The translations under genes and the position numbers were made by a program. A stretch of 64,000 nt of DNA from contig NC_089429.1 of NCBI RefSeq assembly GCF_026210795.1, positions 1,364,001-1,428,000 of the forward strand. Reading direction: 5' to 3'. This DNA is from Rhizophagus irregularis. Lineage: Eukaryota > Glomeromycota > Glomeromycetes > Glomerales > Glomeraceae. This document shows, piece by piece, positions 1 through 64,000 of the stretch. The notes below the pieces were generated by a model. It had not been told where the DNA came from. It did no database searches and saw only the letters and a list, made by a program, of their open reading frames with translations. The stretch's first letter is position 1, and each line of letters opens with the position of its first letter.

Positions 1-261
1 TTTTCGAATAAATTCATCAACATCATGATTTCCACTTGTCCAATTTTTGAAATTTGGTTTAAAACTACAATAATTGCAAAGTTCAAAATTTATATTAAGA
101 TGGTCACAATTTTTACATAAACCATGTTTTTTATAATGTTCTTTTAATTCTTCGTCTTTTATTAGTTTATCAATTAACGATTCCTGTTCTTCAGTCAATC
201 TCCAATATTTGAAGTCTTTTATTTGTTCTAATACATCATCGCTTAATTTAATTTCATCCAT
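1..261 (-). CDS. N-terminal part of a kinase-family protein, cut by window edge
   Basis: The minus strand reads 87 codons from an ATG at 261 to position 1 with no stop, so the gene continues outside the window. The protein starts MDEIKLSDDVLEQIKDFKYW and lines up residue by residue with the N-terminus of the kinase gene at 6644-8353. It keeps the same Cys pairs (CKNC and CNYC, a zinc-ribbon-like CxxC/CxxC) and the NWTSGNHDVDEFI segment that precedes the kinase domain in that paralogue. The kinase domain itself is not in view. The two genes are divergently oriented recent duplicates. A role as a TKL-like kinase is inferred only from the paralogue. Confidence 0.8.
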   Translation of the reverse strand, partial: MDEIKLSDDVLEQIKDFKYWRLTEEQESLIDKLIKDEELKEHYKKHGLCKNCDHLNINFELCNYCSFKPNFKNWTSGNHDVDEFIRK

Positions 262-1099
262 TTTAATAAATAATTTAGTAAACAAAAAAATATGTTATTA
301 ATTCGTATGTAAAAAAGTTACTAGTAAAATAATAAAAGAAAAAAAGAATGAAAAAATAGTGGTGAAACGGACTGAAACGTGTGAAACGATTGAAATGAAT
401 GAAACGTGCAATTATTTTAAGATCAGCAACAAAATTATCAAAAAAGACTAGTTAAAATACACCGATCGACAATTAAATTTATTCAATTTTGGGGTTTTTA
501 TTTAAATTCTCCATAATAGGTAAGTTAAAACTAGGCTAAACTTTTACGCGATATAATATATGAGAAATGGTTCGACTGGTTCGTGAGTCGTGACCAGTCA
601 TATAATTTATTGATGTAATTAAAAGCCAATCCATTCTAGAATATTTAGCCAAAGAGAGAATTTGGGAATCTGGAATTGTTTTAAAGTGTTTTGAAATACA
701 AACCTTTTCACAACATTTATTAAATTTCAAGTTGCTTTATAGTTTGATATCGTATCAATCGTATCATTAACAATACGTCGTCATATATATTAATTTGGCT
801 TATTTGTTTATGATTTTTATTTAAAATATACTGTATATAACAAAGTAATTTCGCAAAAAATAATTTTATATTTAAATAAAATTAATCAATTTATTTACCT
901 GGAAATAATTTAAGAGAGTATTAAAAATACAAGAAGTATGAGAAGAAACGTTAATAAATATTATTATTTTAATATTCTAAATTTAGTTAGTTAAAAGTAT
1001 TAAATAAAGATAATTTTATTGGTTACTAAAATATACATTTGATTATTCTACATCAATCTTTATATAAAATCGGGGCAACAAGTTAATAAACTATTAACT
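262..1099. other. intergenic, no gene seen
   Basis: AT-rich spacer upstream of the minus-strand kinase gene. The stretch 360-410 repeats GAAACG several times (a short imperfect repeat). The 64-codon open frame at 536-730 has no recognisable features and looks accidental. Confidence 0.5.
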
Positions 1100-1903
1100 A
1101 AATGGGACTATGCGAATGGTGGAAATTTACATAATTATTTACAAAGGAATTTTAAAATATTACGTTACGAAGAATTTCATTCGGGTATTTGTGTTTTTAA
1201 CGTATTTATCAATTCTCTATGTAATAGTTATTGTGGATATCAATGATTTTCACGGCGCAAACTGATTTATCTCACGGTATCCGTACCATAAAGCCCTTTA
1301 ATATGCTTGTTTTGGCTAATAATGATAGACTTTTCATTCTAATATTGATAGACTTTTATACCCCATCTTTTTAAATAAACACCACCCGTGAGAATACCAA
1401 GAAAAAAAACACAAATTTTAACTAGGAACAGTGGGATAAATTTAAATTTATTAACCATTTAAATTTTTTTCATTTTAGACTTAAAAATATTTACAATAAT
1501 GGTGGAAATATGTTATTGTCAAATGCGATTTGGAAAGAGACCCGCAAATAGTACTTCATTAAATAATGAAATATATATGGAGTAATACCTTATATCGTAC
1601 ATTTTCAAAAGAATCCGATATATATAGTTTGGGTATGATTATAGAATTTGTAACGAGATGTAAACCTTTTTCTAACGTTGAACATGATGTTAATCTCATT
1701 TATGAAATTATTGATGGAAAACGATCTGAAATTACAAATGATACACCTGAATGTTACGTTAGGATTCTAATCCTTTAAATAGACCAACTATTAATGATCT
1801 TTATAATACTATTAATATATGGAATAATGAACTGAATTTTAGAACTGAAAAAAATATCATTATGAAGGCGTTTAACTGCAAATTTTTCGAGAAAGCGAAA
1901 TAA
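1100..1903 (+). pseudogene. decayed protein kinase gene
   Basis: Pieces of a kinase domain appear in order but in different frames. At 1100 there is a hinge-like KWDYANGGNLHNYLQRNF. Near 1527-1545 the DFG region is split between frames (GAT in one frame, TTTGGA in the next). From 1609 comes FSKESDIYSLGMIIEFVTRC, which is the SDIYSLG segment of helix F, followed by DGKRSEITNDTPECYV. At 1776 a shifted frame continues with the RPTINDLYNTINIW segment that ends such domains. The catalytic HRD segment is not found. Several frameshifts separate the blocks, so this is a relic, not a working gene. It is related to the kinases at 6644 and 22227. Confidence 0.75.
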
Positions 1904-3338
1904 TGATGAATTAAAGATTGAAACTCAAAAAAAGTAAAAAAAAAAATAGTAAATAAATTTGAATAAATTCATTTTAATTAAGATCCCATATAAAAAAATT
2001 GGATACGTTTTTTATAAAGTTTTTATACGATTTTTTTTTCCTTAGAAATAACGTATCATGAATGGATACGGGAAAATGCACAATTCCGTATCACTAAAAA
2101 TATGGTTTGGATATATACGGAATTTACATGGAATTCGTATGGAATTTACATGATTTGATCACTGATTTTATCATTAAATTTATATGTAAAAATTGTAAAA
2201 GATTGTTTGAAATGTTAGAATATCAAGAATTCCTACTGAAAAATATATTCATTATGCTATTATGCTAGAAACTGTAAGTGAATGAACGAATTTATTGCAG
2301 AAAATTTTATTAGTTATATAGTTAAAACTTTTGTTTTTTCAGGTTGCCGCAGTTTGATGATATGGTCAGCACTACAATTTTCTTATATCTGTTCTTTAAA
2401 AAAATTGCAGCACACTTCATGAAACTGAAAGCGAACGGTAAAGAATTATTTAAATTTTATGTTCAAGAAATTTTTCAAAAAAAAAAAACTTAGAAATGTA
2501 TTTAATGACAAGTATAAGTATTTATAACTTAAATTGGAGGTTCACCATCATGTAAAACAATTTTATAACTGAATTATTATTTTATTAATAGTATTTTCAT
2601 TAAAATTCACTATTATTTAATATAATAATAGATTAAGATGAAAATAATTAATTGATGGATTTATTTTGAGAAGTATTATGAACATATATAAAAAGTTGTA
2701 TTTTGTATTATATAATATAAAATAAAGGCTCATCTTTTTTAGAAAAAGAAATTTCTAAAAAGATGTAAAACTTATTTTAGTTTCTCAATACTACGGTCCT
2801 ACCAATAAGGACTTCCGAAGAGGTGTACTTATGCTCCACCCTGAAAAAACTCAACAACAATAAGTAAAGGGATCACTAGTTGAAGGAAAGAAATTAATGA
2901 AATATTGAAAAAGAATTAATTTTAGCAGCTTTTATATTTTTAAACATCAACTATACTGCAAGTGTAGCAAAATTTTTCCTAATTATTTAATTATAGTTTA
3001 AGAGGTATGGAATTGTTACTTATTACTATTTAAAATATTAAATTTGATTAATCTTTTAACAAAAAAAATCTATTATTATTGTAACAAGCTTCTGTAATCT
3101 ATATTATAAATATAAACCTCAAATAAACTTATATTTGTTAGCTATTCATTTGGTACAGCTAGCAAGCTTTAAAATAAGTGTTAATTAAACGAAAGCATTA
3201 AATATTAACTATCAGATAATGCAGATTTCGTTATGGCACTGTCCTCAAATGCTTGTCAGGATTAATTAGCATTTTAATAAAGGTTTTACCACTTTTAAAT
3301 ATACATTATTAAATTGGGTAACATCAAACAATGTTATT
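1904..3338. other. intergenic, no gene seen
   Basis: Long AT-rich stretch. A possible donor (GTAAGT near 2273) and acceptor (TTTTTTCAG at 2341) frame a small intron-like interval, but the flanking open frames are short and unrecognised. The segment 2795-2850 is slightly GC-richer; nothing was identified there. Confidence 0.4.
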
Positions 3339-3900
3339 TTATTTAGTAAAATTGTAAATAATATCATCCAATATATTAATATATAAATCAAAATATCTTT
3401 TAACAATAATATCATATGATCTAAATTCCTTTACTTCATATTTCAAATCAGCCAATTCACGTCTAACTTTAATGGCCAAATATTTAACCCTTTTCTTCTT
3501 CATAATATATTCCTTTGTATAAAATAAGATACCTTCGTATAAATCTTGCGTTATATCATTAATCAGAAATTTATTAACAAAAGTATTTTGAAAATCTACT
3601 AAGAACATTTTAAAATCATCTGCTGTAATAAAAAAAAGTTCTAAATGTAAATATTCTAATTTAGAAGGAAGAACTCGTCCTAAATTTTGTAATATGATTT
3701 GACTTAACTCTTGATCGTCCAAATCAATAGAAATATAATTAATAGTTTGTCCTATATAAAAAAGTAATTATTAGGTAAGGTAAAAAAACGTTGTATCAAA
3801 TTTCCGTCATGTTCATAAGTTTTAAAAATTGCATTCTTTCCATTCTTTCCAATTTAAGAATAGATGATTGATTATAATTAGAGAATTTTGCTATTTTAAC
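3339..3900 (-). pseudogene. C-terminal relic of an F-box/LRR-like protein gene
   Basis: The minus strand from about 3765 to 3339 encodes roughly 138 residues that align with the last quarter of the F-box protein at 31182-32789: ILQNLGRVLPSKLEYLHLEL against ILKNLGQILPSKLDYISLNL, and RVKYLAIKVRRELADLKYEV against RVKYLAIRDLKKELFDFKDE. The frame opens at 3754 after a TTTTTTATATAG that could be a splice acceptor. A more likely reading is a 1-nt frameshift in the run of T at 3753-3764, because a neighbouring frame upstream gives a plausible continuation (TYEHDGNLIQRFF). No F-box is present within reach. I read it as a frameshifted, truncated duplicate. Confidence 0.7.
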
Positions 3901-4840
3901 CAAAAGATTTTTCCCATCATACAAGGTAATAAAGTAGCCTATAAAGAATTGTGTTTTTAGTACGTTTTAACCCATTTTTATTTTAAACCTTTACTTTTTT
4001 AATTATATGAAACCTAAATACACATTGCTTAGTATAAATTGTTGAATACATGAAAATTAATTTTGAAAGAAAATAGATAGGGTTACCATGTTTATTTCTA
4101 AAATGTTAATAAAATGTTAGCACATATTTATACTATTTAGCTTTATAAATACCCATGAATATGTAAATATATTTTTTTAAGAAAAATACTTACGGACAGT
4201 TCAAACACTTAATTTCTTGGTGAGTTATACATTTTATGTTGTGATGGGAGTTCGTTTTCTTCGAAGTTCTCTAGTAAAAGTTCACTTAAGGAATTTCGCT
4301 TTCCAAGAGAGGTTTTTCAGTTTCACTCATTTCTTATAAAGTTAGATCGGGATATCATACTATACTATTTTGGATCTGTAAAATATTGCTTTCCTCCGCT
4401 TATTTCCGTCTCTCCTTTTTATTATTGTTTAGAATACTTTAGGGAATGTTTAAGAGTTACTTACTACCTTATGATATTATTTAATTTTTTAATAAAAGAA
4501 AAATAAATAAAAAAAATTTATATACATCGAAAATCAGAAGATATTTTCGTTAATATTATTCTGTTCTTTTTTTATTCCAAATAAAAAAAAAAAGAAAATT
4601 TATAAATCATTTTTCATTTTCTTCTTTTTCTTCTTATTTATTCTATTTGTTTTCCTTGAAAAAAAAGATCGTTATTTCCAAATTAATAATAAAACGTATT
4701 TAATAAAAAACGTTAAAAACATACTTTTGAAAACTTTTCCCACAAAAAAAAAAAAAAAGATTGGACTTCTCTTTTAAATTAGTGCAATAATAGTGGGTAT
4801 CATATCCTAAAAAGTCTTTTATCACGATCAAGTAAAAAAT
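3901..4840. other. intergenic, no clear gene
   Basis: Mostly low-complexity AT sequence with poly-A/T runs around 4560-4760. On the minus strand an ATG at 4330 opens a 12-codon frame (MSETEKPLLES...) that stops, while the neighbouring frame stays open to a consensus donor (TCC|GTAAGT) at 4194-4189. This may be a broken first exon of an unknown gene, possibly upstream of the relic at 3339-3900. Support is weak. Confidence 0.3.
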
Positions 4841-5797
4841 GATTTCGAAAAAATTCCATCAATACCTACACTAAAATTTTATGTGGGCTATGATTAAGAA
4901 AAAATCTCAAGATATATTCAAGTTATTGGGGATTTCTCATGAAGTAATTCTTAATTTTATCACGTTTTTAAAATGAATTTTTTTATGAACGAACGCTGGA
5001 CCATAACTTTCTTTTATTTTCAAGATGTTGAATATATAAAGAAATTTTAACAAATTAGGTAAGTATCTTTTTTATTTATTATGGCAAAAAAAATAACCAA
5101 ATAGCAGCGCAAAGTATAAATAACAAATAAAAAGCTTTTTTTTTTATTTTTAAAAAAATAAATATTTTATAATAAAAACCCTAAACCTTTTTTTTAGACG
5201 TAACGCAAGCAAAGAAGTTGGCAATGCTGCGTTTAATCGAGTCTTGTTACATGATGTCATTGGCGATAATGTTTTCAAATTATTCAACTTGCTGATGGAT
5301 TATAATTCAAATATCCCTATAAATATTTATGATATGATGCAACGTACAACCATTCAAGTTGCTTTCGCTTATAAATTTGGTCTAAGTTATTAATGTCCTA
5401 ATTTAAAAGAATAACATATTTATACATATTTATTTAAATATCAGCGTCGCTATCACCTCGCTAAATATCCTGTGGTTTAATTTTAAAAAATATTTCATTA
5501 ATTCGTCTAACAATTCCAAACGTTTACGCCATTATTATTCCTCCAAAATCTTATAAGTGTCAATGTTTGACACGTTCATCATGATCCTAAAATTTGGAAA
5601 AATCCAAATCAATTTAACCCTTGAAGATTTTTAAACGGTGAAAAGAGACATTTGGACTCCTTTCAGTGACGATCCAAGAAATTGGTATGTAATCAAATCG
5701 TATTTCCTTATTAAAATGTAAATCGTATAAGATTCTAAATGAACTTTACATATTATATAAGTGCCGGTCAAAACTTCTCTTTAATGGAATATACATG
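4841..5797 (+). pseudogene. cytochrome P450 pseudogene, internally deleted
   Basis: Four P450 landmarks appear in order. At 4841: the proline-rich hinge DFEKIPSIPTLKF, then after a 1-nt shift WAMIKKKSQDIFKLLG. After a TTTTTTTTAG acceptor at about 5199: RRNASKEVGNAAFNRVL, the helix-C type block, followed by INIYDMMQRTTIQVAFAYKF. At about 5578: HHDPKIWKNPNQFNP, the conserved segment before the haem loop, interrupted by a TGA. At 5660: WTPFSDDPRN, then TG at 5683-5684, a 77-nt intron (5685-5761, GTATGT...AG), then TGCCGGTCAAAACTTC. Spliced, the haem-ligand Cys codon is restored and reads CAGQNFSLMEY, so Cys is kept while the usual Gly four residues before it is Asp. The I-helix and ExxR region are missing, and several frameshifts and stops are present. 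P450s are haem monooxygenases; this copy cannot make one. Confidence 0.8.
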
Positions 5798-6643
5798 TAT
5801 ATATATATATAATGCCGTATCCATAATACGTAAGTAATTTTTTAAAGAACCATTTTTTTTATTTAGTTAAAAATATTTTTATTATTTTATTTTTTAAATA
5901 TTTATATCAAAAATGTAGATTTTAATAGACTTTACGTTAATTACTCATAAGTCATAATATAAAAAAGTCTAGCCTAACTTTATTTTAATAGTAAATCAAT
6001 AGCCATCTATTATTAAGAAGTCATGAAAAATCTTAATAAACGAACGTTGCTTATTACAGTAATATGCTGCGCCACAACTACAACTTCGTTCAACTTTCAA
6101 TTTATTTGATCCTTTAGTATTCTTTGTTGTATCCCTCCTTAAAATTCTATAGTTTGAACATGCTGTTATATTATAACTGCAAGAAATTATTTAATTTATG
6201 TTTTATTACTTTTGGAATAAATTTAATAATATTATTTATTTATCTAAGCAATTTATATAAAAATTTTAATTTAATTTTCTGGTTTCATTATAATTTTTTT
6301 ACCAACAGTTGAAATTTCCTAATTACTTTAAAGGTTAATTAATTGAATTATACTTCCATTTATTTAATGATTAAATAACTTCTTAGTTGAATCACAATAA
6401 TTCAATCGTAAAAGAATATCACTATCAATAACAGAATGTATTAAAAGATAATAAATAATTGCTGATTAAAAAATCTTATAAAATATTGTAGTTGCTTTTT
6501 GTGTAACAATATTTTTATTTTTGTGATCATCAGCTGATTTAAAATTTGTCGATCACTGCAGTGCAACATATTAAAGGCGTAAATTTTTTTTTTTTTTAAA
6601 AAAAACTATTCATTTTTTACATAAAATTGACCAGTAATCTAAT
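5798..6643. other. intergenic, upstream of kinase gene
   Basis: AT-rich, with a TATATATA run at 5798-5810. A 62-codon frame at 6124-6312 is hydrophobic and AT-driven and probably not a gene. On the minus strand at 6060-6105 a short stretch reads VERSCSCGAAYYCNKQR, weakly like a MYND-type zinc finger, but it is isolated. Confidence 0.4.
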
Positions 6644-8353
6644 ATGGAAGAATTTAAGCTCAGCGATGATGTATTTGAGCAAATAAAAGATTTTAACCAT
6701 TGGGAATTAACAGATGAACAAAAATTGTTAATTGATAAGTTAATATTAAATGAAGAATTAAAAGAACGTTATAAATGTAATGGTTTGTGCAAAGAATGTA
6801 AACAGCCTAATACTGGTAATGGTTGGTGTAAGTCATGTAATGTTAAGCATTTCCAACAAAATTTCAACAATTGGACTAGTGGAAATAATGAAGTTGATAA
6901 GTTTATTCAAAAAACACAACTCAGAGCTAAACGTTATGAAGAAATTTTAGAGTGGATTGAATATGATAGATTTGAAAATGTTGAATATTTGGCTAAAGGA
7001 GGATTTGGAACTATTTATAAAGCAATTTGGAAAGATGGATATATAGAAGAATGGGATTCTGAAAATAATCAATGGGAGAGAAAAGAATATTGGATCCAAC
7101 ATAAAAATTTTCCTGTTGTTTTAAAATGTTTACATAATTCTCAGAATGTTACATCCGAATTTTTAAGAGAAGTAGGTTACTTATTTGTATATAATTTTCA
7201 AACTACTGTTCCAATATAAATGTTAAACTTACTATTATTTATTATTATTATTATGGATTCTTTTTTAGATTGAATCACATACCATGATTATTTCAGATGG
7301 TGTAACTCGATGTTTTGGCATTACTAAAGATCCAGAATCTAATAATTTCATGATGGTAATAGAATACGCAGAAGAAGGTAGTTTAAGACAATATTTAAAT
7401 AATACATTTAATTCAATAAAGTGGGTAGATAAGTTGAATATTTTACAAAGGATTGCAGCTGGCCTCTTATCCATTCATGAAAAAGAATTAATTCATCGTG
7501 ATTTTCATTGTGGTAATATGTTAAAAGATAATGACTATACTATTATTACTGATTTAGGATTATGCCAACCAGCAAATGTAAAACCTTCTCAAAATGAATA
7601 TGAAAAACAAGTATATGGAGTATTACCTTATGTTGCGCCTGAGGTTTTAAGAGGAAAAGAATATACTCAAGAAAGTGATATTTATGCATTTGGAATTATT
7701 ACATATGAAGTCTGTACAGGGCTTCCTCCTTATCATGATATTGCTCATGATAAAATCTTAGCTATTAGCATTTGTCAAGGGCTTAGGCCAAAATCTGATT
7801 ATAAAATTCCTCAACTAATTTTGAACATAATTAAACAATGTTGGGATGCTGATCCTTCAAAACGACCTAAAGCAAATGAATTATATGATTCATTAGATAA
7901 TTTATATGATAAATTACTTGATGATAGTGATGATAGTGAAATCAAAAAGCAGGTTGAAGAAGCAGAAAGAATTAATGAAAAGATTACTTCTACTTCATTA
8001 CCATATAATGGTACTACTCTTTCATATACTACAAATCCTCAAGCAGTTTACACAAGTAGACTTTTAAACTTTAAAAATCTACCAGAACCAAAAAATGCTA
8101 TTGATAACAAAGATGACAATAATTCAATTGGAGAATATTCAGGTAATTAATGTTCTAGTTTATATTAGAAAAAGTATTCTTGAAATACTTATAATTTACA
8201 ATTATTTTTTTGTTTTCTAGAATCCATAGAAGCAATCGATTTCACTAAACTCAATCTAGGTACTCATTTACATTAACTTGCTTTTTGCATGATAATTTTA
8301 CTAATATTGTTAACAATTTATTTTAATTCATTCTTGTAGATAAAGACAACTAA
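6644..8353 (+). CDS. TKL-like protein kinase with N-terminal CxxC/CxxC motif
   Basis: Four exons: 6644-7171, 7269-8142, 8221-8259 and 8340-8353, with GT-AG introns of 97, 78 and 80 nt; all phases agree and the product is 484 residues. Residues 49, 52, 62 and 65 are Cys in a C-X2-C-X9-C-X2-C pattern. The kinase domain starts near residue 112 with the Gly loop AKGGFGTIYKA and the ATP-binding Lys160 (VVLK). HRD is at 252-254, the metal-binding Asn at 259 and DLG (for DFG) at 271-273, followed by the LCQPANVKPSQ and APEVLRGKEYTQESDIYAFG segments. All catalytic residues are present, so activity is likely. The tail carries HPQAVYTSRLLNFKNLPEP-like sequence (TNPQAVYTSRLLNFKNLPEP) typical of this expanded fungal family. 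Substrates are unknown. The closest relative in view is the partial gene at 1-261. Confidence 0.9.
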
Positions 8354-10040
8354 GAAAGGAAATTTACAAATATTCAGAATATAAATTTCTTTATTCGTAT
8401 ATATTATTTTATTATTTATTTTCTTTATCATTTTTACAGTATGTGTATTTTATTGGATTATATTTGTTATTATTAAAATTTTATAAATAAATTTTTTATA
8501 ATTAAACCATGTTGAACATCGAGTAATACTAATCATAAAATATCACGTCCAAATTCAAGAATTCTAAAGAGGAATACACAAGGAATATTAAAAGAGTTAA
8601 ACTATATGATGTTAAATTTGAAAATGTGACTATAGAATCAAGAAAAATATAAATAATGTAATTTATTACTTCGTTATAATTTTATAGTATACAGTACATA
8701 TAGTGATTCATCCTATTTATTTTTATAATAAAATATAATTGTATTCAAATATTTGAACAATTAGAATTTTTTTAATGATCGATCCAAATGTAGTTATTTT
8801 TCAAACAATGAAAAATTGGCGTAACATAAATATTTATATCTAGATTACCTAACCCGGGTCAAGCAACTGACTTGACGATGAAGTCAGGACTCAAAGCCAT
8901 AGTGCGGGCAAAAATTGTACTGACCAGCATTACTGATCACGTATATTTTAATTTGATCAACCACGTGACTGAAAGGCACATGCCCGTCATTGTAGTATCT
9001 CTTAAATGATAGCTATTGTTCTAAATTCCGCGGAATTTTCAGGATTTCCGCAGAGGATTCCATGGAATTTCATTGTATTACAGTTTAGATCGGCACATGA
9101 GTAGTGGTAAATCGCAGCCAAATTTAGCTGCAAAACACTTTAAGGGATAACATTCACAAGTAAAATTTCATTTGCATATTTTATTAATTTTTATTATACA
9201 GTAAGTATTGATATTGAATAATTTGGACAATTCCATTATAAACGGATTCGTTACATTTCTAATATTACTTTCTATAGATTCTTTATAACATATTTTTACT
9301 TCTATTAAACGCGAAATAATGAATTTTCAAAAAAGATTTTTCTCCATTTCATTAACTTTCATTACCAACTCACTCTAATCAAACCTTCATATAATCTTTG
9401 TGCCTCGTTGAACCAAATAATTTTGTTAATTCTGAAAGACCGCAGTAAGCACGTGACTGTTTTGAATTATCATTCGGTACAAAAAAATACGAAAAATAGT
9501 GGTGAAGGCTTAAACAAATTTATTATTAATTACCTCGCTTTGCTCCGGACAATAAAAAAATTTGAATACCAATTAAAATACTTGTGGCGATATATTTTCA
9601 GTAATTTCGAATATATTTTTAAATTTTTATTTTTATAATTTATATTGATTACAATTTTTATACTACTACTTAGGCAAACTTCAACAATGACCATTATGCA
9701 AGTTATGGTTTAATTTACATCATAAAATGTAATATTGTCATTATTGTTATTGAAACTTTATTTGGTTTCAATTATTTAAATTCTCGCACTGATCTCACAT
9801 ACTGCATACTCGCATCAATCTTTACTATAATTAGATGTGGTCATATGTAATATCATATATATTGTATGCATGGTGCAAAGCATGCAAAGCAAAATGATAT
9901 GCTTACAACATATATGCATCACTCAGCATGACATGAAACATATCAACTAAGCATTATATAATCACTTTTTTTTTTATAAATTGTTAATTTTTTTTTTTCG
10001 TATCAAGTTCCTTAAAAGATACACAAGAAAAAAAAAAAAA
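8354..10040. other. intergenic between two kinase genes
   Basis: AT-rich; the piece 8850-9120 is relatively GC-rich and looks like old repeat sequence. At 9535-9560 the string CTCGCTTTGCTCCGGACAAT resembles 15138-15162 (TTCGCTTCGCTCTCCAGACA), so both may be remnants of one repeat. Open frames such as 9408-9638 show no protein features. The 10 kb start region has poly-T and poly-A tracts just before the next gene. Confidence 0.4.
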
Positions 10041-13000
10041 ATGTCGTTGGCAAATTCATCGGACCGAAATGGTTGGATTACTGATATGTTGTACAAAGAA
10101 CATATTACATTTCACGAATTTCATACTTTTGATAACATAAAATATATCGGGGATGCTGCGGCCAGAGCTTATACAGTTAATTCAAGAATTTATAATAAAC
10201 CCATGCTTATGAAACCTATAATTTTTAATCAATCTTTTACCATTCAAGACTTTGTGAATGAGGTATATGTCACACAATTAATATTATATTATTGTATTTT
10301 TATACGTTTTAAAAAATAAATTTTTTTTTTTTAAAAAAAAAATTATTATTTTTATTATATTATTATTTTTATTTATATTATTTTTTTTTTTTTTAGGTAA
10401 TACAACACCGAAAAGTCGAGTTGCACGATAATATTATACGTTTCTATGGTGTAACTAAAGAAGGTATGCTCTTACTATAATTTATTTAATGTATCAAATA
10501 ATAATGTTTCAAAAAATTTTTTTTTATTTACGACGGATTTTTTAATGGACAAGAAAATATTTGAGAAAAAAAATAATACAACATCCAAATGTATTTATTA
10601 CCTAGATTTTATCTTAAATATTAACCGAAACAATAATAAGCCGATATTAAACACAACCTTGAATTACGTGTTAAAGGAATTACGTGTTAAAGGCGCAGCA
10701 AAATTTAAGAGAGTACTCGATAAAAAATTAATTTTGCAAATTTCAATTATTCAAATTTTATTACGCTCGTTAACGATTAGATCGAGGACAGTATCAATAT
10801 ATGCTACTTCTGGAAGATACTGATGAAGGAACACTTCGTGATTACTTGAAGAAATCGTTTTTACAACTTAAGTGGGACGTTAAATTAAAATTTGCAAAAC
10901 AGCTTGTGAGCGCGGTAAATTGTTTACACGAAAATGATATCGTTCATCAAAATTTAGTAAGTCGATATTTTTTTTTTTATATTATTGATTAATTTTCATA
11001 TTCATTGAACATTACTAACGTAATTATGATTCGAATCCAGAATCCTGAAGATATTCTTATTAAAGGTGGAAATATCAAATTGGGCGGTTTCGGTCTTACC
11101 AAAAAAATAAAAAAGTTAACGAATGCTGTTTCAAGAATTTATGGTGTTTATATTCAATATGCTGACCCAGAATATTTGAAAAATCATCAAGAATTTATTA
11201 GAAATAAAAAATCGGATGTATATAGTGTTGGTGTCTTACTTTGGCAAATTTCAAGTGGAAGAGTTCCATTTGAATTTGAATTACCTGATTTTAGTTTAGT
11301 TCAATTAATAATTGAAGGGAAAAGAGAAATTTCTATTAAAGGAACTCCAAGTAAATATATCGATATTTATACAGGTAAGCAAATAAACTATCGTTAACTA
11401 TTTTTTTTCTTTATTTTATTTTAACATTTTATATATATATTTAGCTTGTTGGGAGGGAAATCTGAAGGATAGACCAAGTATTAAACAAGTTTTAAGAAAC
11501 ATTGACGAGGTAGAAATAACTAAAGACGTAACAAAGGGATTAAATTATTTTTTTAAAAATGATATCTCATCCTCCAGGACAACAACCGGTAACGACAATC
11601 ATGTTGATCATGATTGTTATATTTTAAATAGGAAAAAATCAATTTCTTCAATATTATCAAGTTCTTCATCAACAATATTAGATTTATTAACCATGTATAA
11701 GACGAAATATAAGAATGATGATAATAAATCCTGTATTATTATTGGTTCGAGTAATTCTTCAGCCGTCGATTCTGGTTCAACATTAGTAGAAAATTCCAAC
11801 GAAAAAAATTCTTTAGATGAATTATTATCTAAACCTGGAACAACTTTAGAAATTAAATATACTTTAGAAAATATGAACAAAGATATTAATGAATTAATTT
11901 TACAAAAATTATTATTGGAATTTATTTATCAATTTTATATATCAAATAATAAGGTCATTAATTCAGAATGGTTAAATGAATTTATTAAAAATCATCGTGG
12001 TATTAACGAACATTTATCATCAAAATATTTATTAGAAATGATGTTAAATCATAAAAATCAAAATTATTTTACAAATTTACTTGGTTACTTTTATGAAAAT
12101 GGTATTGGATGTGATAAAATGGATTTTATGAAAGCTTTTGAATATTATTTAAAAGGTTCAGTGGATGATGATTATTATTTTGATATAAAACAAAAATCAT
12201 TTAATTCAAATTTTTATAATATTAATAAATATGATAAAAATTCTTTTATTAGTTTGAAAATTATTCTTATATCTATTGGACAATATTTTTTAGGATTATT
12301 TTATTATAAGGGAATAAATGATAGTATAGAACAAGATTTTGAAAAAGCATTCGAATGGATTTCGAAATCTTCAGAAAATGGAAATCTTGTAGCTCAATGT
12401 ATGCTTGGATACTTTTATGAACATGGAATTGGAACACCTGAAAATGAAACAAAAGCATTTGAATGTTATATAAAATCGGCTGAAGGTGGGAATGCATGTG
12501 GACAATGTAATATTGGATTATGTTATGATAACGGATCATTAGGAATTGTTCAAAATAAATATGAAGCGTTTAATTGGTACTTAAAAGCAGCTGAAGGTGG
12601 CGATTCTTCTGGTCAATATAATCTTGGTTTATGTTATGAAGAAGGAGTTGGTACGATTAAGGATGAAAGTAAGGCTTTTGAATGGTATTTAAAATCTGCT
12701 GAAAACGGAAATGTATCTGGTCAATGTAAAGTTGGAGTATGTTACGAAGAAGGAATTGGTGTTGAGAAAAATGAATATAAAGCGTTTAAATGGTATTTAA
12801 AATCTGCAGAAGGGTATGATATTTTGGGACAATATAATCTTGGATTATGTTATATGAAAGGAATAGGTATCAATAAAGACGAAGAGGAAGCATTTAATTT
12901 ATTTTTAGAATTTGCTAAATCAGGAAATAATCTTGTCCAATCTTGTTTAGGATATTGTTATGAGAATGGAATTGGAACATATAAAGATGAAAGTGAAGCA

Positions 13001-13447
13001 ACTAAATGGTATTTAAAATCTACGGAAGGTGGAGATATTTTAACCAATCATAATCTTAAATTATGTTTTAAAAATATGAAGGATAAAGATCAAGCGTTTA
13101 AATGGTATTTAAAGTTTGCAAACCATGGAAATTCACTTGCTCAATATTATTTAGGAGATTGTTTTGAAAATGGTTTAGGCACGATAAAAAATAATGAGCA
13201 AGCACTTGAATGGTATTTAAAATCTGCTGAAGGAGGTAACGAAGATGGTCAATATAAAGTTGGTTATTATTACCAAAATGGTATTGGTATAATTAAAGAT
13301 GAACAAGAAGCGTTCAAATGGTATTTAGAATCCGCAAAAAATGGAAATTCTAAAGCACAATCTGCTGTTGGAATTTGTTTTATGTATGGTATTGGTATAA
13401 AAAAGAATATTTTTGAAGCAATTATGTGGTTTCAAAAAGCAAAATAA
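10041..13447 (+). CDS. pseudokinase fused to about twelve Sel1 repeats
   Basis: Five exons: 10041-10262, 10397-10463, 10781-10956, 11041-11374 and 11445-13447 (introns 134, 317, 84 and 70 nt, all GT-AG, phases consistent), giving 933 residues. The N-lobe Gly loop is degenerate (IGDAAARAY) but a Lys (MLMKPI) remains. The C-lobe has HQN at 152-154 instead of HRD, Asp159 in place of the metal-binding Asn, and GFG at 171-173 instead of DFG. All three catalytic motifs are altered, so it is a predicted pseudokinase. From about residue 476 to the end run about twelve Sel1-type units of 33-37 residues (for example GQYNLGLCYEEGVG, AFEWYLKSAENGN), an alpha-solenoid fold used for protein-protein contacts. 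A scaffold or adaptor role in signalling is inferred. The third exon could begin at 10781 or, in the same frame, at 10787. The ATG at 10041 follows a long A-tract; an upstream in-frame ATG at 9981 gives a basic low-complexity extension and is less likely. Confidence 0.88.
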
Positions 13448-15339
13448 AAAAAAAATATTAAGGATTAAATTAAGTTTAAAATTAATAGTAAGACATGATA
13501 TTTGATTTTAATTAAGATTTTAGTTTAAAATTAAGATGATAAAAATAATTAAGATAATATTAAAACAAAAATAACAAATGTAATAACAAATGTAATATAT
13601 TTAAGTTACAATATTTGACAATAAATTCATAATTAGTAAATCTTTAATATACAAAATTTATAAATGCCTTGAATCTATTAATAATAATTAAAATATACAG
13701 TAAACTGTTAATATCTTTTTACATTATTACTCATATATCGTTTCGAATTTGCCTTAGATTTTAGCAGGAAGTGTTATATACAGTACTTCTACGCTTGATG
13801 ACATCATGTCAGATGTCCGTGTATTGTGTAAATTCCAATTATTTCGCTCATCTAACCTTCATTTCGTCAATATTTTATTTTATTGTAGGTTGATGAGAAA
13901 AACAAAATCTATTCATAAAGCACATGGCTTTGTATAACTCTTCAATCTTTCATAATGTTCATAATGTTCAAACTCAATGAGGTATTCATCAGAATTCATG
14001 GAACAAAACATAAAGATCTTGAGGAAACAAATTTAAAGAAATTACTTACATTATATGATATTATATACAGCGTGAATTTGCCAAACATAAAATAAACACA
14101 AAACTCCGAAAACCACATTGCAAATAGTTGGAATATTTGAATGTTATAATCTACTATTAATGTCCAGCAATTCAGATATTATATTATTATGCTCCGGGAT
14201 TACCGTATGGAGATGCCTTCTTTTCATTAGATCTACCGAATACCAAGAGTCTGAACTAAATTCAGCAATCAGCCAAAAATTTTATCACATAGAACGTGAA
14301 AAATCTTTATCAAAAGCTGATTTTTTTATACTATTTACAACTTCAGTACAATCTGAATTGTAGATGGGAAAATTCTTAAGAACTGTACTTTTAATTTTTA
14401 TTTTTATCTTGTTTATATTTTTTTTTTGTAGTACAAAATTTCAGTAGGACCCCTACTGACATAGATGAGAGGAGACAACGCGTCGCAACCTTAGTAGCCT
14501 TCATTTAGTCAGAATTTTAAAATGCGTATAATTTGCCAAAAATAAAATTTTCGATAGTTAGACTTTAACTTTGCGTAATTTTAGTTGGATTTTAAAGATA
14601 GTACGATATTGGATTTGCTTATTTTGAAGATATTACATATATCACGATAATCAATAAAAATAATTTTTTTCCTTTTAAAATTCTTTTTTTATTGCAAAAT
14701 GTTTCGTTGGAAATATCGTAAAGAGCGATTAGCTAAGTATGAATATGTTACCCACATTGTTCATTCAAATAAAAAAAAGTAGCGTGTATATGTGGAAAAT
14801 TAAATCGCAAATATAAAAATGATTATTTAAATAGACATGCGGCAAACCAGCTACAGATTCAATGGATTCAATGGATGAAGATTATTTTTTACAGATTGAT
14901 GATGAAAGTGACGAATATAAGATTTTAAATTGATTTAAGGTTAGAGGATTACGAATTTACGGTGCGTATTTTATAAAAATTTCAGGAGTCAGGAGCTACA
15001 AATGCGTACTGATCATAGTAATAGTAAATTTTTTTTTGCTGGATCTCACCTATATTAGTAATGTTTAGGTCCTATTTCAGTGGCGGGACGCATGCCTTTG
15101 CCACTTGTTCCAATATTAACGTTCATAAACATATATGGTCCTTCGCTTCGCTCTCCAGACAATAAAAATTTTTTTTTTCAAATAATCAAAGGACTACGCT
15201 CTAAGACTAATATCAACGACATAGATGATAGATGTACGAAAATATACATTTATACAACGTCTGTATAAATTTTTTAAACTAGAACTACCTAAAATAAGAT
15301 AAAACAAAACACTAAACCTAACTACCAAAATACATATAC
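13448..15339. other. intergenic, old repeat debris
   Basis: No gene was identified. One frame at 14183-14245 reads YYAPGLPYGDAFFSLDLPN, protein-like but unrecognised and short. At 14785-14850 a frame gives RVYVGK...KNDYLNRHA, which faintly resembles a zinc finger of a transposase. The 81-codon frame 14118-14363 and the 62-codon frame 15080-15268 lack features. Confidence 0.35.
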
Positions 15340-15430
15340 CCTGTAAAAAAATTTTCAAGAAAAATGATTACATGTCTGAATTGAAAAATGATCATTTATT
15401 GGAGTTTTTTCCAGAATTTTTTTTATAGGG
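15340..15430. repeat. 91-bp module with inverted CCCTRTAAAAAAA ends, copy 1
   Basis: The module begins CCCTGTAAAAAAATTTTC and ends AATTTTTTTTATAGGG, so its ends are inverted copies of each other. Its centre carries AATGATCATTTATTGGAG. The copy at 16115-16224 is in the opposite orientation, and the two could be the ends of one ~885-bp TIR element. The sequence between them (15431-16114) shows no gene; 15890-16080 is somewhat GC-rich. Confidence 0.6.
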
Positions 15431-16114
15431 ATAGTGTTAAACTAAACTGTATGTCTGTATCGATAAAAACTTTTAAACAAGAAACACGACAAAAATCTAA
15501 AAACTAATAAAAAACTAAAACTTATAAATAATACAGCCCATCCTTCTAGAAAAATCTCGTAGTTGTGACAAAAACTCTTTTCCTAAGTGACAACCAAATA
15601 TATCTCTTGATCTCTCAGGAACTGCATGGTACATATACCATCTTCTTACTTCATAACAAAATTTGTATAGTGTACTATTGTACTGAGTACTGACGCTTGA
15701 TATTCTTGTTGAATTTTATACTATATCTGAAACCTTTTTTCGTTTTCCAGAATATTCAACTCTTTTTGTAAAACGTCTTTGGTCGATATTTCTCAACAAA
15801 ATATATAATAAAAAGAGTGAAAAAAAGACTCAAGTTGGTATAGTTTTAACTCTTTCATAGAACTTTTTGTTTTTCCATGACCGTAAGGTTTGTTGTACAG
15901 ACCCCAGGTTCCCATTGGATCCGACGTAGAATTAGCTCGGATTCCATGTAATGACGGCAGAGGTCCGGATGATTACAAATGATTACAAATCAAAAAATTC
16001 CAGATGTTGATCAATCGAATCCGGGGCGAAAATTAGTATAGCCGATCAACAATTTCGGACGCCTACTGAAAATTGGCTGCATTTTGCATAAATAGTATTA
16101 CACAAGCAACTATA

Positions 16115-16224
16115 TCTCTATAAAAAATTTTTTGGGGAAAACTCCGATAAATGATCATTTTTCTAGTTTTCATTCCAAAAAAACTCCGATATATGATCAA
16201 TTTTCTAAAAAATTTTTTATAGGG
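16115..16224. repeat. module with inverted CTATAAAAAATTTTTT ends, copy 2
   Basis: Inverted relative to 15340-15430, sharing ACTCCGATAAATGATCATTT and the ATAGGG end; the ACTCCGATA...ATGATCA segment is itself duplicated here (16151 and 16186). Likely a MITE or the right end of a small TIR element. It lies 57 bp before the putative first exon at 16281. Confidence 0.55.
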
Positions 16225-16280
16225 ATATATATATACTTGAATAAAGGCGTTTGGAAGAATTCTAATAATATTATTCAGTA

Positions 16281-16311
16281 ATGGCTCAAAGTAACGATAA
16301 GGAAGATAAAG
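16281..16311 (+). CDS. putative first exon of the kinase-coiled-coil gene
   Basis: ATGGCTCAAAGTAACGATAA and the following 11 nt encode MAQSNDKEDK plus one base, ending at a donor GTAGGT (16312). A second donor, GTAAAC at 16316, would leave phase 2 instead of phase 1. This is the nearest convincing start-codon exon upstream of the kinase exon at 22227 on the same strand. The link between them across nearly 6 kb is inferred, not shown. With the first donor the phase fits only if extra exon sequence with a remainder of one base is included; with the second donor it fits a direct joining to 22227. Confidence 0.4.
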
Positions 16312-16499
16312 GTAGGTAAACTTATTCGGAAAATCTAATGATAATATTACAGCTTGTAAATCATAAACATATAACTAGAGTAACTTGGTAATTATTAGTG
16401 AGTTATAATCATTATACTGTCAGATTGACTCGAAAATTTTGGGTCGGGTCATCAAACGTTTTTATAATTAAATATAAAAAAAATTGATTTTTTTATTAA

Positions 16500-17910
16500 A
16501 AACGTCAGACTTGACGTTTTTGTAATTAAAAAACAAAAAAATGACTTTTTTAGTTAAAAAACGTCAGGCTTGACGTTTTTGTAATTAAAAAATCAAAAAA
16601 ATGACTTTTTTAGTTAAAAAACGTCAGGCTTGACGTTTTTGTAATTAAAAAATCAAAAAAATGACTTTTTTAGTTAAAAAACGTCAGGCTTGACGTTTTT
16701 GTAATTAAAAAATCAAAAAAATGACTTTTTTAGTTAAAAAACGTCAGGCTTGACGTTTTTGTAATTAAAAAATCAAAAAAATGACTTTTTTAGTTAAAAA
16801 ACGTCAGGCTTGACGTTTTTGTAATTAAAAAATCAAAAAAATGACTTTTTTAGTTAAAAAACGTCAGACTTTACATTTTTGTAATTAAAAAATAAAAAAA
16901 AAATGACTTTTTCAGTTAAAAAACGTCAGACTTGACGTTTTTGTAATTAAAAAATCAAAAAAATGACTTTTTTAGTTAAAAAACGTCAGACTTGACGTTT
17001 TTGTAATTAAAAAATCAAAAAAAATGACTTTTTTAGTTAAAAAACGTCAGACTTGACGTTTTTGTAATTAAAAAATCAAAAAAAATGATTTTTTTAGTTA
17101 AAAACGTCAGACATGGCATTTTTGTGATTAAAAATAAAAAAAAATGATTTTTTAATTAAAAACGTCAGATTTGACATTTTTATGATTCAAAAAATTATTT
17201 TTTATGTTAGATTTGACAATTTTGTAATTAAAAATCAAAAAAATTGATTTTTTTAGTTAAAAACGTCAGACTCGACATTTTTGTAATTAAAAAATCAAAA
17301 AAATGATTTTTTTATTAAAAACGTCAGACTTGACGTTTTTGTGATTAAAAATCAAAAAAAATATTGGTTTTTTTTAATTAAAAATGTCAGACTTGATGTT
17401 TTTGTGATTAAAAATCAAAAAAATATTGATTTTTTAATTAAAAACGTCAGACTTGGCAGTTGGCATTTTGTAATTAAAAATCAAAAAAATATTGTTTTTT
17501 TTAATTAAAAACGTCAGCCTTGACGTTTTTGTAATTAAAAAATCAAAAAAATGATTTTTTTGATTAAAAATGTCAGACTTGATGTTTTTGTAATTAAAAA
17601 ATCAAAAAAAAATGATTTTTTTGATTAAAAACGTTATACTTGACGTTATTGTAATTAAAAAATCAAAAAAAATGATTTTTTTGATTAAAAACATCAGACT
17701 TGACGTTTTTGTTATTAAAAAATCAAAAAAATGATTTTTTTAATTAAAAAACGTCAGACTTGACATTTTTGTGATTAAAAAATAAAAATTAAAAAAATAT
17801 TGGTTTTTGTTTAATTAAAAACGTCAGACTTGACATTTTTGTGATTAGAAATCAAAAAAATATTGGTTTTTTTTAATTAAAAACGTCAGTCTTGACATTT
17901 TTTGTTAAAA
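16500..17910. repeat. tandem ~60-bp satellite with an internal palindrome
   Basis: About 24 units of roughly 60 bp. Each unit holds AAAACGTCA-GRC-TTGACGTTTT, a 9-bp palindrome around a short spacer, then GTAATTAAAAAATC and a T-rich end. Five consecutive units at 16561-16860 are identical to the base, while units to the right are increasingly diverged, as expected for unequal exchange in the middle of an array. The satellite sits inside the large intron-like region of the kinase gene. Confidence 0.9.
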
Positions 17911-18125
17911 AAATAAAAAATGAAGAAAAAATAAAAAATGAAGAAAAAACGTTTTTGCGTTATTTTATTTATAATTTTATATGGAAAAATGCCAAAACGT
18001 TTTTTTCTTAATAGTAATGCAAAAAAAAAAGTTTTTGGCATTTTTTTTAATAATATTATATGAAAAAACGCTGAAACATTTTTTTTACAATTTTTTTATT
18101 TTTTTGCAATATTTTATGAAATTTT

Positions 18126-18556
18126 AATGATCAACAAAAAAATGAAATTATGCAAATATTGAATGATGCAACAATTTAACAGGGACTTTTAGTGGCACAG
18201 GAAGAGTTTTTGCGAAAAGTTGGCATTAGAAGTTTTTTTCATTGACATTGACATTGACATTGACATTGACATTGTCACTGACATTGACATTGTCATTGAC
18301 ATTTTTTTAAAGTTATATAAGATTAATCTGAGAGTTTTTTACCAAAAAGGAAATTTTTTTATAAAAAGGGAAATGATTTTCAATTTCGAGGCAATTCAGC
18401 AGGTGTTTTAATAACAAATTGAGAAATGATTTCCATAGAAAATCTCGTGACAAAATTTATAATAAATTTAAAATAAATGATCAACAAATGATCAACAAAA
18501 TCGTTACTAGTTTTATAAAAAACGCCCAATAATATCTTTTTATTGTTTTAAATTTT
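18126..18556. mobile_element. dispersed repeat, second copy at 42530-43733
   Basis: About 430 bp (for example TGCAAATATTGAATGATG, AGTTTTTGCGAAAAGTTGGC, GGCAATTCAGCAGGTGTTTT) recur almost unchanged and in the same orientation at 42530-43733. The microsatellite inside it (CATTGA/CATTGT units, 18239-18302) differs in length between copies, and the second copy is split there by a 758-bp insertion. No protein is encoded. Probably a non-autonomous transposon; the ends are not clear. The 63-codon frame over the microsatellite is an artefact. Confidence 0.7.
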
Positions 18557-18602
18557 AGAATTTTAAATAACTGTATTTATAAAAATTATTTAACTATTTT
18601 AG

Positions 18603-21600
18603 CTCGTAAGTTATAGGTTATTTGTAGTTTGAATAATAGTTGAATACTTAATCCTATTATATTTTATGTAACCAAATAATTTATTTTATTATTAATGATA
18701 TTATAGTTGGTAAGATAGTTATTTATTTCTATTATATTTTATAAATAACTAATTTTTTTCATTAATATAATTGTTTAATAATTATTGATGTTATAGAAGG
18801 CAAGTATTAATTTTATTTTAATTTAAAATATTTACATATAATTTAAATTAATAATTTTATTTAAATAATTAGATTGTAAGTTACTGCATACATTTAATTT
18901 TCATATACAATTATAGTATTTTATCTAATTAATCAATTTATTATAATTACTTTACTTAAAAATTATTAATGCTACAGGGTGTAAGTTATATGTTATTTAT
19001 TAATTCTGTTATATTTATAATATTTACACAATTTAAACTAACTAAATTATTTATTTAAAAATTACCCAAATATTTTTTTAGTTGGTAAGTTATACATTAT
19101 TTATTAATTTTATTATATTTGTATAATATTTATATAAACTAACTAAATTCTTTATTTAAAAATTTATTCAAATATTTTTTTTTTTAGTTGGTAAGTTATA
19201 CATTATTTATTTAATTCTATTATATTATATAATATTTATTTGAACTACTAACTAAATTCTTTATTTAAAAAATTAATTATTTAATAATATAGAGAGTAAG
19301 TTTTTATTATATTTATATAATATTTACATATGATTTAAACTAATTAAATTCTTTATTTTCAAATATTTTATTTTAGTTGGTAAGTTATACATTATTTATT
19401 TAAATCTATCATATTATATAATATTTACATGCAATTTGAACTAAATTTTTTATTTACAAAATTAATTATTTAATAATACAGAGAGTAAGTTATTTATTTA
19501 ATTCTATTATATTTATATAATATTTACATATAATTTATACTAACTAAATTCTTTATTTAAAAATTATTAGATTGTAAGTAATTTATTATGTTTATATAAT
19601 ATTTACATATAATTTAAACTAATTAAATTTATTTTAAAAAATTATTCAAATATTTTAGATCGTAAGTAGTAATTTATTATATTTATGTAATATTTACATA
19701 TAATTTAAACTGATTAAATTCTTTATTTAAAAAATTATTCAAATATTTTAGATCGTAAGTATTTTATTATATTTATATAATATTTACATATAATTTAAAC
19801 TAACTAAATTCTTTATTTAAAAAATTATTTATTTAATAATATAGGGAGTAAGTTATTTATTTAATTCTATTATATTTATATAGTAATATTTACAAATAAT
19901 TTAAACTAAATAAATTTTTATTTAAAAAATTATTAAAATATTTTAGATTGTAAGTAATATTATATTTATGTAATACTTATATATAATTTAAACTAATTAT
20001 ATTCTTTATTTAAAAAATTATATAGGGAGTAAGTTATTTATTTAATTCTATTATATTTATGTAATATTTACATATAATTTAAACTAACTAAATACTTTAT
20101 TTAAAAATATTTAGATCGTAAGTAATTTATTATATTTGTATAATATTTACATATAATTTAAACTAACTAAATTCTTTATTTAAAAAATTATTCAAATATA
20201 TTAGATCGTAAGTAATTTATTATATTTTGTAATATTTACATATACTAATTTAAACTAACTAAATTCTTTATTTAAAAAATTATTCAAATATATTAGATCG
20301 TAAGTAATTTATCATATTTATATAATATTTACATACAATTTGAACTAACTAAATTCTTTATTTAAAAAAATTATTCAATTTTAGTTTGTAAGTTATACAT
20401 TATTTATTATATTTATATAATATTTACATATAATTTAAACTGATTAAATTCTTTATTTCAAATATTTTAGATCGTAAGTAGTTTACTATATTTATATAAT
20501 ATTTACATATAATATATAATTTAAACTAATTAAATTCTTTATTTGAAAAATTATATTTCTTTAGTTGGTAAGTTATACATTATTTATTTAATTCTATTAT
20601 ATTTACATTTAATTTAACTAACTTTTAAAAATCAATCAAATATTCTAGATTGTAAGTAATTTATTATATTTGTTTTAATAATAATATTTACATATAATTT
20701 AAACTAATTTTAAAAAATTATTTATTTAATAATATAGGGAGTAAGTTATTTATTTAATTGTATTATATTTGTATAATATTTACATATAATTTAAACTAAC
20801 TAAATTCTTTATTTAAAAATTATTCAAATATTATAGATTGTAAGTAATTTATCTTATTTATATAATATTTATGTATAATTTAAACTAACTAAATTCTTTG
20901 TTTAAAAAATCTATTCAAATATTTTTTTTAGTTGGTAAGCTATACATTATTTATTTAATTCTATTATATTTATATAATATTTACATATAATTTAAATTAA
21001 CTAAATTCTTTGTTAAAAAAATTATTCAAATTTTTTTTTTAGCTAGTAAGTTATACATTATTTATTTAATTCTATTATATTTGTATAATATTTACATATA
21101 ATTTAAACTAACTTCTTTGTTTAAAAAATTATTTACTTAATAATATAGGGAGTAAGTTATTTATTTAATTCTATTATATTTATATAATAGAATTTTTCTA
21201 ACTATCACTGGGGTGATGATTACCCCAGTGATTTGAAGTAAAAAACTATATAATATTTACATATAATTTAAACTAACTAAATTCTTTATTTAAAAATCAT
21301 TCAAATATTGTAGATTGTAAGTAATTTATTATATTTATATCAATAATAATATTTACATATAATTTAAACTAACTAAATTCTTTATTTAAAAATAATAATA
21401 TAGGGAGTAAGTTATTTATTTAATTCTATTATATTAATTGCAATTAATTTAAACTAAAATAAATTATTTATTTCAAATATTTTTTTTTTAGTTGGTAAGT
21501 TATATATTATTTATTTAATTCTATTATATTAATTGCAATTAATTTAAACTAAAATAAATTATTTATTTCAAATATTTTTTTTTTAGTTGGTAAGTTATAT

Positions 21601-22145
21601 ATTATTTATTTAATTCTATTATATTTATATAATATTTACATATAATTCAAAACTAACTAAATTCTTTATTTAAAAAATTATTCAAATATTTTAGATCGTA
21701 AGTAATTTATTATATTTATATAATATTTACATATAATTTAAACTAATAAATTCTTTATTTAAAAAATTCTTTATTTAATAATATAGGGGGTTAGTAATTC
21801 TATTATATTTATATAATATTTGTATATGATTTAAACTAATTAAATTCTTTATTTCAAATATTTTAGATCGTGAGTAATTTATTACATTTATATAATATTT
21901 ACATAATAATTTAAACTAACTAAATTCTTTATTTACTAAAATATTTTAGCTTGTAAGTATATATTAAATTTTTTAATTGCATTTAATTTATTATAATTAT
22001 ATAATTTTACTTATAATTTAATTAAATCTTCTTAAAAAATTTTGTTAAACTATCTTAGTTGGTAAGTTATCAGTTATTATATGTTATTTATATAAGAATT
22101 AAAATCAATTATTTATTGTATTAAAATTTTATAATTTTATTTAGA
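18603..22145 (+). other. tandem array of 37 AG-NNN-GTAAGT sites (3-nt exon-like cassettes)
   Basis: A roughly 92-bp AT-rich unit repeats across 3.5 kb. At each unit junction a T-rich tract ending in AG is followed by exactly three bases and then a 5' splice consensus. The three bases are TTG (9 times), ATC (8), ATT (6), GGA (5), AGA (2) and CTC, AAG, GGT, TTT, CTA, GGG, CTT (once each). The donor is GTAAGT in 32 of 37; exceptions are GTAAGA, GTAAGC, GTGAGT, GTTAGT and one GCAAGT. First triplet 18603-18605, last 22059-22061. Spacing is 76-111 nt except one of 165 nt that holds an insertion, matching ordinary introns in this window. Most units contain AAACTAACTAAATT about 40 nt before the AG, a good branch-point sequence. 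At 22145 a 38th site has a single A between AG and GTAAGT. Whether any of these triplets is ever an exon is unproven. Confidence 0.85.
21189..21250. mobile_element. ~60-bp hairpin insertion inside the microexon-like array
   Basis: One unit of the array is interrupted by a short sequence with a perfect 11-bp stem, ATCACTGGGGT and ACCCCAGTGAT, separated by 7 nt. The array sequence TATATAAT resumes on the other side. It looks like a miniature inverted-repeat element that inserted after the array formed, lengthening this one interval to 165 nt. Confidence 0.55.
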
Positions 22146-22575
22146 GTAAGTATAATTAATATTATTCAATATTAAATTTTTAATTATTTTAAATTTTAAT
22201 TTAATTTCATTTTTTTGTATTTAAAGATTTGGTACTAGTGGAAGTAAAATTGTGGATCAATTTATTTCTGAAAATAAATTAAAATGGATTCCTTATAATA
22301 AATTTAAAAACATTGAATATCTTAATAAAGGAGGATTTGGTACTATATATAAAGCTATATGTAAGATTGAAGATAAAGATTATGAAGTAATCCTTAAACA
22401 TTTTGACTATCTTAATAATTCAGATGAAAGTTTAAAAGAATTTTTAAATGAAGTATGAATAAATAATATTTTTTTTTAATTTAATTATAATTTATTTATA
22501 CTTATTTGCTAAATATTATTTTTTATAGTGGCAAATAATTGATTCAAATAAAATTATTAAGATTTATGGATTTAC

Positions 22576-22582
22576 AAAAAAC
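22576..22582 (+). other. A AAA AAC heptamer at the kinase frameshift
   Basis: In the kinase frame the codons here are ACA AAA AAC, so the sequence is a canonical -1 slippery heptamer. Zero-frame reading stops at TGA 12 nt later. A -1 slip at AAC continues CCA AAT ACT TTG and enters exactly the frame of the rest of the kinase domain. The second copy of the duplicated segment has AAA AAT CC instead. No stimulatory stem was recognised downstream. It may equally be a 1-nt deletion in a run of A. Confidence 0.45.
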
Positions 22583-24254
22583 CAAATACTTTGAATATAT
22601 ATGGATTTACAAAAAATCCAGATATTTTGAATTATGTATTAATAATGGAATATACAAATAAGGGTAATTTAAGAGGATGCCTAACAGAAATAGCAAATAA
22701 TTGGGAAAAAAAATTATTTTATTTGTATATTATTATTGTTGGTCTCAATGATATTCATGAAAAAGGTCTTATTCATTATAACTTTCATGATGGTAATATT
22801 TTATGTAACAAATATAAAGAAAATATATATGGAATTTATATTAGTGATTATTTAGGATTATATCAACTTGCAAAATTGTTTTTAAAAGAAAATAATATTT
22901 ATTGTATTATACCATTTATGGCACCTGAAATTTTAAGTGGTCAACCTTATACTCAAACAAGTGATATATATAGTTTTTCTATGATTATGTGGGAATTTAC
23001 ATCTGGAATTCCACCATTTAATGATAAAGCACATAATCTTCAACTTGCTTTAAGTATTTGTAAAGGTAAACGTCCTAAAATTATTGAAAATACTCCACAA
23101 TGTTATGTGGATTTGATGAAAAAATGTTGGGATGAAGATCCATTAAAAAGACCATCTACATTACAGGTTTTAAATATTATTAAAAGTTGGATATTCCGTT
23201 CTGGAAATATCAATGAAGAATCAAAAAGCAATATTACGGAATTTATAAATGCACCAATTGAGCATAATAACCATATTGTAGAATCTCATCCACAAGCATG
23301 CTATACAAGTCATTTACTTGATTTTACTAGTAAAGAATTAAATAAAATTCTAGAGGAATTTCAAGAATTGGAATCACTTAAATTGAAACAAAAAGTTGGG
23401 GATGCTGAGCAGAAACTTCTTAAATTAGAAAAAATTGCAGAAACTTATTATCAAAGTTCTCTAAATGAGTTAAAAGAAAATCGATTAGCATATCAGAATA
23501 TGCAAATGGAATTAGCTAATTTCATTACAACAGAGGAATTCAAAATTTGAACAAGATAATCAAAGTTTAAACTATAATTTAACTGTACAAAATAAAGAAT
23601 TTGCAGAAAAAAAAAATACCTTACAAACCCAAATTATTTATTTGCAAAATGAAAAGCAAGCTTTAGCTAACAATTTAACTGAACAGTTAAAACAAATCAG
23701 TCAATTAAATCAAGAAAAAAACAATCTGCAAAATGAGTTAGCTCAATCAAAAGTTAACATTCAAGAATTACAGTCTCAGCAAGATCAATTTAAAAATAAA
23801 TTAATTCAATCTCAAATTGATCATAAACAAATAGAAGAAAAAAATCTTAAGCTAGAAAATGAGTTAGTTAAGTTACAACAAGGAAATTCTCAATTTGAGA
23901 AAGATAACCAAAATTTGAGACTTGACTTGGCTGTACAACTTAAAATATCTGCAGAAAAAGAAAATACTTTACAACCCCAAATTACTTACCTGCAAAATGA
24001 AAGACAAGCTTTGGCTGAGGATTTAACTGAACAATTGGATCAAAATAAACTTGCTAGCCATCAAGTTCAAAATCAAATTGACCAGTTAATGCAAGATAAA
24101 AATTGTTTGGAAGAAAAATTAACTCAAACAGAAGATAATATTCAAAAATTAGAATCTAAACTAAGTCAATCTCAGGCTAATTATGAAAAGTTGTGCAATA
24201 GGTTAGATGGCCTATCACAAGATTACAAGGTTACTATTAAATTGAAAGCCAAGT

Positions 24255-24412
24255 CAGAAAAAGAAAAAGTTGAGTTGGAAAAAGAAAAAGCTGAGTTGGA
24301 AAAAGAAAAAGCTGAGTTGGAAAAAGAAAAAGCTGAGTTGGAAAAAGAAAAAGCTAAGTTGGAAAATGAAAAGGCTAAGGTAGAAAAAGAAAAAGCTGAG
24401 TTGAAAAAAGAA
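24255..24412 (+). repeat. in-frame 21-bp repeat coding ELEKEKA units
   Basis: GAGTTGGAAAAAGAAAAAGC is repeated head to tail about seven times with slight drift (KLENEKAKVEKEKAELKKE at the end). Each unit is one heptad of the coiled coil, so copy number changes lengthen or shorten the coil by whole heptads without touching the frame. The minus-strand frame over the same bases is a shadow. Confidence 0.9.
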
Positions 24413-25234
24413 ATTGCACAATTGGAACAAAAATTATATATTGAAGAACAAATCAAAATGCAATTAACCCAAGCTTTTGAGATGAAAGAAGTTAAAATAA
24501 GTGAATTTGAACAAAAATTGATTAATCTTAATTATGAGCGTATTAAAAAGTTAAAAGACAAAGAAAAAGAATTGACCAAAATTAAAGAGAAGTTAGTAAG
24601 TAAATTGACTAGTGGAGAAGATACTAAGGAAATTCATAAAGAAAAAAAAGCTAAACAAAAAGTGATAGATGAACTTCAACAAGAATTATTAACAACTTCA
24701 GCTTCTTATTATGCTAATAGGAAAAAACAGATTCTCAATCAAGTTAATAATTTTCTAAAGGCCAAGGGTAATTTTCTAACTTTACGGGAAGAAGCTATTG
24801 AAAAACTGCAAGATTGTTTTAATCAATTAGAAAGTTCTATTAATGAAGTAAGAAATACTATTGGTTCTACCAGAGATATGAAAATCTCTACATTGACTGA
24901 TAAATATACTAATAAATTTCAAAGTATTCTCATAAAATATAATGATGAAGTATTACAGCTAAACAAAAATTATTATTCCTTAAAGTATGTTGTTCAAAAA
25001 AATAAAGAATTGGATGTTAGCCTCACAATTGAAAATATTCTTAAGTTGAATAATTTCAATCTTGATAAATACAAAATTTTTAAAATTGCTACTAATTCTA
25101 AGGAAGGAACTGTAACCCAATTAAGTTCTAATATGATGGCAGAAGATATAAATACATTAAGAAGAAATTTGGATGAATTGAAATTAGAATTAAAGCAAGA
25201 AGAAAAAGAATTAAAAAATTTAGCAGCAGAATAA

Positions 25235-26529
25235 TTAATAGATTACTGTTCAGTTCTTGATCAATTGCAATTAATTCATTGAGATGAACATATATTCTAG
25301 GATTTATTGAACATTATAGTACTCATTTTTTTAACAAAAAGAAAGTTTGTAGTCTTAGGAATTTGGAGAATTTTTTTTTTTTATTAAATTATAACTATAT
25401 TTATATACTTTTGTTTTTTCATCAAGAGGCTTCAATAAAAGATCATTAAACATTTTTGATGTGATAAGAAATTTCTTTTATATGATATGAGTTATTTATT
25501 AACCATTTATATATTGTAAATGTTTTGAATCAAACAAGTCAAACGAATATATCTGATATATATAGTATATATAAATCATTTTATCTTTGATATTAATTCA
25601 CCAACATAAATTTGCTAATATGCTTTATTTAAAGATATTATCATATTGATGTACTTGTTAAAAAAATTTATACATGATGTGGCTTTATTAATATTTTATT
25701 TTAAGTACAATAGATTCTCTCGGATTTCTTGATAGATTAGTTTCTTCTTGTTGAATCTTGTCAATAACTATAATTGATTTTCATTTCATAAATTTGAATT
25801 AGCATAAATAATTTTAGACTTACTATTATAGGCTATTGACTAGGTATGTAATTTGTTCAAAAAATTTTATCATTGTTTTTTATTCTAATAATACTGATAA
25901 TATTTATAAGTTTATTACTTTTTTCAATTTTAATACTGTCATTATTTTTAATCATAGTATGTTAGTATATGATAAAAAATTAGCATTAAAATATAAATTA
26001 CATTCATTAAATAAAGAAATATTATAAATTTTGTCTTGAAATAAGGAAAGAATGCTTAGAATTACTTTGGAAAGGAAATAAAATAAATAGAAAATTAAAA
26101 TTCTTATTATCCTCTGTTATGCCTATTACAAAATAGTAAATAAAGAAAAGAAAGCACATGCATTACATAATTTAGCTGACTTTGAATTATATTAACATCT
26201 TGCAATCATAATTATCCTAATAAATAATCAAGAGATTTTTAATGAGGCTTAAATATAAAATAATTTGCTTTAAAAAAATCTATTATAAAGACAAAATACA
26301 CTAGCTTATATAATCATGATATTTGTAATAGTGCAACCGCAACTCTAATCTCATTTTTTTTTTATTATAATAACTGAATTATATAAAAACAACCTATTAT
26401 AATATAGACGTAAACATCTGTTAATAAAGCATCTATCTAAAAAAAAACTATACTAATAAAATTAATCTAAATACTAAAATTAGAAGCATAATTAGAAGAT
26501 CTAAACGTAACTAAAGTGTAATATTTCCA
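25235..26529. other. intergenic, no gene seen
   Basis: AT-rich 3' flank of the kinase-coiled-coil locus. The 63-codon frame at 25836-26027 has no recognisable features and matches the base composition. Confidence 0.45.
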
Positions 26530-27740
26530 CAAATCTTCTGTACCTATTTCATACCAGATACTTTTAGCTACTATATCGTTATTGATATAATACCCTGTCC
26601 ATCTTTATAAAGCATCATAAATAAAGAGTTTTCAATTTTTTCTCATCATGTCCCAAACGAGGTAACAAAGATTGATGTAATTTACTCACTTTTTTCATCT
26701 GTTTCGTTATGCCCTGCCTTAATTCTCATTCATTAAAACTTTTACATCGTTCACTCCACATGAATTTTCTAGCCATATCATGTATATCCTCTACAAAACT
26801 TGCTATAGCGTCTTTAAAAATTTTATCCTCTATCTCTAGAAACAACCTTTTGTTAACTATTCCTTTAATAGCTTCATGAAAAATTCAACCATTAAATACC
26901 ACTTTCGACTTTTCATTCAAAATGTGCAATAGACGTGCATGATAATTATAATAAATCCTAAAATCCTTCTCATTTAACTTAGCTTTTAAAGATTCAAAAG
27001 CTTCATTAATTATTTGAATAATAGATGTATCTGCCTGACTACATATCCAAATATGTGTCCATGTTTCAATTGTATAATTACAACGTATACATCTCCCACT
27101 TTGATATGATTCTGGATTACGTTTATTTAATAATGTAAAATTTCCAGAAAATTTTTAATATTATAAGCATTATCAGAATTATTCCAATCTGTATTTTCTT
27201 CATTAAAAGCTTTCATAATAATTCTGATTGAACGAACCCAGTCAATCTTTTCTATCGAATTATTGAATCTATAATATCGACACACGTCTAAAAATAAAAA
27301 TTCTGCTTTATAACTCCATTGATTATATAATTTATAAAACTCCCTTGGCGCCTCTTTAATTAATTCCTTTTCCCAATATAAATTATATTTCCAGTCTATC
27401 TCCTGATTCAACTTTATTATAATCAAATTTCTATCTTCTTTCATCATTAACGCAACTTTACTCAAACTATCAGCCAATTCATTTCCTAAAATACCCGAAT
27501 GACCTTTAACTTTATAAAAAACCAAATCCCATTCTAATTTTATCATCAACCATTTTAACCATCTCCATAATCCAATACTTTTAACGTTCCATATCCTTCT
27601 GGTCGACCATATTCTATTATCTACTATTAATTTGTACTCTAATCTCATTACTGCAATTTCTTTATCAATCATACACTGTATTACAGCTGTCTGAGAGTAT
27701 GAGAGTATGCTACAAGTTTTGAGCTTTGGTATGTACAATA
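26530..27740 (-). mobile_element. 3' end of a non-LTR retrotransposon (RNase H and zinc-knuckle tail), broken
   Basis: The minus strand encodes an RNase H domain end, VKGHSGILGNELADSLSK, with the conserved His and the final Asp (frame 27738-27127). After a 1-nt shift near 27130 the next frame gives LLNKRNPESYQ, then CIRCNYTIETWTHIWIC, a CxxC...H...C tail typical of fungal LINE open frames after RNase H, and continues to about 26530 with two stops (ARLLHILNEKSK, IEDKIFKDAIASFVEDIHDM). The reverse transcriptase is absent. This is an inactive 5'-truncated copy. Confidence 0.8.
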
Positions 27741-30700
27741 CAAAACCAAACTTTTGTTAAATCTCAAACTATATCAAAATTAGTATTATGTTAGCAAATA
27801 AGAAATAAACGTATGACTGGATTTTTCTAATAATTACAAATTGAATTTGACTATAAGTGAAATTTTTTTTTCCTGAAATACTAATGAAGGTATTGCATTT
27901 TATATTATTTTGTATAAATTTTATAAAATAATTGATAATAACTAATTTTATTTATTGATTCTCAATAAGTTTGCTTAGATATTTTTAGTTCATCATTAAA
28001 ATTAAGGTGAGAATATAACTTATTACCTACTTTATTTATTTTTATGATGTTAAAATAAATTAATAATTTTTTTAAATAGTAGATGGTGATGTTGACAGCT
28101 AATCAAATCAAATTCAAAATTTTATACCCAAATATTGTTTTTTTTATTTATTTATGATTATATTAAGAACCGTGTTGATTTTTTTTTTATAATATGTTAT
28201 ATAATTTATTTTTATAGTTTCATAATTATTTTTATTCCTTGCTTTGGCAATATTGTTATTCTCATAACATTCAGTTTTATGAGATATTATTTTTACTTCT
28301 TCTAGTTTGATCAATAACCTTCTATCTACGAGTCATCTTGCTTAAAATAATAAATTAGCTATCATAAAAATATCCTTTGAAATAAAATTTGAATTTTCGC
28401 AGAGAATTGACATGACAATCCTTATTACTTAGTGAAGGAATGCATTACTAATTTTTTTTAAAAAAAGACTGAAATTATCCAACAAAATTATTATGAAACT
28501 AAATCTAAGAAACTCCTTGATATAATTATTATGACAGCTAATAAAAATGTGAATTTACAACTTAATCAGAATTTGCAACACTATTTACAACAAATAATAA
28601 GAATATAAATAATATAATTGACACATCCATCGTTAATACTTAAATATTAATCCTTTGTTGCTTTCTTTGATGTAGATAAAAATGAAGTTAATATAGGAAA
28701 ATATATAAAAAAGATTTTGATTTAGAATTAGTTAAAATCAAACATTATCAAGTTAATATATCAATATTTATCTACTTCAACAAAGATGTTCATTTTTTTT
28801 ATTACAACCATTTTGTTCAATAATTATTACATTTTTTCATAGGATGATTAAAAATACAAGATGTCTCATAATTATTATAACAACAGTCTTTATATTTAGA
28901 AATAAAGATGGTACATACATTTTATGTAATACTTGTAATATTTATGAAAAAACAAAATTGACATATGGAAAAAAATATCATTCTTTTTATATAACAGATT
29001 ATTATAATAATATTATTATTAATATAAAGAATAATGAAAATTCAATTTTAAAATATATTGAACGATCAAATAATATAAATACTATGCGAAAGATGTGAAA
29101 AACAAATGCCATGATCAGATAAATATTGGATGAGTAAGTTTGCCGTTTATGGATTGGTATCAGATAACTTCGCGAGCCTATCAATCTTTGAAATCATTTG
29201 AATGCTGATACTTACTACAGATTAAGCAACGTTTATTATAACTTTCCATCTGTGCTAAAGTTGTCAAAGGCCAATGGAACGGCGATCGCACAGGATTGAT
29301 AGTTAAAACGATAGATTTGAGAAATTATTTTTAAAGAATGTTCCGTCCAAATTACATATACTCGTTAATTAATCTGATATTTGTAGCACACCTACTGTAA
29401 TTCGCCTAATTCAGCTTAGCCATATAAAATCATTATTTTTTAGGGTGATTTATTTTATTAAAGAAAACAAGAATACTCTAATAACTTATTTTACCTTGTA
29501 TAATTAGACTATCAAGGCATGACTGATCTTGAAAGATGAGTGATTTACGTTTTATTTTCAAGAAAAATTTTTGGACTTTCTTTCAAACATTAACATTATA
29601 ATCAATCGTCAAAGTAACATTAATAATGTTTACGAGGAACTATTGATTTCATCTGGCCCATTCATTATTATTTATTACTATCACTAAAATTTTTATAGGC
29701 TTTCATGAGTTAGCTGTAGAATTCTACCTTCTTATATGTTAGAGAACGGAACCATCTCATGATTGTAATGCAAATTATGTAAGAATTTATTCATTATAAT
29801 TCATTTATTTTATTATTTATTATTTATTATCAGTGAAAATAGTACCGTGAATTCCTTATTTTCCAAAAATTTTACGGATTTTCTTCCGACAAATTTTTTG
29901 TATATACGTATATAGATATATATATCATATAATATATAAAAGGTATCATTTTTTTTAACGTATTATAAAATGTTTGTTAAACTATATTTCCAAAACGAAA
30001 GTTTCTAATGAAAAATAGATACCAATGATTAACCCAAATGTTAATAGACAAATTTTAAAAAGGTACATCTTTCGAAAAAAGACGGAATTTTCAAAAAGAA
30101 TGGTTAAAAATTTACAATCGCAAAGTTAGGCAAATCAGAACGAGAAAATAAATTTGGAAGTGAAGGCAATAGTTTCTATTTAAAATGGGTTGTTTAATTA
30201 ACACATTAAATGTAAAAAATTTTTTATTTGTAGGTTCGATGAATTTTTAAATCTTCTCATATTGATGCAACAAATTATGAAATTACAAAGATGGAATTTT
30301 CGTGAGAATTATAAATTTGCAAGATTTGAAAGAATGAATAAAAATAATATTACTAGGAAATGACAGTGATTAGACGTCTCCAGAGAGTTTTTAGATTAAA
30401 AAAACCTCAAAAAATTTTTTCAGTGGGCATACGAATCTGCAGAATATACAAAGGATTTGAATTTTGAAGCATTGTCGACAGTCTCCGATTTTCCTTGGAC
30501 GTACAGTACTTATGAGATGGTAAAGAAGTCGTAGCCTCTCAAAAAACAAACTTACGTAAACGCAAGGTCAAATTGTTCTGTAGCGTTCAAAATTGCTTGA
30601 AAAGTAATTTCGGACACTTTTAAAATTTCTGACATAAAATCTGGTAATACTGTAATTCTTGCTGTAATCTGATTATTTTTGAATTATTGGCTGATATTAG

Positions 30701-30814
30701 CAGTTTAGCACAAATCGCAACAAGTATTGCTTTTAGTACTATTCTGCTTCAAGAAATCATATGTATTATCAGTCGTTACTGTAAGAGATCATCATTTAGA
30801 AAATAATAAATGAA
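27741..30814. other. 3 kb without a recognisable gene
   Basis: AT-rich. A TTTTTTCATAG acceptor-like site at 28842 precedes an 84-codon frame (28844-29098, contains CNTCNIYEKTKL) with no recognised family. The interval 30240-30540 has modestly protein-like frames broken by stops (WAYESAEYTKDLNFEALS). I cannot assign either. Confidence 0.35.
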
Positions 30815-30990
30815 ATACAAATTCACTTATTACAATATCATACTCAAAAATATTTCAGAAGATTTGTCCGAATTAACTTGTGAATCATAAAATTTTAAAA
30901 TTTTTCAGAATGATTTTCAACATTAAATATATGCATTTTAGTCGGTAGATTATGTATCGTTTAGTGATTCCATGTTAAATTCCTAATTTT
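30815..30990 (+). pseudogene. duplicate fragment of the F-box N-terminus
   Basis: This 175-bp segment aligns with 31228-31390 of the next gene: TACTCAAAAATATTTCAGAA against TGTTCAAAAATATTTTCAGG, and GTAGATTATGTATCGTTTAG against ACAGATTATGGTGTCGTTTA. It would encode SKIF...LPEL...LVNRLWCRLAIP but carries stops and frameshifts. It lies about 200 bp upstream of the full gene, a decayed tandem copy of its 5' end. Confidence 0.75.
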
Positions 30991-31181
30991 TGAAAATTTA
31001 AAAAAATGTGTAGATCATCTAAATAAATAAATTCTGTGTAACCTTACGACCGTGACGTTAACCAAAAATTTAAAAAAGCGAGATTTATATGCCGATCATA
31101 TAATCCGGCTAGTGTTATGTTATGTTAAAGTTGCACCTAATTTTTGAAACATGTTACACATAATTAGCCAACATTAATTGT

Positions 31182-32789
31182 ATGAATTGTGCGACAATAT
31201 TGGAATCATTGCTCCGAAAACCTAACTTTTCACTTTCAATTACAAAAATGTCATGTTCAAAAATATTTTCAGGAGATTTACCTGAATTAACATATGATGT
31301 TATAAAATATTTTCAGAAAGATTTTTCAACTTTATATTCATGTATTTTAGTAAACAGATTATGGTGTCGTTTAGCAATTCCATTATTATGGGAGGAACCA
31401 TTTTCGATTTGTACCGATAACCATATAATTATTAAAATTATTAAAATTTACTTGAATAATTTAAATGATGATTTTAAAATGAAATTATATGAATATAAAA
31501 TTATTAATAATTCATTAATACCTTCAAAGAATATGTTGCTGTTTGATTATCTCAAGTTTTTAAAATATTTGAATACACATAATTTTATTTTATTTGTTGA
31601 AACATGGTTAGGTAATGCTATTTATAATTTAAAACCCGAAAATATATTATATGATTCTGAAAAAAAATTTAAGAGATTAGTTCATATGTCATTCTTTAAA
31701 ATTTTTATTGAAAATGAAGTAAATTTAAATACTCTTGAAATTGAGATTTCAGGTAATAGTAAATATGATACATATCTTGATAATAATCTTGAGTTAATTT
31801 TACAAAATCAAAATTTTATTCAAAACGTTAAAAATTTGAAACTTCATATCTACAAATATGAAGAAAATACGGTAATTAATAATCATATATCGCAAATAAT
31901 TCATTCACATCAAAATCTTAAAAAAATTTTCTTATTTAACTTAAGTATTAATGATTTATCTTTATATCAATCATTATTATCATCAAAAGATCATAATTGT
32001 TCAAATACTTTAAATACTATCATTTTATATCAAATTAAATTAAAATTAATGAACAATCTTGATAAAATATTTGAACAATTAAATGTTTTAGAATCTGTTC
32101 ATATTATTTATTGTTCATTTTTGAATAGTAATTTTATTCAACAAATTATTAATTTAACTAAACCATTTAAATTAAAATCTTTAATTTTAAATGAGATACC
32201 ACAATTTGAGTCATTACAACAATTATTACTAAAATCTGGTGATTATTTAGAAAATTTCGGCGGGCGTGAAATTTATTATTTTAATCATGATATATCACAA
32301 TTAATAAACTATTGTAATAATATCAATTTTCTTTATTTTACTGAGTATGATGAAAATAAGAATTCTACTTATCAAAAAATCAATTCAATTGAAAATATTA
32401 AACAAAATCTCAATTATCTTTCAATCAAAATACGTTCACCAATTAGTAGTTCAATCATATTAAAAAATCTAGGACAAATTCTCCCTTCTAAATTAGATTA
32501 CATAAGTTTGAATTTAAAAATTGAAAAAAGGGATTTTAGAGTATTCTTAGAAAATTCTCAATATAGTTTTATTAATAAATTGGTAATACTACAAATGGGT
32601 GATGATGATATTTTACATTGCATAAAGGACTATTGTATTATGAGAGTCAAGTATTTAGCTATTAGGGATCTTAAGAAAGAATTGTTTGATTTTAAAGACG
32701 AAGTGAGGGAATTGGAGTTACATAATATTAAAGTTCAAAGACATATTGATTTAGATATTAGAATTTATGACTTTATGAAAGAATATTGA
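31182..32789 (+). CDS. F-box protein with leucine-rich C-terminal region
   Basis: A single exon of 535 codons. The F-box-like segment is near residues 26-62 (SKIFSGDLPELTYDVIKYFQ, then LYSCILVNRLWCRLAIPLLW). The rest is Leu/Ile/Asn-rich with LRR-like spacing (QNVKNLKLHI, QNLKKIFLFNLSIN, LKSLILNEIPQFESLQQLLL). Such proteins bind Skp1 through the F-box and select substrates for SCF ubiquitin ligases; the substrate is unknown. The ATG at 31182 gives 22 extra residues before MSCSKIF. Relatives usually begin at MSCSKIF-like sequence, and the duplicate at 30815-30990 starts its similarity near there, so 31248 is a good alternative start. The frame is fully open and the gene looks intact. A C-terminal paralogue relic is at 3339-3900. 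Confidence 0.88.
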   Translation: MNCATILESLLRKPNFSLSITKMSCSKIFSGDLPELTYDVIKYFQKDFSTLYSCILVNRLWCRLAIPLLWEEPFSICTDNHIIIKIIKIYLNNLNDDFKMKLYEYKIINNSLIPSKNMLLFDYLKFLKYLNTHNFILFVETWLGNAIYNLKPENILYDSEKKFKRLVHMSFFKIFIENEVNLNTLEIEISGNSKYDTYLDNNLELILQNQNFIQNVKNLKLHIYKYEENTVINNHISQIIHSHQNLKKIFLFNLSINDLSLYQSLLSSKDHNCSNTLNTIILYQIKLKLMNNLDKIFEQLNVLESVHIIYCSFLNSNFIQQIINLTKPFKLKSLILNEIPQFESLQQLLLKSGDYLENFGGREIYYFNHDISQLINYCNNINFLYFTEYDENKNSTYQKINSIENIKQNLNYLSIKIRSPISSSIILKNLGQILPSKLDYISLNLKIEKRDFRVFLENSQYSFINKLVILQMGDDDILHCIKDYCIMRVKYLAIRDLKKELFDFKDEVRELELHNIKVQRHIDLDIRIYDFMKEY

Positions 32790-34584
32790 TTAGTTAAAGA
32801 ATATTTGATTAATTATAAAATGACAATAATGTTGCTTTACATACAGTATTTACTTTAATAATGGTATGATGTGACGCGAATTTATAAATACTATTCAATC
32901 ATTTTTAGAAATGAACCTAGTCCACTGGTTAATTCTATTATATTTAAATTTTAAATTGTATAGATAATATAGCGTTTTTTTTTCTATCCTATAATTCAAT
33001 ATGATTTTACTTAATTCGTATTTTTAAATCATTTTTTTGTTTCCAAATATTTCAAACAATTTAAACTCGCTAATAATCTAGGAATTTAAGACCTCATTGC
33101 GGATAAATGGGTTTATTTACTATTATTAAAACAATAATTAAAGGAATAATATTAAATACAGACAGATTTAATGTCATTAATTATGATATAGTTTATTAAA
33201 AATACTCTTTAATACAAACGTGAGTTTACAACTTCAGAAAGTTCATGTTCGATAAGCCTTGTTCATTCATCATAGCTGAAGTTTAATTGATCAGGTGAAG
33301 GTTTTCAAATTTAAGCTTTAGCTACTTTATTTTAGAGCTATTGACATCAATGATATAAATAAAATAAAATCATGTATAATCACTCTATTAAATAAACTAC
33401 ACGTAAATTTCACATAATACATATTAGTAATAATTCATTTCTTGACTAATTAATATACTGTACTTGCATATAATAAATTCCAAATTAATAACGGTTTCTG
33501 TTTTCCTAATTATATTTTGAACTAGTTGTAAAGGATTTTAAATAGATAGTTGCGTACGTACAATATAAAAATTTTTTTCTTGAATATTTTATTTGTTCGC
33601 TGCATTTACTTTTTATTGGCACTTTTTATAATACTATGGGCTAAATTTTAACATCTAAAGCTAAAACTAAAGTAATTATTTTAGCGATAATTTCTTTAAT
33701 TCGTTAAATATTTTTGCATAATATGTATATCCAGAAACTTCCAGTCAGTGAATGATATATTGTAACGTTATCTGTATATTTACAAAATTCTTCATTACTT
33801 AAATTTGATTTGTCCTGTTTGTGCAACATTTTTTGAGTTAATAGATAGTATATTTAGGTTTTCGTTGTATAAACTAATACAAATGATTTTTGAATTCTTC
33901 TATTGATCGGTAATCAATGTGCTAAAAAAATTGACAAAAATCATAATGATGAATTTGAGACATTTATTATACAGTATATTTATCTTACATAATATTATAG
34001 GACCCCGGAAAGGTGGGTGCAACCAAAAAAACTTCTAAGCATCTCCTTCTAGGCCGGAGTTATAATAATTAGTATCTAAATAAGGAATAATTTCCTGACT
34101 GGGAATTGAATGTTCGGTTACCTGAAACTCTAACAAATATATCGATCAAAAAAATAAATTTGGGATCAAATTTTTTCGTGTATAGAAATATAGAAAAAAA
34201 ATTAAAAGTATTATCATACTTTCAATTTTTATAATTAATATGAATTTGGAAAAAATGAGAAAACTTGTACAATGGTTCTTTTTTCTTTTAAAAAAAAAAA
34301 AAAGTTTCAACGTATTTTACAAATAAACCCATTTAAGCTGCTACCCTTTATTCATTTGCATGACCAATAGGTTTAATTCCAATAATTTATTCAAAAAAAA
34401 GATCATAAATAGAATGCCAACTTATAAATCAAACATTCGGATATCAAGAATATGCAAAAAAATTTCGTTCATCGTTCGTACACCCGTCACGTGAGTGGTA
34501 GAGCAAATATTTACTTTTCGCAAAGATCACACTGTTAAAGATATGATCAATATCAAATAAATCTTTATTATTCCTTCATAATAT
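32790..34584. other. intergenic, no gene seen
   Basis: AT-rich 3' flank. At 34002 the string AGGACCCCGGAAA matches the terminal AGGACCCC of the element at 59830-61149, so an end of that transposon family may lie here. The rest shows nothing definable. Confidence 0.4.
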
Positions 34585-35128
34585 TGTTACGATGAAAAAC
34601 AATGTGACGAAGTCACGTGATATAACCATTGATCGGGACGATAAATTATTGTTGGATGATCTATGTTCGAAATGTTTGATATATTAAATATATTAAATAT
34701 ATTGCACATATTATACATATGGTATGTATATATGGCACATATCAAACATTTTAAACATTTTTAGTTTAGTGTTTTTACTTATAAATAGACACGATGTTTT
34801 TCAATGTAATTAGATAGGTATCCAAGTCAATAAGATATTTACCGATATTAAATAAAAACACTTTTATTATTAATAATATCTTTGGTTATCTCATTGTTAA
34901 TTATTGTCATATACACCTAACCTTTTGATTTTTATTGTCATTTATTGTCATAATCCTTTATTTGTGTCCGATCATATTTGCCATTTGGGAGTGCAATACT
35001 TTATTCACATCTGATCGGATTTGAAGTTAATTTGGTTAATTGTTCTTGTTTATTAATCTTGCATTAACTATTGTTATATTACATATACACATATACCTTC
35101 TGCCTACATCAGTAATATTTTTCAGAAC
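34585..35128 (+). mobile_element. solo LTR, plus orientation
   Basis: Begins TGTTACGATGAAAAACAATG, followed by CGAAGTCACGTGATATAA, which recurs inverted in the LTR at 39940-40544. A TATA box (TATAAATAG, 34780) and AATAAA (34851) sit in the positions expected of an LTR promoter and polyadenylation signal. The right end is uncertain (about 35108-35128, near CTTCTGCCTACA). No internal retrotransposon genes lie beside it, so it is a solo LTR. Confidence 0.7.
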
Positions 35129-35507
35129 AGGATCCATAATTTTCTATAGAATCCCTAAAGATTCGCAAATTCATGAAATCCTAAAAATTCTTTGCTAATT
35201 TTTAAGAATCTTTTAGAAATCTATTAATTGTCAGATTCTTTAAAGATCCTTAAATAAAAAACTCTAAGGATTTTTTTAAAAACTTTTTCAATTAATTTAA
35301 TATGAATATTATTGTTAATATTATTAATATTATGATTACTTTATTATTAAATGTTATATATTATATTGGATATTAATATTTACTATATATATTTTCAAAA
35401 AATAAACTTATTTACGAAAAATTCATTATTAAAATCAAACTATTTTACCATATGCACTAAACCTGCAATGGATTCAAATGGTATTAAATCATAATGATTT
35501 ACAAATT

Positions 35508-38343
35508 TCATATGGGACATTCATACATTATGGGATATCGTTTAGAATAGTAATCATACCAATGTACTAAAGCAAGAGACAAATAAGGATGATTAGGAAG
35601 GAACAAAACTTCAATTAACATTAATACCTGTAAAATAAATAAAAATATTAAATAGTGTTTAGTTTTAATTAAAATAAATATATAAATACTTGCCTTGCCA
35701 TAACATAATCCACCTTCAGTTAAGTAATCTGTATTACCCATTGCAATTGCAACATCACTAAATCTTGCATAACCATGAAATTTACTTGTTGCATATATGA
35801 TTTCTCCATTTGACAGTGTTCCATTAGCATAAATCTTTAAATAAATTTCTTCATTTGCTGATGCATTAGATATATCATCTAAGTATATATCTAAACAAGC
35901 AATTAAATGTTCCATTCCTTCAATACACAATTCATTTATATTTTCTTCATGCTTAAGCTTTTCTTGAAGAGTATATATTTCACTTATTGGCAATTCCCAA
36001 AGAAGTGATTTCATAGAATTTAGTTTTAAACTTATAGTTTTTTCGTAATGGTATTTGTAATTATTTGTCGTCAAATCTAATAATATATTTAAGTTGTTAA
36101 AAAAATCTTTTACATTTATTTGGCTGAAAATTGCATTATAACATACTGTCTTAAACATTTGATTATGTGTATTTTTTTTATTAGACATTCTATATGGATT
36201 TTTAACCCAATTTTTGTGAAGCATTTCATACGTCTCAGTTGTCAGCCCATTTAATGCATCATATTGCCAAATGGTATAAATAGTATGATATCTCCACATG
36301 TGAAGCTTTGGTAACTGAAATCCACTAGGAGAGAATTGCGCAAATATATTTACAAAATCATTAGACCAATCTATTATTTCATGCTATATAAAAGCAAATT
36401 AGTAAAAAAATCATATGTAATATTATACTATTATTATGTAAGAAATAATTATACTTCAAAGATTTTTAAATCATCTTCATTAAATTTCTTTTTTTGTGAC
36501 ATAATATACATCTTAATAAATTTAATTTAACATATAATAAGGTTTTTACATAAAGAAATAGTATATAAATTACTATCTGTTTGGTTATTGATTTTATTGC
36601 CTGTTGTGTACAGCTCATCAAGAACAAATACAATAATCTTCATAACATCTCGCATTTCACCTCCTGTAAATTTTGTACCTTGTTGATAACCTTTTTTTAA
36701 TATTCTTAAATTATTGAATCGTGTAATAGTAGCCAGTCGATTGTCCATAGTGCTCTATATGAGCCAAGCCAGCTCATGAGCTTTTAAGCTGAGCCAAGCC
36801 AAGCTAAACCAAGCTGCGGCAGTTATAGCTTGGCTTGGTGCTGGCTTGGCTTGATTTATTGAAAATTAAAACTAAAGTTTCAAAACGTGTAATAACTTCG
36901 CCAATATTGCTCTAAATTTAATGAATTTACTACCATTCGATTCCTCTTGATGAGACGAATCTAATGGTAGTAAAATCGTTAAATTTGGAGCAATATTGGC
37001 GAAGTTATCACAGTTTGAAACTTTAGTTTTAATAAATTTTATATGATTTTGAAAATGAGCTAGCTTGTGAGCTTTTGGAACAAGCCAAGCTAAGCCAAGC
37101 TGAGCTAGCCCTTGGCTCGGCTCAAGCTGGCTCATGTAGAGCTTTAATTATCCATTTTACTGATTATTTGATTTCCATACTGATGCATGAGCATATCTCT
37201 TATGATATAATCAAGCATATATGGAAATAATCCAATTTCTTGTAAATGCATACGATCTAGTGCTGCTGCATCATATATGTTCATTATTCTAAAAAAATTG
37301 TAATTTTAAATTAAATCAAAAAAAAGAATCGTCAAATAAATTCAAATAAATTAATACCTAAAATTCCAGAAAAAATTATCATATTCGTGAATGGAACAAT
37401 TTTCTGCATTGTGAGAAGCAATAGCTTCTTGCATGTTTTCATGATTATGCAAATCTATCATATCCTGTTCAATATTCATATTATTTAATTGATCACCAGG
37501 CGTAAGACATTTATAGCAAGGACATCGTATATGATATGACTTGTAAGTACAACAAATATCCTGTACTTCTAGCATATCTGCAATTATAATAGACAAATAA
37601 ATGGTAAAGTGCTCAACTTTTCCATTTATTGCTAAGTATATACCATCCTCCTTAGGAAGTAGACCTAATAAATATTTCAAAGCACGATGCTTCAAATCCC
37701 ATTGCTTCAGCTTAAATTCCTTTGAATTTTACAATTTATTATCTCACGTAGTTAAATAAGGTAAAAATCTGATAAAAACTTTTGCATCAGGTAAGTTGCA
37801 GTGTAAATTTGGAATATTTCCAAGGGTTAAGAAAATAGGATACTCAGATTTTTGCCCAAGAGTGTCAAGAGTAGTTCCATCAATATAAATCATAACTGAT
37901 AAAATTTTGCTAAATGAATTATATCTTTCATGCCACCACTCTGTGGTATACTGTTCAGAATAAACACATACAAGTGATCTATTCTAGAATAAAATTATTA
38001 TTAATCTTTTGAAATATAATACACCAATATATACATTATAAAAATACTTACAAGACCAAATCAAAAAGAAAATCTTAGTCAAATCAGAATTCGAAACCAA
38101 ACTTTTGATTGCATCATAAATTGGCCTATAATGTAATTTATAAATTTCTTCTTCAAATATAATGAGTTCTTTTTCTTTAAATTGTAAACCTTTAACATCC
38201 ATATTGTCAATAATTGTACGCCCTTTTCTGGTAGATCCAGGAAGTTGATCAGTACAATGTTTTTTTAGTATATGTAATATAGAATCAGCAGTTGCGTCAG
38301 AAAGATGATATTGTGTTACAGCCATCATAAATTCTTTGTACAT
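35508..38343 (-). mobile_element. Plavaka/CACTA-like transposase, interrupted and decayed
   Basis: Minus-strand blocks read in transposase order. 38343-37984: HLSDATADSILHILKKHC and IDNMDVKGLQFKEKEL. About 37980-37700: TEWWHERYNSFSKILSVMIY and IDGTTLDTLGQKSEYPIFLT, carrying the first catalytic Asp. 37695-37351: KHRALKYLLGLLPKEDGIYL, IIADMLEVQDICCTYKSYH, RCPCYKC. About 37290: MNIYDAAALDRMHLQEIGL. 36748-36527: RFNNLRILKKGYQQGTKFTG. 36299-35508: YDALNGLTTETYEMLHKNWV with KNPYRMSNKKN. A GC-AG intron (35628-35693, 66 nt) cleanly joins LCYGK to VLMLIEVLF. In-frame stops (for example just before KHRALK) and the 398-bp insertion at 36749-37146 make it inactive. Family assignment is from recalled motifs. 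Confidence 0.8.
36749..37146. mobile_element. 398-bp foldback element inserted in the transposase, 9-bp target duplication
   Basis: Flanked by ATTGTCCAT (36740-36748) and ATTATCCAT (37147-37155), an 8/9 target duplication. Removing the insert and one copy restores the transposase frame (ISKMDN joined to RLATITRF). The arms are rich in GAGCCAAGC/GGCTTGGC repeats and the ends are inverted (GCTCTATATGAGCCA and TGGCTCATGTAGAGC). An inner inverted repeat (CGCCAATATTG...CAATATTGGCG) surrounds the shared palindromic core near 36930-36985. The 9-bp duplication suggests a Mutator-like MITE. Relatives of its arms occur at 61373 and 63170-63385. Confidence 0.8.
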
Positions 38344-39939
38344 TTCACTAGGCCATAAATCTTATAATTAATTTTTATATTTATATTAACATAAATTTTC
38401 TTAAGTTATATATTATAAAAACTTTATATATTTTATTCTTTAGGAACTTTTTTTCTTATTTAAACACCTTTTTTTTCAATACAATACATATATAAAAAAT
38501 TTATATTGAGCTAACTTTTATAGTTTCAACCTTCAGATGCAACTTGTTGGTAAAAGGTAAATATTACTTTTAAATATATAAATATATGTAATTTTTTATG
38601 AAAAATCAGTTTACTTAATAATTTTCTTAATAAAATTTATGGTAAATCTAAATTTACAATTTTAGCAAAAATTAGCCAATATTAAACTAGGGTAATTTGG
38701 TATTGTTAGTAAGTTATAATATAATTATTGCATTATTCAGTAATTATTTATATATATTTTAAGTAATATAATAGGGTTTATATTAAAAAGTTGATTTGTA
38801 TTTTGTATATTTATCAAATAATAAATTTTATGGTTTATTTTGAGTTTATTAGTTTTATTAAAGAAATATTATATTTAATGATCAAAATGAATTAATCCTG
38901 TAACATGTTAAATGATAATAATATAAAGATAAATATAAATATAATAGTTTGTATTGATTTTAATAAAATATTAGATATGATGATAATGTTAAGTATACAT
39001 CAAGGTTGCATGGGATGATCTCCCTCCTGAATCTCCTGAATAATAAAAATTGATATGAAAATATAGAAATATAATATGGACGAAATTATATTTATTTTGT
39101 AAAAGATATTTTGCGATGTGATTTTAACATGATTTATATAAAGAAAAAAACTCCATTAATCCATTTATATTTTGAAACAATAAAATGATATATCTTTTTT
39201 TTATACTGTATATTCATACTGTATGCTTATAAAAAAATAAAATCTCCATATTTTTTAATATTCCACATTTTAAAGTACTTAATTAAATTCATATATTTAT
39301 TATTAAATTCAAATAATAGAATAGCATCTGTTTTTTAATACTAATATATTTCATTAATTTATAATGTTCATACATTGCATTTATTTATTAAGTTTCATTT
39401 ATTCACATTTATTGTTAACCTTTTGTATACATGCAATTTACTTTATATATACTGCCTATTATCAGAATAAGTATGTTAATTATGTAATCATTTATAAACT
39501 TAATAAATAAACGCGTTAAAAAAAGAATCAGAATAAGTAAAAATTGGCAAAAAATTGGATAGCCAATTTTTGGCTACATCTGTCCAATTTGTGACTTTTA
39601 CAGCCGATTTCATAGATCGTTACTAGTGTATTACCAATATAAAAATGTAGATTCCATAATCCATATACAATTTTTTTGTATGGTAAAAAATAAAAAAAAA
39701 TTTATATTGTAATATTAAATTTAATTTTAAATAATAATGCTTTATTAAGTAATATTAAATAAAAATTTAAATTTTAAAAATACACTAAAGAATGTAAATT
39801 TATTTGCAATTCAGTATAGTATGATCATAAAAAATATAAATTACTCCACTGCATTTTCATGAAAATTGGATTTTGACTGCTAAACAACTTTTAATTAATA
39901 AAAGAAGTCGATTTCCTTTGACCAAAATGTTCAAAATAC
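38344..39939. other. transposon flank and degenerate satellite
   Basis: 38363-38690 is repeated in inverted orientation at 53870-54190 (for example CAGATGCAACTTGTTGGTAA against the complement of TTACCAATAAGTTGCATCTG), probably the non-coding end of the transposon upstream of the transposase. 39830-39939 is a worn copy of the 185-bp satellite (AGTCGATTTCCTTTGACCAA) cut by the LTR that follows. The rest is AT-rich with no gene. Confidence 0.6.
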
Positions 39940-40544
39940 TGTTAAGCCAGTTCTTGTATGCTTATAAAAATAAGCGTATGGGTGTATGGTAAGCAGAAGG
40001 ATAATTGAATAAAATAAGTGTTAAATAATATTAATGAACGAAAAGTGAAAATAACTATATGTAAATATTAATAAATATATCACTGTCGATCAATTTACGA
40101 AGGTTACACAATAAAATAAAATGTAAAATTCAGTCAAATGCGAATACGGTATTGCACACACGGGCATATACACTCAGACGCAATATTGACTCACAAAATA
40201 TAACAATTATGAAAAATAAACAATGAGATAATTTATTTAATAAATGCTTTATTAAAATATAACAGAATTATCTATCTTCAATACATAGAAAAATAATGCA
40301 TCTATTTATATGTAAAAACACTAAGCTAAAAATGTTTAAAATGTTTAATATATGCCATATATACCATATGTGCAATATGTGCAATATATGCCATATATTT
40401 AATATATTTGATATATTAAACATTTCGAACATTGATCCTCCCGTTATATGACGTTGATCATTCAACAATAATTAATCATCCCGGAAATTACCATTGATCA
40501 ACGATTATATCACGTGACTTCGTTGCATTGTTTTCATCGTAACA
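39940..40544 (-). mobile_element. solo LTR, minus orientation, inside a satellite
   Basis: Read on the minus strand it starts TGTTACGATGAAAACAATGC and ends GGCTTAACA, so it has TG...CA ends. It is flanked by ATAC on both sides (39936-39939, 40545-40548). A TATAAATAGA (complement of 40301-40310) and an AATAAA-type signal are present. It shares the CACGTGATATAA and CGAAATGTTTRATATAT segments with the LTR at 34585. Satellite sequence resumes directly on both sides (TTCAAAATAC | ... | CGTCTGAAGTGAC), showing the pre-insertion state. Confidence 0.82.
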
Positions 40545-40550
40545 ATACGT

Positions 40551-41830
40551 CTGAAGTGACAAAACAGAAAAAATAAAATTCATGAATGAGTACCGTTGTG
40601 AAAAACGTGAATACCCCTTCAAGTATTAACTGTACCTTCATGAAAATTAATATCCAAGCAGATTATGACCCACTGAAAAACTTTCAATTAATATAAGAAG
40701 TCAATTTACTTTGACTAAAATGCTCAAAATACGCTCTGAAGTGACAAAACGGAAAAAATAAAATTCATGAATAAGTATCATTGTGAAAAACGTGAATAAC
40801 CCTTCAAGTATTAACTGTACCTTCATGAAAACTAATATTCAAACAGATTATAACTCGCTGAAAAACTTTCAATTAATATAAGAAGTTGATTTACTTTGAC
40901 TAAAGTGCCTAAAATACGCTCTGAAGTGACAAAACAGAAAAAATAAAATTCGTGAATGAGTACCGTTGTGAAAAACGTGAATAACCCTTCAAGTATTGAC
41001 TGTACCTTCATGAAAATTAATATCCAGGCAGATTATGACCCGCTGAACAACATTCAATTAATATAAGAAGTCGATTTACTTTGACTAAAGTGCTCAAAAT
41101 ACGCTCTGAAGTGACAAAACGGAAAAAATAAAATTCGTGAATGAGTACCATTGTGAAAAACGTGAATAACTCTTCAAGTATTAACTGTACCTTCGTGAAA
41201 ATTAATATCCAAGTAGAATATCACCTGCTGAACAACATTCAATTAATATAAGAAGTCGATTTACTTTGACTAAAGTGCTCAAAATGCGCTCTGAAGTGAC
41301 AAACCGGAAAAAATAAAATTCGTGAATGAGTACCGTTGTGAAAAACGTGAATAACTCTTCAAGTATTAACTGTACCTTCATGAAAACCAATATTCGAACA
41401 GATTATTACTCGCTGAACAACTTTCAATTAATATAAGAAGTTGATTTACTTTGACTAAAGTGCCGAAAATACGCTCCAAAGTGATAAAACAGAAAAAATA
41501 AAATTCCATTGTGAAAAACGTGAATAACCCTTCAAGTATTAACTGTACCTTCATGAAAATTAATATCCAAGCAGATTTTGACCCGCCAAAAAACTTTCAA
41601 TTAATATAAGAAGTCAATTTACTTTGACTAAACTGCCCAAAATACGCTCTGAAGGTAAAAAAAATTTGTAACTTAGTACTATCATGTAAAAATGTAAATA
41701 ACTCCAAAAATATTCACTGTGCTTTCATGTAGATTAATATCTTAACAGCTTCAAACTTGCTGAACTACTTTTAATTAAAGAGCAAGATTTACTTTGGCCA
41801 AAATGCTCAAACCATAATTTGAAATATGTG
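40551..41830. repeat. 185-bp satellite, about six units
   Basis: Units begin CTGAAGTGACAAAAC at 40551, 40736, 40921, 41106, 41291 and about 41475, a strict 185-bp period; a last degenerate unit starts near 41649. Each holds GTGAAAAACGTGAATAAC, CTTCAAGTATTAACTGTACC and GAAGTCGATTTACTTTGACT. Diverged units in the opposite orientation occur at 60480-60850. Open frames here are repeat artefacts. Confidence 0.9.
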
Positions 41831-42529
41831 TAAACAAACTATAATATTTGTTTATATTTAAATTCTGAGTTATTTAATTTAAATATGTTTGTGTTTATAT
41901 TTAAGGAAAAAAAATAAAATTTTACTTCTATTTTATTAGGTTTTTGTAAATGAAAAGACAAAAAAATAATCAGCTGAAAAAATAAAAAAATTCTTTGTTA
42001 ATAACCGTAATACATGATCATATGTTGCAATATTAAAATCGGAAATCCTATATTTAAATTGGTAATACGTATTACATATATGACCGATAGGCCAAATTAT
42101 ATTTCCTGCTATTACAATTGTAAAATAATATTAAAATTATGAATAAATTAAAAGTTTTTCTAATTTGAAAAATGCAAATCTTTCTGAATTACTCAAATTT
42201 TCAAATCTGTTTATTATAGTATAATCAATAATTAATTTTCACTGCAAAATCTCCTAGGAATGGATAAATAAATACATATAAAATTTACTACCCAGTAAGG
42301 TTTTTTTGGATGGTTCTAACCTCTACTTATTATTTATTTTATTTATTTTATTTTTTTTATAGAGAGAAATTGTCATAATATATGTATTATTTTAAAATTA
42401 ACATTTTAAAAATTAAATTGAAAAACTATAATTTATTAATTAACAATAAAATGTTTTTTGTTAAAATTATTTAAAAATTTTTTAAATTATAGTGAAAATG
42501 CTACAACAGTAAATAATATTATAATAACG
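41831..42529. other. AT-rich spacer, nothing seen
   Basis: No gene, repeat or palindrome was recognised; only poly-A/T tracts. Confidence 0.4.
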
Positions 42530-43733
42530 AAATTGATCAGCAAACAAATGAAAACATGCAAATATTGAATGATGTCTCAATTTAACAGGTATTTTCAATA
42601 GCACAGGAAGAGTTTTTGCGAAAAGTTGGCATTAGAAGTTTTTTTCATTGTCATTGTCATTGTCATTGACATTATCACAGAATATTTTTTCTTATTTTTA
42701 TTTTTTATTTTTATTGTTTTCATTTTATTTATTTCTATTTTTATCTTTTAATTATTTTTAGTTATTTTTAGATAGATTACTTGTAGTTGATTTTGGTTGT
42801 TTATAGATTAGATAAAAAGCGGAAGCTTAGCGATGTAAAATGGCTGAATATAAGTAGCTGTATAGACAAATGTGCCCAGATCGCCACAATTGGCCGGAAG
42901 GCGATTATGGTAAAATGACAGTTCTGGACGAAAGGACAGAATCGTATTAATATTTTGACGTTATAAAAAGGGTTGGTGTTGGAAGGAATTTTAGTTTAGT
43001 TCAGTTTGATATCATAAAGTTTTATTGTTATAAGATAGATATCAGGATATTACAGAGCGCCAGTTGAGGCAGTAATATCGTATTCTTTTTATTAATGAAT
43101 AAACTTGTCGATTTGCTTCCGAATTATTGATACATATTTTATTACGTTGTTTATTATCATTTTATTATCATTTATTAACAATTATTAATTTTCGCTATAC
43201 ATCGTTGATTTACTATATACACTTATAACTAATTGTTATCATAAACATACTATCCGATTTACTCCTAATCCATTATATCATTTATTATTGCCTATAATCG
43301 TTCATTATCGACTATTCATATATACACATTTACTTTACCGATTGTTATATATCGCCATATTACCTTACCACTCACATACTGATCCTTATTTTTCTTTCTG
43401 TTACTACCTACCAAACGTTATAAATCGGTGGTAACAACATTATCACTGACATTGACATTGTCATTGTCATTTACATAAAGTTATATAAGATTAATTTGAG
43501 AGTTTTTTACCAAAAAGGAAATTTTTTTATAAAAAGAGAAATGATTTTCAATTTCGAGGCAATTCAGCAGGTGTTTTAATAACAAATTGAGAAATGATTT
43601 CCATAGAAAATCTCGTGACAAAATTTATAATATATTTAAAAATAAATGATCAACAAATGATCAACAAAATTGTTACTAGTTTTATAAAAAACGCCTAATA
43701 ATATCTTTTTATTGTTTTAACTTACAAAATTTA
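42530..43733. mobile_element. second copy of the 18126-18556 repeat, split by an LTR-like insertion
   Basis: The two flanks (42555-42678 and 43447-43733) match 18145-18300 and 18300-18556 in order. The interruption falls inside the CATTGA/CATTGT microsatellite. Without the insert the copy is about 450 bp. Confidence 0.75.
42679..43436 (+). mobile_element. 758-bp LTR-like insertion
   Basis: The insert is bracketed by ACATTATCAC at 42669-42678 and 43437-43446; part of that identity may come from the microsatellite target, so the true target duplication could be shorter. It contains TATAAAAAGG (42963) and AATAAA (43098) at an LTR-like spacing and ends GGTGGTAACA. It encodes no protein. The left end does not start with TG, so the exact boundaries, and the call of a solo LTR, are tentative. 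Confidence 0.5.
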
Positions 43734-43905
43734 TATAAATATTTGCTAATTTTTTGTATAAATACAATTTTAATTGCAAATTACATGTTTTAATAAAATA
43801 ATATTTTAAATATTTACAATATTTAACAAATTTTATAATTTGACTAATTTTTAAAAGTTGTTTATAGTAAAAATACTTCAATAATTATTTAATTTTAATA
43901 AAATT
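43733..43905. repeat. segment repeated inverted at 53690-53868
   Basis: AAATTTATATAAATATTTGC and GCAAATTACATGTTTTAATA recur as reverse complement at 53690-53868, there joined directly to the copy of 38363-38690. The junctions suggest one long transposon flank was split between this place and the 53.7-54.2 kb copy. Confidence 0.65.
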
Positions 43906-44490
43906 TAAAGTATAATCTAAGGTTGCTTGGCGAAACTTGGAAGTTTAGACAAGTGTTGAAATCAAAACTAGTTTAAACATTTTGTTAAAAAGTAAAAAAA
44001 TTGCGAAACTGCGAAACTGCGAAAAGTTTAGACATATTTTTATATAGTAATTTAATGAAGTTTCGCCATTTACTATAGTAAATCATATGAATTAGTATAT
44101 TATGTATATCTTTTCCTATAAAAGTTAGAATACATTTATCTGAATTTACCGAATTGCAGAAAAACATTTGATCTGATTTTCGTGTACAGTCAACTCCCTC
44201 TATAGTCACTCCCGTTATAGTCACATTCTACTATATAGTCACACCAGTTGAATGTTCAAAACACTTTATTATTAAAATCTATCCTATATAGTCACAATCT
44301 ATCTATAGTCACTATCACACCTATCCTCAAAAATCTTATATTAAAAAGAACTGTTTATAATCACAGTTATATAAAGAATATATTAAATAACTTGGCATCT
44401 AATAATCGTACAAAGTTGTATCATAGCTTGTTAGAATCGTCTCACTGAGACGAATCGAATAGTGGTAGTTTTATCCTTTCCTTTGCTAGT

Positions 44491-44565
44491 GTTTACGGCC
44501 AGACCACCCATTGCCTCTTATGAGACTAATCTCGGATCTGTGTTCTATCATCTTCACTGGGCAAC
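44491..44565 (+). ncRNA. 5S rRNA-like head of the 998-bp unit (others at 45489, 45576, 46582, 47580)
   Basis: GTTTACGGCCAGACCACCC matches the universal 5' end of 5S rRNA (GTCTACGGCCATACCACCC) at all but two positions, and GACTAATCTCGG further on resembles 5S TCTGATCTCGG. Similarity fades after about 75 nt and no full 5S fold follows. It is a 5S-derived or convergent segment, not a working rRNA gene. Confidence 0.5.
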
Positions 44566-44979
44566 CATTATACCGAGTACTTAATTCCTCAGGTAACAGC
44601 ACCACTATAGAAGACATCCCCCATCGGGCCATTTTAGGCTGATCTGAAGCTAGGTACACGCCGCCTACTCATCCTATATCCATTGCATGATACTGATACT
44701 CAATTTATTTTACGACCTTTAGAGAGCATCTACTTTCATGGAGGACTTTTGACAGGTAACATCAACCATCTAATACTCTTCCATACCACCATTTTAAGTA
44801 CTAAGTCTCACTCAAAGGCCACTACAGCCCGCGATTACCTAGCACCGATAGTACAGTTGTTTACCCCAATTGGTATACTTTGTAGTGACCACTCGGACAG
44901 GAAGTAGCAGGCTTCTGTTCAGGATCATCCCTTATGGTGGGTATCAACCACCAGGGATCACCAACCAGGACCCAAGAAG

Positions 44980-45087
44980 TGGGGAATCGAACCCCATAAC
45001 CATGCTATCTGTTCTGTGCACAAACACCTTTGGCTTATTCCTAAGACCTAACAGAAGGTCAAACTACCACTAAGACATTGCACCCTC
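44980..45087 (-). ncRNA. second tRNA-like Pol III module (others at 46062-46167, 47074-47178, 48070-48172)
   Basis: The minus strand carries an A box TGTCTTAGTGG (10 of 11 consensus positions) and, about 70 nt downstream, a B box inside GGGGTTCGATTCCCC, which is also a perfect T-arm stem and loop. No acceptor stem pairs well, so it is tRNA-like only. It precedes the 5S-like region on the opposite strand. Confidence 0.6.
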
Positions 45088-45375
45088 AGCTTTACCATCT
45101 AGGATGATCATCTAGCCATTACTGATCCCAAGTGGTATCGTGGAGTGACCACCTGAACAGGAAGTCCCCCCAAGGTATAGTAGTGACCTCAAGGACAGGA
45201 CTGCGCACATACCAATGGCCTCATAGGGAACGTTAGAAGGACACCATGACCCTTAATTGAAATGTGCGGCCTAACCGTACACACTAATTCACCATGATGC
45301 AGTCCAACTACACTAATCCCTGTACCTTCACGCTATTGGTTGTAGCGTCTGCAGTAAAATTCTTTTTATTTCCGT

Positions 45376-45457
45376 GGTCATGGGAATCGAACCTGCGACC
45401 TCACCATACTCAGGCTTAATGAGGGTCTCAGTGACTAACCACCGAGATAGGGTGACC
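45376..45457 (-). ncRNA. tRNA-Leu-like module (unit 1; others at 46467-46548, 47468-47549, 48464-48545)
   Basis: On the minus strand: 5-bp acceptor remnant GGTCA/TGACC, A-box-like TATCTCGGTGG, D-stem TCTC/GAGA, anticodon stem CTCA/TGAG around a 7-nt loop TTAAGCC (U33 followed by AAG, as in a Leu tRNA), a long variable region, then the canonical B box GGTTCGATTCC. The T-stem is poor. It is therefore a tRNA-derived Pol III promoter, not a functional tRNA. The four copies are nearly identical. Confidence 0.7.
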
Positions 45458-48400
45458 AACCCTAGTTTTATCCTTTTCCTTTGCTAATGTTTACGGCCAG
45501 ACCACCCATTGCCTCTTATGGAGACTAATCTCGGGTCTGTGTCCTATCATAGTTTTATCCTTTTCCTTTGCTAATGTTTACGGCCAGACCACCCATTGCC
45601 TCTTATGAGACTAATCTCGGGTCTGTGTCCTATCATCTTCAATGGGCAACCATTATACCGAGTACTTAATTCCTCAGGTAACAGCACCACTATAGAAGAC
45701 ATCCCCCATCGGGCCATTATAGGCTGATCTGAAGCTAGGTACACGCCGCCTACTCATCCTATACCCATTGCATGATACTGATACTCAATTTATTTAACGA
45801 CCTTTAGAGAGCATCTACTTTCATGGAGGACTTTTGACAGGTAACATCAACCATCTAGTACCCTTCCATACCACCATTTTAGGTACTAAGTCTCACTCAA
45901 AGGCCACTACAGCCCGCGATTACCTAGCACCGATAGTACAGTTGTTTACCCAAGTGGTATACTTTGTAGTGACCACTCGGACAGGAAGTAGCAGGCTTCT
46001 GTCCAGGATCACCCCTATGGTGGGTATCAACCACCAGGGATCACCAACCAGGACCCAAGAAGTGGGGAATCGAACCCCATAACCATGCTACCTGTTCTGT
46101 GCACGAACACCTTGGTTGGTCTAAGACCTAATAGAAGGTCAAACTACCACTAAGACATTGCACCCTCAGCTTTACCATCTAGGACAACCATCTAGCCATT
46201 ACTGACCCCAAGTGAGGTATCGTGGAGCGGACCACCTGGGAACAGGAAGCCACCCCCTCAAGCATAGTGAGTAGCGACCGCGAAGGACAGGGACTACGCA
46301 TACCAATGGCCTCATAGGGAACGTTAGAAGGACACCATGACCCTTAGTTGAAATGTGCGGCCTAACCGTACACACTAATTCACCATGATGCAGTCCAACT
46401 ACACTAATCCCTGTACCTTCACGCTATTGGTTGTAGCGTCCGCAGTAAAATTCTTTTTATTTCCGTGGTCATGGGAATCGAACCTGCGACCTCACCATAC
46501 TCAGGCTTAATGAGGGTCTCAGTGACTAACCACCGAGATAGGGTGACCAACCCTAGTGTTTTATCCTTTTCCTTTGCTAATGTTTACGGCCAGACCACCC
46601 ATTGCCTCTTATGAGACTAATCTCGGGTCTGTGTCCTATCATCTTCAATGGGCAACCATTATACCGAGTACTTAATTCCGCAGGTAACAGCACCACTATA
46701 GAAGACATCCCCCATCGGGCCATTATAGACTGATCTGAAGCTAGGTACACGCCGCCTACTCATCCTTAATCCATTGCATGATACTGGTACTCAATTTATT
46801 TTACGACCTTTAGAGAGCACCTACTTTCATGGAGGACTTTCGACAGGTAACATCAACCATCTAGTACCCTTCCATACCACCATTTTAGGTACGAGGTCTC
46901 ACTCAAAGGCCACTACAGCCTGCGATTACCTAGCACTGATAGTACAGTTGTTTACCCCAAGTGGTATACTTATGTAGTGACCACTCGGACAGGAAGTAGC
47001 AGGCTTCTGTCCAGGATCACCCCTTATGGTGGGTATCAACCACCAGGGATCACCAACCAGGACCCTCAAGAAGTGGGGAATCGAACCCCATAACCATGCT
47101 ACCTGTTCTGTGCACGAACACCTTGGTTGGTCTAAGACCTAACAGAAGGTCAAACTACCACTAAGACATTGCACCCTCAGCTTTACCATCTAGGACAACC
47201 ATCTAGCCATTACTGACCCCAAGTGGTATCGTGGAGTGACCACCTGAACAGGAAGTCCCCCCCAGGTATAGTAGTGACCTCAAGGACAGGACTGCGCACA
47301 TACCAATGGCCTCGCCAGGGAACGTTAGAAGGACACCATGACCCTTGTTGAAATGTGCGGCCTAACCGTACACACTAATTCACCATGATGCAGTCCAACT
47401 ACACTAATCCCCGTACCTTCACGCTATTGGTTGTAGCGTCCGCAGTAAAATTCTTTTTTATTTCCGTGGTCATGGGAATCGAACCTGCGACCTCACCATA
47501 CTCAGGCTTAATGAGGGTCTCAGTGACTAACCACCGAGATAGGGTGACCAACCCTGTTTTATCCTTTTCCTTTGCTAATGTTTACGGCCAGACCACCCAT
47601 TGCCTCTTATGAGACTAATCTCGGGTCTGTGTCCTATCATCTTCAATGGGCAACCATTATACCGAGTACTTAATTCCTCAGATAACAGCACCACTATAGA
47701 AGACATCCCCCATCGGGCCATTATAGGCTGATCTGAAGCTAGGTACACGCCGCCTACTCATCCTATACCCATTGCATGATACTGATACTCAATTTATTTA
47801 ACGACCTTTAGAGAGCATCTACTTTCATGGAGGACTTTCGACAGGTAACATCAACCATCTAGTGCCCTTCCATACCACCATTTTAGGTACTAAGTCTCAC
47901 TCCAAAGGCCACTACAGCCCGCGATTACCTAGCACCGATAGTACAGTTGTTTACCCCAAGTGGTATACTTTGTAGCGACCACTCGGACAGGAAGTAGCAG
48001 GCTTCTGTCCAGAATCACCCCTTATGGTGGGTATCAACCACCAGGGATCACCAACCAGGATCCAAGAAGTGGGGAATCGAACCCCATAACCATGCTACCT
48101 GTTCTGTGCACGAACACCTTGGTTGGTCTAAGACCTAACAGAAGGTCAAACTACCACTAAGACATTGCACCCTCAGCTTTACCATCTAGGACGACCATCT
48201 AGCCATTACTGACCCCAAGTGGTATCGTGGAGTGACCACCTGAACAGGAAGTCCCCCCCAAGGTATAGTAGTGACCTCAAGGACAGGACTGCGCACATAC
48301 CAATGGCCTCATAGGGAACGTTAGAAGGACACCATGACCCTTAGTTGAAATGTGCGGCCTAACCGTACACACTAATTCACCATGATGCAGTCCAACTACA

Positions 48401-48689
48401 CTAATCCCTGTACCTTCACGCTATTGGTTGTAGCGTCCGCAGTAAAATTCTTTTTATTTCCGTGGTCATGGGAATCGAACCTGCGACCTCACCATACTCA
48501 GGCTTAATGAGGGTCTCAGTAACTAACCACCGAGATAGGGTGACCAACCCTTGTTTTATCCTTTTCCGATCACTGGCTGACGAGTTATTCAACAAAATGT
48601 TAAACATCGGCATTATAATATTTCTTGATTTACGTTTACTGCGCCATTTAACATTTTGCTAGATTTCTCAGTACCTAGTGATTGTAAAA

Positions 48690-49085
48690 AGACGATTTAT
48701 AGCTCGTTGGAATCGCCTCATCGAGACGAATCGAATGGTGGTAAGCTCATCTCTCTGTGATCAATATTGACGGAGTTATTACTTAAAAACCATTTAAATT
48801 TTTTAATTTCGGAAATTGATCTAGTGATTGGATTTCGATGTATTTTATACCATTAGATTCGTCGCATCAAGACGAATCAAATGGTAGTAAGATCGTCTCT
48901 TTAGGATCAATATTAGCAGAGTTATTACACAAAAACCATTAATATTTTTTTAATTTCGGAAATTAATCTAGTGATTGGATTTCGACGTATTTTATACCAT
49001 TAGAACCGTCTCATCAAGACGAATCGAATGGCAGTAAGATCATCTCTCTACGATTAATATTGGCGAAGTTACGATACAATAAAGT
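48690..49085. repeat. three ~140-bp units around the shared palindromic core
   Basis: ATTCGTC/GACGAAT-type cores recur at about 48712, 48860 and 48997, each followed by GATCAATATT or GATTAATATT and a GAAGTTA/GAGTTATT end, with TTTAATTTCGGAAATT and GTGATTGGATTTCGA between. They form the right interior of the Tigger-like element. Confidence 0.7.
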
Positions 49086-49374
49086 TTTAAGTATAATTCT
49101 GGCTAAAATTATGTTAATTTTTGGCCGGAATTATGATATACAAATATAAGAAATTTTTTATATAGTCACATCTCTTTATAATCACCAAATATGGACTGTC
49201 CCAAATGTGTGACTATAAAGAGAGTTGACTGTAATTAAAAATTTCTCACATTTTATTTTTCTATCAGATTTCTTTTAATTAATCATAAAAATTGTACAAA
49301 TATTTTTTTAAAGTAATAAAATTTTAAAATTTTATGTGTTTAAAATGACTTTATTAATTTTATTTACAAATTAT

Positions 49375-50915
49375 TTATTGATTTTCATTTACATATTTAT
49401 TTAATAAGTCATTAACATTGTAATTCAATATACCCCTACCATTTGTATCATCAACAATCTCATCATCTATTAAAACAATATTTTCATCATTATTATTCTT
49501 TTCATTATCAATAAAATCATCATCTAAATCTTTAGGTATATTACCAATACCATTCAAAATTAAATCATTTGATAAATCAATTTCATTTTCAATCCAAATA
49601 TTTTCAATTAATACAATAAAAAAGCTGATCTGATCTGATCCATTTTGGATCAGATCCGCGGATACGAATCAGATTGGATTTTTTTTGGAACACTACTTGA
49701 AGTGGTCCATCTAGTTATGCAATATGATTTAAGACCACCGCCTTTAATGCCAGATTCTTCAATCAATTTTCAAAATTTACCACCTATTTTATCAACAATT
49801 AATTAATGTAATTAATATTTAAATGTTGAATCTTTTGCTAATTCGCAAGATTAAAGTATATCTCTTACCAGCCATATGTGAATTGCGAAAAAAGGTGGTT
49901 AATATATTTACTCTACGAAGTAATCTATCTGCAAAATTGTAGCTAACTATATCACATGCAATTAAATTAATGCGGTGTGATATACACCGAATGCTCTCAA
50001 TTTTTGGATACTTTTCATTAATAATCTTTCTTGCTTTTCTAATATTGGCTGCATTATCTGACACGATTGCAAAAATCCGTTCAAATCCCACTTTTTTGAT
50101 AACTTCTTCAATTTGTACAGCCAAATACTCAGCTGTATGCGAATCTAATGATAGATCTGAAAGTTGGTACAGATACTCCTTTCGTGATGGCATGAAAAGT
50201 ATAAAGTTCCAGATAAATTGGTAACGTCCAAAAGTCCATCCATCCAGAGCTTTACAATAAAAGAAATAAGAAAATTTAAAATTAATAATATAATATAATA
50301 GAAAAGGTAAAAGAATTATAATTTACTTACTGAGAGTCAAATTATGCTGATTCATAATATCCTCATTCATCTTTTTATAAACATTACATAACTCAGTTTC
50401 AAGTAAACGGCCAGATAAATATTCTCATGTTGGAGGATCGTAACCAGCGTTAAGTTCTTTCAAAAAATCAATAAAAAAAGGGTGCTCCACAATTCTATAC
50501 GCTATCCCACAACAAATGAAAAATTTCACAAAAGCACAATTGATTCGATTTATCCTTGCTTCTGGAAGGTTAGTTGAATCATGAAAAGCCATTATAGTGG
50601 TTCAACTGACCACAGACTTATCAACCTTTCTTTTTTTGTTAGAAGTATTTCCCGATTTCTAACCTTCTCCATATATTCATGTAAAACAAGTTGCAGCACA
50701 TTTGAGCAATGGTTCGCAAGATGTTCCTCTAAAATAGGTGTTTTGCCACGTTTTCATGTTTTTGAACAATATTTACACTCAGCTTCAAATTTTCCAGGAG
50801 AAACTGCGATTTTTTTGATGAAATGCTGCTAAATTGGTCCTAAGGGTCATCCACCTGCATGTTTTTCCTTTCCAGATCTTTGAGTTTCTAGATTAATAGG
50901 TGTTATTGAATCCAT
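49375..50915 (-). pseudogene. hAT transposase pseudogene
   Basis: The minus strand starts at ATG 50915 (MDSITPINLETQRSGKEKHA). A BED-type zinc finger follows (CKYCSKT...GKTPILEEHLANHC), with in-frame stops where related copies have Trp. The catalytic block is FERIFAIVSDNAANIRKARK, with the Asp of VSDN, then IRCISHRINLIACDI and VNILTTFFRNSHMAGKR (frame 50193-49819). Past a shift, GIKGGGLKSYCITRWTT precedes a deletion that removes the C-terminal catalytic part. A tail RGILNYNVNDLLNKYVNENQ ends at 49375. The copy is inactive. A stretch at 49620-49695 with GATCTGATC repeats may be another small insertion. Confidence 0.85.
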
Positions 50916-51674
50916 TTAAATAAATGTTTAATAAAAAATTAAAATTTGAAAAAAGAGATGCGAAAAAATTTTTTTTAATGAATAATATAATTTATAGTAA
51001 TTTACACATTGTCACATTGATAACTTAGCTATTATTATTATATAGTATTGACTATTAAGATTTGGTTTGAATAATTTAAATTAGTAAATATAATACCAAA
51101 TAAATGTGGCAAAATTATTTAACTAAAAATGTAAATACATACCTGCCATTGTACTAAATAAAGCTTTGGCCTTTGTGTTGTGACGGCAGAATTTCTTTTA
51201 AATTAATCAATAAAGAGGAATTATTCATTTTTGTTAAAGGGGATCTTTGTTTGACCGCAAGTCTTTGTGTATGAGCAGTTTTAACTGGTACAAAAGCAAG
51301 TGTATTAAACAATTTGCGTGCAGTACCTATTAATAGCTCACTCTCTTAGTCTCCTTAACTTACACAAAGTAAATATTGCTAACATAATTTTTGCTAATGT
51401 AATGTATTGCTAACGTAATATTACTAATGTATTGCTAGCAAAGAGCAACATTTTATTGAAAATGAGTTTTGGTAAATTAAAATATTCTGATCAATAGCAC
51501 CTGATTATCAAGATCGTCACATTTTATTGGCTAAAACATTTCGCCACAGTTTCAACATTTCACATAATTTCAACATTTCGATATTGTCAAAACGTTTTGT
51601 TACCAGTTTAAACATCATTAAGTAAAGTTTCAACATTTTGCGAAATCTCAAATGAGTTTCGCCTGGCAACCTTA

Positions 51675-52281
51675 GTATAATCATTTTAATTGATTATAAA
51701 ACAGTATGTAAAATTTGAGAATATGTTATTTATAGAATTATTGAATAAATATACTGTTACACAAAATGCAGATCATTTAGTTAAAACACTAAAAGATTTG
51801 TTGGTTGCCGATCGTACTAAAATAGAAAAGCTTGATTTGAAATGTATTTATATAATCAGCAAATCAATACCAAAGATGGGGGATCAGCATCTTAAAATGG
51901 AAATCACTCAAAAACTAATCTTATGTTAACGTTAAGTTAACGTTAACCTATCATGACATGTCAATCATTTCAAGTCATAACAATAACGTGACGCGCCACC
52001 CACCCACCCATAGGGTGATATTGCACTTATATAGAATGATCTTTCTTGCTTAAAAATTATGGGATAAAATTTTTAGCAAATCATGTGAAAACTGAATAAT
52101 TTTTTTGTTAGCCAAAAATGATCAACAACCGGATGACAAATTTTAATATTATGTAAATAAACAATTTGTTTGTATTACTTATTTAAATATAGATACATTT
52201 TTTTTTTATTTTGAACCAAAAAATAAACAATAATCAAATGGTAAATTTTCATTATCGTCGTCATTACATTATCGTTATAAT
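51675..52281. other. host flank with a hypothetical 80-codon frame
   Basis: After the hAT target duplication the plus strand keeps an open frame at 51690-51929 (ELLNKYTVTQNADHLVKTLK...). It has ordinary protein-like composition but no motif I recognise, and it may be the remnant of a gene split by the hAT insertion. A short GC-rich CCACCCACCCACCC lies at 51997. Nothing else was seen. Confidence 0.3.
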
Positions 52282-52632
52282 TAAAGTTCCCTGCCGAAAT
52301 TAGGGAGTTTCGGCATGTCAAAATTGTCAAAACTATTTTGACATGTCAAAATTGTCGAAACCTAAAAATATTACATTTCACGTAATAACTCGGCGTCCAA
52401 TGATCATAGAAAGATGCACCATAGCTCGTTGGAATCGTCTCATAACGACAAGTTGAATGGTGGCTAAATCGTCTTTCTACGATCATTGGACGCCGAGTTA
52501 TTACGTGAAACGTAATATTTTTAGGTTTCGACAATTTTGACATGTCGAAACTATTTCGGCATTTCGGCATTTCTACAGGTTTTAGTTTCGACATTTCGAC
52601 AATAGCCTGTAGAGTTTTGGCAGGCAACTTTA
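52282..52632. mobile_element. 351-bp palindromic hAT-type MITE
   Basis: A perfect 8-bp target duplication GTTATAAT (52274-52281, 52633-52640) flanks inverted ends TAAAGTTCCCTGCC and GGCAGGCAACTTTA. The arms repeat TTTCGAC/GTCGAAA and TGACATGTC and pair over long stretches (ACGTAATAACTCGGCGTCCA with its complement). The centre near 52420-52465 is the shared palindromic core. The ends resemble those of the big hAT element, which could have mobilised it. Confidence 0.88.
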
Positions 52633-53689
52633 GTTATAATGCTATCATGAAAATTTTTTCAGGGTAGTAATTCTAAAAATGATTAACAATCAGATAATAA
52701 GATTGTTGTTTTATTATAATGTTATCATAAAATTTTTTTTTCTCAACAATTGGATGATAAAATTAAATAAATGTTATATCAAGTAATTTTTTATTTTGAA
52801 ACAAAACAATAAACAACAACTAAATGGTAAAATTTCATTATCATTGTCTTATTATTATGATATTCAGTTATCATAATTTTCCAGAACTAAAAATGATCAA
52901 CAATCGGATAGTAGAATTGTTTTATTACAATATAATCATGAAAAATTTTTTTCCAGAGCCGTAATTCCAAAAATGATGATAGTAAATATTAAATAAATGC
53001 TTTATCAAGTAATAAACAATCTTTCTGTATTGTTATTTAAAGTTAATCACATATTCTGATATATATATTTTTTTATTTTTAAACCAAAAAATAAACAACA
53101 ATCAAGATAATTAACCTTAAAATGATTAACAAGTGAAATAACTAAGCCAAAAATGATTAACAAGCAAAATAAACCGAAAATGATCATCCTTTACCAAATG
53201 AGAAAAAAATTATGTTAATAGCTAGTTAAGAGTAATTTCTCATTTTTTTTTATAGATATGTTAAATATAATCAAAAATTTTGCAAATAAAGTGAAAGTTA
53301 TGGTTTGGCTAGAAAAGCCCGGCGAGCGAAGCGAGCCAAATGAAATTGCATCATCATAATAAATCACATGAATATTTAATACACAATCACATGATCTACC
53401 AGTAATTTTTCCACCAGTTAAAATTTAGAAATTCTCTTTAAATCTTAAAAACTATTTATCATAATAATTATGATACTGTATGGTAGTATAAACCAACTTA
53501 ATTAAAAAAAAAGTCAGAATTATTACAGTTCTAATTATACTATGACTATAGCTCCCTGCCATGTTTAATGTTAACTTGTTAATATGTAAAATACTAATTG
53601 ATATTTTGAAATATTTTACATAATAATATATACTAAAATTTTACAGGCTATTTTATATTCTTTAAAAGTAATTATATATTAAATTATAT
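52633..53689. repeat. degenerate tandem repeat around AAAATGATCAACAATCGGAT
   Basis: Variants of AAAAATGATCAACAATCGGA recur at 52118, 52675 and 52885, with shared AAACAATAAACAACAAC and ATCATGAAAATTTTTT segments, as an imperfect ~200-bp tandem array interrupted by the MITE at 52282. From about 53180 on the sequence is plain AT-rich with no gene. Confidence 0.5.
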
Positions 53690-54190
53690 TAAAATTGAAT
53701 AGTTATTGAAATACTTTTACTATTAACAACTTTTAAAAATTAGTCAAATTATAAAATTTGTTAAATATTGTAATAAATATTTAAAATATTATTTTATTAA
53801 AACATGTAATTTGCAATTAAAATTGTATTTATACAAAAAAATTAGCAAATATTTATATAAATTTGTAAGTTTAATATTGGCTAATTTTTGCTAAAATTGT
53901 AAATTTAAATTTACCATTAATTTTATTAAGAAAATTACTTTTATTTATTAAGTAAACTGATTTCTCATAAAAATTTACATATATTTATATATTTAAAAGT
54001 AATATTTACCTTTTACCAATAAGTTGCATCTGGAGGTTGAAACTATAAAAGTTGGCTCAATATAAATTTTTTATAAAAGTATTATATTTAAAAAAAAAAG
54101 CATTTAAATAAGTAAATTAGTTCCTAAAGAACAAAAATATATAAAGTTTTTATAATATATAACTTAAGAAAATTTATGTTAATATAAATA
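53690..54190. repeat. inverted copies of 43733-43905 and 38363-38690
   Basis: Two transposon-flank segments found separately upstream are adjacent here, in reverse orientation, joined near 53868. This looks like a more intact copy of the non-coding end of the Plavaka/CACTA-like element, lacking its transposase. Confidence 0.65.
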
Positions 54191-54221
54191 CAAAAAATTA
54201 CTATTTATTAGTAATTATAAG

Positions 54222-54540
54222 AGAAATGAAATGACCACTGACTGATAGGTAAGTTTTGAAAATAATTTTTTAAACCTTTTAAAAAAATGTTTTTAATGTT
54301 TTTTTTTAATATTCAATTATAAGGAATTGGTTATGTTGAATTCCATAGCTAGGTAAGTTTTGAAAAAAAAATTTTCAAAACTTTAAAAAAACGTTTTTAA
54401 CATTTTTTTTCTAATACACTATTATAGGGAATCGATTACAATGAATCCCATAGGTGAGTTTCAAAAAAATTTTTTGAAACTCCTTTTTTTTATTATTTAA
54501 TTATAGGGAATCAGTTATAATAAATCCCATAAGTTCCCTA
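54222..54540 (+). other. array of ~26-29-nt exon-like cassettes
   Basis: Four short stretches are framed by splice-like signals: 54222-54248 (AG before, GTAAG after), 54324-54352 (AG / GTAAG), 54428-54453 (TATAG / GTGAG) and 54507 onward (TATAG; donor lost). The last two cassettes and their introns are clearly repeats of each other (GGAATCRRTTAYAATRAATC). Spacing is about 80-105 nt. The cassettes differ in length modulo three and no protein is recognisable. Probably a small tandem duplication of an exon with its introns. Confidence 0.5.
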
Positions 54541-54553
54541 TAAAAATAAGTAT

Positions 54554-55279
54554 CACAGGTCAAAATCGAGGCTATCGGTTGCATATCGGTAGAATATGTA
54601 TATGATATGTATATGATATGCAACAATTACACACATATCGGATACCTGATATCTGTAATATTTATGCAGAAGTTCAGTGATATATATTATAGATATCATG
54701 CACATATTACACATATATCGGGTAGTATAATATCGGGCACATATCTTATACATGTCATATAAATATCATATAGATATTGGTCAGTATAATATCAGATACA
54801 TGTTATATAAATATCGGATAAATATAGGATACATATCGTACATTTATCTGACAATACGATAGATAATTTTTTCATATAATATTATAATTTAATCTGGGCA
54901 AAATTATAATTTCAGATTAATTTTTAATTTTAATTCGGGCTAAAGTAAAATTTTATTACACAAATTTTATTATTTTCAATTAAACTAAAAGTTTTATTGT
55001 TTTTTAATTAATAATAAAAAAAATTACAAAAAAATATATTATTCTATATAGCTATATAAATAATTAGATATCTGTTATCTACAAATAGTGCTTATTTTTA
55101 TCTGTTTAATATTTAAAAGAAAGAAATAGTATTTTAGTAATAAAGATATTAGTATGAATAATGTATTCGTAAAAGAAAAAGAATAGTATTAAAAAAATGT
55201 TAGTAAAAAATGGTTAGTAATAGAAAATGTTATTAGTATGTTTAGTAGTAAAATATATTAGTAAAAACAAACGTTAGTA
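54554..55279. mobile_element. CACTA-like element end, left side
   Basis: CACAGGTCAAAATCGAGGCT is followed by many ATATCGG/CCGATAT-type motifs, the same organisation as the left end at 55280. No matching right end was found, so it may be a truncated relative. From 54900 on the sequence is AT-rich with GTTAGTA repeats. Confidence 0.5.
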
Positions 55280-55869
55280 CACTGGTCAAAATTGATGTTA
55301 TCGGGCACATATCATCTACCCGATATGTGCCTGATATGTATGAGATATATGTGCGATATTTAACAATACTACACATATCAGGTACCCAATATGTGTAGTA
55401 CAAATGTAGAAATTCGGACACATATATTATACATATCAGATACATATCGGGTATATATCAGGTAGTAAAATATCAGTTACATATAGTATACATATCAGAT
55501 ACCCGATAGATTCTAATAAATATCGGACAGATATTACATACTTATCGGGCACATGATATGTGTAGTACAATTGCAGAAATTCGGTGACATATAGCATAAA
55601 TATCAGATAGATTTCGGATAGATATTATACATTTATCTGACTAGCATTCTATATATACCAATAACGTATAATACATATGGGCTGATTTGTCTACCTTTAA
55701 TTAAAATATTGATTTTATTACATTTTTATTATACAAAATACTATATAATATACAGTAAATTGGGGATGAGTATTAAAAAATTTTTATTTAATGTTATTAT
55801 ACTATAATTTGGTAAATATTTCTTTTAAATTAATATAATTCTTAGCACTTACTATATATGTTAAAAATT

Positions 55870-56215
55870 TGTATTTCAACTTTAAACGTAAATATCTCCA
55901 GATCCAGTGATCCAATCGGCAAGCTCTTTTTTCGTTCATATTGCCCAGATCAAGGGCTTTCCAAAGAGCCTAAATTTATAAAAAATGGATTAGTGGATCC
56001 CAAGATATTTGCATTTAAGCATGTTAAAAAGTTCGTACCTCAACTTTAAATGTAAATATCTCTGGATCTAATGATTCAATCGGCGAGTTCTTTTTTCGCC
56101 TATAACGTCCAGAACAAGGGCTTTTCAACGAGCCTAAAATTATAGAAAACGGATCAGTGAATCTTGATATATTTGCATTTAAAGATAGTAATACAAACTC
56201 CGACATAAAATAATT
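55870..56215. repeat. two tandem ~165-190-bp units with inverted ends
   Basis: TTCAACTTTAAACGTAAATA at 55877 and TCAACTTTAAATGTAAATAT at 56039 start two copies that share CCAATCGGC, CTCTTTTTTCG, CAAGGGCTTT and AGAGCCTAAA-type segments. Each ends with GATATTTGCATTTAA, roughly the complement of its start. Short frames on both strands here are artefacts. Confidence 0.65.
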
Positions 56216-57438
56216 ATTTTTATTGTTTAAAAATATCTATTATGATACCATCTTTTATATGATATTTTTATTATATTTTTATAAACATTTATAGCTGCTA
56301 AGACTATATAAATTTTTATTTTACTTTATATTTTATTAAAATATACTTACTTTTTAATAATATATGTTAAAAATTCCATATATATAAGAAATGGGTTTTT
56401 TATTAGTGAAATGGGTTTTTTCACAGCTTTTTTACATTTAATAATTTAAGTTTCGCAAATTTAAATTTTTGTTCAACTTATTATTTAGTCAAGTGATCAT
56501 CAATCAGATGATTTTTTGGTATTACAAAACAATTTTGAGTAACAAAAATTATGAAAATCAATTTAATAACTCCTTTTAATGCAGAGTAAACAAATCAGCC
56601 CATATGATACACATTTCAGATAGTAGTATTTATGCTAATTTAATAGATTTATAATTTAAATTCAATTGTTAAAAGTTTTATTTATATTTTTTAAAAATAT
56701 TACAAAAAAAAATTATTATTTTATATAAATTCAATTAAAATTATGTAGATACTAATTTATAATTAATGTGTTCACTTGTTTGTTGCTTAGTATTTGTATT
56801 TTCATTTAATAATTTGATATTTAAATAATAATAAAAAATGTTAAAGAGAGTGAGAGATTAGTGTTAGAAAATATTAGTATAAATATTAGTAAATAGAAGT
56901 GTAGTAGAAAATGTTAGTAAAAACATTAGAAGTATTAATAAAAAATATTTAGTAGTAAAATATAAAAAGAAATGTTAGTAGAAGTGTTAAAAAAAGTTTA
57001 GTACGTAGCATAGTAATAGAAACATTAGTAGGAGAAAAACATATTAGTAAGAACATTAAGAAAAGAGATATAACAGAAAATGTTAGAAAAAAAATGGCAA
57101 TAAAAAATATACCTTTGTATTTATTTTGGACAAAACAATAAAATAAAAATTTTTAAAAGAGAAAAGATTTTAAGAAAAAAAAAAAAAAAAAAAAAAAAAA
57201 ACGCGAAAGACAAATAAATAAAAAAATCGTATTACCACGTGATTAACAATAATTATTAATTTTTATTGGCTATTTAGGTAATTATTGATTTTAAATTGGT
57301 TTGTGTAATGCATTTATACTAAAAGTACATTCAATTACACTCAATTGCACTGCAGTTAAACTCTTTATCACTTTAAATACAAAATCATACATTTCTACGC
57401 TGTATATACCAATTAGTCATCTATCGGTCACCTATCAG
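56216..57438. other. AT-rich interior of the CACTA-like element
   Basis: No gene was seen. GTTAGTA/AAATATTAGTA motifs are frequent at 56850-57080, and there is an A-tract of about 30 at 57172-57200. ATATACCTTTGTATTTATTT at 57109 is repeated at 63813, just outside the element, which suggests shared ancestry of the two regions. Confidence 0.45.
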
Positions 57439-57975
57439 CACAGGTCAAAAAGTGAAAAATCAGGCACCAATCGGTCACCAATCAGGTAGCTGATTGGTGA
57501 CTGATTGGTGACTGGTTGGTACCTGATTGGCATTTTCGCCAAATACCGTCACCAATCAGGCAGTTTGCTAACTTTTGATCCAGTGATCAGAAAAAGATGA
57601 AATATAGCTCATTGGAATCGTCTCAACAAGACGAATCTAATGGTAGTAAAATCGCATCTCTAGGATTGATAGTTAATAAAAAATTAAATAAAATATAAAT
57701 GATACATTTTCATTTTTATATTTTACTTAATTTCTCATCAAGTATTAATCCTAGAAATGCGATTTTACTACCATTAGATTCGTCTTGTTGAGACGATTCC
57801 AATGAGCTATATTTCATCTTTTTCTGATCACTGGATCAAAAGTTAGCAAACTGCCTGATTGGTGACGGTATTTGGCGAAAATGCCAATCAGGCACCAATC
57901 GGTCACCAATCAGGTACCTGATTGGTGACCGATTGGTGACTGATTGATGCCTGATTTTTCACTTTTCGACCTGTG
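57439..57975. mobile_element. 537-bp near-perfect palindromic element, 3-bp target duplication
   Basis: CACAGGTCAAAAAGTGAAAA and its complement form the ends; CAG flanks both sides (57436-57438, 57976-57978). The arms are about 210 bp and pair nearly completely, including a run of CAATCGGTCACC/GGTGACTGATTGG repeats. The shared palindromic core is present once in each arm (57606-57655, 57770-57812). CACAG ends and a 3-bp duplication fit a CACTA-type MITE. Confidence 0.85.
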
Positions 57976-59064
57976 CAGTCACCTATCATGCATATACCCG
58001 ATACCCGATTCATCCAAAATTCAAAAATAAAAGAAATATAATTTATGTTTCTTTAATATATTAAAAAATTCCTAAGCTTACAATTTCAAGTCTAGGTTCA
58101 TCCAAAAGTCCGGCAACCTAAAAAAAGAAGAAAGAATCGTTTAGTAACATTTCTTAAAGAATAAAATAAAAAAACTACCCACCCTTTTTTTACCTAAATT
58201 CCAAAGTTCAGGTTGTATTATTCGTCCGGCAACCTAAAAAAAAGAAAAAGAGAAAAGAGAAGCATTAAAAACGTTTCTCTTAAAAAAAACAAAAAATATT
58301 ACTCCGCTTATCTGGGTCATCTAAAAGTTTTTTGAAGGTAAATACCTTTGAATTTTCATTTCACCATCCCGGAGACCTAAAAATTAAACCAAAATGTTAA
58401 TTACGTTTTGTTGAAAAACAAAAAAAAATAAATTTTTTCAAAGATAAATAAATACCTTTGAATTTTCATTTTACCATCCAGGAATCTGAATACCTATAAA
58501 AAAATAAAATCAAATATTAGTTACGTTTCATTGAAAAAAAAATAACAAAATTAGAAGAATTTTGAAGTATACTTTGAAATTCTATCCAAGGATCTAAGGA
58601 TTCTGCTAACCTACGCCGATGCCTATAAAATAAATGAAAATAAGGTTGGTTAGTTAAATAAAAAAAAATTTGAAATAAAAAGTTTAGAAGCATTTATTCG
58701 CTTCAAAACTTACCAATCCAAAGCCTAAAGAGTAACTGAACCGATACCTAAAAAATAAAATAAGAAAATAAATTAAATTAACTTAAAAAAAAATAATAAA
58801 TTTCAAAGCTTTTGCTTCGAAACTCACATATACAATGCCCATCACAAGGATATCCGATATCTACATACAAATAAAAAAAATTAATTAAATTAAAAAAAAA
58901 TTATTTCAAATAAATTTCAAAGCAAAATGCTTTGAACTTTGAAGCTTACCTATCCAATGCCTATCCAAGGGTATCCGATGGAATTAATAACCTATAAAAT
59001 AAAATAAAATAAAAATTATTAATTAATTAAAAAAAAATTATTTCAAAGTTTTCAAATTTACCTA

Positions 59065-59586
59065 CATCAGGAAATTTGTTTAGGCGTAATTTAGTGTAAT
59101 ATTTTGAAGGTGGTGTAAAATTTCGAAATATTACACTAAAAACGTAATATTACAAAAGTTTACGCTCTTAAATTTGAATAATTATAGTAATTTAAGAATA
59201 TCTCGCTATCTACTGATCCAATCAAGACGATCTATAGCTCATTGGAATCAGCTCATCAAGACGGATCGAATGGTAGTAAAATCGCATTTCTACAGTTGAT
59301 AGAACGCTCTATAGTATGCAGTAAAGTTTTAAAGTAATAGAAAATCATCTATCGAACGTAAAGATACGATTTTACTACCATTCGATTCGTCTTGATGAGC
59401 TGATTCCAATGAGCTATAGATCGTCTTGATTGGATCAGTAGATAGCGAGATATTCTTAAATTACTATAATTATTCAAATTTAAGAGCGTAAACTTTTGTA
59501 ATATTACGTTTTTAGTGTAATATTTCGAAATTTTACACCACCTTCGAAATATTACACTAAATTACGCCTAAACAAATTTCCTGATG
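59065..59586. mobile_element. 522-bp palindromic element, TA target
   Basis: CATCAGGAAATTTGTTTAGG and its complement are the ends, flanked by TA (59063-59064, 59587-59588). The arms of about 230 bp pair almost fully (GGCGTAATTTAGTGTAATAT, TATCTCGCTATCTACTGATC). The shared palindromic core occurs in each arm (59233-59285, 59370-59420). Excision leaves CTATATATCCAAAG, which matches the neighbouring cassette pattern, so the insertion is younger than the cassettes. Confidence 0.85.
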
Positions 59587-59829
59587 TATATATCCAAAGC
59601 CCAAGAGCTAAAAGCCAAAACCTAACAAATAAAGAAAAAAAAATCAAAAAAAAAATCATTTTTTTGTTTTAATAAAAAGTTTCGAAGCTCTTCGAAACTC
59701 ACATATCCAAAGCTGCTCATGTCAAGAGCTAAAAGCCGATCGTGAAACCTACAAAGAAAAAAATTAAAAAATAATTATTTTTTTTTTTAACAAAAGAATT
59801 TTTGAAGCTCTTCGGAACTCACTTATATC

Positions 59830-61149
59830 AGGACCCCAGAAAATGCTTATATATGTAAGGTACCAAGGTGCTTAGCCAACATAGAAAAATTTTATGATGT
59901 AAGAATTTTATAATGCTTAATTTTAAGAAAATTTTATACTATGTAAGATAATTAAATTGCATATTTTTGGTATTATTTTAAAATACTAAGAGTTTCTAGT
60001 TGCTTATTTTTCATATTTATAGAACTTTTTAAATTATTATATATTGAATTTATAATTAATTTTTATTTATTTTCACTAACGGTAAGTGTTAATTTTGTAC
60101 TACATTTCACGATTTTATATAAATACATAAACAAAAATTTTTTTTGATGGAATTTCAGTTTTTTTTTTCAATGTTTTATTAATTATCTTTCAATAGTATC
60201 TTTTTAATTTTTATTAAACTCAGTGTATTATTTTTAATATAAAATTACTATATTATACATGTTTATTTTGTTAAATAAAATTACTGTAAATATGTTTTAC
60301 TTTAAAATATAATTTCACTACTTACCACTTTGGTTATATCAAATTATCTTTTATGCTTAAGTAAGGTTATTCAGCAAGTTAAATCTACTTGTATTTTAAT
60401 TTTCATAAGGCTAAGTATGATATTTATATAGAAAAGCATATTTTTTTTAACGGTAATAACTTTTAAATTTTTCACTTTTCGTTTATAACTTCAGAGCGTA
60501 ATTACACCACTTCAGTCAAATGAAATCGACTTTCTAAATTAATTGAATGTTGTTCAGCAAGGTCGAAACTACTTATATATTAATTTTTATAAGTGTGGGT
60601 ATAATACTTATGGAGAAAAGTGCATTTTTCATAACGGTACTAACTTCCGAATTTTTCATTTCTCCGTTTACAACTTCAGAGCGTAATTACACCCCTTTGG
60701 TCAAATGAAATCGACTTTCTAAATTAATTGATAATTGTTCAGCAAGGTCGAAACTACCTATATATTAATTTTTATGGGTGTAAGTATAATACTTATGGAG
60801 AAATTTACATTTTTTGTAATAGTATTAATTTCGAATTTTTCTCTTACTGTTTATTAACTTTATTAATTGAATATTATTAATCTACTTGTATATTATGTTT
60901 AGTTTTATAGCTTCACAACATATTTAAAATTGGATTTAATAAAATATATTAATTAATAAATATATTTTATAAATTATATGTGTTATAATAAAAATTTAAT
61001 TAGGTTAGAAGATTGATTTGCTTATTTTTATATAATTTTTAAGGTTAGATATCAACAATGCTTAGCGATCATAGTAAAAACCTGTGCTTAGAGCTACTAA
61101 TAAAAAATATTTTTGGGACCTTACCTATATAAGTATTTTCCGGGGTCCT
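59830..61149. mobile_element. 1320-bp TIR element with perfect 8-bp duplication
   Basis: CTTATATC (59822-59829 and 61150-61157) flanks AGGACCCCAGAAAATGCTTA and its inverted partner (AAGTATTTTCCGGGGTCCT). No transposase is encoded. The 8-bp duplication suggests hAT-like mobilisation. Its interior holds satellite units related to 40551-41830. The ends resemble AGGACCCCGGAAA at 34002. Confidence 0.85.
60480..60850. repeat. diverged inverted units of the 185-bp satellite
   Basis: CTTCAGAGCGTAATTACACC, AAATGAAATCGACTTTCTAA and GAATGTTGTTCAGCAAGG recur with a ~180-bp period and are the complement of satellite segments at 40551-41830 (TACGCTCTGAAG, GAAGTCGATTTACTTTG, GCTGAACAACATTC). The same satellite thus exists inside a transposon and as a free array 20 kb away. 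Confidence 0.75.
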
Positions 61150-61372
61150 CTTATATCCAAAGCCCAAAATAAAGAAAAAAATTAAAAAAAAAAAGTTTTT
61201 TTAATAAAAAGTTTCGAAACTTTCAAAACTCACCTATATCCAAAGTTCATGAGCCAGAAGCCAATATCTAATTAAATATAATATAAATTAAAAAAAATAT
61301 TTTATAAAAAAGTTTTGAAGTGAATTTCACTTTGAAACTTACCATTCTAAAACTTAAAGACATCGTAACTAG

Positions 61373-61450
61373 TGCTCTGAACGAGTCGAGTTGAATCTGA
61401 GTCTAAATTGATACTCAACTTGACTCGAGTCAACCCAGTTCAGCCTGCTT
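61373..61450. mobile_element. end of a GAGTCGAG-type foldback element
   Basis: AGTGCTCTGAACGAGTCGAG with GACTCGAGTCAACCC resembles the left end of the 398-bp element at 36749. It truncates an exon-like cassette. No right end was found nearby; a related right end lies at 63170-63385. Confidence 0.45.
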
Positions 61451-62204
61451 AAAAATAATGCTTTAATAACTACGTTTTTAGTTGCAATGAATACACCTGC
61501 ACACACCCATTTATCTCTATTCCTGATCACCGTTCTGAAAGAAGAGACCGTTCCTAAAAAAAATAAGAATAAGGTGAGTAAAAAAAAGAACAATAAAATC
61601 AAAGAAAAAAATGAAAAAAAAATGAAAATATACTAACCTCCTGCCTTCTTAGAAGTTTACCGAAATCACCGTTCTGAAAGAAGATACCATTCCTGCTGAA
61701 GAAATAAGAATAAGGTGAGTAAAGAAAGAATAATAAAATCAAAGAAAAAAATGAAAAAAAATGCAAATATACTAACCTTCCGCACCTCTTGCATTTTTAG
61801 AAGTTGCCATTCTAAAAGAAGAGACCATTTCTAAAGATATAAGAATAAAGTAAGCAAAAAAAGAAACCCGAAAAAAAATGAAAATGTACTAACCTTCCGC
61901 ACCTTTTGCATTCTAGAAGTCCACCGAAATTAAAGTTGCAGCTCGAAAAAGCTCAAGCCGGCTCGCCTACAAAAAAAAATCAGTTTCGGACTTTCGGTCA
62001 TATGACTTACCGAACTGATTTATCAGTTGATAATCTTTTTTTATTACAGTAAAAAAAAAGATTATTAAAAAACGGGTTTATTTTTTTTATAATGAACTCG
62101 GCCTTACACCCTTAAACTGAATGCGAAAGGTAAGCGGATTTATATTTTTTTTTTTAATTGATTTAAGAACGTTACTAACGTTCTTTTTCACCTTTTTCTT
62201 CTAG

Positions 62205-62920
62205 AAACACCTTCTGGGACTGGAATTTGGCGAAATGGTAGGTTGAGAAGACTGCTGAAAAGGGGGGGAGTGTTTTTTTTATTGTAGAAAAGCTACTAAT
62301 GTTCTCTTTCACCTTTTTCTTTTAGGAAAACCTTCTGGAGTAGGATTTTGGCGAAATGGTAGGTTGAGAAGACTTCTGAAAAGGGGGGAGTGTTTTTATT
62401 TATTGTAGGAACGCTACTAACGTTCCTTTTCCTCTTTTTTCTTTAAGAATACTTCCCAGAACTAGAATTTGGCGAAATGGTAGGTTGGGAAGACTGCTGA
62501 AAAGGGGGGAAGTGTTTTTTATTGTAGAAAAGCTACTAACGTTCTCTTTCACCTTTTTCTTTTAGGAATACCTATCATTTCAGCGAAATGGTAGGTTGAG
62601 AAGACTTCGGGAGTGTTTTTTATTGTAGGAAAACTATTAATAGCGTTTCTTTTCCTTTTTTTTCTTTAAGAATACTTCCCGGAACTAGAATTTGACGGAA
62701 TGGTAGGTTGGAGAGGAGGAGGAGTGTTTTTTTTGATCGTAAGAACGTAACTAATGTTCTTTTTTTCTTTTCTTTTTTTTTTATAGGAACGGATCTATCG
62801 GCACTATTTCTAAAGGTAATTTAGAGGGAAAGGGTCTTTTTTTATTTTGATAAGAACGTTACTAATGTTCTTTTTTCTTCTTTTTTTATAGGTGCCGTTA
62901 GAATTCGACCGGATAAGAGT
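62205..62920 (+). other. array of 25-33-nt exon-like cassettes on the plus strand
   Basis: Cassettes at 62205-62237 (33 nt), 62326-62358 (33), 62448-62479 (32), 62566-62590 (25), 62671-62702 (32) and 62787-62815 (29), and one starting at 62892. Each follows a C/T-rich tract ending in AG. The first five end TTTGGCGAAATG or a close variant and are followed by GTAGGTTGAGAAG-like donors; the sixth ends TCTAAAG at GTAATT. The period is about 120 nt; spacers contain ACGTTACTAACGTTC, with a TACTAAC branch-point sequence. A donor-like GAAAG|GTAAGC at 62130 may mark an upstream exon. The lengths do not all keep one frame. Confidence 0.55.
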
Positions 62921-63169
62921 TTCTATGATGAGATTGGTGGGAATTTTGGAAAAAAAATATAATTTACTATCGTATTATAAGATTGACCAAATTGTCCGGG
63001 AATATATATCTCTAAAATATAATGTATAATTATAAAGATATTGTAATAATTTATAAATTTATATTGTTGTTTCGGAAATTTGATGTATAAATTGTAATTA
63101 TAATTTATTAAATTAAATCGAATAAATAAATAAATAAATAAATACGTTAAATAATTAATCAAAACAAAT

Positions 63170-63385
63170 TAATAGCTCGAGCCCAGCTTGGCTTGAGCCG
63201 AAATCTATCAAAGCTTGACTCAGCTCATTTGTTTCGAGCTAAGAATTATTATAGCTCGACTCGTATCAAGCCGAATCATAGAAATTTTTGTGACTTGGTT
63301 CGGCTTGGCTCAATATAATCTTCAAGCCGAGCTCGAGCCAGACCCTGGCTCGACTCAAGTCAGCTCATGCGGAACTTTAACCAAA
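63170..63385. mobile_element. GCTTGAGCC/GGCTCGA-rich foldback element part
   Basis: AGCCCAGCTTGGCTTGAGCC and CTCAAGTCAGCTCATGCGGA resemble the arms and right end of the 398-bp element at 36749-37146. The 71-codon frame over it (63215-63430) is not a gene. Confidence 0.55.
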
Positions 63386-63817
63386 ATTGCTGTTCTGAAA
63401 GAACCGTTTAGTCCGTTCCTGAAGAAATAAAAAAAAAACAAAAAAAAGATCAGATAATCAAATGATTCTATTTGAGTCGATCTTTTCCCGATTTGAGTCA
63501 ATTCTGAATCAAAAATTTAATAAATAAAAAAAAATTTAAAATACCGGTACCACATATCATACAAATATCGGGTGCCTGGTATACATATCGGTGACTAATA
63601 GTTTAGCTATCGGGGTCTAGGCAATTTACAATTTTAGGAATTTTCTAAGATGTAACAAATTGGGTACCCGATATGTAAAAAAGCCCAATATGTACCCGAT
63701 TAGTTACCGATATATAGGTACCCGATATGTACCCGATAGTATTGATTTTGACCAGTGGTAGGTTAGAAAAAAAGAAAAGAAGTGTATAATATAAATAAAA
63801 ATTAGTAAAAAATATAC

Positions 63818-63986
63818 CTTTGTATTTATTTCACCTCTTTTTTGAAGTTTGCTGTTTAAAGAGAAAATAGATCTTGTTAATTATTTTTCTTTAATAAATA
63901 AAAAAAATAAATATTTAAATTACCTTGATGTGCGTTACTCTCATATTCTTCTGAAGATATATGATTAGATCTTCTTTTTCTTGAGT
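63818..63986 (-). other. possible last two exons of a gene entering from the right edge
   Basis: On the minus strand, AG at the acceptor TTTATATATAG opens an exon at 63986 encoding NSRKRRSNHISSEEYESNAHQ, ending at donor G|GTAATT (63924). A CTTTAAACAG acceptor then opens 63851-63818, which in the matching phase reads ANFKKEVK and stops at 63826-63828. Splice signals and phase agree. No family was recognised and the upstream exons lie outside the window. Confidence 0.35.
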
Positions 63987-64000
63987 TTACTATATATAAA

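Follow-up and report, generated by a model that had tools for sequence, protein, structure and literature searches.

In Rhizophagus irregularis, a 64,000-nt stretch of contig NC_089429.1 (hereafter the window) contains a kinase gene in which one stretch of coding sequence is very probably split into exons of a single codon's length, with ordinary spliceosomal introns removed in between. The proposal comes from sequence analysis: patterns on the plus strand from 18603 to 22061 define an array of 37 AG|NNN|GT (or GC) units, placed between a short first exon and the kinase exon. The predicted gene structure is as follows; all 37 3-nt exons were assigned from the pattern together with an open frame.

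16281..16311 (+), exon 1, 31 nt from ATG (MAQSNDKEDK + 1 nt), donor GTAGGT at 16312
16312..18602 (+), intron 1, 2.29 kb, enlarged by a 60-nt satellite at 16456-17902
18603..18605 (+), 3-nt exon 1, CTC
18707..18709 (+), 3-nt exon 2, TTG, donor GTAAGA
18797..18799 (+), 3-nt exon 3, AAG, donor GCAAGT
18873..18875 (+), 3-nt exon 4, ATT
18978..18980 (+), 3-nt exon 5, GGT; Trp codon T|GG divided between 3-nt exons 4 and 5
19082..19084 (+), 3-nt exon 6, TTG
19188..19190 (+), 3-nt exon 7, TTG
19293..19295 (+), 3-nt exon 8, AGA
19377..19379 (+), 3-nt exon 9, TTG
19482..19484 (+), 3-nt exon 10, AGA
19571..19573 (+), 3-nt exon 11, ATT
19659..19661 (+), 3-nt exon 12, ATC
19752..19754 (+), 3-nt exon 13, ATC
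19845..19847 (+), 3-nt exon 14, GGA
19947..19949 (+), 3-nt exon 15, ATT
20026..20028 (+), 3-nt exon 16, GGA
20115..20117 (+), 3-nt exon 17, ATC
20205..20207 (+), 3-nt exon 18, ATC
20297..20299 (+), 3-nt exon 19, ATC
20385..20387 (+), 3-nt exon 20, TTT
20471..20473 (+), 3-nt exon 21, ATC
20565..20567 (+), 3-nt exon 22, TTG
20649..20651 (+), 3-nt exon 23, ATT
20738..20740 (+), 3-nt exon 24, GGA
20837..20839 (+), 3-nt exon 25, ATT
20932..20934 (+), 3-nt exon 26, TTG, donor GTAAGC
21043..21045 (+), 3-nt exon 27, CTA
21149..21151 (+), 3-nt exon 28, GGA
21314..21316 (+), 3-nt exon 29, ATT, preceded by the 165-nt spacing
21404..21406 (+), 3-nt exon 30, GGA
21492..21494 (+), 3-nt exon 31, TTG, inside an exact 95-nt tandem repeat
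21587..21589 (+), 3-nt exon 32, TTG, copy two of the exact 95-nt repeat
21695..21697 (+), 3-nt exon 33, ATC
21787..21789 (+), 3-nt exon 34, GGG, donor GTTAGT
21867..21869 (+), 3-nt exon 35, ATC, donor GTGAGT
21950..21952 (+), 3-nt exon 36, CTT
22059..22061 (+), 3-nt exon 37, TTG
22145..22145 (+), 1-nt exon A, frame adaptor to the kinase exon, donor GTAAGT at 22146
22227..22452 (+), first kinase exon (FGTSGSKIVDQFISENKLKWIPYNKFKNIEYLNKGGFGTIYKAI...), end predicted from a GTATGA donor

The first-pass annotation had described 37 AG-NNN-GT units at intron-like spacing, with GTAAGT donors in 32 of 37 and twelve different triplets, and our pattern scan bore out all of this. Spacing is 76-111 nt with the single exception of 165; the remaining donors are GTAAGA, GCAAGT, GTAAGC, GTTAGT and GTGAGT, and the triplets comprise TTG (nine times), ATC (8), ATT (6), GGA (5), AGA (2) and seven types that occur once. 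The strict pattern retrieved 36 array units, the 37th being the unit with donor GTAAGA at 18710, found in a second listing. The array had previously been drawn to end at 22145. A site does exist there, but instead of a triplet it holds an extra one-base exon, AG|A|GTAAGT, which had been overlooked and is needed for the kinase frame.

In silico joining of exon 1 (31 nt), the 37 triplets, the 1-nt exon and the kinase exon yields a single open frame, with the predicted product MAQSNDKEDK-ALEDWFVEIENYHRNWNHHLYLDWNFARNWIVDRDPFE-FGTSGSK.... Codon phase within the array is 1, i.e. each codon takes the last base of one exon and the first two of the next. Starting from the 31-nt exon 1, the triplets reach the kinase-exon frame only with the 1-nt exon, and dropping the triplets and the 1-nt exon together breaks the frame. 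The 31-nt exon 1, the 1-nt exon and the kinase exon are also open with zero triplets, and a 35-nt form of exon 1 leads into the kinase exon in frame without any array unit.

The spacing of acceptor and donor was determined without regard to the acceptor in the window array and 15 paralogous loci. [CT]AG was located exactly 3 nt upstream in 465 of 498 GTAAGT sites, at 1 nt in 15, and at 0, 2, 4 or 5 nt in none; controls on the same 16 loci gave [CT]AG at 3 nt in 1/28 sites (reverse complement) and 0/11 (reversed strings). A search of the whole genome for three GTAAGT donors in a row with 3-nt exons gave 1202 matches (593+609), as compared with 25+0 for a backward-pattern control, while the same pattern returned 0+1 matches with 4-nt exons (control 1+0) and 0+0 with 2-nt exons (control 0+11). 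The TTG...AGAGTAAGT pair had 123 genome-wide matches (control 0), and a kinase-exon match followed directly after 79 of 100 TTG-A pairs among the matches listed, of the 123 (opposite-side control 0). A GTGAGT version of the triple pattern (93+15 versus 72+9 in the control) was set aside because matches to a GTGA repeat overwhelmed it; this version also brought up a possible relative at C17:3901655.

To extend the analysis to the family, 1228 3-nt units were assembled into chains at 34 loci (the window and 33 others, a non-random sample). Chains were built by dynamic programming, with exon letters unscored, AG and GT/GC required and donor strength scored; a 1-nt exon end was forced, and 18 loci were picked from TTG-A places, which makes donor conservation and the 1-nt ending of these chains in part a product of the method. 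Two earlier procedures were dropped: a chain scan that scored acceptors strictly missed genuine units, and a nearest-AG scan read AGA, AGC, AGT and AAG exons as 0-1 nt. Two chains are poor, L036 (just 4 units) and L041, which alone contains 6-nt exons (several) and has the sole junction stop of the set; counts are reported with and without L041. The L009 chain terminated at a wrong 1-nt site, and seven chains have doubtful starting units (donors such as GTAAAT, GCGAAT and GTGAAA).

Chains reach 63 or more 3-nt exons in unbroken succession, and ATT-GGT is found among the first units of 28 of the 34. In 13 paralogs, a first exon of 22 or 31 nt followed by a second exon arrives at the same phase, and the intron preceding the first 3-nt exon measures 42-133 nt, versus 2.29 kb in the window copy. 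Openness and correct phase were conditions for accepting these ATG-to-array frames (13/34 loci), so they demonstrate that the reading is possible without making it compulsory. Among 1170 chain units (32 loci), T or C occupies -3 in 1146 and G occupies +5 in 1102, both positions having been scored by the finder. A branch-like [CT]T[AG]A[CT] or CTAA lies within 45 nt upstream in 1125 of the 1170, a loose check in AT-rich DNA without a chance control. Positions -3 and +3 to +6 are less changed than the flanks, which is again partly built in, the chains having been found by splice signals. Array introns have a median of 94 nt (5-95% range 77-110; n = 1184, counting spacing up to 125 nt), and their lengths follow no modulo-3 rule (432/394/358).

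The strongest indication of translation comes from the junctions between units. With spacings of < 65 or > 125 nt excluded (1225 of 1228 triplets kept, in 75 segments), phase-1 stops occurred at 1 of 1150 neighbour-unit junctions across the 34 loci, and at 0 of 1104 without L041. Shuffling the unit order gave a mean of 43.2 junction stops (39.6 without L041; the lowest of 2000 shuffles was 25), and reversing the identical neighbour pairs gave 48 (44). When one unit was skipped, stops appeared at 38 of 1075 junctions (37/1036 without L041, ∼3.5%). A stricter repeat on the 34 loci, using GTAAGT donors only and spacing of 70-120 nt, returned 0/782 junction stops, against 35 on reversal and a shuffled mean of 27.6, with skip-one stops (16/615) slightly below the random rate; restricting the spacing to 70-120 nt alone gave the same picture as the main test. 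TAA, TAG and TGA were the most depleted of 28 testable junction codons. Because stops are all but absent only at true neighbour junctions, it is probable that neighbouring units are spliced to one another and translated, for the most part as a complete set.

Base composition agrees with this phase. Codon usage was best in phase 1 (true order -0.087 versus -0.36 for shuffled order, sd 0.03); C at E2, the third codon position, was found in 27/1170 units and is equally rare in exons of the same kinase genes (128/3412); and G+C is 55% at E3 versus about 5-6% at -4 and +7. Since phase 0, too, is almost stop-free (5/1225 triplets), the choice of phase 1 depends on the junction test and not on openness by itself. 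Judged by these data, which are evolutionary in kind, the units qualify as predicted coding micro-exons in a consistent frame, with canonical acceptor and donor. A retrocopy of joined triplets was not found: a peptide query (0 candidates at first look) and a 3′ joined-triplet pattern had no genomic match, and the lone near match to the 5′ joined pattern was rejected as a retrocopy, as it sits in an unrelated long open frame; the shortness of the query and a limit on the search make this a weak negative. Kinase-query matches extending upstream of query position 47 mostly contain stops, about a dozen being without, and are provisionally taken as translated intron next to the kinase exon.

Could the array nevertheless be an inert satellite, made by repeated duplication of one intron together with its acceptor, three bases and donor within a longer intron that is spliced out as a single piece, leaving the triplets meaningless? 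The first-pass annotation had offered this as a counter-view. The units are clearly tandem duplicates (cf. the exact 95-nt repeat), although whole-unit similarity is expected either way, and the 35-nt form of exon 1 bypasses them in frame. We regard the idea as scarcely credible, since stops are missing solely at true junctions (0/1104 versus 44 reversed; 0/782 versus 35), the acceptor is exactly 3 nt from the donor in 465/498 sites at 16 loci whose introns are variable, and the 31-nt exon 1 with its triplets requires the 1-nt exon to reach the kinase frame. Ratchet points of recursive splicing have zero-length exons and no codon constraint. An AG adjoining a strong GTAAGT resembles such sites, and models with recursive steps have been put forward for tiny exons (PMC4674806), so the AG-NNN-GT sites might be steps in removing one long intron, with the triplets lost or without coding importance. 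This, too, is highly improbable: [CT]AG at 0 nt was found in 0/498 GTAAGT sites, the triplets display codon-like bias and avoid junction stops, and omitting them along with the 1-nt exon disrupts the frame from the 31-nt exon 1.

A different question is whether the units serve as combinatorial cassettes, so that a single gene yields numerous isoforms according to which units are kept. The first-pass annotation had proposed 3-nt cassettes ahead of the kinase domain from which any subset could be used. Its cassettes hold up as coding exons, on the evidence of the acceptor-blind count and the junction stops, but free subset skipping finds no support. Skipping preserves the frame, every unit apart from the final one being 3 nt long, and only ∼3.5% of skip-one junctions create a stop; yet there is no clear selection against those stops (37/1036; 16/615), which arise at about the random rate, while true neighbour junctions have none, and this points to inclusion of all units. 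Extensive combinatorial use is thus unlikely. Skipping a unit would also alter the neighbouring residue, because codons straddle every junction. The sequences point to diversity between genes rather than between isoforms, and some skipping may still take place.

In the reading that we favour, that of one-codon exons joined in full, introns of about 94 nt would be cut out between exon 1, the 37 3-nt exons, the 1-nt exon and the kinase exon. Splicing would take in essentially all units, intron by intron, presumably via intron definition. Arrays may lengthen or shorten by tandem duplication of exon-plus-intron units, at one residue per unit. This would place a variable segment after a short leader and ahead of the kinase domain, with a likely role in gene-specific binding or regulation of the kinase.

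The variability of this segment was gauged on pairs of units taken from separate loci and sharing flanks of ≥ 96% identity: the triplet differs in 60% of 173 pairs, and held-out 3-nt flank blocks in those pairs differ in 6-23%. The held-out blocks served as control, as plain best-match rates could be biased by the choice of best flank. By base, the triplet excess is 7-10 times at A and T sites and about twice at C sites, and exon G sites are less changed than flank G sites. A simple claim of positive selection is weakened because intron G and C sites also turn over fast. We tentatively suggest, as a possibility somewhat short of an even chance, that probably > 100 kinases of this one fungus carry a hypervariable segment of one-codon exons, in which tandem duplication would allow frame-safe gain or loss of single residues and selection would change codons several times faster than introns, creating a fast-evolving recognition or regulatory surface. 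The one-codon-exon device also occurs in at least one unrelated gene, which encodes an AIG1-type GTPase containing a coiled coil and a proline-rich segment; there the chain has 69 units, and its open frame lies in a different phase. This array was matched again by the GTGAGT-version pattern.

Across the family, 23 of the 26 loci whose sequence piece included a candidate acceptor lead into the kinase exon in the frame predicted; the acceptor taken was the one giving the longest open frame, so that this, too, establishes no more than a possible reading. The second kinase exon of paralog L002 scored 95.1 bits as a Pfam kinase (PF07714/PF00069; cut-off 23.1), and the window's joined N-terminal part plus first kinase exon reached 15.3 bits against PF07714, below the cut-off. 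The window kinase frame is broken as assembled, by a shift at a 35-nt tandem duplication (22565-22632) followed by a stop at 23548-23550. The 2.3-kb, satellite-filled first intron and the interrupted kinase frame therefore suggest that this copy may be decaying. That the family design is real while the window copy has become a pseudogene, or is decaying, so that its array now yields no working kinase, seems to us about as likely as not; against this, signals and frame are intact across all 37 units and the 1-nt exon, and assembly errors are possible in a long-read genome.

The nearest known systems differ in several respects. Micro-exon genes (MEGs) of Schistosoma mansoni, according to PMC10526429, contain 10-20 very small exons, 6-81 bp in length (3-81 in its abstract) and most of them 15 bp, and introns of 0.1-5 kb; they encode secreted proteins, and their central exons are alternatively spliced. 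Like the MEGs so described, the R. irregularis genes have coding regions largely made of many small exons, mostly multiples of three and hard to annotate, and family members vary among themselves. Unlike them, the exons are exactly 3 nt (plus one of 1 nt), the introns are about 94 nt, and the array precedes a kinase domain with all units apparently included; neither mostly 15-bp exons nor introns of 0.1-5 kb, as given in that text, were found. Micro-Ex8 of Drosophila homothorax, an alternatively spliced 3-nt micro-exon (PMC7392893), likewise presents the spliceosome with a 3-nt exon, but as one per gene rather than dozens in an array. Single-nucleotide exons are described for Arabidopsis APC11 (PMC4674806) and Fusarium CYP621A (PMC12940212), and GTRAGT donors for the 1-nt exons of plant VPS55 (PMC8831610). 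As in APC11 and CYP621A, the 1-nt exon here sets the frame; those are isolated cases in these sources, whereas here it closes a 3-nt array in a gene family. Recursive splicing and stwintrons share with the array an AG near a donor, and stepwise intron removal is a likely route; in those systems no codon is left or splice sites are interrupted, whereas here coding bases would be kept in the mRNA. None among the matches listed from our literature search concerned 3-nt exon arrays or Rhizophagus micro-exons (preprints and most subscription journals were outside its scope), and a kinase-family layout of dozens of consecutive 3-nt exons appears to be without precedent in the literature searched.

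Standard annotation would miss such exons. STAR mis-mapped reads over a 1-nt exon without prior annotation (PMC8831610), and the present assembly was annotated using STAR and BRAKER (PMC10234402). This one fungal genome may hold perhaps thousands of one-codon exons, about 6,400 by rough scaling from the non-random sample. If transcripts confirm them, these would be, to our knowledge, the densest intron arrays in coding sequence. The arrays would then test how the spliceosome handles exons too short for both splice factors at once, and would provide a natural splicing-fidelity assay with some 40 introns in a row. They would also show how intron-borne duplication lets a stretch of protein acquire, lose and alter residues one at a time.

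Within the window, the array upstream of the kinase exon comprises 37 units of the form AG-NNN-GT or AG-NNN-GC, and our recount agrees with the first-pass annotation in giving 32 of them a GTAAGT donor. The elements from the start codon to the kinase exon are as follows (window coordinates).

16281-16311: exon 1, 31 nt, donor GTAGGT, leaving one base of a codon
18603-22061: 37 units, each a 3-nt candidate exon
22145: 1-nt exon, A, after the 37 triplets, donor GTAAGT
22227: kinase exon

Exon 1, the 37 triplets and the single A together leave two bases over, as needed by the kinase exon, and the product joined in silico reads MAQSNDKEDK-ALEDWFVEIENYHRNWNHHLYLDWNFARNWIVDRDPFE-FGTSGSKIVDQFISENKLKWIPYNKF.... 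The frame closes when all triplets are joined to the 31-nt exon 1 without the 1-nt exon, or to a 35-nt form of exon 1. Two forms are open without any triplet. One is the 31-nt exon 1 plus 1-nt exon plus kinase exon, as expected since each unit adds three bases; the other has the 35-nt exon 1 directly before the kinase exon. A skip-all isoform of the window copy is thus possible in principle. By eye, the one long spacing of the array (165 nt) seems to contain a small insert at 21190-21250 that carries an inverted repeat, CACTGGGGT...ACCCCAGTG, is flanked by copies of TATATAATA and resembles a small non-autonomous transposon.

We searched all 32 contigs (146.7 Mb) for three successive GTAAGT donors spaced by 3-nt exons. 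This yielded 593+609 matches (backward control, 25+0), while the same pattern with 4-nt or 2-nt exons gave 0+1 and 0+0 respectively. The array-end signature TTG...AGAGTAAGT occurred 123 times (control, 0). Among the 100 of these that were listed, 79 directly preceded one of the 150 kinase-exon matches listed, and the opposite-side control gave 0; the other 21 did not. Some of the 21 resemble AGA units within arrays, and the kinase-exon search scored its best candidates only. We fetched 33 loci as a non-random sample, 15 via kinase matches and 18 via TTG-A places. Together with the window, all 34 loci carried chains, totalling 1228 3-nt units; locus L036 had just 4, and the others from 11 (L022) to 63 (L018, truncated at the edge of the fetched piece). 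ATT GGT stood among the first units of 28/34 chains, and TTG was the last triplet ahead of the 1-nt exon in 30/34 (13/16 in loci not chosen by TTG). In 23 of the 26 loci whose fetched piece includes a candidate acceptor, entry into the kinase exon, read as the longest open frame, agreed with the frame that the 1-nt exon predicts; in 8 more, the piece stopped short of the acceptor. One paralog, L002, encodes a kinase domain matching PF07714/PF00069. A simple pattern search, which took open, in-phase combinations only and passed over the 6 loci whose first units lack ATT GGT, joined an ATG exon, a second exon and the array as one open frame in 13/34 loci (e.g. MALSNDKVSDNIELEGSSSSKEFKESGFEGFEKSSTKESK-ALNDWYHHYRRNLVGNLIDLDRNSYHRNNRNYSYHAF in L014). 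It found no such frame in 15 loci, including the window, which was missed because its exon 1 has a different form.

If the triplets are joined in order in phase 1, with each codon combining the final base of a triplet with the first two bases of the next, no junction codon should be a stop. Only 1/1150 neighbour junctions in the 34 loci was a stop, and it lay in L041, a poor chain. Without L041 the count was 0/1104, compared with a mean of 39.6 (minimum 25 over 2000 shuffles) when unit order was shuffled within segments, and 44 when the same pairs were reversed. Among 28 testable junction codons, the three most depleted were TAA, TAG and TGA; the 412 distinct neighbour pairs included 1 stop where ∼24 were expected. 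A stricter set (GTAAGT donors only, spacing 70-120, all 34 loci) gave 0/782, against 35 reversed, 27.6 shuffled and 16/615 for pairs one unit apart. The units are indeed tandem duplicates, and an exact 95-nt repeat in the window doubles one TTG, but we see no route by which tandem duplication alone would produce a depletion specific for stops, neighbours and one direction. The depletion constitutes evolutionary, sequence-based evidence that the units are spliced and translated. The first-pass annotation had further proposed that any subset, if used, could be included or skipped with the frame kept; pairs one unit apart, however, carried stops at the random rate (37/1036, without L041), which speaks for inclusion of all units over free skipping. 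L041 (G000:C21:735900-742150) also shows several 6-nt exons amid the 3-nt ones, perhaps units fused after intron loss.

Codon usage and base composition show further signs of coding. With codon usage in these kinase genes as the reference (3412 codons from eight loci, using their longest open frames), the score per codon was -0.087 in phase 1, -0.47 in phase 0 and -1.33 in phase 2, and phase 1 fell to -0.36 (sd 0.03) with shuffled unit order. Phase 0 is likewise stop-poor (5/1225 triplets). In 1170 units from 32 loci (without L036 and L041), C occupied the middle triplet base, the third codon position of phase 1, in only 27, and the last base was 55% G+C compared with ∼5% in the surroundings. 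R, D, F, L, W and Y are abundant in the predicted product. Introns had a median of 94 nt and followed no modulo 3 rule (n = 1184, spacings up to 125 nt), while for donors picked alone the acceptor lay exactly 3 nt away.

Among unit pairs with flank identity of at least 96%, the triplet differed in 60% of 173 between-locus pairs (held-out 3-nt flank blocks, 6-23%) and in 31% of 168 within-locus pairs (3-14%). Exon A and T sites showed 7-10 times more differences than flank A and T sites and exon C sites about twice those of flank C sites, while exon G sites differed less than flank G. By these rates, the triplet is the fastest-changing part of the unit at most sites, although biased mutation and intron homogenisation might also account for this.

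The window copy itself may be decaying. As assembled, its kinase frame is interrupted by a 35-nt tandem duplication (22565-22632), where it shifts, and by a later stop (23548-23550), reflecting either a pseudogene or an assembly error. A 60-nt satellite fills its first intron (16456-17902, two blocks of ∼12 and ∼11 copies), whereas the intron preceding the first 3-nt exon measures 42-133 nt in 13 paralogs. The evidence from the family is independent of this condition. By eye, the tail after the kinase domain is repetitive and coiled-coil-like. The stretches 18240-18499 and 43437-43668 of the window have in common a CATTGA-like repeat, a AAATGATCAAC repeat and one of 20 nt around ACCAAAAAG, probably a dispersed element.

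A second array, with 69 units in its best chain (donors C1:1723681 to 1731440; loci L045, L043 and L046), leads towards a 931-codon open frame that encodes an AIG1-type GTPase domain (67.3 bits, cut-off 27) along with coiled-coil-like sequence. Of the three phases of this array, only phase 2 is open (0/67 junction stops; phase 0, 3; phase 1, 5), in a test of low power given a shuffled mean of just 0.8 for phase 2. The phase-2 reading, MDERLWEELEESLKGLLPPTIPPPPPLPGRLPLGTKIPSPPPLPGRLP..., is proline-rich, and a Pfam scan of this segment gave no match. Sequence like the introns of this gene, with a 3-nt unit, also occurs at G000:C17:3901655-3901764, perhaps a paralog. Since the 69 units precede an unrelated gene, the use of 3-nt exons in this way is not confined to kinases.

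Simultaneous binding of two splice sites with three bases between them is hardly feasible, and the introns would therefore probably be defined singly and removed stepwise, one by one. This would place a triplet-encoded segment between a short leader and the kinase domain, most likely a putative gene-specific binding or regulatory surface. For a 1-nt exon, simultaneous binding is argued against in PMC4674806, which also records an isolated 1-nt exon; isolated 3-nt exons are already known from PMC7392893. Arrays of exactly 3-nt exons were absent among the matches listed in the open-access literature. Schistosome micro-exon genes have 10-20 small exons each, according to PMC10526429. Because the Rhizophagus arrays differ from them in typical exon and intron size, we class them outside the schistosome family; judged by their sequence, they would represent a new, extreme variant of micro-exon genes.
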